From: Choanephora cucurbitarum
Lineage: Eukaryota > Mucoromycota > Mucoromycetes > Mucorales > Choanephoraceae
Direction of reading: 5' to 3'
Length of the DNA: 64,000 nt
NCBI GenBank assembly: GCA_025331435.1
Contig: JAIWNI010000059.1
Location: 1-64,000, forward strand
The position numbers and the translations under genes were made by a program. Of the stretch, positions 1 to 64,000 are shown piece by piece (positions within the stretch are counted from its first letter, which is position 1; each line of letters begins with the position of its first letter). The notes under the pieces were generated by a model. The model saw only the letters and a program-made list of their open reading frames with translations, was not told where the DNA came from and made no database searches.

Positions 1-51
1 AAGAGGTATCTGCTATTTATATATTTATAAGAGATGAAGAGATTAGACAGA

Positions 52-1769
52 TTAGTCCTTGTAGATACCGGCTTCTTCATCACGCTTAATTTGCTCAGTA
101 TCAACCTTGTAGTCATCCTTGAATGCTAAGACGACACCTCTGTTGAAGAGTTCATCGATATCTTCCAAGGAACGACCTCTTGTTTCAGGAAGGAAGACGA
201 ATGCAAATACACCCATGAGAGCACAGCATGAACCAAAGAAGAAGTAGGTACCGTAGGTGATCTTGGCAAGCATGAGGGGTGTTACTTTGGCAATGGTAGC
301 GTTCATGGCCCAATTGAAGGCAGTGGTAATAGAAAGAGCCAAGGCACGGATACGAGTGGGGAAGATTTCAGAACAGACAATCCAAGTGATGGGACCCCAA
401 GAGAATTCATAACCAATAGCAAAGACATAGACCATGATGATAGCAACGTAACCCTTAGCGCCTACAGCAGCACCGGCAGCGGCATTCAAGGTACCACCGT
501 TGTCTTGTTGAAGAGAGTAGATCATACCACCGAGAATGAAGAAGGCAAGCACCATGATGGAGGAACCAAGCATCAAGGTTCTTCGACGACCAAGGTTAGT
601 ATCGATAATGAAGAATGAGATGATAACAAAGCCGACTTTGACAGCACCATAGACACCAGTAGCAAGGATATCAGTTTCACCACTGTTCAAGCCAATGGAC
701 TTAAAGATTTCGGGAGCGTAGTAGTTGACAGCGTTACTACCAGTCCATTGTTGGAAGATTTGGAGACAGATACCAATCAACAATCTGTGCAAGTTGCTAC
801 GTTCGAAGAGGTCTTTGAAGGATCCAGACTTTGATTCCTTGTCGAATCTGGCAGCAGCCAAGATTTCTTCGTATTCTTCCAAGACTTCAGGGTGATCAGG
901 AGGCAAGTCTCGAAGTTTTGAGAGTTCGCTCTTGACATCGTCGTTACGGTCCTTGACGGCAAGCCATCTCAAGGATTCGGGCAAGAAAGGCATACTGACA
1001 GCAAGAATGAAACCGGGAACAAGTTGGATAGCAAGGGGAATACGCCATTGAGCATCACTGGGTTCAAGATGCTTCAAGCACCCATAATCGATCCAGTAAG
1101 AAATCATGATACCTAAGACAATCAAGAATTGCCAAAGAGTACCAAGACGACCTCTCAACTTTCGGGGAGCGATTTCAGCAATGTACATAGGAACCAGCAT
1201 AGAACAAGCACCAATACCCCCTATTAAAAAAAAAGAATGAGTACAATAGATTCATTGGAATATTCAAGTACTACATACATCCACCAAAGAAACGACCAGC
1301 CATCATAGCATGAATATTAGGAGCACCTACTTGAAGTGCAGAACCAAAGAGAAAGATAATAGAAGCAAACACAACAGACCATTTTCTACCATAGGGATCT
1401 AAGATCAAACAATGTATGAGTTAATAAAGACTTGAATGAAGCTTGGTTTTTTATTTTTTTTTATTTTACCAGCCAAAAAGTTAATCATTAAAGCACCTGC
1501 ACAACAGCCAGCTTGAAGTACAGATACAATATCACCCTTAATGCTTGCAATTTCCGCAGCATCACCGGCAACACCAAAGTATTGTGGGAATGTTGGCATG
1601 GTCAGTACACCGGAAATGACACCTATGAAGATGGATTTGTTTAGTCATTACTGATTTGAAAGAAAATGAATGTAAAGTTTTCTTTTTTTTTTTTTTTACC
1701 AATATCATAACCGAACAAGAAACCACCAATACATGACACAGTGGTCGCAAATTCTGAAAGGTATTTCAT
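52..1769 (-). CDS. MFS hexose/sugar transporter
   Basis: Proton-coupled or facilitative sugar transporter of the plasma membrane, major facilitator superfamily (sugar porter family). Four exons read by hand: 1769-1700, 1622-1470, 1398-1279 and 1220-52, giving about 503 residues, usual for fungal hexose transporters. Exon 1 starts MKYLSEFATTVSCIGGFLFGYD, the first membrane helix; the exon 1/2 junction restores DIGVISGVLTM. Further family signatures are GRFFGGWGIGACSMLVPMY (exon 3/4), PESLRWLAVK after helix 6, LGRRR, and the C-terminal PETRGRSLEDIDELF. Donors are GTAAAA/GTATGT with standard AG acceptors. Substrate cannot be told from sequence; glucose/hexose is inference from the family. The long upstream region (1770-5492) probably holds its promoter, so its nearest upstream neighbour is the divergent cyanase. 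Confidence 0.9.
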
Positions 1770-4700
1770 TTGATTGCTACTACTTTTATGTTTTTGTTGA
1801 AAATGTCAATTATAAGATTAAAGATCAAAGAAGAAAGAAGAGACAATAAAACTATGAAAGTAATAGCAAGTAGAGTTTGAAGTAGAAAAAAAATGAAAGA
1901 AAAATGAACTTACTATTTCTCCTTTTATATTCTTTTATGTCCAATCTGTTTTTGTACAAATATAGAATACCGCATTTAGTCTTTTATTCATGTATGCCAC
2001 AAACTGAAATTCAAACAAGAGAACTGTAAGGTCATATGAGCTTGTACACTTATTGCATACACAAAAGGACAATTTAAATTCTCCTAAAATTCTATTTCTG
2101 TAAGTAATATATTCCGAACTGACAGTAATTTTTTTCACTCTTTAAATATTCAATGGGATTCTCATCGATGCATATCGCTATTGAATACAGAAAAAGAAAA
2201 AGACCATGCGCATCAACAACTCACTTGATGTATTAATAGAATGGTTCTACTCTTCAACTTGTCTCATCTTCGCCTAGTGTTAGATTCTTAGCAACGAACA
2301 ACGTTAAGCGGGTAATCAGTATCAGAGAAAAATCGAATCGTGTATGACAAAAGCATCCCGTACAAACCAGAAGCATAGTTTATAGTTTGATAACCAAGGT
2401 GTGACAAGCCCTCTGTTGGTTTTCCCACCCGCTAAAACAGAACGAATGTTAAGAGGGAGAGTAAAAACGTCAGAATGTGTCCTTCATGGTTTTATGATTT
2501 GGAAAGTAAGTCTTGATGGAATGAACAGACTGAATTGAACATCATTGTGCATACATGTCAAGCATTCATTCTCAGTAAGAAGATCAATGCATAAGCCATA
2601 AAAAGAATGAATTGAACGCACATGACAAAGAAGCCTATCTTCAACTACAAACAGCAGTATCAGCTTATTTCATTTTCATTTCTGTCTTATTAGAGTACAA
2701 ATAGGTCAGGTTTCTATTAGTGTTACAAGATGCTTCGATCTAATGTTAACAACTTTTTTATTTTCAAAAAAAGAAAGAAGTGTACTTTTTTTTTCCCAAT
2801 CAGACATTCTGAAGCAAGAATATACTTTGGATTTCCAAAGCTCGCTTTGCTTGATTTGGGAACAAACGCATATAGAAGGACAAGTATGAAGAGGATGTAA
2901 TTGTCAATTTTTTTAAGACTAACTTGCGGGGGGGGGGGGGAGGCTCTCAAAAATTGTGGAGTAAATTGTGGGGTGAACAAATAGGAAAAGAAAACGAATA
3001 TTTGTGAGACTTGAGAGCTAAATCGGTTTGCAATCTTTCGTTACAAAAAAAAATCGTCCTTCGGCGAAAACAAAATAATCCTAAATATGCACACGCCTTG
3101 TGTTGTCATCAGTGAGAGAAAATGGTGTCCTCTCTTACCATATTTACATTAAGTTATAGCAAAGTCATTCGATCATATTACTAAAGTGATTAGATCAATG
3201 TCAGCTCCTCTTTAGCAATAGTACTACTTAGGACCAAGAAAAAAAAAGAAATCTATATAGGATGTTCTAACAGTGACACTGTAACGTTTTCATTGGATCT
3301 TCAAACTAGAACCAACAAGATTTAACACCCACTCATTTAGTGTTAGTATGTGTGTCGTCCTCTCTCTTTTCTCTCTCTTTACCATCATGAAGCATGTTTT
3401 GAAGATATGGGACTTTTCTAAATCCAGTTTTAACACAATACTCTCTATGGAACGTAAGCGATAGATCTTTTTCAACTTGCACAAGATTCTGTTTGTTTGT
3501 ATCATCGTAGTACTTTCTTAATTCGAAAGGTCATTGAATTTGAATTAGGGCTAGTAGCTTTGTGGGGAAGCAAAGTTGGAGGACTCTGTCATGCTTCTCA
3601 CTCACTGCAAACACATTCAGAGATATAGAACAGGTCTTGGAACAGTCATGTAAGACTAGAGCTTGGCTCAATTACAGTGCTATATTAATAAGCTGTTGCG
3701 ATAGTAGAGAGATTAGGACAGGCCCCAGTAAGCTTAGAGTCAAAAGTTGGTGTAAAGACATGATACATCATCTTTTTGTCTTGGTGTTGGTTACTTGACT
3801 AGTGTATGCCCTGTTGTCTCTGTCCTTAAAGTTTCACAACTATATATCGTTAATAGAGTCTGGCAAGTTCACCCAATCAAAAGTTTAGTGCAAGTTATAG
3901 TGCGTGTGTCTTTTTTTATATAGGGACGTTTGTAGTGTTTCTCTAGAAACATGAATATATATATATATATATATTAATAGCTTTTCTTTTTATGAAATGA
4001 AACATCGTTGTTTGCTAACAGCTCAATAGATTGTTGTGTTATATCGATTTCGCTTTATGGTAATATACATAATAGCTCATATGGTAGACTGTTTCATTTC
4101 TTTTTTAGAAGAAAAAGCATAGACAAAAAACAAAATAGCAGAACAATTCAGTTAGAGAATACAGAAAAAGGCATTAGTTGACAAAGCAAATTCTAAATGA
4201 GAACGTATTTCTCTCTTGAATCAAAGTAGCATTTGCGTAGTACAAATCGCTTACTACTGTATATATGTATTTCGTTTAATAAGCAACATTAGCCATTGTT
4301 CGCTTGCTGTATTTGCTTATTGTTTCGAGGGAAACGTATTTTTCTCTTTATATTAAGCAAGAAAACTTTCTAATATTTGAATATATCACTTGTAGAAAAA
4401 AAAAGTCATAAACTTCCATGGCACTTTTCTCAGGATGTCAACCTTTTTGTCATGTTTTTTGATGATCTGGCAAGTCTTAGCTATATGTTTACTAGCAAAC
4501 ATTTAGTTATCTTGTTCCTCAATATCATGTTCTTGCATCTTGTGTTGTTACATAAACATGTAGCTGTGCTTTAGTTTTCTCCCTAGCATCATAAGAAACT
4601 GGTACACAATCAATGAAAGCTTTGGCTTTTATTCTATGTTATGCTTATGATATTTGCTCCTCCCCAAACGTATATCGTTTACAGAGAAAGCTTGTTAGAT

Positions 4701-5492
4701 ACTTGGCGTTTAGCTAGAACGTTTCGTGTTATTGGGCCCTGTCTCTTATGATGACCTTAGCTTAAGAGTAATATTGACAGTTTGTGTCTTCTCATTCATC
4801 ATTAAGAATTTTAAATCTCAAAAAGGTAAATCAAAGTTTGTTTTAACTGTGTTAGTTATTCTGTCAAACTTGTAATACTTTTCACTCATGCTTCGGGAAA
4901 AAGAAAACTGAGACATTAGTAAGAAGGATCTGAGGCTAAATATGCCTTGAACTCGAGACCAAACTGGTTTTTAGAAAGCAAATTAACCTATGTCAGTAGA
5001 ATACATAAATGTGTGCCAAACGATCATCAGATGAGTTCAGCTACTTTGGCAGCTCTTCAAATCAAATGACCAACTGAGAGTGGAGGGCACGGTAAAATGA
5101 GGAGGTTGAAATACGCAATGATGATTATACTCTGCCTTGTGAAACAAAGGGACATTTTATGATTTACATCTGTGGCATGAGGATAACTAAATTTGAGTTG
5201 TTGTTAGCTTTTACGCCTGCCCTTAGGAAAATAGATGAGGGACGCTTTGTAGTAAGAGAAAAACGATTCTTCCAGTTAGATTTGAGTATATGGACGATAA
5301 TATGTATGTGCACATAAAAGAGAAACTTTACACATTGACCAATGTGTCTGAGCAATTAAACTTTACGTCATGGTTTTCTTTCAAAATAAAGCGCCGTCAG
5401 CGGAGGATGAATTGCTCTCGACCAACTCTGGTTGCATATTCCTTTTCACATCACTTCTTTTTCACTTGCAATAAGAATTAAAACACTACAAA
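1770..5492. other. gene-poor intergenic region
   Basis: About 3.7 kb between the divergent sugar transporter and cyanase. Only short, low-complexity or stop-broken reading frames occur on either strand; none resembles a known protein. It contains a 13-base G run (2928-2940), an (AT)n tract near 3955-3974, and many A/T runs. The promoter and 5' leader of the transporter should lie just above 1769 and that of cyanase just below 5493. No tRNA box B or other RNA gene was recognised. Confidence 0.6.
2928..2940. repeat. G13 homopolymer
   Basis: Thirteen consecutive G on the + strand in an otherwise very AT-rich region. Such a run can form G-quadruplex structures and is also prone to sequencing length error. 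Confidence 0.9.
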
Positions 5493-6346
5493 ATGAGTGT
5501 AAGTACTCTGCTTTATCTTGAAACCACTAAATCAGTAATGATAACTTATTGTTTAATCTTTCATGGTCTAGGATCGCAAACTCTCTGCTCTTCAATCGCG
5601 CATGTTTCAGGCAAAGGCTGTAAGAAAGTTAACGTAAGTATATGCGAGAGATATGAAACACTTCTCAACATTACGCCTGTCAACTCAACACAATACAGTT
5701 TTGAGCAAATTGGAAAAGAACTTGGGTGCGACGAAGTATACGTGGCAGCGATATTTTATGGACAGGTATGATGGTTTGTTTTACAGTATGGATGTATTGG
5801 AGAGAGAGAGATAAGGCTTATGTTTTAAAATATAGGCAAAGCCTACAGATAAGGAATTACAATCGTTATCAGAGATACTCAATGTACCAACACAGCATTT
5901 GATGGAAGAAATGGGTGCGCACTATTTTCCTACAAGAGGGGGGTAAGTATACAGCTATAGGCAGGGTGTTCTCATTGTTATGAAATGATCATGAGCTTAC
6001 ATAATTGTATAGCTTGATGGAAATGCCTCCTCAGGACCCAACACTTTATCGTCTAGTAGAAATGATTCAAGTATATGGATATCCTATTAAGGCTGTTATT
6101 CATGAAAAGGTTTGCATAAAAAAAGACGCGTGTATGTTTCAAAACACTCACAGTGTTATCACAGTTTGGTGATGGCATCATGTCAGCTATTGATTTCAAA
6201 GCACATGTAGACAAGGTACGCTATAAGCCTAAGATAGACTATGTAACACTTGGAATAATACCTGTAATTAGGTTGAGGATCCTAATGGTGATCGAGTCAA
6301 AATCACTTTGGATGGCAAATTTCTGCCTTACAAAAAAAGCTGGTGA
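5493..6346 (+). CDS. cynS: cyanate hydratase (cyanase)
   Basis: Converts cyanate plus bicarbonate to ammonia and CO2 via carbamate; cytosolic homodecamer in the known family. Seven exons: 5493-5498, 5572-5633, 5699-5765, 5836-5942, 6013-6109, 6165-6215, 6272-6346, total 154 residues, close to the usual 156-160. The first coding exon is only ATG AGT, spliced to DRKLSALQSRMFQAKAVRKL. The N-terminal helix-turn-helix-like domain (TFEQIGKELGCDEVYVAAIFYGQ) is followed by the catalytic domain. The expected active-site residues are visible: Arg and Glu in LYRLVEMIQVYGYPIK and Ser in GDGIMSAIDF. The C-terminus ends DGKFLPYKKSW. All exon phases agree, so the gene looks intact. A Tc1 element sits 61 bp beyond the stop and may supply or alter the 3' end of the transcript. 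Confidence 0.93.
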
Positions 6347-6407
6347 AAGGATTTGATAATAAAAAAAGCTTAAAACAGCATAATTTTCTGTGAGACTTGA
6401 AAATGTA

Positions 6408-6448
6408 CAGTGGGGTTGCAAAAAATAAGATAAAAATTTAAATTTCCG
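6408..6448 (+). repeat. left terminal inverted repeat of Tc1 element
   Basis: 41 bp starting CAGTGGGG, reverse complement of 7697-7737; preceded by the TA target site at 6406-6407. Confidence 0.95.
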
Positions 6449-6609
6449 CAAAATTCATATTATCATCATCATTGATCTTGACCTACTAAACACCATTAAA
6501 CTATTACTAAATGTCCTGAAATGCTCGAAAAGTCATTAGAAATTGTCTGGATTTGTTTTTGAACTTTTTATTGCTTTGAAATAATACAAATAGGTGAGCT
6601 AGTAGCCAG

Positions 6610-7635
6610 CTAATATCTTGTTGCCCCACCTCTGTGGGCAAGGACATATCTCAGTCTTTTGGGCATGCTTGCAATGAGATTACTCCAATCTTTTGGCCTG
6701 AAACTGTCCCATACATTTTGCAAGCATGCCCGGTGAGCTTCTGCGTTGGGGAAACGCCCGTGTCTGCTTCGTTAGGCCTGCACTCGTCGCTTCATGATCA
6801 TCCATGGATTTTCGATCGGGTTTAAATCTGGCGACTGTGCAGACCAGTCTAGCACCTTCAATCCCTTCTCCAACTTCCAATCTTTTGCAGATCTGCATCT
6901 ATGAACAGGAGCCTCATCTTCCATTAGTATCAGATTTCGCTCCCGTCCATACAATTCAAGGAGAGGGCCATTGTATACAGATGATACAAAACCTTCTCCT
7001 TTGCGTTCAATATCGCTGCAGAAGTGGAGTCGGGATTTACGACCATACCTGATGGCACCCCAAACCATCAAGCTGGTCCTACCACTCTTGAAACTAGGTG
7101 CTAGACATTCTTCGAAGTACTTTTCAAACGGTAGGCGCCAAACCATCACCTTCGCAGAATTTTTGCCGTTTTCGAACGAACTTTCATCCGTCCAAATCAC
7201 CTTCTTCCAGTCTTCCACTGTCCAGTGCTGGTATCTTCTTGCAAAGTCGAGTCTTTTTCTTCGGTGGAAGGCATTTAGGAATGGCTTCTTCTGTGCTACT
7301 CGGCTTCTATAACACATTCTGCGCAATGCACGACGAACGGTGTCCCTGTGAACCTTGACAGGCAAAGAGGACGTCAATTCGGCCAAAGTTGCTCTCCTGT
7401 TGAGCACAATGACCCGCTTAAGAATCCTCAAAACTCTAGGGCTAAGTTTTCTAGGTCTTCCAGATCCTTTAGCACGATCTGTTGTATCTTGCAATTTTTG
7501 CCTTCTTAAGAGTGTGTATACGCTGGCCAATTTTACACCTGCAGCTGTTGAAATTTGCTTAGTTTTCATACCATTTTGGCTTGATTTGACAATAAGACGT
7601 TTTTCTGCATCAGTTAAGTGGGTTCTTTGAGCCAT
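6610..7635 (-). pseudogene. Tc1/mariner transposase (DD34E) with one in-frame stop
   Basis: Catalyses cut-and-paste transposition. Starts MAQRTHLTDAEKRLIVKSS with a paired-like helix-turn-helix (GMKTKQISTAAGVKLASVYTLLRR), a GSGRPRK linker, second HTH (TVRRALRRMCYRSR), then the DDE domain: first Asp in IWTDESSF, second in LMEDEAPVH, Glu in SPDLNPIEN, exactly 34 residues after the second Asp. The frame is interrupted by TAA at about 6769-6771 just after MKRRVQA. In the same frame it resumes with FPNAEAHRACLQNVW and RLRYVLAHRGGATRY and ends at TAG 6610-6612. So a single substitution removes the last ~53 residues; the catalytic triad itself is upstream of the stop. Confidence 0.92.
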
Positions 7636-7696
7636 TTTGATATAGATAAGAGATAAAGGGGATCAATCATTCCATGCATTGTCAACATAATTGAGA

Positions 7697-7737
7697 CGGA
7701 AATTTAAATTTTTATCTTATTTTTTGCAACCCCACTG
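7697..7737 (-). repeat. right terminal inverted repeat of Tc1 element
   Basis: 41 bp, reverse complement of 6408-6448; followed by TA at 7738-7739. Confidence 0.95.
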
Positions 7738-7739
7738 TA

Positions 7740-8207
7740 CTAGTTACACAAACCATGTAATCTGATCTATATAACAAAAGACGGGAAATGACGCGTATCA
7801 GGAATAATGCAATCAAGTAGTTAAAGAGAATACTCCCCCAATGAAAAAACTTGAGTGTTTTTATGGAGAGCAAATGTCGTTGTTAGATAGTTTAACAATC
7901 TTGTTTTAGTCAAAAAAGACAAACTAGTTTTGAAAGATATTACTTTCTTCTCTAACGCTCTTGCACTAGATCTCATCCTTTACAGCAAGTATGCTTAACT
8001 GAAACGCGCTATTCTGAGATTTTTCGTGACAATAAATAGGGCTTATTCACAAAAAAAAAACTTTTTCTTTAGCGAATCATATGAATAACAGAATATTGTC
8101 TATCAATAATACATACACATGGCTAATAGTCAGGTAGTAGATATTGTTCAAAATGTGCTATGTAAATGTAATTTTAGTGAAAAAGAAACTAGCAGCTGCC
8201 AAATCAA
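7740..8207. other. intergenic, nothing recognised
   Basis: AT-rich spacer between the Tc1 element and the Crypton relic. The sequence just before 8208 may be the decayed N-terminal part of the recombinase gene, since scattered similarity-like codons persist but with stops. Confidence 0.5.
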
Positions 8208-9514
8208 TTGCTTTATACGAATACTGTTCTCTTTCCTTCCGTCTTGCATCTGATAGTCTTTGAACTAAATACACTTCTTTCCAGGCCTAATTATGACCAA
8301 TGTAAAGACGACCAGTTTAACGGAAACTATTTAGTTAGAGGTCGATTGAATATACAAATGAAGATTGAGTATGGTTCTTCCGTTCGTCACAAGCAAGTCG
8401 AGTTGTGTTCCGTTGGTGCTCTGGCTCTTTATCTTTTCTCCCGTTTTCATTTTGAACACGAAGAATTTCCTGACTTTTCTGAGAGAAAGAACTGGTATGA
8501 AACTGTCGTTTTCAAGGGCAAGGATCAAAAGACAGCAATCATGTACCAAGCTCAGCAAAAAAAAAAAAATACTTTGAGGCATTCAAAAACGTCGGCATTC
8601 ACACCTTTAAAGTAACATATGCCAACAGAAAGAGTGCCCTTAATGTGATTGCTCAAGAGAATGTGCCTGGAGATCAACAAAAAATAGTAGGAAGATGGGG
8701 CACTGATAGAATGGTGGGATGTTATGTCTCAAGTCTTCCTGTTGATGCAATGAAGAGTCTCGCTGGTTTTCCTGTTGCTTCGAACAACTACTTTCTTCCT
8801 CATGCGGTAGTTGTTCCTCTTATGAAATTACAAGTACAAGTCTTTCCGCAAGTTGATATCTGGAAGCAAAGATTTGAGTTGCAAGATGGTGTTGCAGAAA
8901 ACGAACAAGCGTTTTCCACTAATCAAAGAGTTCAAGCTGCATTGCCAGAACTAGCATCAAGTATCACAGCAGGATTTGAACAACTAGCAGCAAAGCTTCA
9001 AGTCCTACAGTCAAGTCAAGAAGCAACTGCACAACAAATAGAAGCAAGTGACAGGCGAACCGCCCAAAACTTTGCCGACTTCTTTGCTTGGGGCTATAGC
9101 CGCTTCAGTGGTAACAACTCTTCTCTCTCTTTGCCTTTGCCTTCTTCTTCGTCTCCTTCCTTGATCTCTCCTTCTGCAACTGTAAACGACGCTCAAGAAC
9201 CATCAGCTGTTGCTCCCAGCTATTGCATGAATCGAAGCATCATAACCATTGTTGATGTTTGGAGAGAATACGAGGTTGGTTTGGGAAATGGGCCTTCTGT
9301 AAAGCGCTTGGAAGAACATTTTGGTACCAGTTGGCGTAGGGATAAAAAAGAATCTCGTTTCTTCAGTCGAAGAAGAGAAATCTATACGATGATTGAAAAG
9401 AAGGCTGAAGAAGAAATGACATCCTTCACAGAAGCAGCAAGAAGACTTAAGGAAACCCGTGCTCGCTTGAAGCTTAGTATTGATAAGTTTAGAACTACAT
9501 TTAAGTCTCAATAA
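8208..9514 (+). pseudogene. Crypton-type tyrosine recombinase relic (Ndc10/GCR1_C-like)
   Basis: Two adjacent frames that together give the C-terminal half of a fungal Crypton/Ndc10-like protein. Frame 1 (8208-8615) contains VRHKQVELCSVGALALYLF, then FPDFSERKNWYETVVFKGKD; frame 2 continues with YFEAFKNVGIHTFKVTY, then VGRWGTDRMVGCYVSSLP, DAMKSLAGF, a coiled-coil stretch, and a C-terminal GCR1_C-like DNA-binding domain (IITIVDVWREYEVGLGNGPSVKRLEEHFG...WRRDKKESRFFSRRREIY). The GRW...CY...LP block resembles the catalytic R/Y region of YREC recombinases. The frame change falls in an A13 run at 8557-8569. The N-terminal part is not recognisable. Family assignment is from recalled motifs; dead copy is inferred from the frameshift and missing 5' end. 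Confidence 0.75.
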
Positions 9515-10115
9515 AAAAGATGTATGTTGATTATATCACTGTTGGTTATTCGACATTTAATATATTCCTTGATTTGCGTATACTGCCCTTGTCTATCTCC
9601 AGCATAAAATACAATAATTGTTCGTCAAACTGAATGATTCCAAAGCGTTCGAGTAAACTCATTAGTTGTATTCAGTTAGCAAAAAAAAAATAACGAGAGT
9701 ACATTGCTCAAGTGATTGCATACATTTATCACGTTACGAAGTAAAAAGCTGCGCTCTCTTGCCTCCTTAGTTATTCGGAAAACATATGGCTTGTTTTTGA
9801 CAAGGTATCAATCAATTCTTCGATGAAAGTTTGTGGAAAAATGCGAGTAAATAGACATAAAAAGTGCATGAACTTGGGGTTTAGAATTGCTTCTTTTAGT
9901 CGGCGGATTTCAAATTTTTCTCCAAAAAAGTATTTTCATATGAGACTTACTTTGCTTCAAAACTGGCGAGCCTCTGGACTGAGTCACAGCTTATTTGAAA
10001 AAATACCCTCTCAGTATATAGTTTGTTTTTTATCGTTCCTTTGTTCATGCTATTGCTATAGGCTGCCATTCATTATTAACGACGAGTTCAGGTCTTGTAG
10101 TTTTTCTGTTTACTT
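9515..10115. other. intergenic, nothing recognised
   Basis: AT-rich spacer after the Crypton relic. A plus-strand open frame at 9823-10119 has no recognisable features and is probably chance. Confidence 0.45.
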
Positions 10116-10272
10116 CTAGACAGGCCAGTCGTTGTTGAGTATTGCAAGTGGATCACCATACTGAGATTGAAGTTCATATTGCTCCTCTCTGATATCTGCT
10201 AGAGGGTAAAAGTTGTTAGGATCATCATCAAGTGTTCCTCTTAAATTTGTCGTGCGTGGTTTTTTGCATGAT
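10116..10272 (-). pseudogene. coding-like exon of unknown gene
   Basis: On the minus strand a short open stretch ends at TAG 10116-10118 and reads ...RTTNLRGTLDDDPNNFYPL, then ADIREEQYELQSQYGDPLAI, then LNNDWPV. Its balanced amino-acid composition is unlike the low-complexity chance frames around it. No start or acceptor could be fixed upstream, where a TAA occurs in the same frame. It may be the 3' exon of a decayed gene, possibly linked to the neighbouring transposon debris. Product unknown. Confidence 0.35.
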
Positions 10273-10677
10273 TACCTACAATGTCGTCTTGTTGGTTGAA
10301 CTAGCGATGTTGTATTTCTAAGGCTAAAAACCGTGTCTTGCTTTAAGTGTTTTCATAATCTCATCATCTCATATGATAAAAGAGCATATCTTCATTCTTG
10401 AATATGCGGCTATTTTCCGGCAACCCCACAAAGCTCTTTTGCCAATAGCTTTTAATAAGCATTTCACAAACCATAACAAAAGGCCACAATCGGCTATGAC
10501 TGCTTAAAATGAACAAAAATAAACGGTTGATAATGAGACTCCATTCTAAAAGACATCAGTTAATTAATTGAATTCTGGAAACATGCCATTAAGTATTTTA
10601 TACAAAGTTGATTTTTATATATTTATTCAAGACAAATTACAAAAAAATATGAGGGGTTATGGGGAGTTTATACAAAT

Positions 10678-11849
10678 TTATTGAACGAAAGAGTTACCCT
10701 TTTCAATGTTCTTCTTCAATTCAGGGACAGCCTTGGAGATAAGTTCCTTTTCGTAGTCAGAGATTTCACCGAGACCGTGGATCTTTTCAACACCTTCGGG
10801 ACCGAGCTCAATGTTAGTGGAGAAGTATTCAACACCTTCAGCAGCGAAGACATCAGACTTGACGAAAGAGGGTTCAACAACACCCTTCTTACCACCAACA
10901 GTAGCTTCCAAGACAGAGTTGGCCATACGAGCACCAGCGTAAGCCATGGAGAGAGTGGCAGAACCAGTACCGTTCTTAGCCTTGACAACTTCATCACCAC
11001 CGAATTGAATACGGTGAGTCAAAGCATCGAGTTCTTCCTTGGTGAATTCAATACCAGTTTGAGAGAGAAGAGGGACAATGGTGACACCAGAGTGACCACC
11101 GACAACGGTAACGTTGACATCCTTAGGGTCGAGGTTCTTGACTTCAGCAACGAAGCGAGAAGCACGAACAACATCAAGGGTGGTGACACCGTAAAGACGC
11201 TTTTCGTTGAAGACACCAGCCTTCTTCAAGGTTTCAGCGAAGATAGGGACGGTGGAGTTGACAGGGTTGGAGATGATAAGGAAGTGAGCATCAGGACAGT
11301 ACCTATAATCAAAAGAAGAGAGGTGTCAGATATATCGTTTCATGCAAGTCATCTCTTTTATCAGCTCAGCCTGCATTTTGTCTGCCTCCATCCCTCTTTT
11401 TTTTATCTCCCTTCTTTCCACACATAAAAATAAAAAAAAAAACTAAGATATCAAACTTACTTGGCAGCAGCAGTGGCAAGGTCACGAACAATGGAGGCGT
11501 TGGTGTTGAACAAATCGTCACGGGTCATACCAGGCTTACGGGGAACACCAGCGGGGATGACAACAACGTGAGCACCTTCAAGAGCAGCCTTCAAACCTTC
11601 GTTTTCAGGAGTGTGACCAGTGACCTTAGAGTTGGTGTTGATGTGGCTAAGATCGGCAGCAACACCAGGAGTGTTGACAATGTCGTAGAGGGAAAGGTGG
11701 GTGACGTGAGGGTTTTCCTTCAACAACAAAGACAAAGGTTGACCGATACCACCAGCGGCGCCAAGAACAGCAACCTTGGAGAGGTTAGCGGCAGAAGTAG
11801 AGAAAGCGCGCTTGGCAGCAACAGACTTGAAGAGACGAGAGGCCAACAT
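10678..11849 (-). CDS. MDH1: mitochondrial malate dehydrogenase
   Basis: NAD-dependent interconversion of malate and oxaloacetate in the TCA cycle. Two exons: 11849-11461 and 11302-10678, 337 residues, the family's normal length. Residues 1 to about 24 ([20 protein letters not shown]) form a typical mitochondrial presequence: basic, hydroxylated, no acids. The Rossmann motif [17 protein letters not shown] follows, then substrate-loop arginines in [14 protein letters not shown], the [11 protein letters not shown] block, [11 protein letters not shown] and the catalytic His in [12 protein letters not shown]. The junction AA|G restores TAAAK-YCPD. Codon use is strongly biased (for example GGT, ACC, AAG), suggesting high expression. 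No SKL peroxisomal signal is present, supporting the mitochondrial form. Confidence 0.96.
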
Positions 11850-12007
11850 TGTTTATGAATAAAGAATGATGAAAAAGAAAAAAAAAACGCGGGGTCAAGA
11901 AGAACACTACACTTTTAAACAACCCCGGGATTTCTTTTAATGAATTCAGTCACAGTTCTCCATAATATTTAGCCGAGGTATGATCTCAGGGGGCGGTTTA
12001 TTTATGA

Positions 12008-13470
12008 TTACACAAGTAAATCGGTCGAAATCTGTGTGCTCACTGCATTATCTGATTTCAATGTTCGAATCGAAGATAACTGAGATTTCTGAATTATAGA
12101 TTTTAGAGCTTCTCCAGAAAGAGGCTTGTTTCCTCTCTTTTGGAGATTAGCGATCAGTGTTCCTACAAAGCTATAACGTAAAGAAAGAGGATAGACAAAA
12201 AAAAGTCAGGATGTAAACGTGAGATGAGAAACAAGCATATCAATCTAACCAATCACCAGCTCCAGTAACACTCTTGATTTCATGCTCTTGAATAAATTCT
12301 GGGGAAAAATATTCAATGACAGCATTCTTGCTGACAAAAAGGCAACCTTCGTCACCTAATTTGGTGAAAATATTAGGAATATATTGGGACAAGAACATAG
12401 CATAAGGCGCTACAGTTTCTACGGATCTAGGCACGCCTAAATTTAAGAAAACGAAATAAAGGTCAACATAAGCACATTTTTCCTCTATACTTTACCTTTC
12501 AATTGATTCAGCAAAGACACATCGACTTGGCCTACTTTTAAGGAGGGATCAGATCTTATCTGATCACACATTGCTTCAAGTTCAAACTGATTAGGCGTTG
12601 TATATTGGATAGAGCGAGCTTGCATAGTTTTGGCTCTTTGGAATAACTTGAGAGATTTAGGTACAGATGTCGGTTCAAACAAGGCTGAAATGTGCACTTT
12701 AGTTATGTCTCTGTACGACTGTTTTCTGTATGAAATCGTCTACCTGGAATGGATAGAGATGCACACGTAGTTGCAATGTTTTCGATCAAGTTTGGAGTAA
12801 TGTTTCCATCAAAGCAAATAAAATCAGGTTTCTCGCTTTGTATGATGGAAGTCACCTTAACATGTTTTGTTAGTCAGCATCTAACTTTCCTAACATTTTC
12901 TCTTCTCAATACCTTTGAAGGTTCTATAGAATCAAATATGTTCATATCTGCCACTGCTGCAATCAATTGCCCATCATTTGAGTGAAGTGCATTATAAACC
13001 TAATAGAAAATGTCCATCAACTTCCATTTTGAAAACAATGCTTGTCTTAGATTAAATCCTTACTGCTGTGGGCTGATTTTTAATGTATGAATATGCTCTG
13101 TTGTCTTGATAAGAAGGGGATGTTAGTCTACAAAGACTGCTATTCATACAGTGTATTTACCATGCCAATAGTTTTCATGCCTTTTCGAACAGACTCTCCA
13201 GCCAAATCATCGCCAACTACTGAAACTAACTTCACGTTTTTAGCACCAGTTCTCCAAGCAGCTTCGGCAACGTTTCTGCCTACTCCGCCTAAGGTTTGAG
13301 CAACATGACCAGGTGTTGATGTGTGCAAGATGGAAGTAGCCGCTGCCTTTCCAACTGTTGCAGTTATATCAAGTGCTATGCCACCTATCACAAGCAACTA
13401 CAAAAGAAAAGAAAATAAGCCTCGCTGAAATCAAGAAAGAAGAGGCTGAAACAAGACAACTGACAGACAT
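12008..13470 (-). CDS. pfkB-family sugar kinase, pseudouridine-kinase-like
   Basis: ATP-dependent ribokinase-fold kinase. Eight exons: 13470-13465, 13397-13150, 13097-13064, 12999-12913, 12855-12744, 12684-12496, 12436-12250, 12170-12008; 341 residues. The first coding exon is just ATG TCT, joining to LLVIGGIALDITATVG. The pfkB-1 region is GGVGRNVAEAAWRTGAKNVKLVSVVGDD; NQPTAVYNALHSNDGQL and ADMNIFDSIEPSK follow. The pfkB-2 anion hole and catalytic Asp appear as SVTGAGDCFVGTLIANL, rebuilt across the last intron. These blocks resemble the kinase half of fungal pseudouridine glycosidase/kinase fusions; here no glycosidase half is visible upstream. Substrate pseudouridine is inference; ribokinase or another nucleoside kinase remains possible. 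The exon 2/3 junction (GTATGA donor) is the least certain. Confidence 0.8.
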
Positions 13471-14644
13471 GACAAGCGCGTATAAGGTTATCTTTTTACT
13501 TTGTATCTCGCAGATATTTATTTCCAAAAGCTAATTTGCGAAGCGGTCACACTGATGTGAGTAAAGTCCTTGTTTATCCAATCATCGAGCTTGTTGAAGT
13601 AAAAGGAAAAGCTTAAAGACTAGTGCTGAGAAGAATGTCAAAAATACTTGAATAATACCTGACATTAGACTTGTCGTTGCTTGCACATCTTGGGCAGCTT
13701 GATATTAAGTTTTTCTCTTGTAAAGTTGACATATCTGCAGCAGAAAGTCTCGTCGTCTTGTCTTTTGCTAATTCACTATTCGAAAAGAATTTGACTAGAA
13801 GAAACAAAAGATAAAACCACCTAGTCAACAATGGCTTGGTGATCCTCAATTTTCCATAGTTTTTAGACCCTGATCTGACTGTTATTGTACATTGGATTGG
13901 CTTTCCAAGACCCTCCTTTCAGCGTATGAATATGATTTCGTCTAAATTTCGACCTGTTGGAATCCTTCGAGTAAGGCAACTTGAAATAGGTACTGTCTGA
14001 AGGATTTTAATTTTTTTTTGGCTCTTGAGCTTCAAAGTTGAATGTCAAATACAGACAATCTGTTTTTATCAATTGCCTACTGTTTCTCTAAAGTGATCTA
14101 CACCTGCCTTTTTAGGTTTTTTTAAGACAGTAGATGGCTTGATCTTATAAGCATAATGATTTTTTTACTCAATAATACACAACAAGCTTCGCGGTTGGTA
14201 CAATTAAAAAAATTTCAACGAGTATTTTAGCTAGTTCAAATTACCTTGATTCTAAAGATGTCAATTTTAGTCGGCTCTTACTCTATCAGCAAAAGATAAA
14301 CACAGATCTATTCCAGAAACATTAAATGAAATCTTCAACCTTGGTCATTTAAAGCTCAACGAGCTATTTGATTGGTCAAAGCTAAATAGACTTCAAATTT
14401 GCTGCCCCCCCTTATTTTATTTAGTACTCCTTTAAGTTGATTCATATACCTTTCTTACTTTCCTTTCTTTTTTTCTTCTTCTTCTTCTTTTTGTGTATAT
14501 ATACACTCTAAATCTACTCTTCTTTTCTTAAGCTTACACTCATTTCTCACTAAGTCTTATATTGAGAGTAAGTTGCTATAGTTAGAAAGCAAAAGAAGTA
14601 GTTGTTAAGTCTTACCTATAGCTCACTTAGATTACTTTTTCGCC
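13471..14644. other. divergent intergenic region, pfkB kinase / B56
   Basis: About 1.2 kb between divergent genes. No convincing coding frame. The last 200 bp before the B56 start have C/T-rich tracts (TTTCTTCTTCTTC near 14465-14490) and a TATATATACACT-like box near 14496, a plausible promoter for the B56 gene. Confidence 0.5.
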
Positions 14645-17237
14645 ATGATCAAAGGATGGAAAGAAGCTGTAAGTTGTCTAAACAGTATCTCGCTCGAAGC
14701 ACTAACAATAACACACAACAGCTTACTCGAACTAAAACCGAAAAACCTATGCCAGTTGAACCCAACACAGATATGAATAATAGTACTGTGAATAGGGATA
14801 TGCCGCCTGATTCGCCTAAGCCTAATGGTATTATCAGTTCATCTAATGTAGAAATGGTAGGTCTTTCTTTCTTTCGCTTTTGCTTTGAAAAAGAACAAGT
14901 AGCTAAAAAACCAAATGATACAACAGCAGCAGAAAAGCATTCGCACCAACACTACCACCACCACTACTACAACGACTATCAATAGTAACAACGCTGTTAG
15001 TTTCATGCACAGTAACTCACATGCGAAAGACGTACCAAAGACAGGCCCTTTACATCATCGTCTTAAGAATGCACCTATCGATCAGATTCCTATCAGTAAA
15101 GCACCTCGTCGCCAAAAATCATCCCGTTTCTATGTGACCGAAAAAGTTCAGTTGGAACCTACACCAGCATTTCATGGTAAGATACATATGTATTTGTTTG
15201 ACGGAGGGTTTCAGCTAAACAAAAAAAAAATCTAATTTAGAGGTACCGAGTCATATGCGCCCAGATCTGTTCCTCAAGAAAATCAAACAGTGTACAGTCA
15301 TCTTTGATTTTAGCGATGCTTCAGCAGAACTTCGTGAAAAGGAAATTAAGCGACAGACATTACAAGAAATTTTGGATCATATTTCAATGAATCGAGGTGT
15401 CTTGACTGAAAATGTATACCCCGAGATTATCAATATGGTAAGTGATTTTATTGATACAGGATAGAGACGGAAGAGAGTAAGACTATTTTGTTTCTAGTTT
15501 GCTATCAACCTTTTTCGTCCCATTCCTCCTCAAGTGAACCCTGTTGGTGATGCATTTGATCCTGAGGAAGACGAACCTGTGTTGGAATTAGCTTGGCCTC
15601 ATCTGCAGACTGTATACGAATTCTTTCTTCGGTTCCTGGAATCACCTGAATTCAACATCAACTTTGCCAAAAAACATATTGATCATAAATTCATCCTTCA
15701 GGTACAGGGCAGATAGTAGAAAAAAAAACGAGGGGAGATAAGCTTATATATCTGTTTGATAGTTACTGGATCTTTTCGACTCTGAAGATCCCCGTGAACG
15801 CGACTATCTGAAGACAACTTTACACCGAATATATGGCAAGTTTCTGAATCTTCGTGCATTCATCCGTCGCTCAATCAACAACATATTTTTCCAATTCATC
15901 TACGAAACTGAGAGACACAACGGTATTGCCGAATTTCTTGAAATTCTAGGCAGCATCATCAATGGTTTCGCATTACCCCTGAAGGAAGAACACAAAACGT
16001 TCCTTTCTCGAGTCTTGATACCTTTGCATAAAGCTAAATCACTTGCATTGTATCATCCTCAATTAGCGTATTGTGTAGTTCAATTTTTGGAAAAAGATAG
16101 AGCATTAACATTTGAGGTATGTTGCATCATGTATGGACATCAATAGAATGTCTCATTTTATTTCCAAAGGTCGTTACTGGTCTTTTGCGTTACTGGCCCA
16201 AAGTCAATAGTTCCAAAGAAGTGATGTTTTTGAACGAAATGGAAGAAATCTTGGATATCATTGATATTCCTGAGTTCCAACAGATTATGTGTCCCTTATT
16301 TACCAAATTGAGTCAATGTGTCGCTAGCCCTCATTTCCAGGTCTCTGAGAGAGCTTTGTACTATTGGAGCAACGATTACATTGTCAGTCTGATGGCTGAA
16401 AACATCAAGATCATTATGCCCATCATATTTCCTACTTTCTACAAAACTTCGAAAACACATTGGAACAAGTAAGTAGACACCATTAGACAAGCAAACCTTG
16501 TTGAGCTTATGCATTCTCTATAGGAATATTTTGAGTTTAGTCTATACAGCTTTGAAGCTTTGTGTGGACATTGATCCAGCTTTGTTTGATGAATGCGCAA
16601 ATGAATACAAAAATCAAAGACAACTGTAAGGACAAAAGCAACGAAAGCATGAGCAAATACTGACAGAATGGCTTGTTTAGGGAACGAAAGCTTCAAAAAG
16701 AACGTGAAGATAATTGGAGACATTTGCAGCAAAAGGCAGAAAAGATAGTAGCATCAAAAAAGAACGGTGACCATCCCAGTACACATGAAACATTAGAAGA
16801 ATACAATACCAACTCTCATTATGTTTTCGGTCAGAGCGATATTAATGGTTTGTTCTTTTTTTCTTATCAGTTTTTCTCAGAAAAAAAAGGGGGCTTTATA
16901 TGATATCTAATGTTACCACAATTATCCTTTAGACATGTTGAATGAACTAGAAGAATTGGATATGGATGACAGTCAAGAAATTATGTCAGAACATGGAGGA
17001 GAGCAAAAAGATGATATTCACCCTGATATGCAGCAATTTGAAACTCCTCCTGCTCAATTCCAAGTCTTTAGACGTAAATCGATTATACCAGTGGATGAGA
17101 CTGTAAGTTTGTTGATTTCTAACATTTCAGTTTATACTCATAACTTTCTATTTCAGGTATATAATGAATTGTCGCGTCACGTCAGTCTTGATGAAGTGTT
17201 AAATCAAGCACCTGGTGCTCATAGCCCATCCGCATAA
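14645..17237 (+). CDS. RTS1: PP2A B56-type regulatory subunit (B')
   Basis: Targets the protein phosphatase 2A core to substrates (cell cycle, kinetochore, stress). Eleven exons: 14645-14668, 14722-14856, 14903-15176, 15241-15437, 15498-15701, 15763-16116, 16170-16468, 16524-16625, 16681-16847, 16933-17102, 17157-17237; 668 residues with all phases consistent. N-terminus [13 protein letters not shown] is followed by a Thr/Asn/Gln-rich low-complexity region, then the HEAT-like B56 core: [102 protein letters not shown]. The tail is acidic and then ends [11 protein letters not shown]. The long core and divergent termini match yeast Rts1 / fission yeast Par1. Intron 1 (CACTAAC branch site) is chosen over a 21-bp alternative as too short. 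Confidence 0.93.
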
Positions 17238-17372
17238 ATTCAGACACACAAACACATAAATGAACATATATATATACATACACACAGAAAAAAAAAAGAA
17301 AAAAAGAGAGTATAACTCTCACTTATCCATTTGTATTTCAAATAAATGATCGTTGTCCCCCCTTCATATCTT

Positions 17373-18263
17373 TTATAATTGTTGTGCTCGCCAATCTTCT
17401 TCTTCACTTTCGTCATCGTCATCATCATCAAACATAGATGCAACTTGTTTTACAGGTTTAGTGGTAAGCACTTGTCTCACACTAGACTTTAGGTGAACAC
17501 GAAGGGAATCTTCATCTGTCTCATCTGAATCCAACTGCATCTTTGTCTCACCCGTTTTCCTTAGTGCCTTTAGCTTTTCAACTCGAGAGTCAAATACAGC
17601 TTGTTCTTGAAATATGTCATAGTTTCTTTCTCTCCAAAATGTCTCATCGTCCTCTTCTTGTACCTCGCGTGACTCTTTAGTGACATCAATCATGGCTTCA
17701 TTGAACAATTGAAGGTCCTTTTCGAGCTCTGCTTGTGCCTGTTCCTCAGGCGCTAGTGTGCCTTGAACGCGTGCCTCTTGTTCAGGATCATCAAAGAAGC
17801 CACGGGGCAAAGCATTGTTGCCATTTTCCTCTTCTTCTTCTTCCTCTTGGTTTTCTTCTTCCTGGTTTTGGTCGAAAAAGTCGTCTGGTAACGGCATAGT
17901 TTCATCTTCACTTTCATCTTCATCGAGTTCAATACCTTGTCGTTCATCCTGTTCAGCAATACGAGCGCGCTTATGTATTTGGGTATCCTGTTCTTGTTGT
18001 CTCAGTGGCGAGGCAGGCCGCTTTAATTGCTGTTGTTGTTGTTGTTGCTTTAAAGCTCTTAGCTTTTGCAAGTTTTCTTTGTGTCCGCTAGAACTTAAGT
18101 GAGCTTGCCATATTGTTTCGGATTTTACAGGCGAGTTGCATACGACACACAATAAGCGGCCTGTTTCATCATATTTGGCAAAAACATGTGATATTCTGTT
18201 TGTTTTGCTGCGTTCTTTTTGTTGTTTTTTGAATAACTTGCGTACATCTGCTTTGGAGGACAT
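17373..18263 (-). CDS. ZNF830/CCDC16-like zinc-finger protein
   Basis: Single-exon gene, 296 residues. N-terminus MSSKADVRKLFKKQQKER, then a matrin/U1-type C2H2 zinc finger: LLCVVCNSPVKSETIWQAHLSSSGHKE (Cys-x2-Cys ... His-x5-His). A polyQ run, long acidic stretches (DEDESEDE, EENQEEEEEEEN) and a coiled-coil ELEKDLQLFNEAMIDV follow. The C-terminus is VASMFDDDDDDESEEEDWRAQQL; the block before it, with LPRGFFDD, is typical of the ZNF830 family, reported as spliceosome/DNA-replication-linked nuclear proteins. The gene faces away from the Nop13-like gene, with about 140 bp shared promoter. It converges on the B56 gene, 135 bp apart. Confidence 0.8.
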   Translation of the reverse strand: MSSKADVRKLFKKQQKERSKTNRISHVFAKYDETGRLLCVVCNSPVKSETIWQAHLSSSGHKENLQKLRALKQQQQQQQLKRPASPLRQQEQDTQIHKRARIAEQDERQGIELDEDESEDETMPLPDDFFDQNQEEENQEEEEEEENGNNALPRGFFDDPEQEARVQGTLAPEEQAQAELEKDLQLFNEAMIDVTKESREVQEEDDETFWRERNYDIFQEQAVFDSRVEKLKALRKTGETKMQLDSDETDEDSLRVHLKSSVRQVLTTKPVKQVASMFDDDDDDESEEEDWRAQQL

Positions 18264-18403
18264 GGCGAATAAATTAAGAAAGGAAAGAGAGAGAAGAGTG
18301 GCTTAATATCAATTTAATGCAGATGTGACTTCTTTGTCCACCACAATAGGCTTCCTTTACTTGCCAACTTTCTTTTTTCTTCGACTCTTTTTTCTACAAT
18401 AAC

Positions 18404-19729
18404 ATGGCCAAGAAGGAATCAAAAGAAGAAGCCTTCAACGTGCTTACAGAAGTAACTGAATACGAAAAGGACGAGGATGAAGAAGCTCGTCTTGCTGCAA
18501 AGGCTGAAAAGAAAAAACGCAAGCAACTCAGTAAAGAAGAGAAAGAAGCTCAGCGTAAGATCAACAGAGAAAACAGAGAAAAGAAGAAGCAAAAGAAAGA
18601 ATTAAATAAGAAACGAAAGGTATATTGAGTTACGATTTCAACAGATCCAGCTGATGACTAAAAAGATGATATCTATGTAAAAAATTGAAGAGAGGTGAAT
18701 TGGGTGAAGAAGAAGAGGAAGAAGAAAAGGAAGAAGAAGATAGTGAGATGCAAGTAGATTCAACAAAGAAAGACAAGAAGGAAGCTGAGAGACCAGCTAA
18801 ACCCGAAAAGAAACAAAAAGTAATTGAATACGGTGTTTGGGTTGGTAACCTTAGCTATGCTACCACATCAGACACAATTCGGGATTTCTTTAAAGAGTGT
18901 GGAGAAATCATTCGCCTTAAGTGTCCTAAAGGAAACGGTGCTAAGAACAACAACAAAGGGTAATGTGGAATACACGCGACTAAATCCTTATTGACTCTTT
19001 TGGAACGATAGTTTTGCCTATGTCTTTTTCTCTACACCTGAAGCATCTGCAAAAGCCGTTGCTCTATCAGAACAAAAGTTAGAAGGCCGCTCTTTGTTGA
19101 TCAAGGATTCCGAGAACTTTGAACGTGTAGATGACTCCAAACCAATGACTGAAGTAGAAAAGAAAGAGATGAAAAAACAAAAAAATCCACCTTCACCTAC
19201 CCTTTTCCTCGGCAACCTAAGTTTCGATACCACGAAGGAGTCAATTCAAGAACATTTCTCTTGGGCAGGAGAGATCCGTAAGGTGCGTTTAGCTACCTTT
19301 GAGGATTCAGGAAAATGTAAAGGGTTTGCCTATGTTGATTATCATGAAGTGGAAGCAGCCACCAAAGCCATTCGTGCACCTGATAAGCATAATTTGGATG
19401 GAAGAAAAATTCGTGTTGAGTTTGCTAGCGCTGAGGCTCATATGCGATCAAAGCCTTGGTTAATGCGTAAGGCAAAGAAAGACAATGGTTCAGAACAACC
19501 AGAACAACAACAACAACAACAACAACAACAAACAGAATCTACAGAAGAGCCTGCTTTTAAGAGACGAAAGACTTTCAATAAAGAAGAAAACGATCATAGA
19601 CCAAGAGAAAGACGTCCCAAGAAGCCTGTTGATGGTGGACGTCTTAAGCCTGGAGAAGCTCTGTCTTCTGCCCAGAGACAGAAGCCTACTGTACAAGAAT
19701 TTAAGGGCACTAAAGTTGTGTTTGATTAA
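18404..19729 (+). CDS. NOP13: two-RRM nucleolar RNA-binding protein (Nop13-like)
   Basis: Predicted pre-ribosomal RNA-binding protein. Three exons: 18404-18619, 18691-18959, 19012-19729; 400 residues. The N-terminal ~120 residues are a highly charged K/E-rich region (KKKRKQLSKEEKEAQRK, poly-Glu), usual for nucleolar proteins. RRM1 has RNP2 VWVGNLSY and RNP1 GFAYVFFS, joined across intron 2. RRM2 has RNP2 LFLGNLSF and RNP1 KGFAYVDY. A C-terminal polyQ tract (19505-19531) and basic tail (RRKTFNKEENDHRPRERRPKKP) end in GTKVVFD. The RRM spacing and PSPTLFLGNLSFDTT linker fit Nop13/Gar2-type proteins; symbol given on that resemblance. The ATG is the first in the transcript and lies 140 bp from the divergent ZNF830-like gene. 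Confidence 0.85.
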
Positions 19730-19790
19730 AAATAATAAATTTCGGTTTTCAAATTTTTTTTCTCTTTCTTTATATTTTGTTATAACACTC

Positions 19791-20670
19791 ATGACTGACA
19801 GTAGATCTGTAATTCTCGACACTTCCATGGGCTCAATCCATGTTGAGCTATACTGGGATCATGCTCCGAGGTAACCAGATCTCGAAACATTTTGACAAAT
19901 GCATTAACCGTTTCTCTTTACAGAACGTGCAAAAACTTTTATGAACTTGTAAGTTGAATAAAGTCAAGCAACCTGTTTATTTATGTTACGCATAGGCTAA
20001 GCAAGGCTACTATGATGGTGTGAGCGTAAGTGAGTTTAAGTAATTAAATATTAAGCAATTCACCATACGTTTTTAGTTCCACCGTATTATTGCTGTAAGA
20101 AAGTCAAAAGCTTTGCACAGTACACGTAAATTCATTTTGATATTTTGGGAAACAAACAGGATTTCATGATTCAAGGTGGTGATCCCACTGGTACCGGACG
20201 TGGCGGCTCTTCTATTTACGGGTAATGTTGATTGTTTTTTTTCTGTCACAGGCTGGTTGATTTTTACTTCAATCTAGTGAGAAATTTGCTGATGAAATCC
20301 ACCCTCAATTGAAGCACACAGGTGCTGGTATTTTAAGTATGGCTAATGCCGGTCCCAACACAAATGGTTCACAGGTAATGCGTATACGTATATCAATACG
20401 TGTGTAAGAAACAAAAGTAACCCAAATTGGTGCATTGCTAGTTTTTTATTACTTTGGCACCCACACCTTGGTTGGATGGAAAGCATACTATCTTTGGCCG
20501 GGTGAGTGACGGCATGAATGTTGTCAAGCGTATGGGCTTAGTAAGAACAGATGCCTCAGATCGGTAAGACAACAAAGGAAAATTACGAACACAACAGTAG
20601 GGGCTTATATCGCTTTTATTATTTTAGTCCTAAGGATACAGTGCGTATCGAAAAGTGTCGTTTAGAATAA
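19791..20670 (+). CDS. cyclophilin, PPIL1 type (peptidyl-prolyl isomerase)
   Basis: Proline cis-trans isomerase. Eight exons: 19791-19870, 19924-19948, 19996-20025, 20077-20094, 20160-20221, 20278-20374, 20442-20563, 20628-20670; 158 residues, a single-domain cyclophilin. Exons 2-4 are only 25, 30 and 18 nt. Active-site residues are present: FHRII (Arg), [15 protein letters not shown] (Phe, Met, Gln), [20 protein letters not shown] (Ala, Asn, Phe), and [12 protein letters not shown] (Trp, His). The short length, N-terminus [29 protein letters not shown] and GYYDGVSFHRII resemble spliceosome-associated PPIL1 rather than CypA. It follows the Nop13-like gene on the same strand by 61 bp, so the two promoters/terminators are very close. 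Confidence 0.93.
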
Positions 20671-20712
20671 AAGATATTATATTGTTTTTATTATTGGAAA
20701 TAGAAATAGAGA

Positions 20713-20993
20713 TTAGATAATAGGCTCATATCTTGCGTTATGTTCGTTACGATCACTGAAAAGGCTATTGAGAAGGAGACATAAGATGAGTTGAGGGTTT
20801 TAGAAGAAAATGAGATGACTTACAAATAAAGAATCAAACCAACAACAGGGAAAAAGAAGACCAAAAGAGACCAGCCGAGCTTACCAGAAACATTGCGGTT
20901 CGAGTTCATTACTTCAAAAATAACTATCAGGTCAAGAATAAGAACCAAGAGACCCAAAAAGCCACCACTATAGCTGAGAACTGTGTCGTACAT
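20713..20993 (-). CDS. small PLDc_N-domain membrane protein
   Basis: Two exons, 20993-20824 and 20764-20713, encode 73 residues. Translation begins MYDTVLSYSGGFLGLLVLIL, with a first transmembrane helix, then DLIVIFEVMNSNRNVSGKLGW and a second helix SLLVFFFPVVGLILYFLF, ending SDRNEHNARYEPII. The pattern (two helices, D-x-x-x-x-x-E loop, KLGW, FFPVVGLILY, FSDR) matches the PLDc_N (cardiolipin-synthase N-terminal) domain that occurs alone in many small fungal and bacterial membrane proteins. Function unknown. It converges on the cyclophilin gene with 42 bp between stops. Confidence 0.75.
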
Positions 20994-23100
20994 TGATTTT
21001 GTTGAGATGTGAGTGAGTAATAGAAAAAGTTTAAAAAAAAAAGAAGAAAAGAAAAGAAAAGATGCATGGTTGAAACATATTCTTGAGCAATTTCGAGTTA
21101 GTCGGACGTTTAATCAGAATGACCGTATAACGACGTATAAGAGTTGTTTCGCAAAATTCCATATTAAAGTGTACCCAGAATAACGCACACACACATAATT
21201 TGTAAGCATGCACTACCTAAGCAAATAGCATAATTTAAGTTATCAGAACCAGCCAGTATGCTTTTGCGCTCAAGAAACGAATAAATATGAAGGGCCTGAA
21301 AGCAAAACAGAAGGCCAACTAGATGCATCAATCAACCTGTACTCCAGTTCATTGTTTAAAAAAAAAAGGCATAAACAGTAGTACTGGTGATTTAAGCACA
21401 TACAAATGACACAGTAAATCTACTCTAAAAGTAATTTCTCTATGCAACCTAAAGTGCGGTTTGAAATACTGTAAAACTACGAAGCAAAAAAAAAACTTCA
21501 TTGATTTCTCTTTTTTACTCGATACAAACTAATACCTCTAATATACTATCATCAGCCTTGTGGAAAATGGAGTAAACATAATTATTTGTAAACAATCGAA
21601 GCAGAGATTGCAATACCGTTTTGTTCATACTTTAAAGGCAAGGATCGACAGCATGAGCAAGTGTTATAATTCTGGCTTTCTTCCATATGTAATCCTTGAA
21701 GGCTATGCTATCTGCTCGTAGCATGTTTTTTTCATAGATACTTTTAAGCTTACTCTTTCCGCTGTTCTTGCCTCCAAAAGAAATAATGTCTTTGTTACAA
21801 TATTGAGACGTCAAAGCGAGTAAGATTGATGAAGGCTGACGATTAAATGATAAGATATTACCTAAAGTTAAGGTATGGAGTATCCTGCCAATTTCGGGAT
21901 AGTTTCGTTTAAGCTTGTTTATGGTCCATGTATCTCTGACATTATTAAACGACCATGCTAATGAAAAAAGGAAGGGTGTGAAGAACATTGGTGTACTTCT
22001 TTTGCTCATTAAGATGAGCTGGATCGCCTATAAACAGAATCCCGCGACTAATAGGGTCGTAGATAGATTATTGATAATCAGCAAAGACAGTAGCCCAAGC
22101 AGACAATGATACTGGAGTAAGTCATGCTTATTGACTCAAATTGTTTTGTGTACACAAACACATAGCCTGTCTCCTACTTGCGTTTTGGGAGTTAAACCAA
22201 GTGACCTTTGTGAAACTAATCGCTTTTGTTCTATCTTGGACTAACGTTCAAATTAAATGCAGTATAGCTAGTGTCAATGGATCTAAAATATAGTTGGTCG
22301 GATTCATTAGTTAAATCAAACATGTCAATCGTTGATATGCCTTTACTCCTCGTATTCGCAGTACAATGAAAGACCTTGGTTAGGAACTGAAACAGTAAAG
22401 TCAAAGTATTTTTTGGGAAAGGAAAAATATAAAGAAAGAGTAAGATGAGCATATTAATGCTATAATATCATTTTCAGCTATTTTGCATCTGTCTACGTCC
22501 ATAGAATAACTCTTTATGAGGTTCATGTTTAGCCCATTTATCTTCTACAGCATCATAGACAGTCGTTGAATCCACTAAGCATTTTGTAGTAATGGGATAG
22601 CATCCATTAAAAAAAATGTGTTATCGCTCATTTCAGTTGATTGCAAGACTACTATAGGTAATATGTTCATGCCATTGAGAAGCCTATGTGATGAGGTTAA
22701 TCTTACAATCTTTTCTTTATATGAGAGAAATCACTCGAGAAAACTCAACGAGGAGAGCTTATTTGGGAGCCAATTGGTTTGGTAATTCTATATGTATTAG
22801 CTTTTGTTGTCTTCTTCTATACCTGCAAGTTTGTGCTCTTTTACTTTTCGCTAGAAACGTAATTCATGCTAGCAGAAGATAGGCTAATAACTGATTTATT
22901 TTTTTTATGATACATGTAATGGGCGCTGTTTGTAGTCTTATAGTGTTATCCCTAAGACTCGAATCAAATTCCTTGATACTAGAAACGCATAACATTTTCT
23001 TTAGAAACAAGTTTTAGAAGATATTCAAAGCATAAACGCTTTGTTTTATTTGTCAACTTCACTGTTTTAGAGTGGTATATTAGAAAGCAAACGAGCTAAA
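20994..23100. other. gene-poor region
   Basis: About 2.1 kb. A 125-codon minus-strand open frame at 21632-22009 (MSKRSTPMFFTPFLF at the start, ending ITLAHAVDPCL) and a second minus frame at 22231-22452 (ending SYTAFNLNVSPR) have ordinary composition, but no family was recognised; they could be fragments of one decayed transposon-related gene. No other feature seen. Confidence 0.45.
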
Positions 23101-24246
23101 TTATTGGCTACAGTAAGAAATGCTGTTGGAGCCGCTAAGGTTAATACATTCGTTCTTCTTGGTCTTGGAGCTCTTGGCGACGGTAATACCAGACATAGTG
23201 AAGCCAGAACAAGGAGTGTCCTTGGAACAATTGATGCTAACAATGGGGTTACCCTTGGCAGATGCACTACCGGTGATGCTCTTGATTTCAACTCCCTTAA
23301 TGGTCAAAGAGGCGTTGTCGTTACCCTTACAGAAGGATTGTTGGTTGTTGTCACAGTAGTGAGTAGTGACGACAATAGGGTTGTCAACATTATTGAGCTC
23401 GACACCAGTGAAGTGAATGTCGCTGACAGAGCCCTTTCCACCAGACCAGGTCTTGATACGGAGACCGTTTTGACAGTTGGTACACTTACTGTTGGTTACA
23501 TAGACACCAGAGACGACAGCTGTTTCACCACCCTTACCAAGGGAACCAACAGAAAAGCCATGAGAGCCAGTACATTGAACATTGTCGACTTTGACATCGG
23601 ATGTGCTACCATTGATGGCCATACAATCATCACCGTTAACAACGATAGAGTTGGTCCACTTGACGTTCTTGGAGTTAGAGATATCGACAGCGTCAGTGTT
23701 ATGAGCATCGTTGGAGCTCTTGGAGACAGTGTTGATAGTAATCTTGTTAAGAGTAACACCGTCACAACGAGTAACACCAATGTGAGCACGAGGGGCTTGA
23801 AGGATCTTGAAGTTGGCAAAGGTAGAGTTGCCGTCGACAGTCATTCTGAGAACAGTAGGAGCGCTTCTGTTCTTGGCATCCCACCATTTCTGACCGTTAC
23901 CATTGATGACACCAATACTGCCACCATCAAAGTTGACCTTGGTACCCTTGATGGTAATGAAAGCGCTTTTGCCATTGAACTTTGTGTCGTAAGCAGGCAA
24001 ATTAAGAGTACCATAGAATTGGACATTGACATTGTTCAAACCTTCAACAACAACCAGATCGTTTAAGTTGTAAGTAGCGCCCTTACTGAAGACGACAGTA
24101 CCACCATTCTTACAGTTGTTGAAAGCAGTGACAATGTTGTTGGCAACATCACCACTGGTGGAGACGGTACAGGTAGCAGCTTGGGCAGCAGAAGCAAGGA
24201 CAGTAATGAGGGCAAGAGAGGAAGTGAGAGAAGGAATGTAAACCAT
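23101..24246 (-). CDS. secreted polygalacturonase, GH28
   Basis: Hydrolyses alpha-1,4-galacturonan in pectin. Intronless, 381 residues from ATG at 24246. This start is chosen because it begins a clean signal peptide, MVYIPSLTSSLALITVLASAAQA; the 51 upstream open codons cross a TATA box and are 5' sequence. The mature protein starts about ATCTVSTSGD and folds as a right-handed beta-helix. GH28 motifs in order: NTD (residues 183-185, NTDAVD), GDDC (205-208), GSHG (227-230, SVGS following) and RIK (263-265). Several Asn-x-Ser/Thr sites and Cys pairs fit secretion. Rhizopus species are known to carry many such genes; endo versus exo action cannot be decided here, although the CSHG-type first Cys is replaced by Gly. 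Confidence 0.93.
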   Translation of the reverse strand: MVYIPSLTSSLALITVLASAAQAATCTVSTSGDVANNIVTAFNNCKNGGTVVFSKGATYNLNDLVVVEGLNNVNVQFYGTLNLPAYDTKFNGKSAFITIKGTKVNFDGGSIGVINGNGQKWWDAKNRSAPTVLRMTVDGNSTFANFKILQAPRAHIGVTRCDGVTLNKITINTVSKSSNDAHNTDAVDISNSKNVKWTNSIVVNGDDCMAINGSTSDVKVDNVQCTGSHGFSVGSLGKGGETAVVSGVYVTNSKCTNCQNGLRIKTWSGGKGSVSDIHFTGVELNNVDNPIVVTTHYCDNNQQSFCKGNDNASLTIKGVEIKSITGSASAKGNPIVSINCSKDTPCSGFTMSGITVAKSSKTKKNECINLSGSNSISYCSQ

Positions 24247-24298
24247 TTCGATTAGTGTTAGAAGAGATAAAGAAAAAAAGGAATACAGGTCTACTGTT

Positions 24299-24311
24299 GC
24301 CCTTATATACT
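24299..24311 (-). promoter_or_regulatory. TATA box of polygalacturonase gene
   Basis: Minus strand reads GTATATAAGGGC about 55 bp before the ATG at 24246, followed by an A/C-rich leader. Position and match to TATAWAAG suggest the core promoter. Confidence 0.6.
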
Positions 24312-27300
24312 TTTCTCTTTTCCCTAACTTATCTTTGATTTTGAGTGTAATGTGCACTCCACATATAGCTTTTAGAGACGGTGTAACATAAACTGACATT
24401 TTTCCTTAAAGGGAAGTCAGTATTCTTTAAGATTCATTTCTTGTAAGGTAATAGTACGACCTCATTGGCTGCTGAGTTGCATTTAAGGGGGTCTTTACTT
24501 AATATTTTGGATTATTTGCATTTATTAAAGTCCAGTGAGTCAGAACACTGATCAAAAGTTTGTTGCACAAATTTAAAAAACAGAAACAGTGCATTAGATT
24601 TTAGACACAGTAAAACCTATGTATTTGTGCAGATAGAATTTTTTTTTTAAGAAAGACGAAAGACATTATATCGAATGATAATCTAGAAACATGAATTATG
24701 ACCAAATGAAGAGATCTCAATAAACTGCTCCAAATATCGTCGCACAAAAGCATCTATGGGAGTTTCTTAGCTGTTATATGGAGTAATAAACAATATTCGC
24801 CGATGGCATAAAAGGAGCTTTACTTAGTTCCTAGTACAAGGTGATATTGCCAAAAGTGTGTAATTCTTTTTATTTGTATTAATAAATGTGTGAAATTCTG
24901 AACATACGTCTTTTGACAAATTGAGTCTTGTGTCAGAAGATCTTGATGCCAGTTAGTAGATCACCTGCCTAAAAGTTAGCACTGGGAAAGAAGGACAAAG
25001 AAGTGAACTTACATAAGCTTAATAAGTACCCTTCCAGTGCTTTATTTCAGCAGGTATCGCAATATTAATTGCTGGTGCTTTCTTTGTACCTCATTATCCG
25101 ATCATACGTGTAACCATGATCGTCCTTTTTTTCTGGGTGATGGGATAGAAGCGTTGTTTTAATCCATAGTTGTAATCAATGCAAGTATTTCTTTTTCTCT
25201 TCCTATACACATCATTGCGCTTTGATGGCTTGATCAGTTACTGCATGAGAGGGTTATGAAGATGATCAATAACAGTAAAAGGATACGAGCAACATCAATA
25301 TGTGCTGGTTGTTTCTTTGGTTGCTCATAGAACTACTCAAATAGTTTTCTATGTTTCAGAATTATTAGGATGACTTTTTTGTTTCAAGAAATAAATTTGA
25401 ATGTTCATATAGTAATGCAAAGACTCATTTTTAGATTTCCCTCTCAAAGATATTAAAGCTATACTTTGTGCCCTTGTCCCAAAGTATATGTAAAAGCTTT
25501 GATTGTACGCATCAAGTCTACAGAAAATCCACAATAGGCTTTTATTCAGAAAGTAATAACACCACTGGGCATAAATGGCCTTTTCTGGTTTATAAAGTCT
25601 CCACACTTGAATCTTTACAAGCATTCACATGTTGTTGTTCCTGTAACGGCAGGATTCATTTCTATCCTAAGAAAAATACTATTGAAATACTACTCATAAC
25701 GTTAACATTGTTGCTATTGATGAAGTATCGACAGCGTTTTTGACACACGAATCTTTGAGTCAAAAGAAATCTCTTCACGTTCTGAGCACCAAAAAATGAG
25801 CTCGTTCTTTATTTTTTTTAAAAAAGAAATCTTGTATGTGTATCTAACAGCTATTTGAGTAACGTGATTTGAGTAAGGCCAATCCGGTTGAATGAGGCGA
25901 ATCCTCTTTGTATGGTTAGCTGCCAGTTCATCAATAGAAAGATATTATCGGACTCATAATTGAATAGCTGTACGACAAAATACCCATTACTCCTTTTCAA
26001 GGTTTCTATGAAGGGTTGCTTTTAAATCTTAAAAAGGAATTTTTAGGTTGGTGTTAACCGAGAGTTAATGGTTCAGGTGAGTTGTTATACCTGAAGAAGA
26101 GTACAGTCCATTTAAGACAATGCAAGCAACGATGGTCCCTCTGACTTTTTTCATTTTGTGCAACGGAAATAAGGTTAGGTGCCTGATCAAATTTATGCAA
26201 TGATGAAATTTTTCTTGAGCTGTATTAAAATTGGACAAATTTTAAGAGTTTGTGCATCATTCCTCACAACGAATAGTACCAAAAAAAAAAACTCTGTAAC
26301 TAATCTTCTTAACGATTTTGCAAAGCCAACTAAAACTCGACCATCTCTCTGCTCTTTTAAGCGCCTATTCAGTTTGTAATAGCATTGTTTCCTTGAGCTC
26401 GTCTCTCTCTCTTCCTCTATATATATATATCTCTTGTCTATGGAAAGTTTTTGCTCGAGAATCTCTTTGAAACAGCTAGATGAATAGTAGAGACGTTAAC
26501 TCCTATTGGAGGAGTAATTCCGCTTTTGCAAGAAGAAAGTTATCCTTCTCTTTTTTCTGTAATAAAGGTGAAACAAGACCTTTCTATTCGAAGCTCAGTG
26601 ATACATATGTGCTAGTTTATTTCATTTTATTGAATGCGAGTGCAGTACGCTGTCAAAGATACTTACAGTACGTTTTGATCAAAGGTTTGAGTAGTAAGTG
26701 AAGAAATGATGGGTAAAAGCAGCTCAATGAGATAACTGATACTTATTTGCTACTCTCAACCGCTACAGTAGTTAGAATATTCTTCTTTTTTGATATTGAT
26801 CGAGGTCATGATTCATTTGATGCTCTAATGCACATAACTTCAACATCGACAAAGGGAGATTGAGCTTAATAGATTCATCAACTAAGACAGAAGATGCAAG
26901 CCCTACTATGATTTGAAAGAATAGATAGCATGAGATATGCTCACTGACGACTATAGTGAAGTTTTTAGGTAGCTTCAAGGGACAATTGATGTACAAGACA
27001 CGAGGTGATTATACTCAGATAACGCCTTTTCTTATCGAAAATGACAAAATTGGCTTCTATGCCAGAGGTTTGCTGACTAAACAAATTTGCATCAGTCGTT
27101 GGTTGCAAGAGTATCTAAGTTAGAAATAAGCTCTGTCTGGAAGCACGATTCTTAGAATGAAGATTACTATAAGCGCTAATATGGCATTCAGTCCGAAAGT
27201 ATGCTCAATATAAGCCAACCTCCCTCAAAAACATCAACGATCTTAAAGAAGAAAAGCGCCTGCTATTGATATTTTAATTCTTTTGAAGTAAGTTCATTCT

Positions 27301-27372
27301 AATATAGTAGAGTAGACTATGAGTCTGTTTTCAAACCCATCATTACTATCGCAACACTTGTCCAATTCTCTG
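24312..27372. other. gene-poor region
   Basis: About 3 kb of AT-rich DNA. Short open frames on both strands show no domain, signal or splice-consistent extension. An (AT)n tract lies near 26421-26432 following CT-rich sequence. Probably intergenic, with the polygalacturonase regulatory region at its left end. Confidence 0.5.
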
Positions 27373-28399
27373 TTAGTCAGTTGGTTTAATCAATTCATTA
27401 GTGACGCGATAGACTTGACCCTCAAACATGAGTTCTTCGATAGCTTCGATTACTTTAGATTCGTCCATTACGCTGCTTAGATTTTGGCAGATAATCTGAA
27501 TGTGAGTACCTTCTTTGCCAGAGCATTCCTTGATCTCTTTCTTTACTGTGCTGAGTATATCACTACCCAGCGTGAGCGACTTATCTACCATGGGCGCCTG
27601 AGTAAAATATCTATATGGTAAGTTATACTGTTTTAGAGTCAAATAAAGACAAACCTTTTTTATAAGCGTCAAATGATGATGAATGGCATTTAGCATTTGA
27701 AAAGTCAACTCATTCATATCTTCTATAGGCCTTATGTGTGTAACAGCTACAAGTAGTTTGTTACAAGCGTACTTCAAACGCCCAATAGCTTTGATGTAAA
27801 TGCCAGTTCTACCATCAATATATGTTTGATCAGCTCTTCATTTCTGTATGTAAACGTATAAAAAACAGTCGTAAGTATCTTTACTTGAGAACAGACAGGA
27901 CATCTTCTTTGGAATCTAAAGCTGGTTCATTGCTTATTTTTAGATCGATACATCCAGTCCCATCTTCAATCAGTATAGTGGCAAAGGTATCAAATTGACT
28001 TATACACCGAATGATACCAACTATACAAACCTTTTAAAAAAAAGCCGGAAGAGAGACAAAAAATGATTCAGTTGTAATAAACTAACTTTGACAACATACA
28101 CACATACATTATAAACTGCTGCATCATCTATGAAAAAGTGATCGTCTTCCTCCATCAATGCATTGATGGCTTGCTTGATAGTAATAGGTCTTAAAGAACG
28201 CTCAGTTCTGACCGCTGGCTACAAGCGAAGTAAGTCATCTGATAGGAAGCATCTAGTCAAGCAGCCTTACCTTTTCTTTGGTCTTACTATCATCTTGGTT
28301 TCTGGCATTGTCCTTAAGAACATCTGTAAGTATACGTTAGCTAGTCGTTGTACATCAAAATGATCTTGCGTAACCTGCTATGTTCGCTACTGTTGGCAT
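27373..28399 (-). CDS. RPA2: replication protein A 32-kDa subunit
   Basis: Single-strand DNA-binding heterotrimer subunit for replication and repair. Six exons: 28399-28375, 28323-28271, 28218-28108, 28030-27885, 27835-27655, 27597-27373; 246 residues. Key blocks: RSLRPITIKQAINALMEEDD and FFIDDAAVYNVCIVGIIRCI, ILIEDGTGCIDLKI (OB fold), YIDGRTGIYIKAIGRLKYAC, then HIRPIEDMNELTFQMLNAIHHHL. The C-terminal winged helix is SSVMDESKVIEAIEELMFEGQVYRVTNE. The N-terminus (MPTVANIADVLKDNARNQ) is short and lacks the usual Gly/Ser-rich start, so an additional 5' exon cannot be excluded. Spliced frames agree throughout; the exon 4/5 junction uses the AG in GAAG to skip a stop. Confidence 0.88.
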
Positions 28400-29005
28400 T
28401 ACTCTGAATAATATCAAAAGAAGAGAGAAATATATGTAAATAATGCCAAAGATATTAGTCTTTTAAACAATTAATCAAAACCCTAATTTAAAAATTGCTT
28501 TACTTTTAGTCTATACTGAGCAATATGTGTTTCATCTTCAGTTGCAATCTATAAGATTTAGTTTGTGCAAAGTACGGTTGTGCATATCTTCCATATAGGC
28601 ATTTTCTGAAGATACAAGCACAAGAATCATGGAACAAAAATAGAATGGAAGGTGCTCCAAGCTTCAAATCATTTTGACTAGTTGGTAGCTCGATCTGTAG
28701 CAGTTATAGAAGCTAGATGGTTTCTGCTGAAGCAAAGCCTTTCGATACTTATACAAATGATTCATATACTAGTGTAGATCGACTAATGGTTTGGCTATAT
28801 TCTCTCCCGCTTTTATTATCTTTGAACAAGTAGCATAGATATCTCATAAATTATTTGCTTTCTATTCTGTTCATGCCTTTCTCTCTTTACTCTGATCATC
28901 CTGTTTGCACTGGATGGCTACTGATATTCTTTTCTTGATGTAGCGTTTCTCTCCATATTGAAAGAGGTTGTTTTATTATACCATCAAGAACATAAAAAAA
29001 AAGCT
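28400..29005. other. intergenic between RPA2 and MDP-1
   Basis: About 600 bp, AT-rich. It may contain a further 5' exon or the leader of RPA2, since splice-like signals occur near 28510-28590 on the minus strand, but no frame could be joined reliably. Confidence 0.4.
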
Positions 29006-29832
29006 CTAATAGTGATCTTCCAGCTTGGGTTGTTTAGGGCTAGTGTTGTTTGCATAGTTGTGTAATGCAGTCATAAACTGAGTAGGCGTAATACCTTTAC
29101 GGGTATTGACCTGAACAAAATGAGCGCCTAGCTTTGTCACTTCTCTATTTCTGCTTTCATCGTCAAAAAAGAGCATCTTATGGCATTCGATGCCTGACTT
29201 CTTAGAGAGAGCTTTGAAGTGCTTGATCTTGCTACCAGGATATATTTCAAAATAATCTATGTTCTGTTCTAGTGTTGAATCTAGTTCAGGAATCCTCAAA
29301 AGCCTCAGTGCTTTTCTAGCCCTGATGAAAGATATGCATAGATAAGTAAACATGTGAAGATACTAAGAAAAAAGGACGTACCATTCTGGAGTGCTTGTTC
29401 TTGAAGCAATTGCAATCTTGGTGTTAGGAAAAGATTTGATTGTTGAAATGATAGCTGTAGTATGTTCAAAGAGACTTAAAACCTCTCCTCGACTAAAAAT
29501 TTTCTTTCTTTTAATAGTTTTGCATAAAGACTTATTTTCTAATAACTTACTGATTCACAATAGAATTGTTTTTCTCCTCATAAGTATAAGGTGGGCCTAT
29601 AATTAAGTTTATTAGCAAATAAAAAGAGAATAAAAGAAAAAAACATTGTTAATATTGAGTATTTTACCATAAGTACAATCGATCCTAATGTCAAACTTTC
29701 AACATGAGTTTGTCTGTTTTTGCTTTTAGTACATCAAACTCACCACTCAGACCATAAAGTATAGTCAAGATCAAACACGATCATCTCGGGCAAGATCTCG
29801 GGTAGCTCTTTTATCTCATCTGATTTAGTCAT
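29006..29832 (-). CDS. MDP1: magnesium-dependent phosphatase-1 (HAD family)
   Basis: HAD-superfamily phosphatase thought to act on phosphotyrosine or glycated protein. Five exons: 29832-29744, 29684-29668 (17 nt), 29596-29551, 29492-29382, 29321-29006; 192 residues. Motif I is MIVFDLDYTLW with the nucleophile Asp, followed by WIDCTYGPPY, as in the family. Motif II is IAIASRTSTPEWARKAL. FEIYPGSKIKHFKALSKKSG and motif III/IV MLFFDDESRNREV complete the active site. The tail is NYANNTSPKQPKLEDHY. All junction phases agree. Role in metabolite or protein repair is from the family. Confidence 0.9.
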
Positions 29833-30077
29833 TATGAGGTTGCTGATATAGTAGAGTTGTTTGAGCCAAAATATATATATATATATATTTAGAAAAAAAA
29901 AAGCCTTAGTGCTGCGGTATGATAGATAAGCTCTTGAATGCTTCCAGCATAAATGGTTCCACAAGAAAATGATAGATTCATGTCAAAAGCAGCGGCTTTC
30001 TTATATATAAAATGATCCCTTCATCTTTTATTGCTGATCTTTCTACTCTTTATCTCTTCTTTTTCTTTTTATGCACA

Positions 30078-31695
30078 ATGGATTTAGTATCATCATTACC
30101 TTCTTCTTCAGGTAGATATCCAGTGCTGACGGATATACTGCCTATCTAAAGTATCTAAAATAGATCCCCGCAAACAAGAAGCAGGTACATTGTATATGGT
30201 CGGGAGTAAAAATGTTTCAAAAGAAGAACATGAAAAGATAAATAAACAAGATATCACGCACCCTATACGAGTGGAAGGTTTAGAGAATGTCCCTATCATA
30301 AAAGTATCTGCTAGTCCACTCCATGTTCTTGCACTAAGTCAAGAAGGAAATGTAAGCGTCATCTTGTATGCATTAAATTATGATAAACTGATAAAATCAT
30401 GGTTTAGATCTATAGTTGGGGAGATCCTCAATACGGAGCTTTAGGAAGAAAGGGAAACCCTCATCTTCCTGGACTAATCAACCACCCCTCTATTAGATAT
30501 ATTCGATTTAAAGAAGTTGTTTGCGGCGCTACTTTCTCCATGGCTCTTTCTTCTAAGGGTCAACTCTATACATGGGGCACATACATGGTAAGTCTAGGAA
30601 AGGATTTGTGAAGAACCAGATTGACGGTATTTACATTATCTCTATAAGGGATCAGAAAACATTTACGGCTATTTGCCTCATGTTAAAATACAGCATCATC
30701 CTCGTATTGTGGATAATGTAAGTGGAGTTCAATTTGTCAGTATTGCTGCTGGAGCCACTGACTGCCTAGCGTTGGATTCAAATGGACAAGTCTACTCTTG
30801 GGGTTGTGGCGAATTCAATCAACTGGGTATTCCTGGATGTCATAACAAGAAAACTAAGCTTGAACTGATTCCCAACAAGGTTGCTCTAAACCGCATTGTT
30901 CGCATCGCATGTGGTCAATTCCATTCATTAGCTATCAATAGTTATGGCCAATTGTTTGCCTGGGGAGTCAACAAATTCTATCAATGTGGTATCATGAGTA
31001 ACACTTTGCTCAAGGAAGAAGTAGAAGAAGAAGAAACATTAGGGCCAGAAAGCATCATCGCACCTCAACTGGTAACAGGATTTAAGAACTGTGTTGGCAC
31101 TGAAACAGACCATCTAAAAAGCAAACTTGGAAAAAGATCATTGGATGAGATACAACAGGTTTTCAGTAAGCGTCTTAAGATATCAACTGAAAGCCAAGAT
31201 GATATGATGGATACGGATGATAGCTCAGAAAAGAGACATAAAGAAACAAAGCAGCCAATCAAGCCAGGTCCTGTGTCTGTTGCTGCAGGTGCAGACCATA
31301 CTATTGTTCAGATGAGTGATAATTCGTTGGTTGCATTTGGCAGAAATGACCATGGTCAACTTGGCATTGTTATTGATCCAAAAAACCCGCTTCCTGGTGC
31401 TGTTCAAACAAGAAAAGATGGCAACTATGATGCTCTTGGTGTGCCATCAAGGAATCCATGGTCTCCTCCCGTTAAGATAAAAAAAGGCATCAGTGGTTTT
31501 GATCATGCCCTTATTATAGGTACCGATGGTCAAGTTTGGGGCTATGGAAGCGCAGAACATCATCAACTTGGAACCTATAAGTCCAAAGATGTAACTTTAC
31601 CAACGCTTATTGAATCTATACAACAAAGAGGAAAAGTCATCGATGGAGCAGCTAATGATGCTACAACATATTTCATTGTTGCCAATAAGGAATAA
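30078..31695 (+). CDS. RCC1: RCC1-like Ran guanine nucleotide exchange factor
   Basis: Seven-bladed beta-propeller that loads GTP on Ran at chromatin. Four exons: 30078-30111, 30164-30351, 30408-30587, 30649-31695; 482 residues, similar to fungal Srm1/Pim1. Successive blades contain GNIYSWGDPQYGALG, ATFSMALSSKGQLYTWGTY, GATDCLALDSNGQVYSWGCGEFNQLG, GQFHSLAINSYGQLFAWG, GADHTIVQMSDNSLVAFGRNDHGQLG and FDHALIIGTDGQVWGYGSAEHHQLG. The blade order and the GSENIYG insertion match true RCC1 rather than generic RCC1-repeat proteins. An acidic/basic insert (DDMMDTDDSSEKRHKETKQP) sits between blades 5 and 6. The N-terminus MDLVSSLPSSSDPRKQE is short and not strongly basic. It converges on the CstF-50 gene with 32 bp between stops. 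Confidence 0.87.
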
Positions 31696-31727
31696 AGTAA
31701 AATCTTGTTTTTGTTTTATTTGCAAGT

Positions 31728-33306
31728 CTAAATATCAGAAGGTGTGTTAAAATAACGAGCACGATAATCATCACTATAAGAAAGAAAGAAAGAAAATCAA
31801 TATATCATTGTACATCTATCTATTTGTTGATCTTAATTCCCTACCTGCAAGTCAAAATGCCACTATCTACAGGAGAAGCTGCAACGCACCTCACCAAGTT
31901 ATTATGACCGACTACTCTTTTGATAAGAGTACCAGTCTGTGTATCATAGACAATGACATCTGTTGAAGCCTCATCACCAATGACAACAAACCCTTCATTG
32001 TGAGTAAAGCTAGGTTGAAGCATCTGCGTGCGTTGCTCGTGCCCCTTGTATTCCATCAATATATTGCCACTTGACACTTCCCATAGACGTACAGTGGAGT
32101 CTAGACCGGCTGTCAACAGGTAACGTTCATTGTTTGTAAAGCGTACGCTCGATACTGCAGTGCCGCCATGGGAACTTTCTAATGTTTTGATGCATTGAGA
32201 AGAGGTGCTATCCCAGATACGTACTGTACCGTCTAATGAAGATGTGGCAAATATTTTGCCTGAATTCGAATATCTGATTTGTGAGACAGAACCACGATGG
32301 ATACTGGCGCTTGTGGCATTTGTGTAGCACTGGAGTGTCTTTACGTCGTATATACGCACTGCTGCATCTTTTGTACCAGCTAGTAGAAAATCGCCTGATG
32401 GATGAAAGCAAATTGAATTGACAGGCTGAGCATCCTTTAGATGGTAACAACTATCAGTACATGAGAAACAGTCAAGTGTCTTACTTTACCTGAAGATATC
32501 GAAATGCTCTTTTTACACCTGTCTTTGACAAATCAAATAATTTTATGCTTTGATCGTTTGAACAACTAGCAAGGACAAGGCCATTAGGATGAAAACTTAA
32601 GTCATTGACTTGTTCAGTGTGATCATAAAGAGTTCTGATGACTGGTTTATCACCTGCGTCACCAGATCTGTTCTTCATTTTATTGACATCTAGCAGTTTA
32701 AGTGAGGAATCATGCGAACCAGTAGCTGCAAATCGACCATCTGAACTAAAAACGGCTGTGCGACAAGGACCTTTATGTTGCGTGTAGTAGAGTTGATTGT
32801 ATTCTGGTGCAGCCTTGGGCTCTATAGATCGAACAATCAGACATTTGTGTACAGAAAAACTCCATCCCACTTACGAGCATTTTTCAAGGACTCGAAATCG
32901 AACCCAGTGTTCGTCATGGTCACATCGGTATCTTGTTCTGATGAGTTGCGATCAAAGGCTTTGTTTGAATAATCATCTTCTGAGTCTTCCTCATCGTCTA
33001 GAATAGTAGTCGTTAATCTCTATCTCTGCAGCTACAAGTTAGTAAGTTCAATTACTTTTGTACTTTGCTATCTGTATCATTTCTGACAGTTTTGAACTTG
33101 GAAGCATATCTGTAGAAGCACCTGTCGCGTCAGCTACACTCTGTGCAACTGCTGAATAACCATATGCAACAAGTTGACTGATATATATACAAGAGCATAT
33201 TAAGACAAGCTTAGTGCCATTTGACGATCATAGTTTCTCCTCACTCTTCATTCTACCTAATTATCAGTGAAAGTACTTCGTCTTCTCTCACTTCGTTATT
33301 ATTCAT
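31728..33306 (-). CDS. CSTF1: cleavage stimulation factor 50-kDa subunit (WD40)
   Basis: Subunit of the complex that binds GU-rich elements during mRNA 3' processing. Six exons: 33306-33257, 33177-33064, 33017-32875, 32821-32490, 32434-31845, 31773-31728; about 424 residues. The N-terminal dimerisation segment VLSLIISQLVAYGYSAVAQSV is rebuilt across intron 1. After an acidic linker come six or seven WD repeats, for example CRTAVFSSDGRFAATGSHDSSLKLLDV, VNDLSFHPNGLVLASCSNDQSIKLFD, GSVSQIRYSNSGKIFATSSLDGTVRIWD and YLLTAGLDSTVRLWEV. The last exon gives SDDYRARYFNTPSDI. The exon 2/3 junction is the least certain; the chosen one uses a GTACAA donor and keeps frame. A metazoan-type CstF-50 in a fungus is noteworthy because budding yeast lacks it. 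Confidence 0.88.
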
Positions 33307-33642
33307 AGTTAAAGCAAGATGAAAATTTGTTTTCAAAAAAAAAATATTCGATAAAACAGACAAATTAAATTTTAAGCTCAATAGATAAATTTCAAGTGGG
33401 ATTGAGTGTGTCTCGTATTCAGGACTTGCTAGAGCCAAAGATGTTCCTTGAGCCTGATACGCGTTTAAGAGATGAGAAATAAGCTTTCGAGAAAGGAAAG
33501 CAAAAGAATGAGATAATTTTCGGTAATTCTAGAGTCAGAAAAATGATTCCTACTGGCCAAAGCATTGTTAACCTGAGCTCTACGCCTATATAACACCACT
33601 ACGGCGCAGAAGATGAAATTCACAGACAAAATCTTGCACTTA
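33307..33642. other. intergenic, CSTF1 upstream region
   Basis: About 330 bp between the CSTF1 start and the CACTA-like element; presumably the CSTF1 promoter. No coding evidence. Confidence 0.5.
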
Positions 33643-34452
33643 CACTGTAAAAAAAATAAAGGTTTTTTCCGCCGAAAAGCCCGCAAAAAACCTTTTTTTA
33701 GAGGTTTTTGAGAGGTTTAACACTTAATTAGCCTTTTGTCAGAGGTTTCTGTTGGGTTTTGGTTGACCTTTTAAAAAAAGGCTTTTTGCGGGTCCAATTT
33801 TTTATTTTTTATGTGAAGTTGATTAAATTGAAAGGTTTCTTTCGGGAAACAAATTTTTTAAAGTACGTTACTACGAATTTTAACTATGCTGATCCAATTA
33901 AAAATGCTTTTGTGTTATGCAAAGCAGAAAGTCTTGACAAGCTAACCTTTTGAGCAATTCACTTTGTAAATGTACTGCGGATGCAGTCCTTATTTTGAAG
34001 CCACTGCGGTCTTCCCGATAGAAGAAAAAAATTTTTTTGACGAGTACTAACCCTCTTTTTTCTCTTTTTTCCTTACTTATTCAACTTTAAAGTAAATAAA
34101 AGTAAAAAGTTGCTTCTTGTCATTCAACTATTTACTATTCTATTTTAACTCGAAATATCACATTAAAGGCATTGCTTAATAGATGTGGTTCTTTTTGTGT
34201 TATATGAATAGCAGTAACGAGGTGATAACTTATCGCTTTTTTGTTAAATCTTTAGAACAATATCAAAATGGCTCTTACTTCCAAGTATGCACTGACCTCT
34301 TGGCTTCATTCAATCTAGTTGTTGTCCATCTCGCTGCCTTGAAAAAACAGAATGCAATGTTTGCCGAGTAAGGCCGGACTAATAGTGAACAAGTCCAGCA
34401 GCAAAGCAATCATCAAGGCCCTACCATTCTGGCAAGAGGCTTTAGGTACAAT

Positions 34453-34917
34453 ATGCCTAAGCGAACCAATCCTACCGCAAGCATGAAAAGGGTTCTGGCT
34501 GATGCTCTTACTGATCGTACTGAGGAAGAGCTAAACGCTCTTTACAAGAACTTCAATAACATTTCCCTGAAAGCATGCGCTTCGTATGCTAACACTCAAG
34601 GTAACCAGTGTGTCTGTTATACAGTTGTCCCAGTTCAAGGTAAGTTTTTAATGCAGCGAACAACACTTGATTTCTTGTTAGGAGCACATAAAGAGCTGTC
34701 CTTTCTTTTGAGTGCTAGTCGTGATGGCCTGATGGAGTTGCTGTCGCAAAATCTTGGACAGAATTTGCTAAGCGACAGTAAGTAAACAATCACAAGTTAG
34801 CAACACTATTACTAATTGTAATTTAATGTATTTGTAGACGAAAAAGGACAGTTCTTCTTGCTGCAAGAGCTGCTGCAAGAGCTGCTGCAAGAAATGCTTC
34901 TGCTGCTGGCTAATTGA
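34453..34917 (+). CDS. unknown small protein inside CACTA-like element
   Basis: Open frame starting MPKRTNPTASMKRVLADALT, then RTEEELNALYKNFNNISLKA. Two good introns are visible: 34640-34681 (GTAAGT...TTAG, in-frame, 42 bp, so retention keeps the frame) and 34778-34837 (GTAAGT, TACTAAT branch, GTAG). Exons 34453-34639, 34682-34777, 34838-34917 give 120 residues ending in Leu/Gln-rich LLQELLQELLQEML from a repeated CTGCAAGAG unit. No family recognised. The alternative frame of the last exon gives an Arg/Ala-rich tail. Upstream open codons from about 34183 may be a further exon. Real splice signals suggest it is or was expressed; it could be an element-encoded accessory protein or captured host exons. 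Confidence 0.45.
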
Positions 34918-35148
34918 TTTCTTTTTTGTTTGAATAAAATGTTTTTCCCTTATATCTGCTGTTTCGATTCCACAAGCATTGGCTGGAAGCGATTATGTAG
35001 CTTTCCAAGCATAGTTAAAGGCATTCATTTATAACCAATAAAATGCGTTTAATTTGAACCTTTAAAAGACCTTTTTTTCGAATGTACAAACCATTGAAAA
35101 CCCCTGAAATAAAGGCCAATAAAGGGCCCGTTTTAAAAACCTCAAGAT

Positions 35149-35181
35149 GACCTCTAAAAGACCTCTAAATGACCTCTAAAT
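35149..35181 (+). repeat. 11-bp tandem subterminal repeat x3
   Basis: Three adjacent copies of GACCTCTAAAW within the right subterminal region of the CACTA-like element; degenerate singles continue to 35335. Confidence 0.85.
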
Positions 35182-35345
35182 GACCCTTGGCAGGTGAATG
35201 CAAAAAAACCTTCAAAAAACCTTTAAAAAACCTCGACAATTTAGCCTTTAAATAACCTTTGATTTCGACATTTTAGCCTTTTAAAATCAGGGTCTTTTGA
35301 CCTTTAAAAAACCTTTAAACGACCCCTAATTTTTTTACAGTGTTA

Positions 35346-36470
35346 GTGAGAAGAATCTTTCGCCAGATTTCTATGATCTCTCTTAGTAATCTTGCAAAAT
35401 ATATGACGTCGATCCAGTCAGAATCAAGGATTATTTTTATATGGGACATCCTGCTTTTACAGGTTTTGCTTAGTGTTTATATAAGAGCGAATGGCTTTGA
35501 GAGGATTAGAGAACTTTGAGTGAGTATGTTTTTTTTGGAAGAATGGCATGCTCTTATTATTTTATTTGGTGTCATTAAAACAATAGGTATGCTTATTGGA
35601 TGAATAGGATCAAATTGAATTCTTTTATTATATAAAAATGCAGATCCTTTTTTGTACTATATATAGGTACTTCTTTATCTTCTTTTGTATCCTAGCTTAA
35701 AAACAAAAGATATGTATAGCATTAGTTGAAGAACCTGTAGTTGGTGGTAAGCGAATAAAAATCCGAAGGATTGGATCGAGTTCATGAAAGAGATTTTAAA
35801 TTTACTGAGGATGTCATTTACAGGTATGGTTGTGGATAAGGATGACGATAAGTAGCTATTACGGAAAGAAAAGGTATATCCACAAGGATATGAGTATAGA
35901 TGAGAAGGTATGCTTTTAGTCAATCACTAGCAAGAATAGAGATAAAGTATCAGTATATGTGCTTCTCTTTTTATCGAAGATAAAGCCTACCTTCTACTGT
36001 GCATTTGATATGAAAAAGAAGAAAAGATAAAATGGGAGATAAAAAAATGACAGGTATTTAGTATAATATGAGCAGTGATGGGAAGAAAGATTCATTGTTC
36101 GATAATGAAAATACAAAAAATGATGGAATAAGCAAATGTCTTGTATTTATTTGAAGTATTAATATAGCTTCAATGTATATCAAGAAGAGATAATAGACTG
36201 TAATAGGAAGCACTCTTATTTTGTTTATACAGAAACATATGACGATCTATACTGTAGGCCAAATAAAAGATGTATGTACAATGCACTATTTCTTGAGCAC
36301 CATGACTAACTTGCTTTTCTGGTCAAAATTTATTTCAGTTTGATACTAAAAATTAAAACAGCGAACGTAAATAAAAAAAAAAATTTGGTGAGCAAATTCA
36401 TTTCAAAAAATTATTTTGTTTTCAATTTGATCTAGATCGCGTTTCGTTCTTCTTTTTTGTATACAAGAAA
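35346..36470. other. intergenic, nothing recognised
   Basis: About 1.1 kb AT-rich spacer between the CACTA-like element and the HAUS4-like gene. Only short chance frames. Confidence 0.5.
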
Positions 36471-37484
36471 ATGACTGAACAGCCCAGCAATGAAGTAGGC
36501 TTGGCTTGAGAAATATTTACGACCGCAAAGGCTAACATATAGTTGACAACCATAGCAAGTCAAGTATTTCGAAAATGAAATATTGATGACTGAGCTGAAA
36601 AAGCTAGAAGTAAATATTTTCTTTTTGCTTTCTGTTTAATCGGTCAGAATACATAACGATTGTTCTTAGTATGATATCGACAGTTCGTCTGTAAGCAAAG
36701 GAAGAAGTCTGATACGAATAGTAAGGAGGTTGATACGATATACATAGATCCCAGTAGAAGTACTACTTCAAGAAGCTATTGAATTGAAGTATAAAAAGAT
36801 CAATGAATTCATGCAAGTTTCATCTATTGATTCGGTCCAAAAATTGAAACAACAACTAAAGACAGATAAGCAGACTTTGATGGAAAAAAGATTGGTTGTT
36901 GATGACAAAGTTAAAAAATACATTAGAGTAAGTTTAAAAGGAAGAAAAGAGAAGCAAGAGAGTTGCTCTTATAGCATGTCATAGACAGTCCTACAGACTC
37001 TTGATATAACTTGGTCAATCATTGAGCAATTCAAGTACAAGGACCAAAAATGTAGGAATATAGCATTCGATGAATACTACACATCACTTGTAGATACAAT
37101 GCTAGTGAAAGTGAAGTAAGGTTAAGCATTTGCCTGTTTTCATATCGATACGGAAAAGACTGATAAAAAAAAAGGATACTGCATATCAGTGTGCTTATAA
37201 CAACATATAACGATCCAGAATTTGTTGCTGCACTTGAATCGCTCAAGTAAGTTACGTTTATCCTAGTACATATACACATAGGCATTGGATATAAACATAC
37301 GTACAGAACTTTATTAGAAAAAAGATATATGGAAGCACAAACCACATTGGAATATATAACAAAACGATTAGCAGAATACAAGGAAATTGGGCCTGAATTT
37401 GAAACATTATCCAAGGCTTATTATGACTTGCTCTATAAAATACAGGCCGCAAAAGACGATATTGAGAGGATGAGAAGCCATTAG
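36471..37484 (+). CDS. HAUS4/augmin-like coiled-coil protein
   Basis: Seven exons: 36471-36494, 36565-36609, 36670-36690 (21 nt), 36748-36927, 36985-37115, 37175-37246, 37307-37484; 216 residues with every phase consistent. Begins MTEQPSNEYFENEILMTELK; mostly alpha-helical and coiled coil. The middle has VQTLDITWSIIEQFKYKD-like helices. The C-terminal block LLEKRYMEAQTTLEYITKRL, then AEYKEIGPEFETLSKAYYDL and LYKIQAAKDDIERM resembles the conserved C-terminus of HAUS augmin subunit 4, a member of the complex that recruits gamma-tubulin to spindle microtubules. The identification rests on recalled similarity of this block only; another coiled-coil spindle or kinetochore protein is possible. Its TAG overlaps the stop of the SNX3-like gene on the other strand. 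Confidence 0.55.
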
Positions 37485-38035
37485 TATTTGCCTTGAATAA
37501 ATCGTACAATCATCTTTGCTTTTGACTCTTCATAATCTTGTATCAGGTTAATGTTAGAACAGAGACTATTCAAGGATTACAAGTTAGTTTGGTGAATGTC
37601 AGAATGCTAAACAACTCACATTTGTAAGAATCGCTCCAACTTTTGTCTTCTTTCCTCAATAACCTGGTCGGAAAATCTGTTCTTGAAGACTTTACCAGGC
37701 AAATTTGGCACCTTTATTTCATAATCGTTCTCTTCTAATTTGAACTTGAGTGATTCAAATTTACTGTATCTTCTTCTGACGCTTGATTGCTTGAGCTGAA
37801 AGATAGGATTGTTTGTTCGACATACCACCTCATAGTCAGTGTACATGCCAAAGCCGGTTCCTACAAAAATGCAAGTTGTAATTCAGTAAACAACCAAAAT
37901 TGATTTTGACAAGAGGATCAAAAATTTACCATGTGTTTGAGGAGCTTTAACTTCAATTTCAATATAAGAGTCGGGCAAACCCTTAATTTCTTCGATAGGC
38001 TCAGTAGTGGTTTTGATAAGTGCGGAAACGTGCAT
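37481..38035 (-). CDS. sorting nexin 3-like PX protein
   Basis: Phosphoinositide (PI3P)-binding endosomal sorting protein of the SNX3/Grd19 group. Three exons: 38035-37930, 37860-37620, 37565-37481; 143 residues. The PX domain runs MYTDYEVVCRTNNPIFQLKQ, SSVRRRYSKFESLKFKLEEN with the RRY(S)xF phosphoinositide motif, then VPNLPGKVFKNRFSDQVIEE and RRQKLERFLQ. In Grd19/SNX3 the next residues are normally a VAGHPLLQTGSK-type motif. Here exon 3 reads ILCSNINLIQDYEESKAKMI and VRFIQGKY, so the C-terminus is strongly diverged although the frame is open and splice signals are good. It may be a divergent paralogue rather than the conserved retromer adaptor. Confidence 0.8.
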
Positions 38036-38170
38036 TTGATGTTTGTTTGTTTCTATAAGCAAAATACAAAAAGAAACAAAAGACTTAAGAAAAAAGACCT
38101 GGTCTTTTATATAACATTGAATTGTTTGTTTATATCTTGATGTTTATTCTGAATTTTCTTTTGTTATTTT

Positions 38171-39704
38171 CTACTGTTTCATAAAGCGATCATAAGAAGT
38201 GCCAATTTCTTCCAACATGTGAGAGGTCAAAACTGATCTACCATGTTTTTCATAAGCAAGCTTACTACTGGTTCTAGAAATCCAACAAGCACCCCAGCTA
38301 GCAAACATGGCAATGTCTTTTGAAGCAATTTCATTTGAATGACTAGGCCATTATATTCTTAGTCTTTTTCTGTACACAAATTCATTTTACCTCTATTTAC
38401 CTCCAAACACCATCCTCATATGCCTTTCCCCAAGCTAAAAATGCCGCAATGGCACCCGAGAGAATATCCCCCTGACCTCCCATGCGTTTGAGACCACCTT
38501 CAGCATCGCATTTCAAGACTAAACAAAACAAAAGCGCATAAACAAATGGAAACCAAAATATATTGAAATATTATACACAAACCTTCATCACCATTTGTAA
38601 TACAGTCTTCAGTGCCTTTCTGGACAACAGTGAGACCGCCGAATGATTTCGCCAGTTTCTTTGCAGCTGATTCATGTGAACCTTCTTTGTCGATATCTAC
38701 TCCCTAAAAAAAGAAGAAAACGATGTTAGCTACAAAAGTCTATATTAATTTGCGGTGCGTTTCGTTACCATTTTATCGCACAACCGTTTAAACTCTACTA
38801 CGTTAGGCGTCAACACAGCTTTCTTGTAGTCTTTTACAGTTTCAGGATGTTGCTGGACAAGATATAAACCATCTGCGTCTACAACGATAGCCATATCCTG
38901 TTCACGTGCGCGCAGAATTAACTGTCTTGTTGTCTCCTGCATAACTTCATCCCGAGAAAGACCTGGTCCAACTACCAATACATGTAGTCTTGAAAATACA
39001 CTTGAAACACGATCCACAATCTTGTCTACGCTCAATTCGGGTTCTAGTTTTTCTTTTGTACGCATGTAGGGGTGGACAATCAAGTCTAGTATCAGACATG
39101 CATTTCACTAGTTTAGTATATCGATATTTGTTTATCTGAAGAACAAAGCAAACATACCAGGTGAATAGCCCTATTTAAGAAAAATGAGTTATATATGTAT
39201 TCCTTTATTCTTGAGATTTTTTCTGTTTCTTTTACCTTTATCACTGTACCAGCACCAGGCTCACAAAAGATATGACAGAGATCTACACCCTTTTTTTAAT
39301 ATAACAAAAAGAAAAGGAAGTGTGTTTAATTTACAGATGTTAAGTACAGTTTACTCCCTGATGTTGGACAATAAGGAAAATAAGCTTTTTTATTTCTTAC
39401 CACTTTCATGGAAGCAATCCCACTAAAGAAAGGAGCGCCTGTATAACTGGAAAGGAATGTTTTCTTTGTTTTTAGAAGGAGAATCATAACAAACATGCAG
39501 GTTGATTTGTTTGTTCTTGCTTACTCTTCTGAACCGCCCACAACACCTATTCGGCCTGTGATAGAGAAAGAAGTTCAATCAAATGGAATTTTCTTTTTGT
39601 TTCATTTCTTTTTTCTTTTTTTTACCTGCTTGCCCTTTATGCATTTTTCCCGAAAGTGGAGGAACAAGTTGACGTACTTTGCTGATATCGGGTAGCTTTG
39701 GCAT
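38171..39704 (-). CDS. NAXD: ATP-dependent NAD(P)H-hydrate dehydratase
   Basis: Repairs hydrated NAD(P)H. Nine exons: 39704-39626, 39555-39525, 39446-39401, 39289-39236, 39169-39157 (13 nt), 39085-38769, 38703-38583, 38518-38401, 38342-38171; 316 residues. Blocks typical of the YjeF C-terminal ribokinase-like fold: [96 protein letters not shown] and [20 protein letters not shown], the last being the nucleotide/catalytic GGxGD motif. The micro-exon codes for GYSP. N-terminus [21 protein letters not shown] is not an obvious mitochondrial presequence. Confidence 0.92.
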
Positions 39705-40317
39705 TTTAATAATAACTGATCTTTTTTTTTTTTGGAGGAAAAAAAAACTGTGATTTATATAGTCTTGAAATTGAAAAGAAACACGTCGTATTTTCGTCAC
39801 TCTTCGAAAAAAAGAGAGACTATCGGAATTCTACCTTTACTTGTACCCTTGAAAAGATAAAATGATGTTGTACAAAAGATCAGTTACGCATAATGAAGCA
39901 AACTGATAGGCCATTGGCCCTGATGTTATAAAAAAATATCGTTGCAAGACATCAGTCCCGAAAAAAACAAAGAAAAACAACAGAGAATTAGAAGAACGCG
40001 ATTTGCACATCCATTTTCTTTGTACATGGTTTTATGTTCGATGATTCTGCAAGTAGTTCCTTATGGTTGTAATTCCAAACCGACGCAATTTGGTCTTTTA
40101 AAACCGTAATAGAGCTGCTTGTCTCTTTAAAAGTTTTTTTTTTCGATCAGGAGCAGTGGGACCAAGAGGCTTCTTTTCAAACCTTTCTCAGCAGTCATAG
40201 ATTTTTGATAGCTTAACTTCCTTTTAATTATATTCTGTAGCTGATTTTCAAATAAAGTTTACACTTTTTACAAAAAAAAAAGCTTTTTTTTTCTCTTTTG
40301 TATAATTTCTGTTGTCA
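39705..40317. other. divergent intergenic region, NAXD / SEN34
   Basis: About 600 bp shared promoter region between divergent genes; long A and T runs (for example around 40135 and 40270-40295). No coding evidence. Confidence 0.5.
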
Positions 40318-40880
40318 ATGTCAAATGAACTAATTCAGATAAAAAAGTTTGGAGATAAATTTCTCGTTTTCAATGCCAAAGGTAAAATTGAGCTACCAAC
40401 AAATAATACGAGAGATAATAAGTGGTAAGTATAGATGCTGAAAAGCTGCGCTGCAAGCATAGAATAGTAGGATCTTTACAAGGTACTTTACCTCAGTTTC
40501 CTTTGCAAAACACCTTCTACGGCTTGCCACTACTATTGATTCCTGAGGAAGTTTATCTGCTTAATAAGAAAGGATGGTCTAATATAAGAGAAGATATAAA
40601 TGATACACTTCGTGCTGTGGTATTTGAATATTTTTGGTCAAAAGGCTTCTATCTTACAAGTGGGATTAAGTTTGGTGGCGACTTTTTGCTATATCCTGAC
40701 GACCCAATGTGTGTGCATAGTGAATATATTGTTCAGACTATGGAGCATGATGAAGAGCTCACGCCGCTTGAATTGGTCGGAATGGGTAGACTGGCCACCA
40801 ATGTGAAGAAGACATTTGTTTTGGCGTCAGTTATAGACGAAATGATGACATATTATTCAATTGAATGGGCGGGATTTTGA
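40318..40880 (+). CDS. SEN34: tRNA-splicing endonuclease catalytic subunit Sen34
   Basis: Cuts the 3' splice site of intron-containing pre-tRNAs. Two exons: 40318-40381 and 40435-40880; 169 residues, short for the family but complete. N-terminal MSNELIQIKKFGDKFLVFNA then DAEKLRCKHRIVGSLQGTLPQ across the intron. The catalytic nuclease domain carries FEYFWSKGFYLTSGIKFGGDFLLYP (Tyr), DDPMCVHSEYIVQ (His) and TNVKKTFVLASV (Lys), the canonical Tyr-His-Lys triad. Compared with larger orthologues, the long inter-domain linker is missing. It lies 166 bp upstream of CHO2 on the same strand. Confidence 0.93.
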
Positions 40881-41046
40881 TGCTATCCAATCATTTAGGT
40901 AATATATTTCTCACGCATTGTCAAATAAACGCAATATTCTATTTAAGTTTTCCCATTTGTCTTTTGCTGGCTTATACACCTCTTCTTCTTTTTTTTTCCC
41001 TCTTCATTTTTCAACAAAACAACATTATCTACAGCTTCATCTCAAC

Positions 41047-43966
41047 ATGGCTGAACTGAGAAAAAGACGAAAGTTACAAGACAATGATCGCAATGATATG
41101 AAGCAGGCCAAAGATGATGCTTATTCAAACGGTAAAACTCCCTCAGGCAAAGGTAACTGAAGGCTATAGACTTTTCGTAACACATTACTGATAAACTAAT
41201 GCTTTTTAAGTCTTTCGGGTTCCTGTAACACATGATATGCTTCAGTCTCTGCTTAATCCGAAACAGCCCAAGAGCTTCCTTGATTTGCTTATCCTTTCTG
41301 TTCTCGGCATAAATATTACGCTCCTTTGTACCTTGCCTAACAATTATTCAAAATACCTTTTTATGGCTCTGCTTCTTTTCTGGCGTCTGTCTTATAACGT
41401 TGGCTTAGGTGTACTCTTGAAATATCAGAGCGAAAAGCGTGGTTTGGTAAAGCTATTTATGCAGTATCGTCTTGATCAGAGCAAGTGGATCAAATATCAA
41501 CTTAGCTTAAAGATGGATCCAAATGATTATAAATTTGAAGAAGCTCCTGTTGAATACAACACCTGGCTCTTGTTTAGACAATTGGTGGATCTCATTCTTA
41601 TGAATGATTTTGTTAGTTATATATGCTTTGCTATCGCTTGGTTTAACCCTTCGCATTCTACTGTTTACCTAGTGAATCTCGGATTCTTGAGGTGGATGGC
41701 TGGCATCTTTTTGATCGCGTTTAACATTTGGGTCAAGCTAGATGCTCAACGAGTTGTCAAAGACTTTGCTTGGTATTGGGGTGATTTCTTCTTTCTAATT
41801 GAACAATCCCTAACATTTGATGGTGTTTTTGAAATGGCTCCCCATCCTATGTATTCTGTGGGTTATGTTGGCTATTATGGTATCTCTCTAATCTGTGCGA
41901 GCTACACTGTTCTTTTTGCTAGCATTGCAGCACATTTGATGCAAATGGCCTTTTTGATACTGGTAGAAACTCCCCATATTGACAAAACTTACAATCATCC
42001 TCAAGCACCTAAGAAGAGATTGCCATTAACTCTTGCATCTCTGGACGAAGATGCGGCGACGTCCTTGGCAAAATCTGCGTACAACGATCATCGAAATATT
42101 TACCTTAGCCATTCTCGTCGCGATATGATCATACTAAAGAACTTTGATTTATTTCAATCGAACGACATTGCATCAGCTCTTTTGGTCGCTCATGCAGCTG
42201 TTATTCCATGGCTTATTAATCCCCGATGGAGTATTGTATTCGCTGTGGCTCAAGCAATTTTCTGGAGAGTCTTTTACTCAGTTGGTCTTGGGCTTCTATT
42301 ATACTTACAATCTAAAAGTAAATGGCTTACCAGACACTTTATCAAATGGGGCAGTGGAGCAGACGAGGCGTTTAAGAATTGGAAAGCTATCTACAACCTC
42401 TCTTGCTGTATGACTTATGTCTCTTTTGCCATGCTATGCCTCAAGCTATACAGTTTGCCTGAAGACTGGACTTATGGTATGACCCTTTTACGCCATGTCC
42501 TTGGTATATTCTTCATCTCATTACATATTTGGACTTCATTCTCTATATATGAGGTACTTGGCGACTTCGGCTGGTTCTATGGGGACTTCTTCATTGATGA
42601 TCACCCCACTCAACTTCTTTACACAGGAATATATAGGTACAGATATATAAAATACTCTATCGTTTTGATTCAATCAAATTCATTGTCTCATTTCTTCTCT
42701 AGATATTTAAACAATCCTGAAAAAATCATGGGACATGCTGCATTTTGGGGCTTGAGTCTTATAACAAACCATCCGTTTACCTTTAGTTTGGCTCTGTTCT
42801 CTCAGATTGCCCATTTCTTTCTTTTAAGATTTGTCGAAAGGCCACACATGGAAAAGCTTTACGGTGATGAAATCCGGAAAGAAGCTGGTTTAACTAAAAC
42901 ATTAAAAAGTGCGGCACAAAAGTTACCCATTAACTTACCAAAGCAAGTTCAAAACGAGATTGCCAAATACGTTATTCAGCGACAACAAGATAAAACTACT
43001 GATGATGATACTGAGAACAGTCAGTCTGGCGTTAAAATTAACGAGATTATTAATGAAGCCATTGCTAAAGTTGAAGAGCTGCTTATAACCACTGTTGGAC
43101 AAACAGAAGCTGAATTGACACATGCTGCTATCAAGCTATTAGAAAAGGATAATATCGTCAACAAAGAAGAAGATGGATACAGCTTATTTGTTTCTCACGA
43201 AAATGCTTCTACTGCCGAACAAGAGTTTACCTTGGGTGAGCGTATCTGTGTTGATTGGACTGCCCCCGCGAATCATGGACCAAAAGACTGGATAGGTATT
43301 TACAAGTTATCGTCAAATACGGATCCAAATGTCACACTAGTCAACTCTCAAGGACGGTGGTATTGGACGAATGGTGTGCCTGAAGATGAAATTGATCCAG
43401 ATACGGTCCTTTTTCCTCCTCAAATTCCATCAAAATCAAAGGGTCGCATTATCTTCAGAGGAGCCCAGAAACTACCTTGGCAAGTAGGTACATACGAGTT
43501 TAGATATCATCATGATGGAAAGCATCGTGTCATGACTCATAGTCAACCTTTCAAAATCGTTGCCCCTGATGCGCCAAATGCAGATGATGAAGATATGTTG
43601 CAGCTTTCTTTACTCAGACTTGTCCAAGCAGTTCTGGATCATGACCCCGAAAAAATTCCTGTATCACCCATTGACGACTATTCTTATTTGGATGAAAACG
43701 CCGCTAAACGATTGTCATATGCTATCAAAGTAATGTTTGGTATAGAGTTTGCTTGGGAGATAATCATTGCGGATATGCGAGTAACTCGTTTAACTAAGCG
43801 AATTCAACATGCCCTTCATGCTTTATCCCCCTTTTCTTACCAAAAATTGTCGCCCAAGATGCAAGCGTCGCTTAACACATCTATGTTGCCTGATTTAACC
43901 CCTGAGCAACTACAAAAGAACAATAGCAGCGATGCTTGTCTACTAGATAAAAGGATACAAGTATAA
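41047..43966 (+). CDS. CHO2: phosphatidylethanolamine N-methyltransferase
   Basis: ER membrane enzyme making phosphatidyl-monomethylethanolamine from PE with S-adenosylmethionine; first methylation toward phosphatidylcholine. Three exons: 41047-41152, 41211-42636, 42703-43966; 931 residues, similar to yeast Cho2. Many hydrophobic helices; two tandem PEMT domains are seen, the first with WRLSYNVGLGVLLKYQSEKR, DFAWYWGDFFF and HPMYSVGYVGYYGISL, the second with WRVFYSVGLGLLLYLQSKSK, DFGWFYGDFFIDDHP and YTGIYRYLNNPEKIMGHAAF, rebuilt across intron 2. VETPHIDKTY and VERPHMEKLYG follow each. The C-terminal cytosolic part has a C2-like region (ICVDWTAPANHGPKDWIGIYKL ... FRYHHDGKHRVM). Intron 2 is 66 bp with no stop, so it could be mistaken for coding sequence. 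Confidence 0.95.
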
Positions 43967-44876
43967 ATAAAGTCATGTCTACAATTCACGTTTTGGACCT
44001 TAGATAAAATCATTTCTGTAAGCAGTTGCTCTTTTAGCGACTACTAGTAAACACTTTTGCTTCATTCTGTACCGTTTGGCTCTTGTGTAAGAAAACTTGT
44101 TCATTTGATTTCTTTCAGTACAAGTTGTATTTCAGAATATTTTATTTAAGACATTACACTCAAATCGCAGCTTCTTGACCATATGAGGCATGCTCGATTC
44201 ATAAGCAACTTCTTGAAGGTACACTTTTTATGACATAAGCTATTTTTTACTTGTTTTGACCAAGAAAAAATGGCTTCGTTGTCTGAAATATGTTGCTGAT
44301 AAGTGCATCGTATGGCCATTGTATTCTTTAAGGTCTATTCGCATTAGCTTATATAGTTCCATGTAACGTTCTCTTTTGCAAATGTAGTAGACCAAGTATC
44401 TCCAGACCAGACCAACTACTTAAAAACATACACGATTTTTGCTTCTATCAAGAGTTGTTGTTATTGTATTAATAATCAGCCTTGGCTTGTGCGTCTCACA
44501 AATGCGTTTCATTATCAAGATTTGCATTTCTCTCAATGTTGACTAATCTATTGTTACCAGGTTTTTGTGACTTGAATTGGCTGATTCCGCAATATCGAAG
44601 CATTGTCGTCTTTCTGAGCACTTTATCTACGCCTCTAGGTAACAGCAGGTATACAGTTAGGATTCATGGTACATGAAATGTTATTGGAAAGAGCCATGTC
44701 AACAAAGCACTTGCTAGTCTAACTAAATTTTCATTCGGAGTCAGAGCAAAAACAAGATTCCATGACAGCTTCAATTGCATAAATGAATGATTATTAATCT
44801 TTTGGCTATAAATTATGTCATTTCGATTACTTTTTTTTAGGCTTCTTCTTTATCCTCTATCTTTCATTTACCCAAA
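43967..44876. other. intergenic, nothing recognised
   Basis: About 0.9 kb spacer between CHO2 and the MDR oxidoreductase on the same strand; no coding evidence. The promoter of the latter lies at its right end. Confidence 0.5.
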
Positions 44877-46110
44877 ATGGTCTCTGCTTTTTTGACTGAA
44901 AACGCTCCTAACAAAACAAAGCTCAAGCACGGTGTTGTCTTTAAAGAAAATAAATTTACCGAGCCAAAGGAAAATCAATCAATAGTTCAAATCCGAGCAG
45001 CTTCGTTCAATCATCGGTAAGTAAGTAGCATATTCTACAATATGTACTGATTGCGTGCCATATGATAGAGATGTTTGGATATTGAATGGAGTATATCCTT
45101 CTGTTGAGTATGGATCAATTCTTGGATCTGATGCTGTTGCTTATATTACTAAGACTAACTCTGAAAACCTTTCTGTTGGTCAACGTGTTCTAATTAATCC
45201 CGGATATGGCTGGAAATCTGATCCAAGAGGACCTGAAGACAAATTCTATATTCTCGGCTTACCTCCTACAATGGGGACTATGACCGAAGAGCCTATCGCA
45301 GTTGATAATGACGAATTGGTATCTTGTCCTGAACACCTTACACACGCTGAAGCTGCTTCACTTCCCTTGGCTGGGTTAACAGCTTATAGAGCCTTGTTTA
45401 CCCAGTCTCTTGTGAGAGAGGGAGATTATGTATTAATCACAGGTATCGGTGGTGGTGTTGCTTTGTTCGCTCTTCAATTTGCTGTCGCAATCGGTGCGCA
45501 TGTGTATGTTACCTCTTCAAGTCAAGAGAAGATTGACAAGGCCATTAAGATGGGCGCAAAAGGTGGTGTCAACTACAAAGATGGTATGTTAGAAATTTCA
45601 CATACATAAACCTGCCTTCTTTATGTTTACTCTTTGTGCTTAGAGAACTTTATTGATGAATTAAAACACCAATTGAATGGAAACAAGTTGTCTGCTATTG
45701 TTGATGGCGCTGGTGGACCTGTGTATGCTGCCTTACCTGAATTGATGAGACCAGGAGGTATTATTGCTAACTATGGCCATACTGCTACTCCTGAAGGTGT
45801 AACATTCAACATGGATCATGTAAGAGAGAACCTTGTTTGGAAGGGTTCTACCATGGGCTCTAGAAGAGAGTTTATAGAGATGGTCAAGCTTGTTGAAGAG
45901 AAGAAAATAAAACCTGTTGTTTCCCATGTTTGGAGTGGACTGAACAGCGATACATTTGACAAAGCAATCAATATAATGAAGTAAGTATGATCAAACCAGT
46001 ACAATTAATTGGTTAACTAACTTTGTTCTTTCACTCCCAAAAGTAATGGTCATCAGTTTGGTAAGATTGTTCTCGAATTCAATGAACATCTCGATAAAAA
46101 CAAGTCTTAA
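44877..46110 (+). CDS. MDR-family zinc-type alcohol dehydrogenase-like oxidoreductase
   Basis: Medium-chain dehydrogenase/reductase using NAD(P)H. Four exons: 44877-45016, 45069-45583, 45644-45980, 46044-46110; 352 residues. N-terminal GroES-like domain: SIVQIRAASFNHRDVWILNG, GSILGSDAVAYI, VGQRVLINPGYGW. The Rossmann part starts EAASLPLAGLTAYRAL and VLITGIGGGVALFALQFAVA, continues with IGAHVYVTSSSQEK and ALPELMRPGGIIANYGHTA, ending NGHQFGKIVLEF. The catalytic-zinc cysteine of true ADHs is not evident (position reads GSDAVA), so it more likely belongs to the quinone-oxidoreductase/ADH-like group of fungi. Substrate unknown. Confidence 0.85.
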
Positions 46111-46306
46111 ATACAATAAAACAAAGTTAAAAATTCATTTTTTTTTCTGACTCAGTGTTAGACTAATTGTGCATTCTGTTTGAAAAGCAAGACGCAAATG
46201 ATCATTTTGTGAATTAGAACAGCACAAGAACATTATAGAATAGTTGTATAAGACTTTATTCAACTACTATGCATCTATAGGAAATAAAATTGCTTCATAA
46301 AATCAA

Positions 46307-48395
<2,089 letters not shown>

Positions 48396-48590
48396 AAATC
48401 AAAGAAGTACAACAAAAGGAATTAAAACAAGAATGGATGAATTTATGCACATACTTCAGATCATCGGAATATATTACTAATTTAACAAAATGTCAATTCC
48501 AACTGTATAGTTTTTTTTCCTTTCATAGATTGTCAATCCTCAAGTAATCACTCAATATGATGTAAGAAATGATTCTATAACGGTCCAGTT

Positions 48591-49694
48591 TTATTCTAAT
48601 GAATCGCCCCATTGATTCTTGCGAGCGCTACCACCTCTTTGTAAAGCCTCTTCTCTTGTCCTTGGTAATTCTTCTACTTCAAATCCAGCATTTTCACGAA
48701 GTCTACTAGCTGTCTTCTCTCTTGTCTTTGCAATGTCCTCTGGAGAGCTCTTTTGTGCCTCCATACGAATTTTAGCCCAAGTGTTGTTAGGCAGGCTTTC
48801 TGCACGGATCTTATCCCAGGCACTAGGTTGTTGTGCTTGTTGACGCAATGTTGTCTCATCTGATCGACGAGTAAAAGGATCCGCTTCACCTGTCATATTT
48901 GCATCCTCCTTACCCCCTTGCTGACTTATTGCCATGTCATTCCATCCTGTCGAAATCTATAAGTTACTGATTACTCTCAACCTTTACCTGCAACATACCT
49001 AGCTCTTTAGTAGCGTCTTGGTTGATATCTGGAGCGAATTGGTCCTGAGGGTTTTGAGCATCACTCAATTCTTTTGATGACATTAAATGTGGTTGAACAT
49101 TGTTAGGCTGTATTCCTCTGTTGTTCTGTTGAGGCGTATTTGGCATTCTTCCTTTCATAGTCTCCAATCTATATACAGGTGCATATAAGTTTCTTTTTTG
49201 TCAAAAGGGGATTGCATCCTAGACATCTATGTTACTTTACTGGACTTCTCTGATCATGTTGATAATGCGTTGAGGATTTGGTAAAGAATTGATTGTTTTG
49301 ACACCTGCTAATGCACCTGAGATTAAACCAACTTGTGAGCCCATAAGGAAACCACCACCTACTACTGCGAGCAACTGAAAGGGATTGAATAGCTTTCGCT
49401 TGCCTTAAAAAAACCAAATAAGATGCACAATCATTGGATATTTTCGTAACTGAAGAGAAACTCACCTATCAAGAAGGCAGTGGATGCACCTGCCATGCCT
49501 CCAGTATAAGCTGTTATTTAAGCAGAAGAATGCTGTCAGTTTATGAAAAAGCTCAGTTTTCATGTAAGGCATTTACTGTGGGTCTGCAATTGTCCTCTTG
49601 CTGTGTCGATTGCTTTAACTTCTTGCTCAGACAAGTTGTGCTCCTTGACTTTTTCACGCACACGGGCATAAACGTCATCGTTGAGTGCTGCCAT
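48591..49694 (-). CDS. conserved fungal membrane protein, unknown
   Basis: Five exons: 49694-49577, 49510-49466, 49403-49241, 49168-48988, 48956-48591; 290 residues with consistent phases. Starts MAALNDDVYARVREKVKEHN, then LSEQEVKAIDTARGQLQTHT. A small-residue-rich membrane region follows: YTGGMAGASTAFLIG, then LLAVVGGGFLMGSQVGLISG, like glycine-zipper helices of mitochondrial inner-membrane proteins (OCIA-like). The C-terminal half is soluble, Gln/Asn-rich, and contains two related motifs SAWDKIRAESLP and NTWAKIRMEAQK. No family was firmly recognised; a mitochondrial location is inference from the helix type. It is divergently placed from the relic at 50.2 kb. Confidence 0.7.
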
Positions 49695-49890
49695 TTTGCT
49701 GTTTGTTGAAGAGAAAAAGGTTGCCTCACTTGCTGCGACGCTTCTTTTTTTTTCGCGGGCAAACTAAATTTCAAGTTCAGAAAAGCCAATAAAGTTGCTA
49801 ATGTGCATACAGTCAAACCTATTGATATTGGCGTTTTCGAAAAAACAAATGGCGAAAACTCAAAAATGAATGACCAAAGTTGAAAAATGA

Positions 49891-49938
49891 TTGTGGTTCG
49901 TTCCTACCACAATAGTCGTTGCCTTCGCTTCGAGGGCA
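49891..49938. other. two adjacent short hairpins
   Basis: Stem TTGTGGT/ACCACAA (49891-49912, loop 8 nt), then stem TGCCTTCG/CGAGGGCA (49920-49938, loop 3 nt, one G:T-type pair). Lies in the gap upstream of the unnamed membrane protein gene. No match to a known RNA was recognised. Confidence 0.4.
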
Positions 49939-50157
49939 GATAAAACCTTTGTACTAAAACCGGTGCACCCGGAGTTTGAATAGTACTGATCAAGCCACAG
50001 AGTCAGAAATTGCATTTTACACTTTTTCATCTTTTTTGCTCTATAACAAACCACACTCGAATCATGAATCAATTGACAGATAAAGAATATCGAAGGAAAA
50101 ACTACTTTAAGAATTAGTTTCCAGATGGTAAGCATTTCGAATGATTTACTATTGAGC

Positions 50158-51112
50158 CACGTAAGGGCCTAGAAGATACATTCAACAAGTGTAATTTTGA
50201 TATCGGCTGGGCACTGACAGGAGGTTCAAGAAAGAACATCAAAGGTTGCCCTACTCGTTACAAGAAATGCCTTGGTGCAGTTTATTGTGATCAAGAAATC
50301 TGTCCTTTTTTTAATAAAGATATGAGACTTTCTTATACGCTAGAAAAAATAAAAACGCAGATCTGCTTTCATTGTAAAGAAGCATTAAAGCATAGGGAAT
50401 GTAAAGTAGCTGTCAAATTTACTTTGATTTACGACGAAATTAGTAATTTGGCTAGCTGCGCTGTTAAGTGCAAAGGCAGACACTCTCATGACAAATACAA
50501 AAGACTCCAATGCTGTCTCTCCTAGTTTCCGCTCTCTTTTGTCTGTTTCTCCTGTCTATGAGCCTAGCATGTGCTTTCAGCGGCAGGATGAATCAAAGAT
50601 CGAATGCAAAGTACAAGATATGTTGTCCTTTATAAAGGGAAAATATCCTACTATGCGTCAATTTTACAATGCAAGAAAGCTGAAGGATCAGAAAGAAAAG
50701 CAAAAAGAAATAAGTAACTTGAGAATTCAGTTCGAAGCAACATAGCATAAAGAGTCACTTTACAAGTCAAGACAGAACTCAAGATGCGTTAACTTTGAAA
50801 GTAATTTGATTTCTGAGAAATCTATCCCTGAATTTCTCTTCATCATCGATTCAACAAATTTTGATCCAAAGTTTGTTGACCACAAAAGCGAATTGAAAGA
50901 ATACGATTGCCAAGCTTACTTTCCAGACACTTTTTCTATTAATGTACCTGCTGTTCAGAGGCCTCAAAAGCCTAGATATACATTGCATGTCAGAGTATAT
51001 TCAACTCATACATCTGGTGTGCACTGTTTGCAGTCGGCAAAGTACAATCATCTGAAAACAAGACCGCACTTTATAAAACAGACACTCTCAGCTACTCATC
51101 GAAGTGTTTGAA
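50158..51112 (+). pseudogene. relic with GCM/FLYWCH-like zinc-binding region
   Basis: Broken coding sequence. The first stretch (about 50166-50525) reads GLEDTFNKCNFDIGWALTGG, then SRKNIKGCPTRYKKCLGAVY, then CDQEICPFF, later ICFHCKEALKHRECKVAVKF and CKGRHSHD. Its regular Cys and His spacing resembles WRKY-GCM1/FLYWCH zinc domains found in Mutator-like transposons and host factors. The frame shifts near 50490 (SPVYEPSMCFQRQDESKIECK), hits a stop at about 50743-50745, and resumes at about 50806 (SIPEFLFIIDSTNFDPKFVD) to 51111. Probably a decayed transposon gene; family assignment is tentative. Confidence 0.45.
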
Positions 51113-54100
51113 AGAGCTTAGCGACTCTTTTGAATGTCCCCAAGAGCTTCTAAGAGCAAGAAGCACAATCATTGTTTGCTATATGCTCAAACGCTAATTT
51201 CACTTTTTTCTATTTATTTTTTCTTTATCATATCAACAAGCATAATATTTTTTAACACAGCAATGCTGTTTTATTCTATTTGTTCAAATCGTAGTGATAT
51301 GAATGTTTTCTCAAAACTGATTAGTACACTATAAAGAAGCAAAAAGTGTAAAGTAGTAGAGACTTTTGGGAGAAAATTTCATTGCCTCTAGGTTACCCTA
51401 TAAGGTTTGCCTTTACAGCGGTATATGAATTTAGGCATTTCTATTGGCTGAAATTCGGTTCCGACGAACAAAAATGAGTAAAAATGAACAAAAATCAGGA
51501 TTTCAGAGAATAACTATAATTCCAAGTCTTCAAATCAATAACCTATTAGCATAATACTTATAAGATGCTATTAAAAAATTATACCAAGTTTTGTTGAGAA
51601 ATTAGATAGTCGCATCGTATAGTAATCATATAAGATACCCTACAAAGAAATGCTAGCATTGCGTACAGAAACATCTCTAGATATAGCAGAGAAGTGAGAA
51701 TGAATAACTTATAGACTTATCATAGGCAATCTATCAAATTTGAAAGCTATAAACCATTTTTTCGTATAGTTAACTATATCATTAATGCAAATTGATGTAA
51801 GGCTGGTAACTGATTGATCCAAATCTTTTAAAGAGCGAAGAGCAATGATTTTTGACATTCAGCAGGTTCAAACTGCGCAACCTTTAACCGAGACATCTGA
51901 ATTTTTTCCCCTAAAAGTCTCTAATATATATGGTTTGATTAGAATTCCGACGACAAAGAATAAAGACTCTACAATAGCATTAAGCAGGATTTTGTAATAC
52001 GAAGGAACAGATAAGGAAGGTCATTATGCACAGCAACATTTGACTTTCAACAATCGTTACAGTATATCAGTAGAAGAGCTTCTATGTTCTATTCCTATGT
52101 AGGACGATAAGTATCTACCTATGAGCATATATTTGGGTAAATTTTGGTTTGTTAAGATTAACGTTTTTATTATTGTCATCTGTAAGCACACACAAAAAAG
52201 TGAACTGACCGGTTGTTCTCGTTTGTTTTTTTGTCAGAAACCTTATATCTTAGCGATAACATTAACATTGTAAAGTTTGTTTGTATTGCAAGCGTTATAC
52301 TGTTCAAGAAAGATAGATATACAGTTACAAACTGATAGGATACAGGACTAATGACATAAGTACTTGGCAGCTACATTCTCCTTTGGTACTGAATGCATGA
52401 TTATTTAAGATTTACGAAACCATACGCACTCACAAGTATCGCTGAACTGGTCAGTAGTACAATTCAAAACCTAACCATTTTTTTTTATCAATTGATGATT
52501 ATATTTGCTGTTGACAAGCATTGTATCATTCTGCTCACTTGAATCTGGTTAGTACAATAGGTCTAGAGCTGCTTTTCTAATAGTATACAGACCGAAACTA
52601 ATTGCTTTCTGTCGCCTTTTACAAATAATCATTTAATGACGCTAGCTATCTATCATGATGAGAAGTTAACAAACTGACTCCTTTTGAACGGAACCATATA
52701 GTTCAATCATATGAAAGTCTTTTGCTACATCACTGCAAGATTAGGATCCGGAACTTAGTTGTTAGTAAAAGCGTAAATAGATCATAAATAAAAGGACCGA
52801 AAACTCTACAAAAGTTAAAGATACAAATTACATGTAAGTAGAGATCAGCATGATTTATCGCTGTGAGAAGGAAAACTTATGGTCCTCATATTGAATAAGC
52901 AAGGCTCTTTGCAAATAGCTTTCTGTTGCTCAAATTACCATCAAAATTAGGCTCAGATAACTAGAAAACAATTTTAGATCAATTGTTTACTCTTGAATTC
53001 TAATAAACGTTACTATATCTACTTCTTTTTTTTCTAAATGTATACATGGAGATTGGAGCGTTATGTCTGTTGTAAATACGATTTAATATGTTTAATCTCT
53101 CATCATCATAGTTCTAAGCAGAAATTCTACAACTATTGTCTTCCTTACCGCATCTTGACTACCAGGAAGCTTTTTACTGTCAATGAATATTCAATCCTTT
53201 CTTTATACTGATATTGTAGTGATCAGCTACCTGACGTTTGAAAGATGCTAGCTTTTTTTCAGCAACATCACTGACAGCCTTTGAATAGCCACAGTAACAC
53301 AAGATAATATTCATATTCGAGTGCTAGTGTGCTTTTGCAAGCAGTTCAAATATGTCATTAAATTCATTGTCAGTGACTCAATTCATCCTGATTCAATAAA
53401 CCCTCGACTGTTGTAATATAATCTGAGTCTCTTTGCTTTCGAAAGCCAGAAGGATTTTTTTTATACAAAGTTTATCTTTGGCAAATAGTTCTATCATACT
53501 TCTTACTAAAAATTACCTTTTCAAGCCTTTTACTCTTTTAACTATAAAGTAATTGAAAGTGTAAAAAATGCGTAGTGTGTAGTAAAAAGATACAAGGTAT
53601 TTAATAAGAGCCTATATTTTTGTTGCTTAGAATGGAATTGAATGTTATGGTTCCACACAGGTGAAAACATTTTATCCAGTACAATGTTGTAGTTCATAGA
53701 AGTAGTGCTATATGTAGTACGTAGCACCTGCTTGATACTGGATTTGGTACTGATGAAGCTAAAGCATGTTGATAAAAGCCTGCATAACAATCAACCAGAT
53801 AATCAGTTGATTTATATCTTGATGACAACACTTTTTTTTTTTAAAAAAAATGAATACTTATGCCGAAAATGACTAAACAGTCTATAGTTACGTGTTGCAA
53901 TAGAATCAAAAAAGTGACAGAAGCTGTCTTGTGTATGAGATGTTAGTACAACTAGAACGCGCCTTCCTTTTTTTTTTCAAATAGTTAATATTAAGAGTGG
54001 TATCTATCACGTCACTCGCTTATCTTTCAAAAGCATTTTGATTCAAAAGAAAAAGCCAAAAGCTTACAGTCATAAGGCTGATGATTTTTACATGGCAACT

Positions 54101-55227
54101 AGTGCCTCCGACTGTTTGGAAACTTCAATAAGTAACACATGCTAAATAAGAAAAGGTTTGGTATTTGAGCGCTACTTTTGAAATAACATATTTATTGGAG
54201 TTTGAATCAACCAAGATTTTCTTTAAAACAATAATGTTGATTGATGGAGCTACTGGTACTAGCCCTTTTTTTAGTGGGAAAGACTATAGTAGTTAGCTAA
54301 TTTTCATATTAGAGAAATGACTTGTAGAGAACCTCTAGATCGTAAAGAAAAAAATAATAGAGAAGTTGAGCATTTGATTGCCAAAAAAAATCTTTCCCTA
54401 TCAAAGTTTAACGAGTTTGATTGAAATAAGCTGTGTTTTGAAAATCAGAGGAGAGCATATGACAGGATATCAAAGGCTTAAAGTAGCCACTCTATGAATC
54501 AATCTGAGCCTTATTACTTTTTCTTAATTCTTTTACACAATGCATGCCGATTGACATTTGCAGGCGGATCCGTCAAATCTGCCTTCAATCTTTGTTCTGC
54601 AATGTCATTATAAGGAAGGACAGACCGTATTTCGTTCCTGAATTTCTATCACAGATAAACATTCTATCTTTAACTGTTTGTCACAGCTCTTTTTTTCCTT
54701 TCTTCTCTTTAGGTAAATAACGCCAAGCGTGAAATTCAGGCGCCAGTATATGATTCTTTGCGGAAAAGAAAAGCTGCCTGGAACTGGCCCTAGTCTTTAC
54801 TAATATTGCGCTAGAGTACTTCGGAATCAATAACAGCAAATTTAGAATTAAATGTTCAGCTTGCCATCCTTTGAGTATATTACTCTTTTTCATCCTGTAA
54901 AAAAATCTAAGTGATACCTTCTTTTTGTAGCGTGTGGTTTTTTATTCTATCGTCAGGAGCTTTGGTTTATACTGGACTCTAGATATCTATAAAAATGTCG
55001 ATTCATGCTTATCTTTTGAACTTGACTTTCTGATTTCAACAGATCAAAATTCGGGAAGAATTCCTATCAGATCCGGATTTTTGTTGAGCTATTGTGCAAC
55101 TTTAACCTGATCGATAAAGACAAAAAAAAGAAGGAGAAGAACACCAACGAAAAAAACAATCAACAAAGAAGAAAATGAAACTGATCTTGCTATTTTGATG
55201 AACTCAACAAAGTTTATTTGTACATAA
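51113..55227. other. gene-poor region
   Basis: About 4.1 kb, strongly AT-rich, with very short frames on both strands and no splice-consistent coding segment, RNA gene or repeat structure that could be named. Long T/A runs occur at 52475, 53023 and 53829. Largest feature-free stretch of the window. Confidence 0.6.
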
Positions 55228-56283
55228 TTACAGGTCATAAAGCTCACGTACTAAAGTACGATACACGTCTTGATTAATTATTTCTGCTTCATAGAGCATC
55301 CTATATCCTTCAACCTTTACATGTTTTTGACTGCTTTCTAACCGCTTTTCAGAAACTGCAGCCTTTTTTGACCTGGCCTCCGCTTCTCGCTCCATCAACT
55401 TGATCCTTCTTTCTTCAATATTTCTTTGAAATTTAAAGTCCTCCTCCAAGAGTTTGAGTTTTTTTCTCTCTATCTGAAGCTTTTCTCTTTCTATAGCAAG
55501 CCTCTCTTTTTCTATCGCCAGTCTTTTATCTTCTAGCTCATTTTGTTGAATGATCAGGTCTCGAGTTGGATCAACAGTGCTTGCCTTTCGTTTCCTGTTA
55601 TTCACTGGAGCAATAGGATCTTGAATGACTTTTTCAATAACGGAAGAATTGCCAGAAGAATTGCCAGAAGAATTGCTGCTTAGATTGACTCGCATAATGA
55701 CAGCAGGATTATTCTCTCCTGATTGGCAAGTGGGTTCAGCCAAAACATCACCAATCCAAACGGCTGCTATTTGGTCATATTCAGGGCACATTTTGAGAAG
55801 TCCAGCTGAGAGAAACGGTCAAACACTTTCCTCACTCATGATCCTGAATAGACAACACATACCTCTGATAGCCTCTTCCTGAGCCTTTTTGTTGGCTTCA
55901 GGATCATCAGCAATAAACGTCCTTTCCATGATGCCCTGACTATTACTTCTGAGCCATTCAACAGCAGTTTTGTATCGTTGTTTCATTTGAGAGAGACGGG
56001 TGTTTATGTTGGGCACAGTGCGATGATGGATACCTCTGTCCTTCATATACTGGACAATGTCCTTTATGACTGTACATTTGCTTTCACTGACTGAGTGATT
56101 TGTTTCGCTCTTCTTGCTTTTGCTGTTCCATCGAGAAAAGTTTTCAGGAACAGAGAGCCATTCGAAAAGAAGTTCTTTCGAACACTGTCCTTTTTCACCA
56201 GTGATAGGGTCAATAGGAAAATCAGTTGTCCAGTTGGTGTATGTCTTTCTGCTGTTTTTGTTGTTGTTTGTTGTTTGGGACAT
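55228..56283 (-). CDS. Myb/SANT-like DNA-binding and coiled-coil protein
   Basis: Two exons: 56283-55863 and 55805-55228; 332 residues. N-terminal part: KTYTNWTTDFPIDPITGEKG, LLFEWLSVPENFSRW, VIKDIVQYMKDRGIHHRTVP, NINTRLSQMKQRYKTAVEWL, a helical Trp-containing module like the Myb/SANT- or MADF-type DNA-binding domains common in transposon-derived fungal proteins. A Ser/Asn repeat NSSGNSSGNSS and a basic NNRKRKAS (possible nuclear signal) follow, then a long coiled coil (LEDKRLAIEKERLAIEREKL with heptads) and the end VYRTLVRELYDL. The intron has GTATGT and CTCAG. Role probably DNA binding; a domesticated or active transposon protein cannot be separated from a host factor. Confidence 0.6.
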
Positions 56284-57240
56284 TTTTATAGATACAAGAA
56301 AGGAAAAAGAAAAAAAAATTTTTTTTGTCCAAAAAATTTAATTAATTCAACGCTTCTTGCATGTGTTATAATGCAGGTATCCATTTGAGATATCTGAATT
56401 GAATTTATGCAGATGATTTGTTAAATGTCAATTAATAGTCTCGGTTTAAAGACCGACTGTCAACCGGTAAATTATCTAGATATGAGTTACATAAAATAAG
56501 CTATGTAGAATACCAAACTGAGGGTAGGGTAAAAGGTCTCTAGCACCAAAATTATTTTATTCAAGTAAACATCTAAATGATTTGTATAAAGAAAAAAGTT
56601 TGCATGTTCCCGAACTTCTCCTACTCCTATTTAACGTTTGACAAGCTATAGCCAGAAAAAGAGAAAACTTCTTTATAACCGCCAATTGTATTTCTTCCTT
56701 TTTCTAGCACCAATTTCTTTGTCTCCATAGCGCATAGCTCATAGCGATATAAAAAAAGTGCCTAACAGGATCAGGTTTTACTGAGATTGGGAGCGAAGAA
56801 AATCAGGAATATAACTGTGCTTTTCAATCTAACAGAAATTGCACTGCGACTCGAAGATCGAAAAAATGATAATGACTTACCATAACGAATATTGACTGTT
56901 ATAAGAATTAGATTTTGTTGAATATCTAAATCAAGAACAATAGTTCAATTCCTTGAATGTTAGGAAGTAAACACTTTTTTTTTCATAATCATACTGTGTA
57001 GAGTGTATAGCATGTCATTTAATGGGATAATTCTCAGTAATGTATGCTTGGCCACTATGGCTAACTTCTTCTCTTCTTGACTTCCTAAGGGTTTTTTTTC
57101 GTGAAAGCTTTTATTTGTCTAAGGAAAAAAAAAAAAGACAACAAAGACTTTTTCTTCAGATCAGAAAGCTTGAAACGGAGCTGGTACAGGATATCAAAGA
57201 CTTGGTTATCTTCTTTTATTGTTTTATTATGTATACACTG
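56284..57240. other. intergenic, nothing recognised
   Basis: About 1 kb of AT-rich DNA upstream of the SANT-like gene. It contains one copy (57100-57126) of a 27-bp motif that recurs at 63392-63418. Confidence 0.5.
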
Positions 57241-57865
57241 ATACATGTTTTATAGGCATCTTTCTGTTGAAGAAAGTGCTTCGCTGGCTACTGTTGAAGT
57301 CTTACACGTACTGATGCCAAACAGGGACTTGAAAGCATCAAATGCCAAAAGTTGCCAGCTTCTTGCCTCGCTTGCATCTTCTTTGACGCAGTGTTCATCG
57401 TACAACAAAGCAATATCGTACAAGCAGTTGATGCTGGTGCTAAAGCTTGCAAATTCTTGATATGTTGTTGGGAGTACTAGACTACCAACTTCTAGCATCA
57501 AGCATATGCCGCCAGCAAGCGAGCACAGATAGAATTTCATGCTTTGGCCTGTTTTCCTTTGTCAGTTTACAACACTTTCTCTTGTTTGCTCTATACATGA
57601 GTTCTGCTTACCAATGACTTGGAAGACCATAGAGTGCTTCAAGTTGTCAACTACAAGCATGTTGACTCCGAAGAGAGCAAGCCGGTATTGATCCAAGGCA
57701 ACACCATTTGCTGATGCCATGGATCGCTTGATTTCGCCTACAACATTCGTATATGGCCTGTTTTCTTGGACTTCTACAATGTAGTCAGGCCGACATCTCT
57801 TCACTGAATCTACATTATACAACACACGATCACACCTTTACAACATACAAATACATATACACATA
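57241..57865 (+). repeat. left arm of 625-bp inverted repeat
   Basis: Reverse complement of 60182-60806, same length; encoded peptides and opposite-strand frames are identical in the two arms, so nucleotide identity appears complete. Contains part of intron 7, exon 8, intron 8 and exon 9 of the unknown gene plus 9 bp past its stop. Confidence 0.93.
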
Positions 57866-59124
57866 TTAATTTAAATGAAAAAGCTATTTTTTGTGTAAGA
57901 GTTCTAGTTCACTTACCCTTGAGGGGCATGTATGTTGCTTGCCTTGAAGATATGGCATACAGCAGGTACAACATTTGACTGAAGGCGCATCTCGCCTTTT
58001 GTGCCTGCTTTCAAAGTCATGTGTCCAAGCCTGCAAATAGGTTAGTTGCGAAGGTGAGATTCTTGAATTACTTACAAATTTATCAGCACATTTATGACAC
58101 GTTTTTCAGCGTCAGTGCTATTCTTTTTCAATAGCCTTAATTGCTCGTCAAGCTCATCTACGTCGTAGCTCTCTTCGAAAGCCTAAAATAGTGTGAGTAC
58201 TATATGGTTCAACATTGGCTATTTGCGTACCTCAAACATGTCAGTGAGATGACTCTTCAAGCTCTCTTTCACTTTCTTTGGCTTTCCAAATAAATGATTC
58301 CTCATGAACAGTCTGAAGCGACTGAGATACTGGCTGTTAAGAGCATCACCAATTGGTTCATTTCCAGCCTTCTTCAATACAAGAATTTTTTGTAATATCC
58401 TACAGTTGAGAGTAAGTAAAAAGTTATTTATACAGCATGTGCGTATAATCAAACACTCACAATAGCTTATTGACATCAGCAGACAAGTTCTTCTTTGAAC
58501 TTGATTTAAAATATTCAACATAAATGCTGAATTTCTTGTTCAACTCCACCTCCACATCAACATCTTCAAAGACTAGGTCCCCCTTGGTATTTATCGTTGG
58601 CAACCCATCAATACTATTTTGGAAGAAACCAAAAAGTTAAAAGTAACATTAGGAAAGAAGAATGATTAAACTCTTGACATATAAATACTTACGCCTCAAT
58701 CACATTACTTGTGTAAATGCTTCTTTTAGTTGCTGGCTTCGAAATAGTAGATCTTTCTACAATCTTTTCAAATAGACAGAATTAATACAAAAAAATAAAA
58801 TAGTTTATGTATAAACTAGTCAGTGTTGAGCTTACCAACGATAACCATGCCTTCTTGGCATTTCCCTTGACCTATACATATGTGTTAGAAATATCACACC
58901 AAATATGTCATGGCTTACTTGTAACATACAAACGAAACACTATGGTCTTTTGCATGAACGCTAAACCAGTACAACCAATTGTCAAATTCAGCTGCGTCTT
59001 TTTTATCACAATGTGATTGTATATATTGTTGACGTTCTTTGATAAATGCTTCAAAAGAAGGTTGAACATCTTTTTGATCGCATTTGCGAAAAAATCTTTT
59101 AAAAATTTGTGCGTGAGGAGTCAT
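57250..59124 (-). CDS. unknown nine-exon protein with PD-(D/E)XK-like C-terminus
   Basis: Exons 59124-58930, 58871-58836, 58763-58693, 58613-58461, 58399-58231, 58182-58076, 58030-57917, 57835-57612, 57548-57250; 455 residues, all phases agree. Starts MTPHAQIFKRFFRKCDQKDV; middle contains GLPTINTKGDLVFEDVDVEV, KKNLSADVNKLLILQKILVL, SQYLSRFRLFMRNHLFGKP and AFEESYDVDELDEQLRLLKK. The C-terminal part has KRCRPDYIVEV then NVVGEIKRSMAS: an RPD...GEIK arrangement like the PD-(D/E)XK nuclease core. It continues FGVNMLVVDNLKHSMVFQVI and MKFYLCSLAGGICLMLEVGS. I recall similar RPD/GEIK proteins as expanded, transposon-associated families in Mucoromycota, but that is not verified. An overlapping upstream frame (59121-59303, MARKGNSLHQAIND) may be a further 5' part. 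The last two exons lie in the left arm of a large inverted repeat. Confidence 0.65.
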
Positions 59125-60181
59125 AAAAATAATTTGTAGATGAAAAGAACTGCAGTTGCTGTGGCATTATATCTGTTTTTATACCCTGCGATATATCGTG
59201 ACTGAACTTTGTTGCCTTTTTGAAAATGTCGATCATAGTTTACTCTTCTTATGAACATAAAATCATTAATTGCTTGATGCAATGAATTTCCTTTCCTTGC
59301 CATTAAGTAAACATCAATATAGCTAACTACAGGATTAGAAGAAGTAAGTCATATATATATATATATATATATATATCAGTGTGTATATCGTTTTTTTATT
59401 GCTAAATTTTGAGTTGAGCTATTGTTGTTTTTAAGGAATCATTAGACTAGAGATACTAACGTTTCATCTGTAGTCGGACAGTGAATGCTATGACATGTGA
59501 ACGTTTATGGTTACAAAGTATTCAGGTATTGTCACAATGCTTTAAGTTTTACGGATCGATTTATCGAATATAGTGTACCTAGATGCAATCGTAACTCCTC
59601 TTCCTAACAATATGTGTTTTTCTAAAACCTCATTGACCTGCTGTTCTTGATCTTACTTTTGATTTAATAGATCAAGCCATACAAACCATTGTTGTTTGCT
59701 TATATAAGAATTGCCTAATTTTTATGTATATTACTCGTACAATTGTTTATCGGCCCTATTTTTATCGCTTTAGACAAAAACGAAAGCAAAAAAAAAGAGC
59801 AAGAGAAACAGCAATTATTTAGTTGAGATAAATGTTGATATTATTATTTGTTATACTATTTACAATAGTCGCTTTATTTAAAAGTGTGCATATTCTCGAG
59901 AAACACACTCTTATATTGAGCATACTCTTAAATCAAACACTCTTAAATCGGGCGGCTACTGTAGCTATCTCCGGGACAGCTAGTTACACATAACATGTTT
60001 CTTTTTCAAGACTATCATTTGTACAATACGCAACAAACGATTCCAATCAAAACAAATGTATTAAGATACATTTAGCTATGTATAAGAGGCTGGCTTTATA
60101 AACAGCAATGATAACAACAGCAATGATAGCAACAGCAATAGTTTTATGCAATAACTAAAATTGAAAGCTATAGTATATGTG
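59125..60181. other. spacer between gene start and right inverted arm
   Basis: Contains an upstream frame at 59121-59303 (minus), an (AT)n microsatellite at 59351-59376, and otherwise AT-rich sequence with no recognised feature; probably the promoter of the unknown gene. Confidence 0.5.
59351..59376. repeat. (AT)13 microsatellite
   Basis: Uninterrupted AT dinucleotides, 26 bp. Confidence 0.9.
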
Positions 60182-60806
60182 TATGTGTATATGTATTTGT
60201 ATGTTGTAAAGGTGTGATCGTGTGTTGTATAATGTAGATTCAGTGAAGAGATGTCGGCCTGACTACATTGTAGAAGTCCAAGAAAACAGGCCATATACGA
60301 ATGTTGTAGGCGAAATCAAGCGATCCATGGCATCAGCAAATGGTGTTGCCTTGGATCAATACCGGCTTGCTCTCTTCGGAGTCAACATGCTTGTAGTTGA
60401 CAACTTGAAGCACTCTATGGTCTTCCAAGTCATTGGTAAGCAGAACTCATGTATAGAGCAAACAAGAGAAAGTGTTGTAAACTGACAAAGGAAAACAGGC
60501 CAAAGCATGAAATTCTATCTGTGCTCGCTTGCTGGCGGCATATGCTTGATGCTAGAAGTTGGTAGTCTAGTACTCCCAACAACATATCAAGAATTTGCAA
60601 GCTTTAGCACCAGCATCAACTGCTTGTACGATATTGCTTTGTTGTACGATGAACACTGCGTCAAAGAAGATGCAAGCGAGGCAAGAAGCTGGCAACTTTT
60701 GGCATTTGATGCTTTCAAGTCCCTGTTTGGCATCAGTACGTGTAAGACTTCAACAGTAGCCAGCGAAGCACTTTCTTCAACAGAAAGATGCCTATAAAAC
60801 ATGTAT
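60182..60806 (-). repeat. right arm of 625-bp inverted repeat
   Basis: Mirror copy of 57241-57865; spacer between arms is 2316 bp (57866-60181). No target-site duplication was found at the outer ends. Confidence 0.93.
60212..60797 (+). pseudogene. inverted partial copy of exons 8-9 of unknown gene
   Basis: Carries the exon 8 equivalent (60212-60435), the intron with intact GTAAGC and ACAG, and exon 9 equivalent (60499-60797), preceded by the 3' part of intron 7 with its AAAG acceptor. It has no first seven exons and therefore no evident start; unless it is spliced to an unknown upstream exon it is a truncated copy. Coding capacity is undamaged, indicating recent duplication or gene conversion. 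Confidence 0.85.
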
Positions 60807-61249
60807 AATTACCTTCTTGTTCTCCTTGAGAATCATGTATCGAACACACGTTTGTATGATTTTTCGTGGATTCTTTCAAATAAATTTTATCCTTACAAAA
60901 CACGATATTTCATTCAGTAGGGTTGTTTATAATATATATATCAATAGGGCATGAAAAACATTTGACAGATCTTATTTGAGCCTGGCTAAGGGAAGCATAG
61001 TGTTTGCGATGAGAAAGAACAAGATCCCAAGAGGCAAAGATTTACAATATGCCTCGAAATATCTCGTGAAATTTGAAAACAAAACTTGTATTGTGAAAAC
61101 TATTCCACACTAGCACAGCTTTTGCCTATCAATAGTGCCTTCATGTTTTAAGCATATATAAAATAGACTATATTGTTTTATTCGGTGAAAAAAAAAATCG
61201 ATGTATCAATACTTTGTAGGCTTCCTTAGCCTTTGCAATCGATTCTTAT

Positions 61250-62060
61250 CTTCGGTTCATGCTGCCAACACAGTTGTTCAGATAATCTAGAGCGAGCTTG
61301 TACCATTCCTCTTTCAAAGCCCCCTCCAAATCACTGAGGGTATCAATCTCACTCCCAGTCAATCGGTTTCTTAGATAAGCACAAAAGTCTTTATAGGATC
61401 AACGGCTGAAACCTGTGCTGGCCATCTGTCAAAAGTGTTTGTCATGGTCTTCAGCTTAAATCATCGGGAGTATGCTCCTACATGATAAGGAGCATTGCCT
61501 TCCTACATTATGTAGCCAATATTGGTCTTGTAAGACTCTTTCTCGATCCAGGGAAGGCAACAATCAATCAAACATTGAACATACACTTTTTGATCCATTG
61601 ATTCATGCTGTACCTCAAGAGGGCCAATACCATTTGCGTGAAAGCATTCCCATACCATCACAGAACCCAAACCAAACTTGTGGGCATCCTTAATGTGCCT
61701 CTCCTAGTATCTTTCTCCGTCCTTTCTGATCATCTCTAGTTCCAAAACTAGCACTCTTTAAGGTGAGCTTGGCCTCATCAGATTAAACTACCTTATTCCA
61801 GTCATCCTTTGTCCAGTTAAGCCTTTCTTTGACCCAAGCCAAACGTGGTTCTTTGTGTCTGCGCTTCAGTGCTGGCTTCTTTGCTGCAACACGCGATTTG
61901 AAGTTCATATGACTCAAAGCTTTTCGAAAAGTGGACAAAGAGACCTTCTTGCCAAGACTCAAAAAGCGACGATATTAAGCCTCGATCAACTCAATAAGTT
62001 GTCAATGAATACTTTAACCAGTAGCATTAAAATCAGTTGAAGAGAGAAGCCTTTTTTCCT
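61250..62060 (-). pseudogene. decayed Tc1/mariner transposase
   Basis: Minus-strand sequence with a recognisable Tc1 transposase order but many stops and frameshifts. Starting near 61960: KKVSLSTFRKALSHMNFKSR, VAAKKPALKRRHKEPRLAWV, LNWTKDDWNKVV then a stop and SDEAKLTLKSASFG (first Asp), VWFGFCDGMGML near 61680, LHNVGRQCSLSCRS, a WPAQVSAVDPIK remnant of WPAQSPDLNPIE near 61410, and the C-terminal LKEEWYKLALDYLNNCVGSMNRR near 61250. It differs from the element at 6.4 kb, so it is another Tc1 lineage. Terminal repeats were not found. Confidence 0.8.
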
Positions 62061-62489
62061 AGCTAAAGTCTTGCTAAAGTCTTTTATGTGCTGTTCGTAC
62101 AGTTGATTCAGGAAAGTCAAGATCTCTTGCGATTTACGGAATTTTTTCTTTAGTAAGTGAAAGCGCCTGCTAATCTACCATAATTCTAATTGGGTAGGTT
62201 TTTATTAGCTTTTTTCTTTTTTTGATAACAGGAATAACAGTGAATGTGTTCAATTCAGTAAGAAAAGGGGTGATGAGAAGACCAACAGAAAAATCATCAG
62301 ATCTGTGAGCCTGTAGTTTTCATAAGATATTTCGAGCCACATTGTGCATGAAACAATTTTTTGCTTCAGATGAGTGATAGGCAGCTTTATTTGGATTAGT
62401 ATGATTGATAGAGACAAATTCACATTTGAGCAATTTCCCTCCTTTAGCTCTTTGATATACCAGAATGGTGTGAAAATAGAAAAAGAATA

Positions 62490-62657
62490 TTGGTTTTTCA
62501 AATTGAATTAGCGCATCAAGATTTTTTTTTTTTGCGTACTGGAACTTTTTTTTATTATACAAAATATACGTGAATGCGCAAACCTCAAAACGCAAAAAAA
62601 AAATCTCGACACGCAAAAAAAAAAATCTTGATGCGCTAATTCAATTTGAAAAACCAA
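62490..62657. mobile_element. 168-bp hairpin MITE (TA-flanked)
   Basis: Arms of about 47 bp (62490-62536 and 62612-62657) are inverse copies: one begins TTGGTTTTTCAAATTGAATT and continues AGCGCATCAAG then a T run and GCG; the other is its complement with one base fewer in the A run. TA dinucleotides flank both ends (62488-62489, 62658-62659). Internal direct copies of CGCAAAAAAAAAATC occur. Size, hairpin form and TA duplications fit a Tc1/mariner-type MITE. Confidence 0.75.
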
Positions 62658-62801
62658 TAAAAAATAGTCTTTCTAAAATAGGAAGTCAGTTAAACATTAA
62701 GTTATTTCAAAGGGGTGGAGGAAAAAAACATGGGTCAAATTCCTTTCCCCTCTACCTTTGTCTCTTGGAATCTTGCCACAAGATCAGTAAGAGTGATCCA
62801 T

Positions 62802-63086
62802 TTTTTTCTCATTGCGAATACTGTGCCTCCCACTGGAGGGTCATTGGTACTAGTGAACATATATACCATCAGTTTAATCAGGACATACGAGCCTGCGCTG
62901 GGCTGCTCTGCTCTGTATATGTACTTTGTCATGTAACTAACTGCTTTGTCTGTTTGTTTTTTCTCATTGCGAATACTGTGCCTCCCACTGGAGGGTCATT
63001 GGTACTAGTGAACATATATACCATCAGTTTAATCAGGACATACGAGCCTGCGCTGGGCTGCTCTGCTCTGTATATGTACTTTGTCA
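62802..63086 (+). repeat. 130-bp direct duplication
   Basis: Segments 62802-62931 and 62957-63086 appear identical (start TTTTTTCTCATTGCGAATAC, end GTATATGTACTTTGTCA), separated by 25 bp. No coding meaning seen; open frames across it are chance. Confidence 0.9.
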
Positions 63087-63912
63087 CGAGAAGTTATTTC
63101 TTTCTATTTCCTTTCTGGTTCGTAACTCAGCTATAAAGTTTTATGTAGCCCAAGACTTGCAATGTTAGGGTCAAATGGGATCTGCCGAATGTCTTCTATG
63201 TTCTATTTACCAAGAAGAAGAAGAAAAAAAATCGATACTTTGATTCCAGACGCGTGGGAGGTTTAGTAAAGTCAGTTGGTGTTTGTCCGTAGATTGTGAA
63301 TCGTTAAGAGTGCAACAATAAACCTATGCAACCAAAGTCTTTAAAGCCTTATAAAGAAGAAGAATTGTAGCTATCATAATACACTGCTCTTCGCGAAAGC
63401 TTTTAGTTGTCTAAGGAAGAGACATTTTTTTTTCAGAATCCGCGAATTGGCAGTGCAACGAGTGTATTTTGATCTCTAGTGTCACCACGTGTCATTTCTA
63501 TATCTTTTATGATTCAAAGTAGAAAGATAGATTATAGTTGAATTGTCTGTTAAGTCTGTTGTCTCAGCAACCTTAGAGTTAAATAGAGGCAGTAACTATA
63601 CGATGTCAGTTGTTCAATAGAAGGGCAATCATGGCTATACTTGAAGAAAATCTAGGAAACTGCTTCAAGCGGAAACCGTAAATCTCAAGTAGGACAAAAG
63701 CATTTGATGACGCTGTTTGGTTGGTCATCACCTTTTTATACATATTTATTCTTGCCGTTTTCTCTTCTTCTCCTCCTTTTTTTTTCTTTTTCCTCCCTTC
63801 TTTCTTTCTCTTCTAGATAAGATTATACTAATTCATATAGAGATATAAAGGTCAGCCAAAATAACAAAAAATGAAAATAAAATTGTTATTTATTTGAAAT
63901 AAATAGATTTAA
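63087..63912. other. intergenic and upstream region of last gene
   Basis: Mostly AT-rich. The second copy of the 27-bp motif is at 63392-63418. A C/T-rich tract at about 63754-63816, ending TTCTAG, precedes the start at 63913 and is a plausible core promoter or 5' leader intron end. Confidence 0.4.
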
Positions 63913-64000
63913 ATGACGAATTCAGAAACACATGTGAAAGGTAGCAAAGAGGATATTGCAGTAGAAGAAAAGTCCCCAGAGCCACAACAAGCATTTGTCA
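63913..64000 (+). CDS. 5' end of an unidentified gene (runs off window)
   Basis: ATG at 63913 opens a frame to the window edge: MTNSETHVKGSKEDIAVEEK then SPEPQQAFV. The hydrophilic, acidic/basic N-terminus with SKED and EEKSPEP is common in fungal MFS (for example monocarboxylate-type) transporters before the first helix, but 29 residues are too few to name it. The CT-rich upstream tract supports this as a real start. Confidence 0.45.
   Translation, partial: MTNSETHVKGSKEDIAVEEKSPEPQQAFV

Follow-up and report, generated by a model that had tools for sequence, protein, structure and literature searches.

Genic inverted repeats and the arm pair of Choanephora

Palindromes of Y-type chromosomes consist of inverted arms between which gene conversion takes place. 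The locus that we describe here, on contig C313 of the Choanephora cucurbitarum assembly, likewise has inverted arms of very high identity around a spacer, but its arms are much smaller and the sex-chromosome setting belongs to the palindromes. In Caenorhabditis, inverted repeats that hold gene pairs are long, near-perfect and kept alike within species, and gene conversion has been proposed as the cause (Zhao et al. 2007, PMC1803023). These repeats and C313 have in common near-perfect inverted arms made of both genic and noncoding DNA; in Caenorhabditis, however, that account has paralogous gene pairs flanking or filling the arms and a structure that persists across species (PMC1803023), whereas the C313 arms hold only the 3' exons of one gene. 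We place the C313 pair with the Caenorhabditis repeats, as a case whose arm takes in just a portion of a gene. Near-identical inverted arms that include noncoding DNA, as in conversion-maintained loci, were found both at C313 and at other loci of the same gene family. Templated and inverted insertions and microhomology-mediated template switching have also been described, and are reported to place a reversed copy of a stretch at a nearby site, as at C313 (PMC11724301, PMC2621351). The yeast inverted duplications given there are mostly ~5–34 bp long (PMC11724301), compared with 625 bp at C313, where template switching is a presumed mechanism.

The window, that is, the whole 64,000-nucleotide stretch of DNA that was analysed, contains no N and lies within a 187,773-bp contig of a 33.4-Mb assembly of 357 contigs, and the locus is interior to that contig. 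This assembly is distinct from the published KUS-F28377 one, which was built from short reads and comprises 29.1 Mb in 2,814 scaffolds. Using a repeat search and a script, we found that positions 57241–57865 and 60182–60806 are exact reverse complements over 625 nt (100% complementary). An earlier, sequence-only reading of this DNA had described a perfect 625-bp inverted repeat at just these coordinates, and the observation is confirmed: alignment of the left arm with the reverse complement of the right arm matched at 625/625 positions. Chance is far too weak to yield an exact match of 625 bases.

The arms enclose a gene of PD-(D/E)XK-like type, encoding 442 amino acids on the minus strand (57250..59124), for which we built our own nine-exon model on the sequence alone, with motif and fold taken from paralogues. 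Exons 1 to 7 of the model occupy 59124–58930, 58871–58836, 58763–58693, 58613–58461, 58399–58231, 58182–58076 and 58030–57917, exons 8 and 9 occupy 57796–57612 and 57548–57250, all on the minus strand, and all eight introns are of the GT...AG type. The left arm (57241..57865, minus strand) starts with 9 bp of 3' flank and the stop codon, runs through exon 9, intron 8 and exon 8, and takes in the final 69 bp of intron 7, in agreement with the earlier proposal that it is the native 3' end of the gene with exons 8–9. The right arm (60182..60806, plus strand) is its exact inverted copy and lacks exons 1–7; subtraction of the left coordinates from 118047 places the copies of exons 8 and 9 at 60251–60435 and 60499–60797 on the plus strand. 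Both the script and the gene model bear out that this arm is an inverted copy upstream of the gene. The spacer (57866..60181), which had been put at 2.3 kb with the remainder of the gene, measures 2,316 bp and holds exons 1–7 and ~1.06 kb of upstream sequence. The right copy sits ~1.06 kb upstream of the ATG of the gene and is oriented away from it. No ATG follows the last in-frame stop ahead of the copied domain, and the copy is a 5'-truncated gene fragment.

One end of the arm lies inside intron 7 and the other 9 bp beyond the stop codon. When the 400-bp inner flanks were aligned with each other, and the outer flanks likewise, scores did not exceed those of shuffles; both edges are abrupt. 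Across this and four further loci of the family that are described below, 9/10 such flank comparisons were not above shuffles, the exception being the outer flank at C135 (score 35, shuffle maximum 30). At C313 the outer flanks are unlike (CACTG and AATTA), the outer ends of the arms read ATA, and on its inner side the right arm joins the spacer within a TATGTG repeat. A search of its own genome, with both candidates scored, returned no third copy of the arm, so that the further copies that the earlier reading had thought worth seeking came down to these two; nor, in the 40 scored out of 320 candidates, did the surroundings recur or any empty site come to light.

A predicted nuclease family

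PD ... (D/E)xK is the catalytic motif of the PD-(D/E)XK nuclease superfamily. The C313 gene encodes CRPDYIVEV...VVGEIK, and in a 17-row alignment of paralogues, two rows of which are truncated or have no PD portion, RPD(F/Y) occurs in 14/17, ExK in 15/17 and GExK in 12. The alpha-beta-beta-beta-alpha-beta core fold of the superfamily is present in the predicted structure of paralogues. The motif and the predicted fold uphold the earlier description of the protein as nuclease-like, and we class the family as PD-(D/E)XK-like and its members as predicted, putative nucleases. It has this fold and motif in common with known branches of the superfamily (BpuSI, DrdV, DUF820 and Hjc domains) but, unlike the described families, it has no meaningful sequence match in Pfam or the PDB: the C313 protein as query had no match in Pfam, the 17 family rows gave only weak, scattered Pfam matches (E 0.03–0.18, one row each), and a PDB sequence search gave none. 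Among 5.8 billion sequences, one homologue, from Blakeslea trispora (38%), came up in a protein search that was restricted both by length range and by word matches. A narrowly worded literature search for an expansion of restriction-endonuclease-like genes in Mucorales found no publication. A nuclease-fold family that has no Pfam model is worth describing.

A first structure model, of the Blakeslea protein with 6 rows, was poor (pLDDT 36.5) and was discarded. A C11 protease identity dominates the best Foldseek rows, the top three having E values of 0.005–0.016 and query TM-scores of 0.24–0.27, and we do not believe it.

The nearest paralogue compared with the C313 gene has 66% protein identity over the motif-bearing part and ~73% identity in DNA. 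For three of five paralogue pairs, short pieces gave dN/dS ratios of 0.17, 0.21 and 0.25 (NG86) and of 0.23, 0.25 and 0.48 (YN00), the C6/C351 piece including ~13 codons read from an intron; in the other two, which are recent, dS was 0. At C224:203603–212717 (G000), one of the genome's three RdRP loci stands ~5.6 kb away from the sequence-closest paralogue. Elsewhere, at C135:257548–259046 (L045:548–2046), a gene has the N-terminal domain of the family at 40% identity and a different C-terminal part, which by eye reads as PD-(D/E)XK-like (KPDFF...CVEVKK) and suggests possible domain swapping; against Pfam this gene had only matches below the cut-off, mostly onto an acidic stretch.

Mirrored and direct copies in the genome

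From the family search of the genome we picked four further opposite-strand pairs with like scores on the same contig, and the DNA of all four contained long inverted arms. At C46 the arms are 4.3 kb long and 99.65% identical, around a 6.9-kb spacer with a reverse-transcriptase element (RVT_1 Pfam match). Those at C201 measure 9.7 kb (99.93%), and their 5.2-kb spacer holds a Helitron (Helitron_like_N Pfam match). C135 has 2.1-kb arms (99.67%) and a spacer of 12.9 kb, 7.0 kb of it unread, with pieces of reverse transcriptase recognized by eye. At C190, arms of ~6.1 kb consist of blocks of 98.3% and 96.5% identity around an 8.1-kb spacer; one arm is 675 bp longer, and the arms also hold two genes that by eye are sialate esterase-like. 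The position of the family gene inside the arm varies among these loci.

Mismatches between arms were unevenly spread: 8/8 fall in the outer 142 bp at C46, 5/6 in the outer 111 bp at C135, and at C190 bins of 0 stand beside bins of 18–25 per 300 bp. When mismatches were placed uniformly, an identical run this long occurred in 0/2000 placements for each of C46, C135 and C190, demonstrating clustering; by the same test, C201 showed none (p 0.11). The C313 arms have zero mismatches and no diverged margin. Clustered mismatches at C46, C135 and C190 fit arm-to-arm gene conversion, so that inverted arms of this family may exchange sequence. A 276-bp tandem duplication (92%) lies at the outer end of the left arm of C46 (C46:421276–421837; L040:4276–4837) and may be another source of the end clusters there, and exchange with the second similar gene inside the arm may be another source of those at C190.

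Once family loci were merged, 16 pairs were ≤30 kb apart on the same contig, 6 inverted and 10 direct. Among the pairs that were aligned, near-identical copies were seen in five inverted (C313, C46, C201, C135 and C190) and two direct cases, a split that shows no significant orientation bias. The direct pairs are 99.5% identical over 3.6 kb (C39) and 99.7% over 630 bp (C290), and copies on different contigs reach 99.7% over 795 bp (C146/C295) and 92.8% over 572 bp (C24/C304). As near-identical copies also occur in direct orientation and across contigs, the family duplicates often, and inverted orientation is common in it, yet not exclusive. For comparison we used three conserved core families, which were not matched to the genomic compartment of this family: kinases (at least 147 rows, 122/428 candidates scored), RRM proteins (at least 136 rows, 150/172) and polysaccharide deacetylases (27 rows, 28/28). 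Visual inspection of their listed matches turned up no pair on one contig and opposite strands that agreed in score and range; equal-score copies on different contigs do occur (kinase C96/C112; RRM C135/C318/C322).

With C313, the inverted-arm loci of this recurrently duplicating gene family number at least five in the genome. By itself, the C313 repeat is no more than a small local duplication; seen alongside the four others, it points to a fast-duplicating, nuclease-like family in Choanephora.

Origin of the arm pair

The arm pair is probably best explained by a local inverted segmental duplication of ~625 bp that includes the 3', motif-bearing exons. In the simplest account, a template switch during repair or replication would have placed a reversed copy of about 625 bp of the PD-(D/E)XK-like gene ~1.06 kb upstream of it; the position of the inner junction in the short TATGTG repeat would suit a switch of this kind at microhomology. 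As the exact arms include an intron, the copy is not a retrocopy. The arms may be identical because the event was recent or because conversion has acted between them. The sequence-only reading had argued from the identity of introns as well as exons for a very recent duplication or ongoing gene conversion; that identity is exact, but 'very recent' is weakened, as zero differences in 625 bp bound divergence only at ~0.5% (rule of three, our arithmetic). With the same 3' exons in both arms, recombination between the arms would, from the geometry, invert the 2.3-kb spacer while the gene stayed intact, now in the opposite direction.

Perfect arms would also suit a natural hairpin-RNA locus, in which a transcript over both arms forms 625 bp of dsRNA and directs RNAi to the gene and to related genes, and the genome has Argonaute (one Piwi match) and RdRP (three loci); RNAi has been studied in a related fungus, Mucor circinelloides. 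We nevertheless consider such a locus unlikely. The mRNA of the gene, transcribed from the minus strand with its coding start at 59124, should cover the left arm only, so a hairpin requires a transcript that enters outside one arm and crosses all 3.6 kb; on the plus strand, the right arm is sense rather than antisense. In our judgement, the nearest paralogue compared is also too distant at both protein and DNA level for good silencing in trans. The proposed role as an RNAi trigger is accordingly unsupported.

An assembly artefact, by fold-back or chimeric join, had been raised at the outset, and at 100% identity divergence cannot establish that there are two real copies. Such a join is quite improbable, given that the locus is interior to the 187.8-kb contig, that the two flanks of each arm differ in sequence and that similar structures stand at four other family loci, with clearly diverged arms at C190; the stretch is also free of N.

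That the arms are instead an old inverted duplication, held identical by conversion and under selection as a cassette that inverts or converts the catalytic domain, is highly doubtful: the arm contains just the motif exons and three other loci have clustered mismatches, but C313 lacks a diverged margin and the gene takes varying positions in the arms elsewhere. It is likewise a long shot that the nucleases of the family drive their own spread, with breaks near their own genes repaired by nearby copying of the gene or its catalytic exons, often reversed, and the 625-bp pair as a fresh product; if true, this would be a recurrently mirrored gene family whose 625-bp pair preserves a complete gene whichever way round it lies.

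We hold it very unlikely that the arms are long terminal inverted repeats bounding a mobile element present in a single copy, which the earlier reading had considered as an unrecognized element. Equal, symmetric arms around a nuclease-like gene would suit an element, and a palindromic TA target duplication would be hidden in arms with ATA at their outer ends. Against this, the structure is found at a single locus with unequal flanks (CACTG/AATTA), the arms have no third genomic copy and end in an intron and just past the stop codon of a spliced gene, and 56900–61200, compared with the 40 candidates scored out of 320, has matches elsewhere only at a 103-bp repeat.

This dispersed repeat (59861..59963) lies in the spacer, is TA-flanked and has short terminal inverted repeats, with ends of the type TACAATAGTCGC...GCGACTACTGTA; we name it a putative MITE. 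It has at least 46 further match rows in the 40 scored out of 320 candidates, and some copies are close to genes of the family, on C50, C246 and C328. Broken remains of a Tc1/mariner-like transposase, recognized by eye, adjoin the right arm (61150–62660), and the same neighbourhood contains an exact 45-bp inverted repeat (62488–62532/62615–62659) and a direct duplication (62802–63086; 130 bp exact, 155 bp from start to start). Far from the arms, at 6405–7740, the window holds what by eye is a Tc1/mariner-like element with exact inverted ends of 44 bp, within which a 296-amino-acid frame (6772–7662, minus strand) looks transposase-like.
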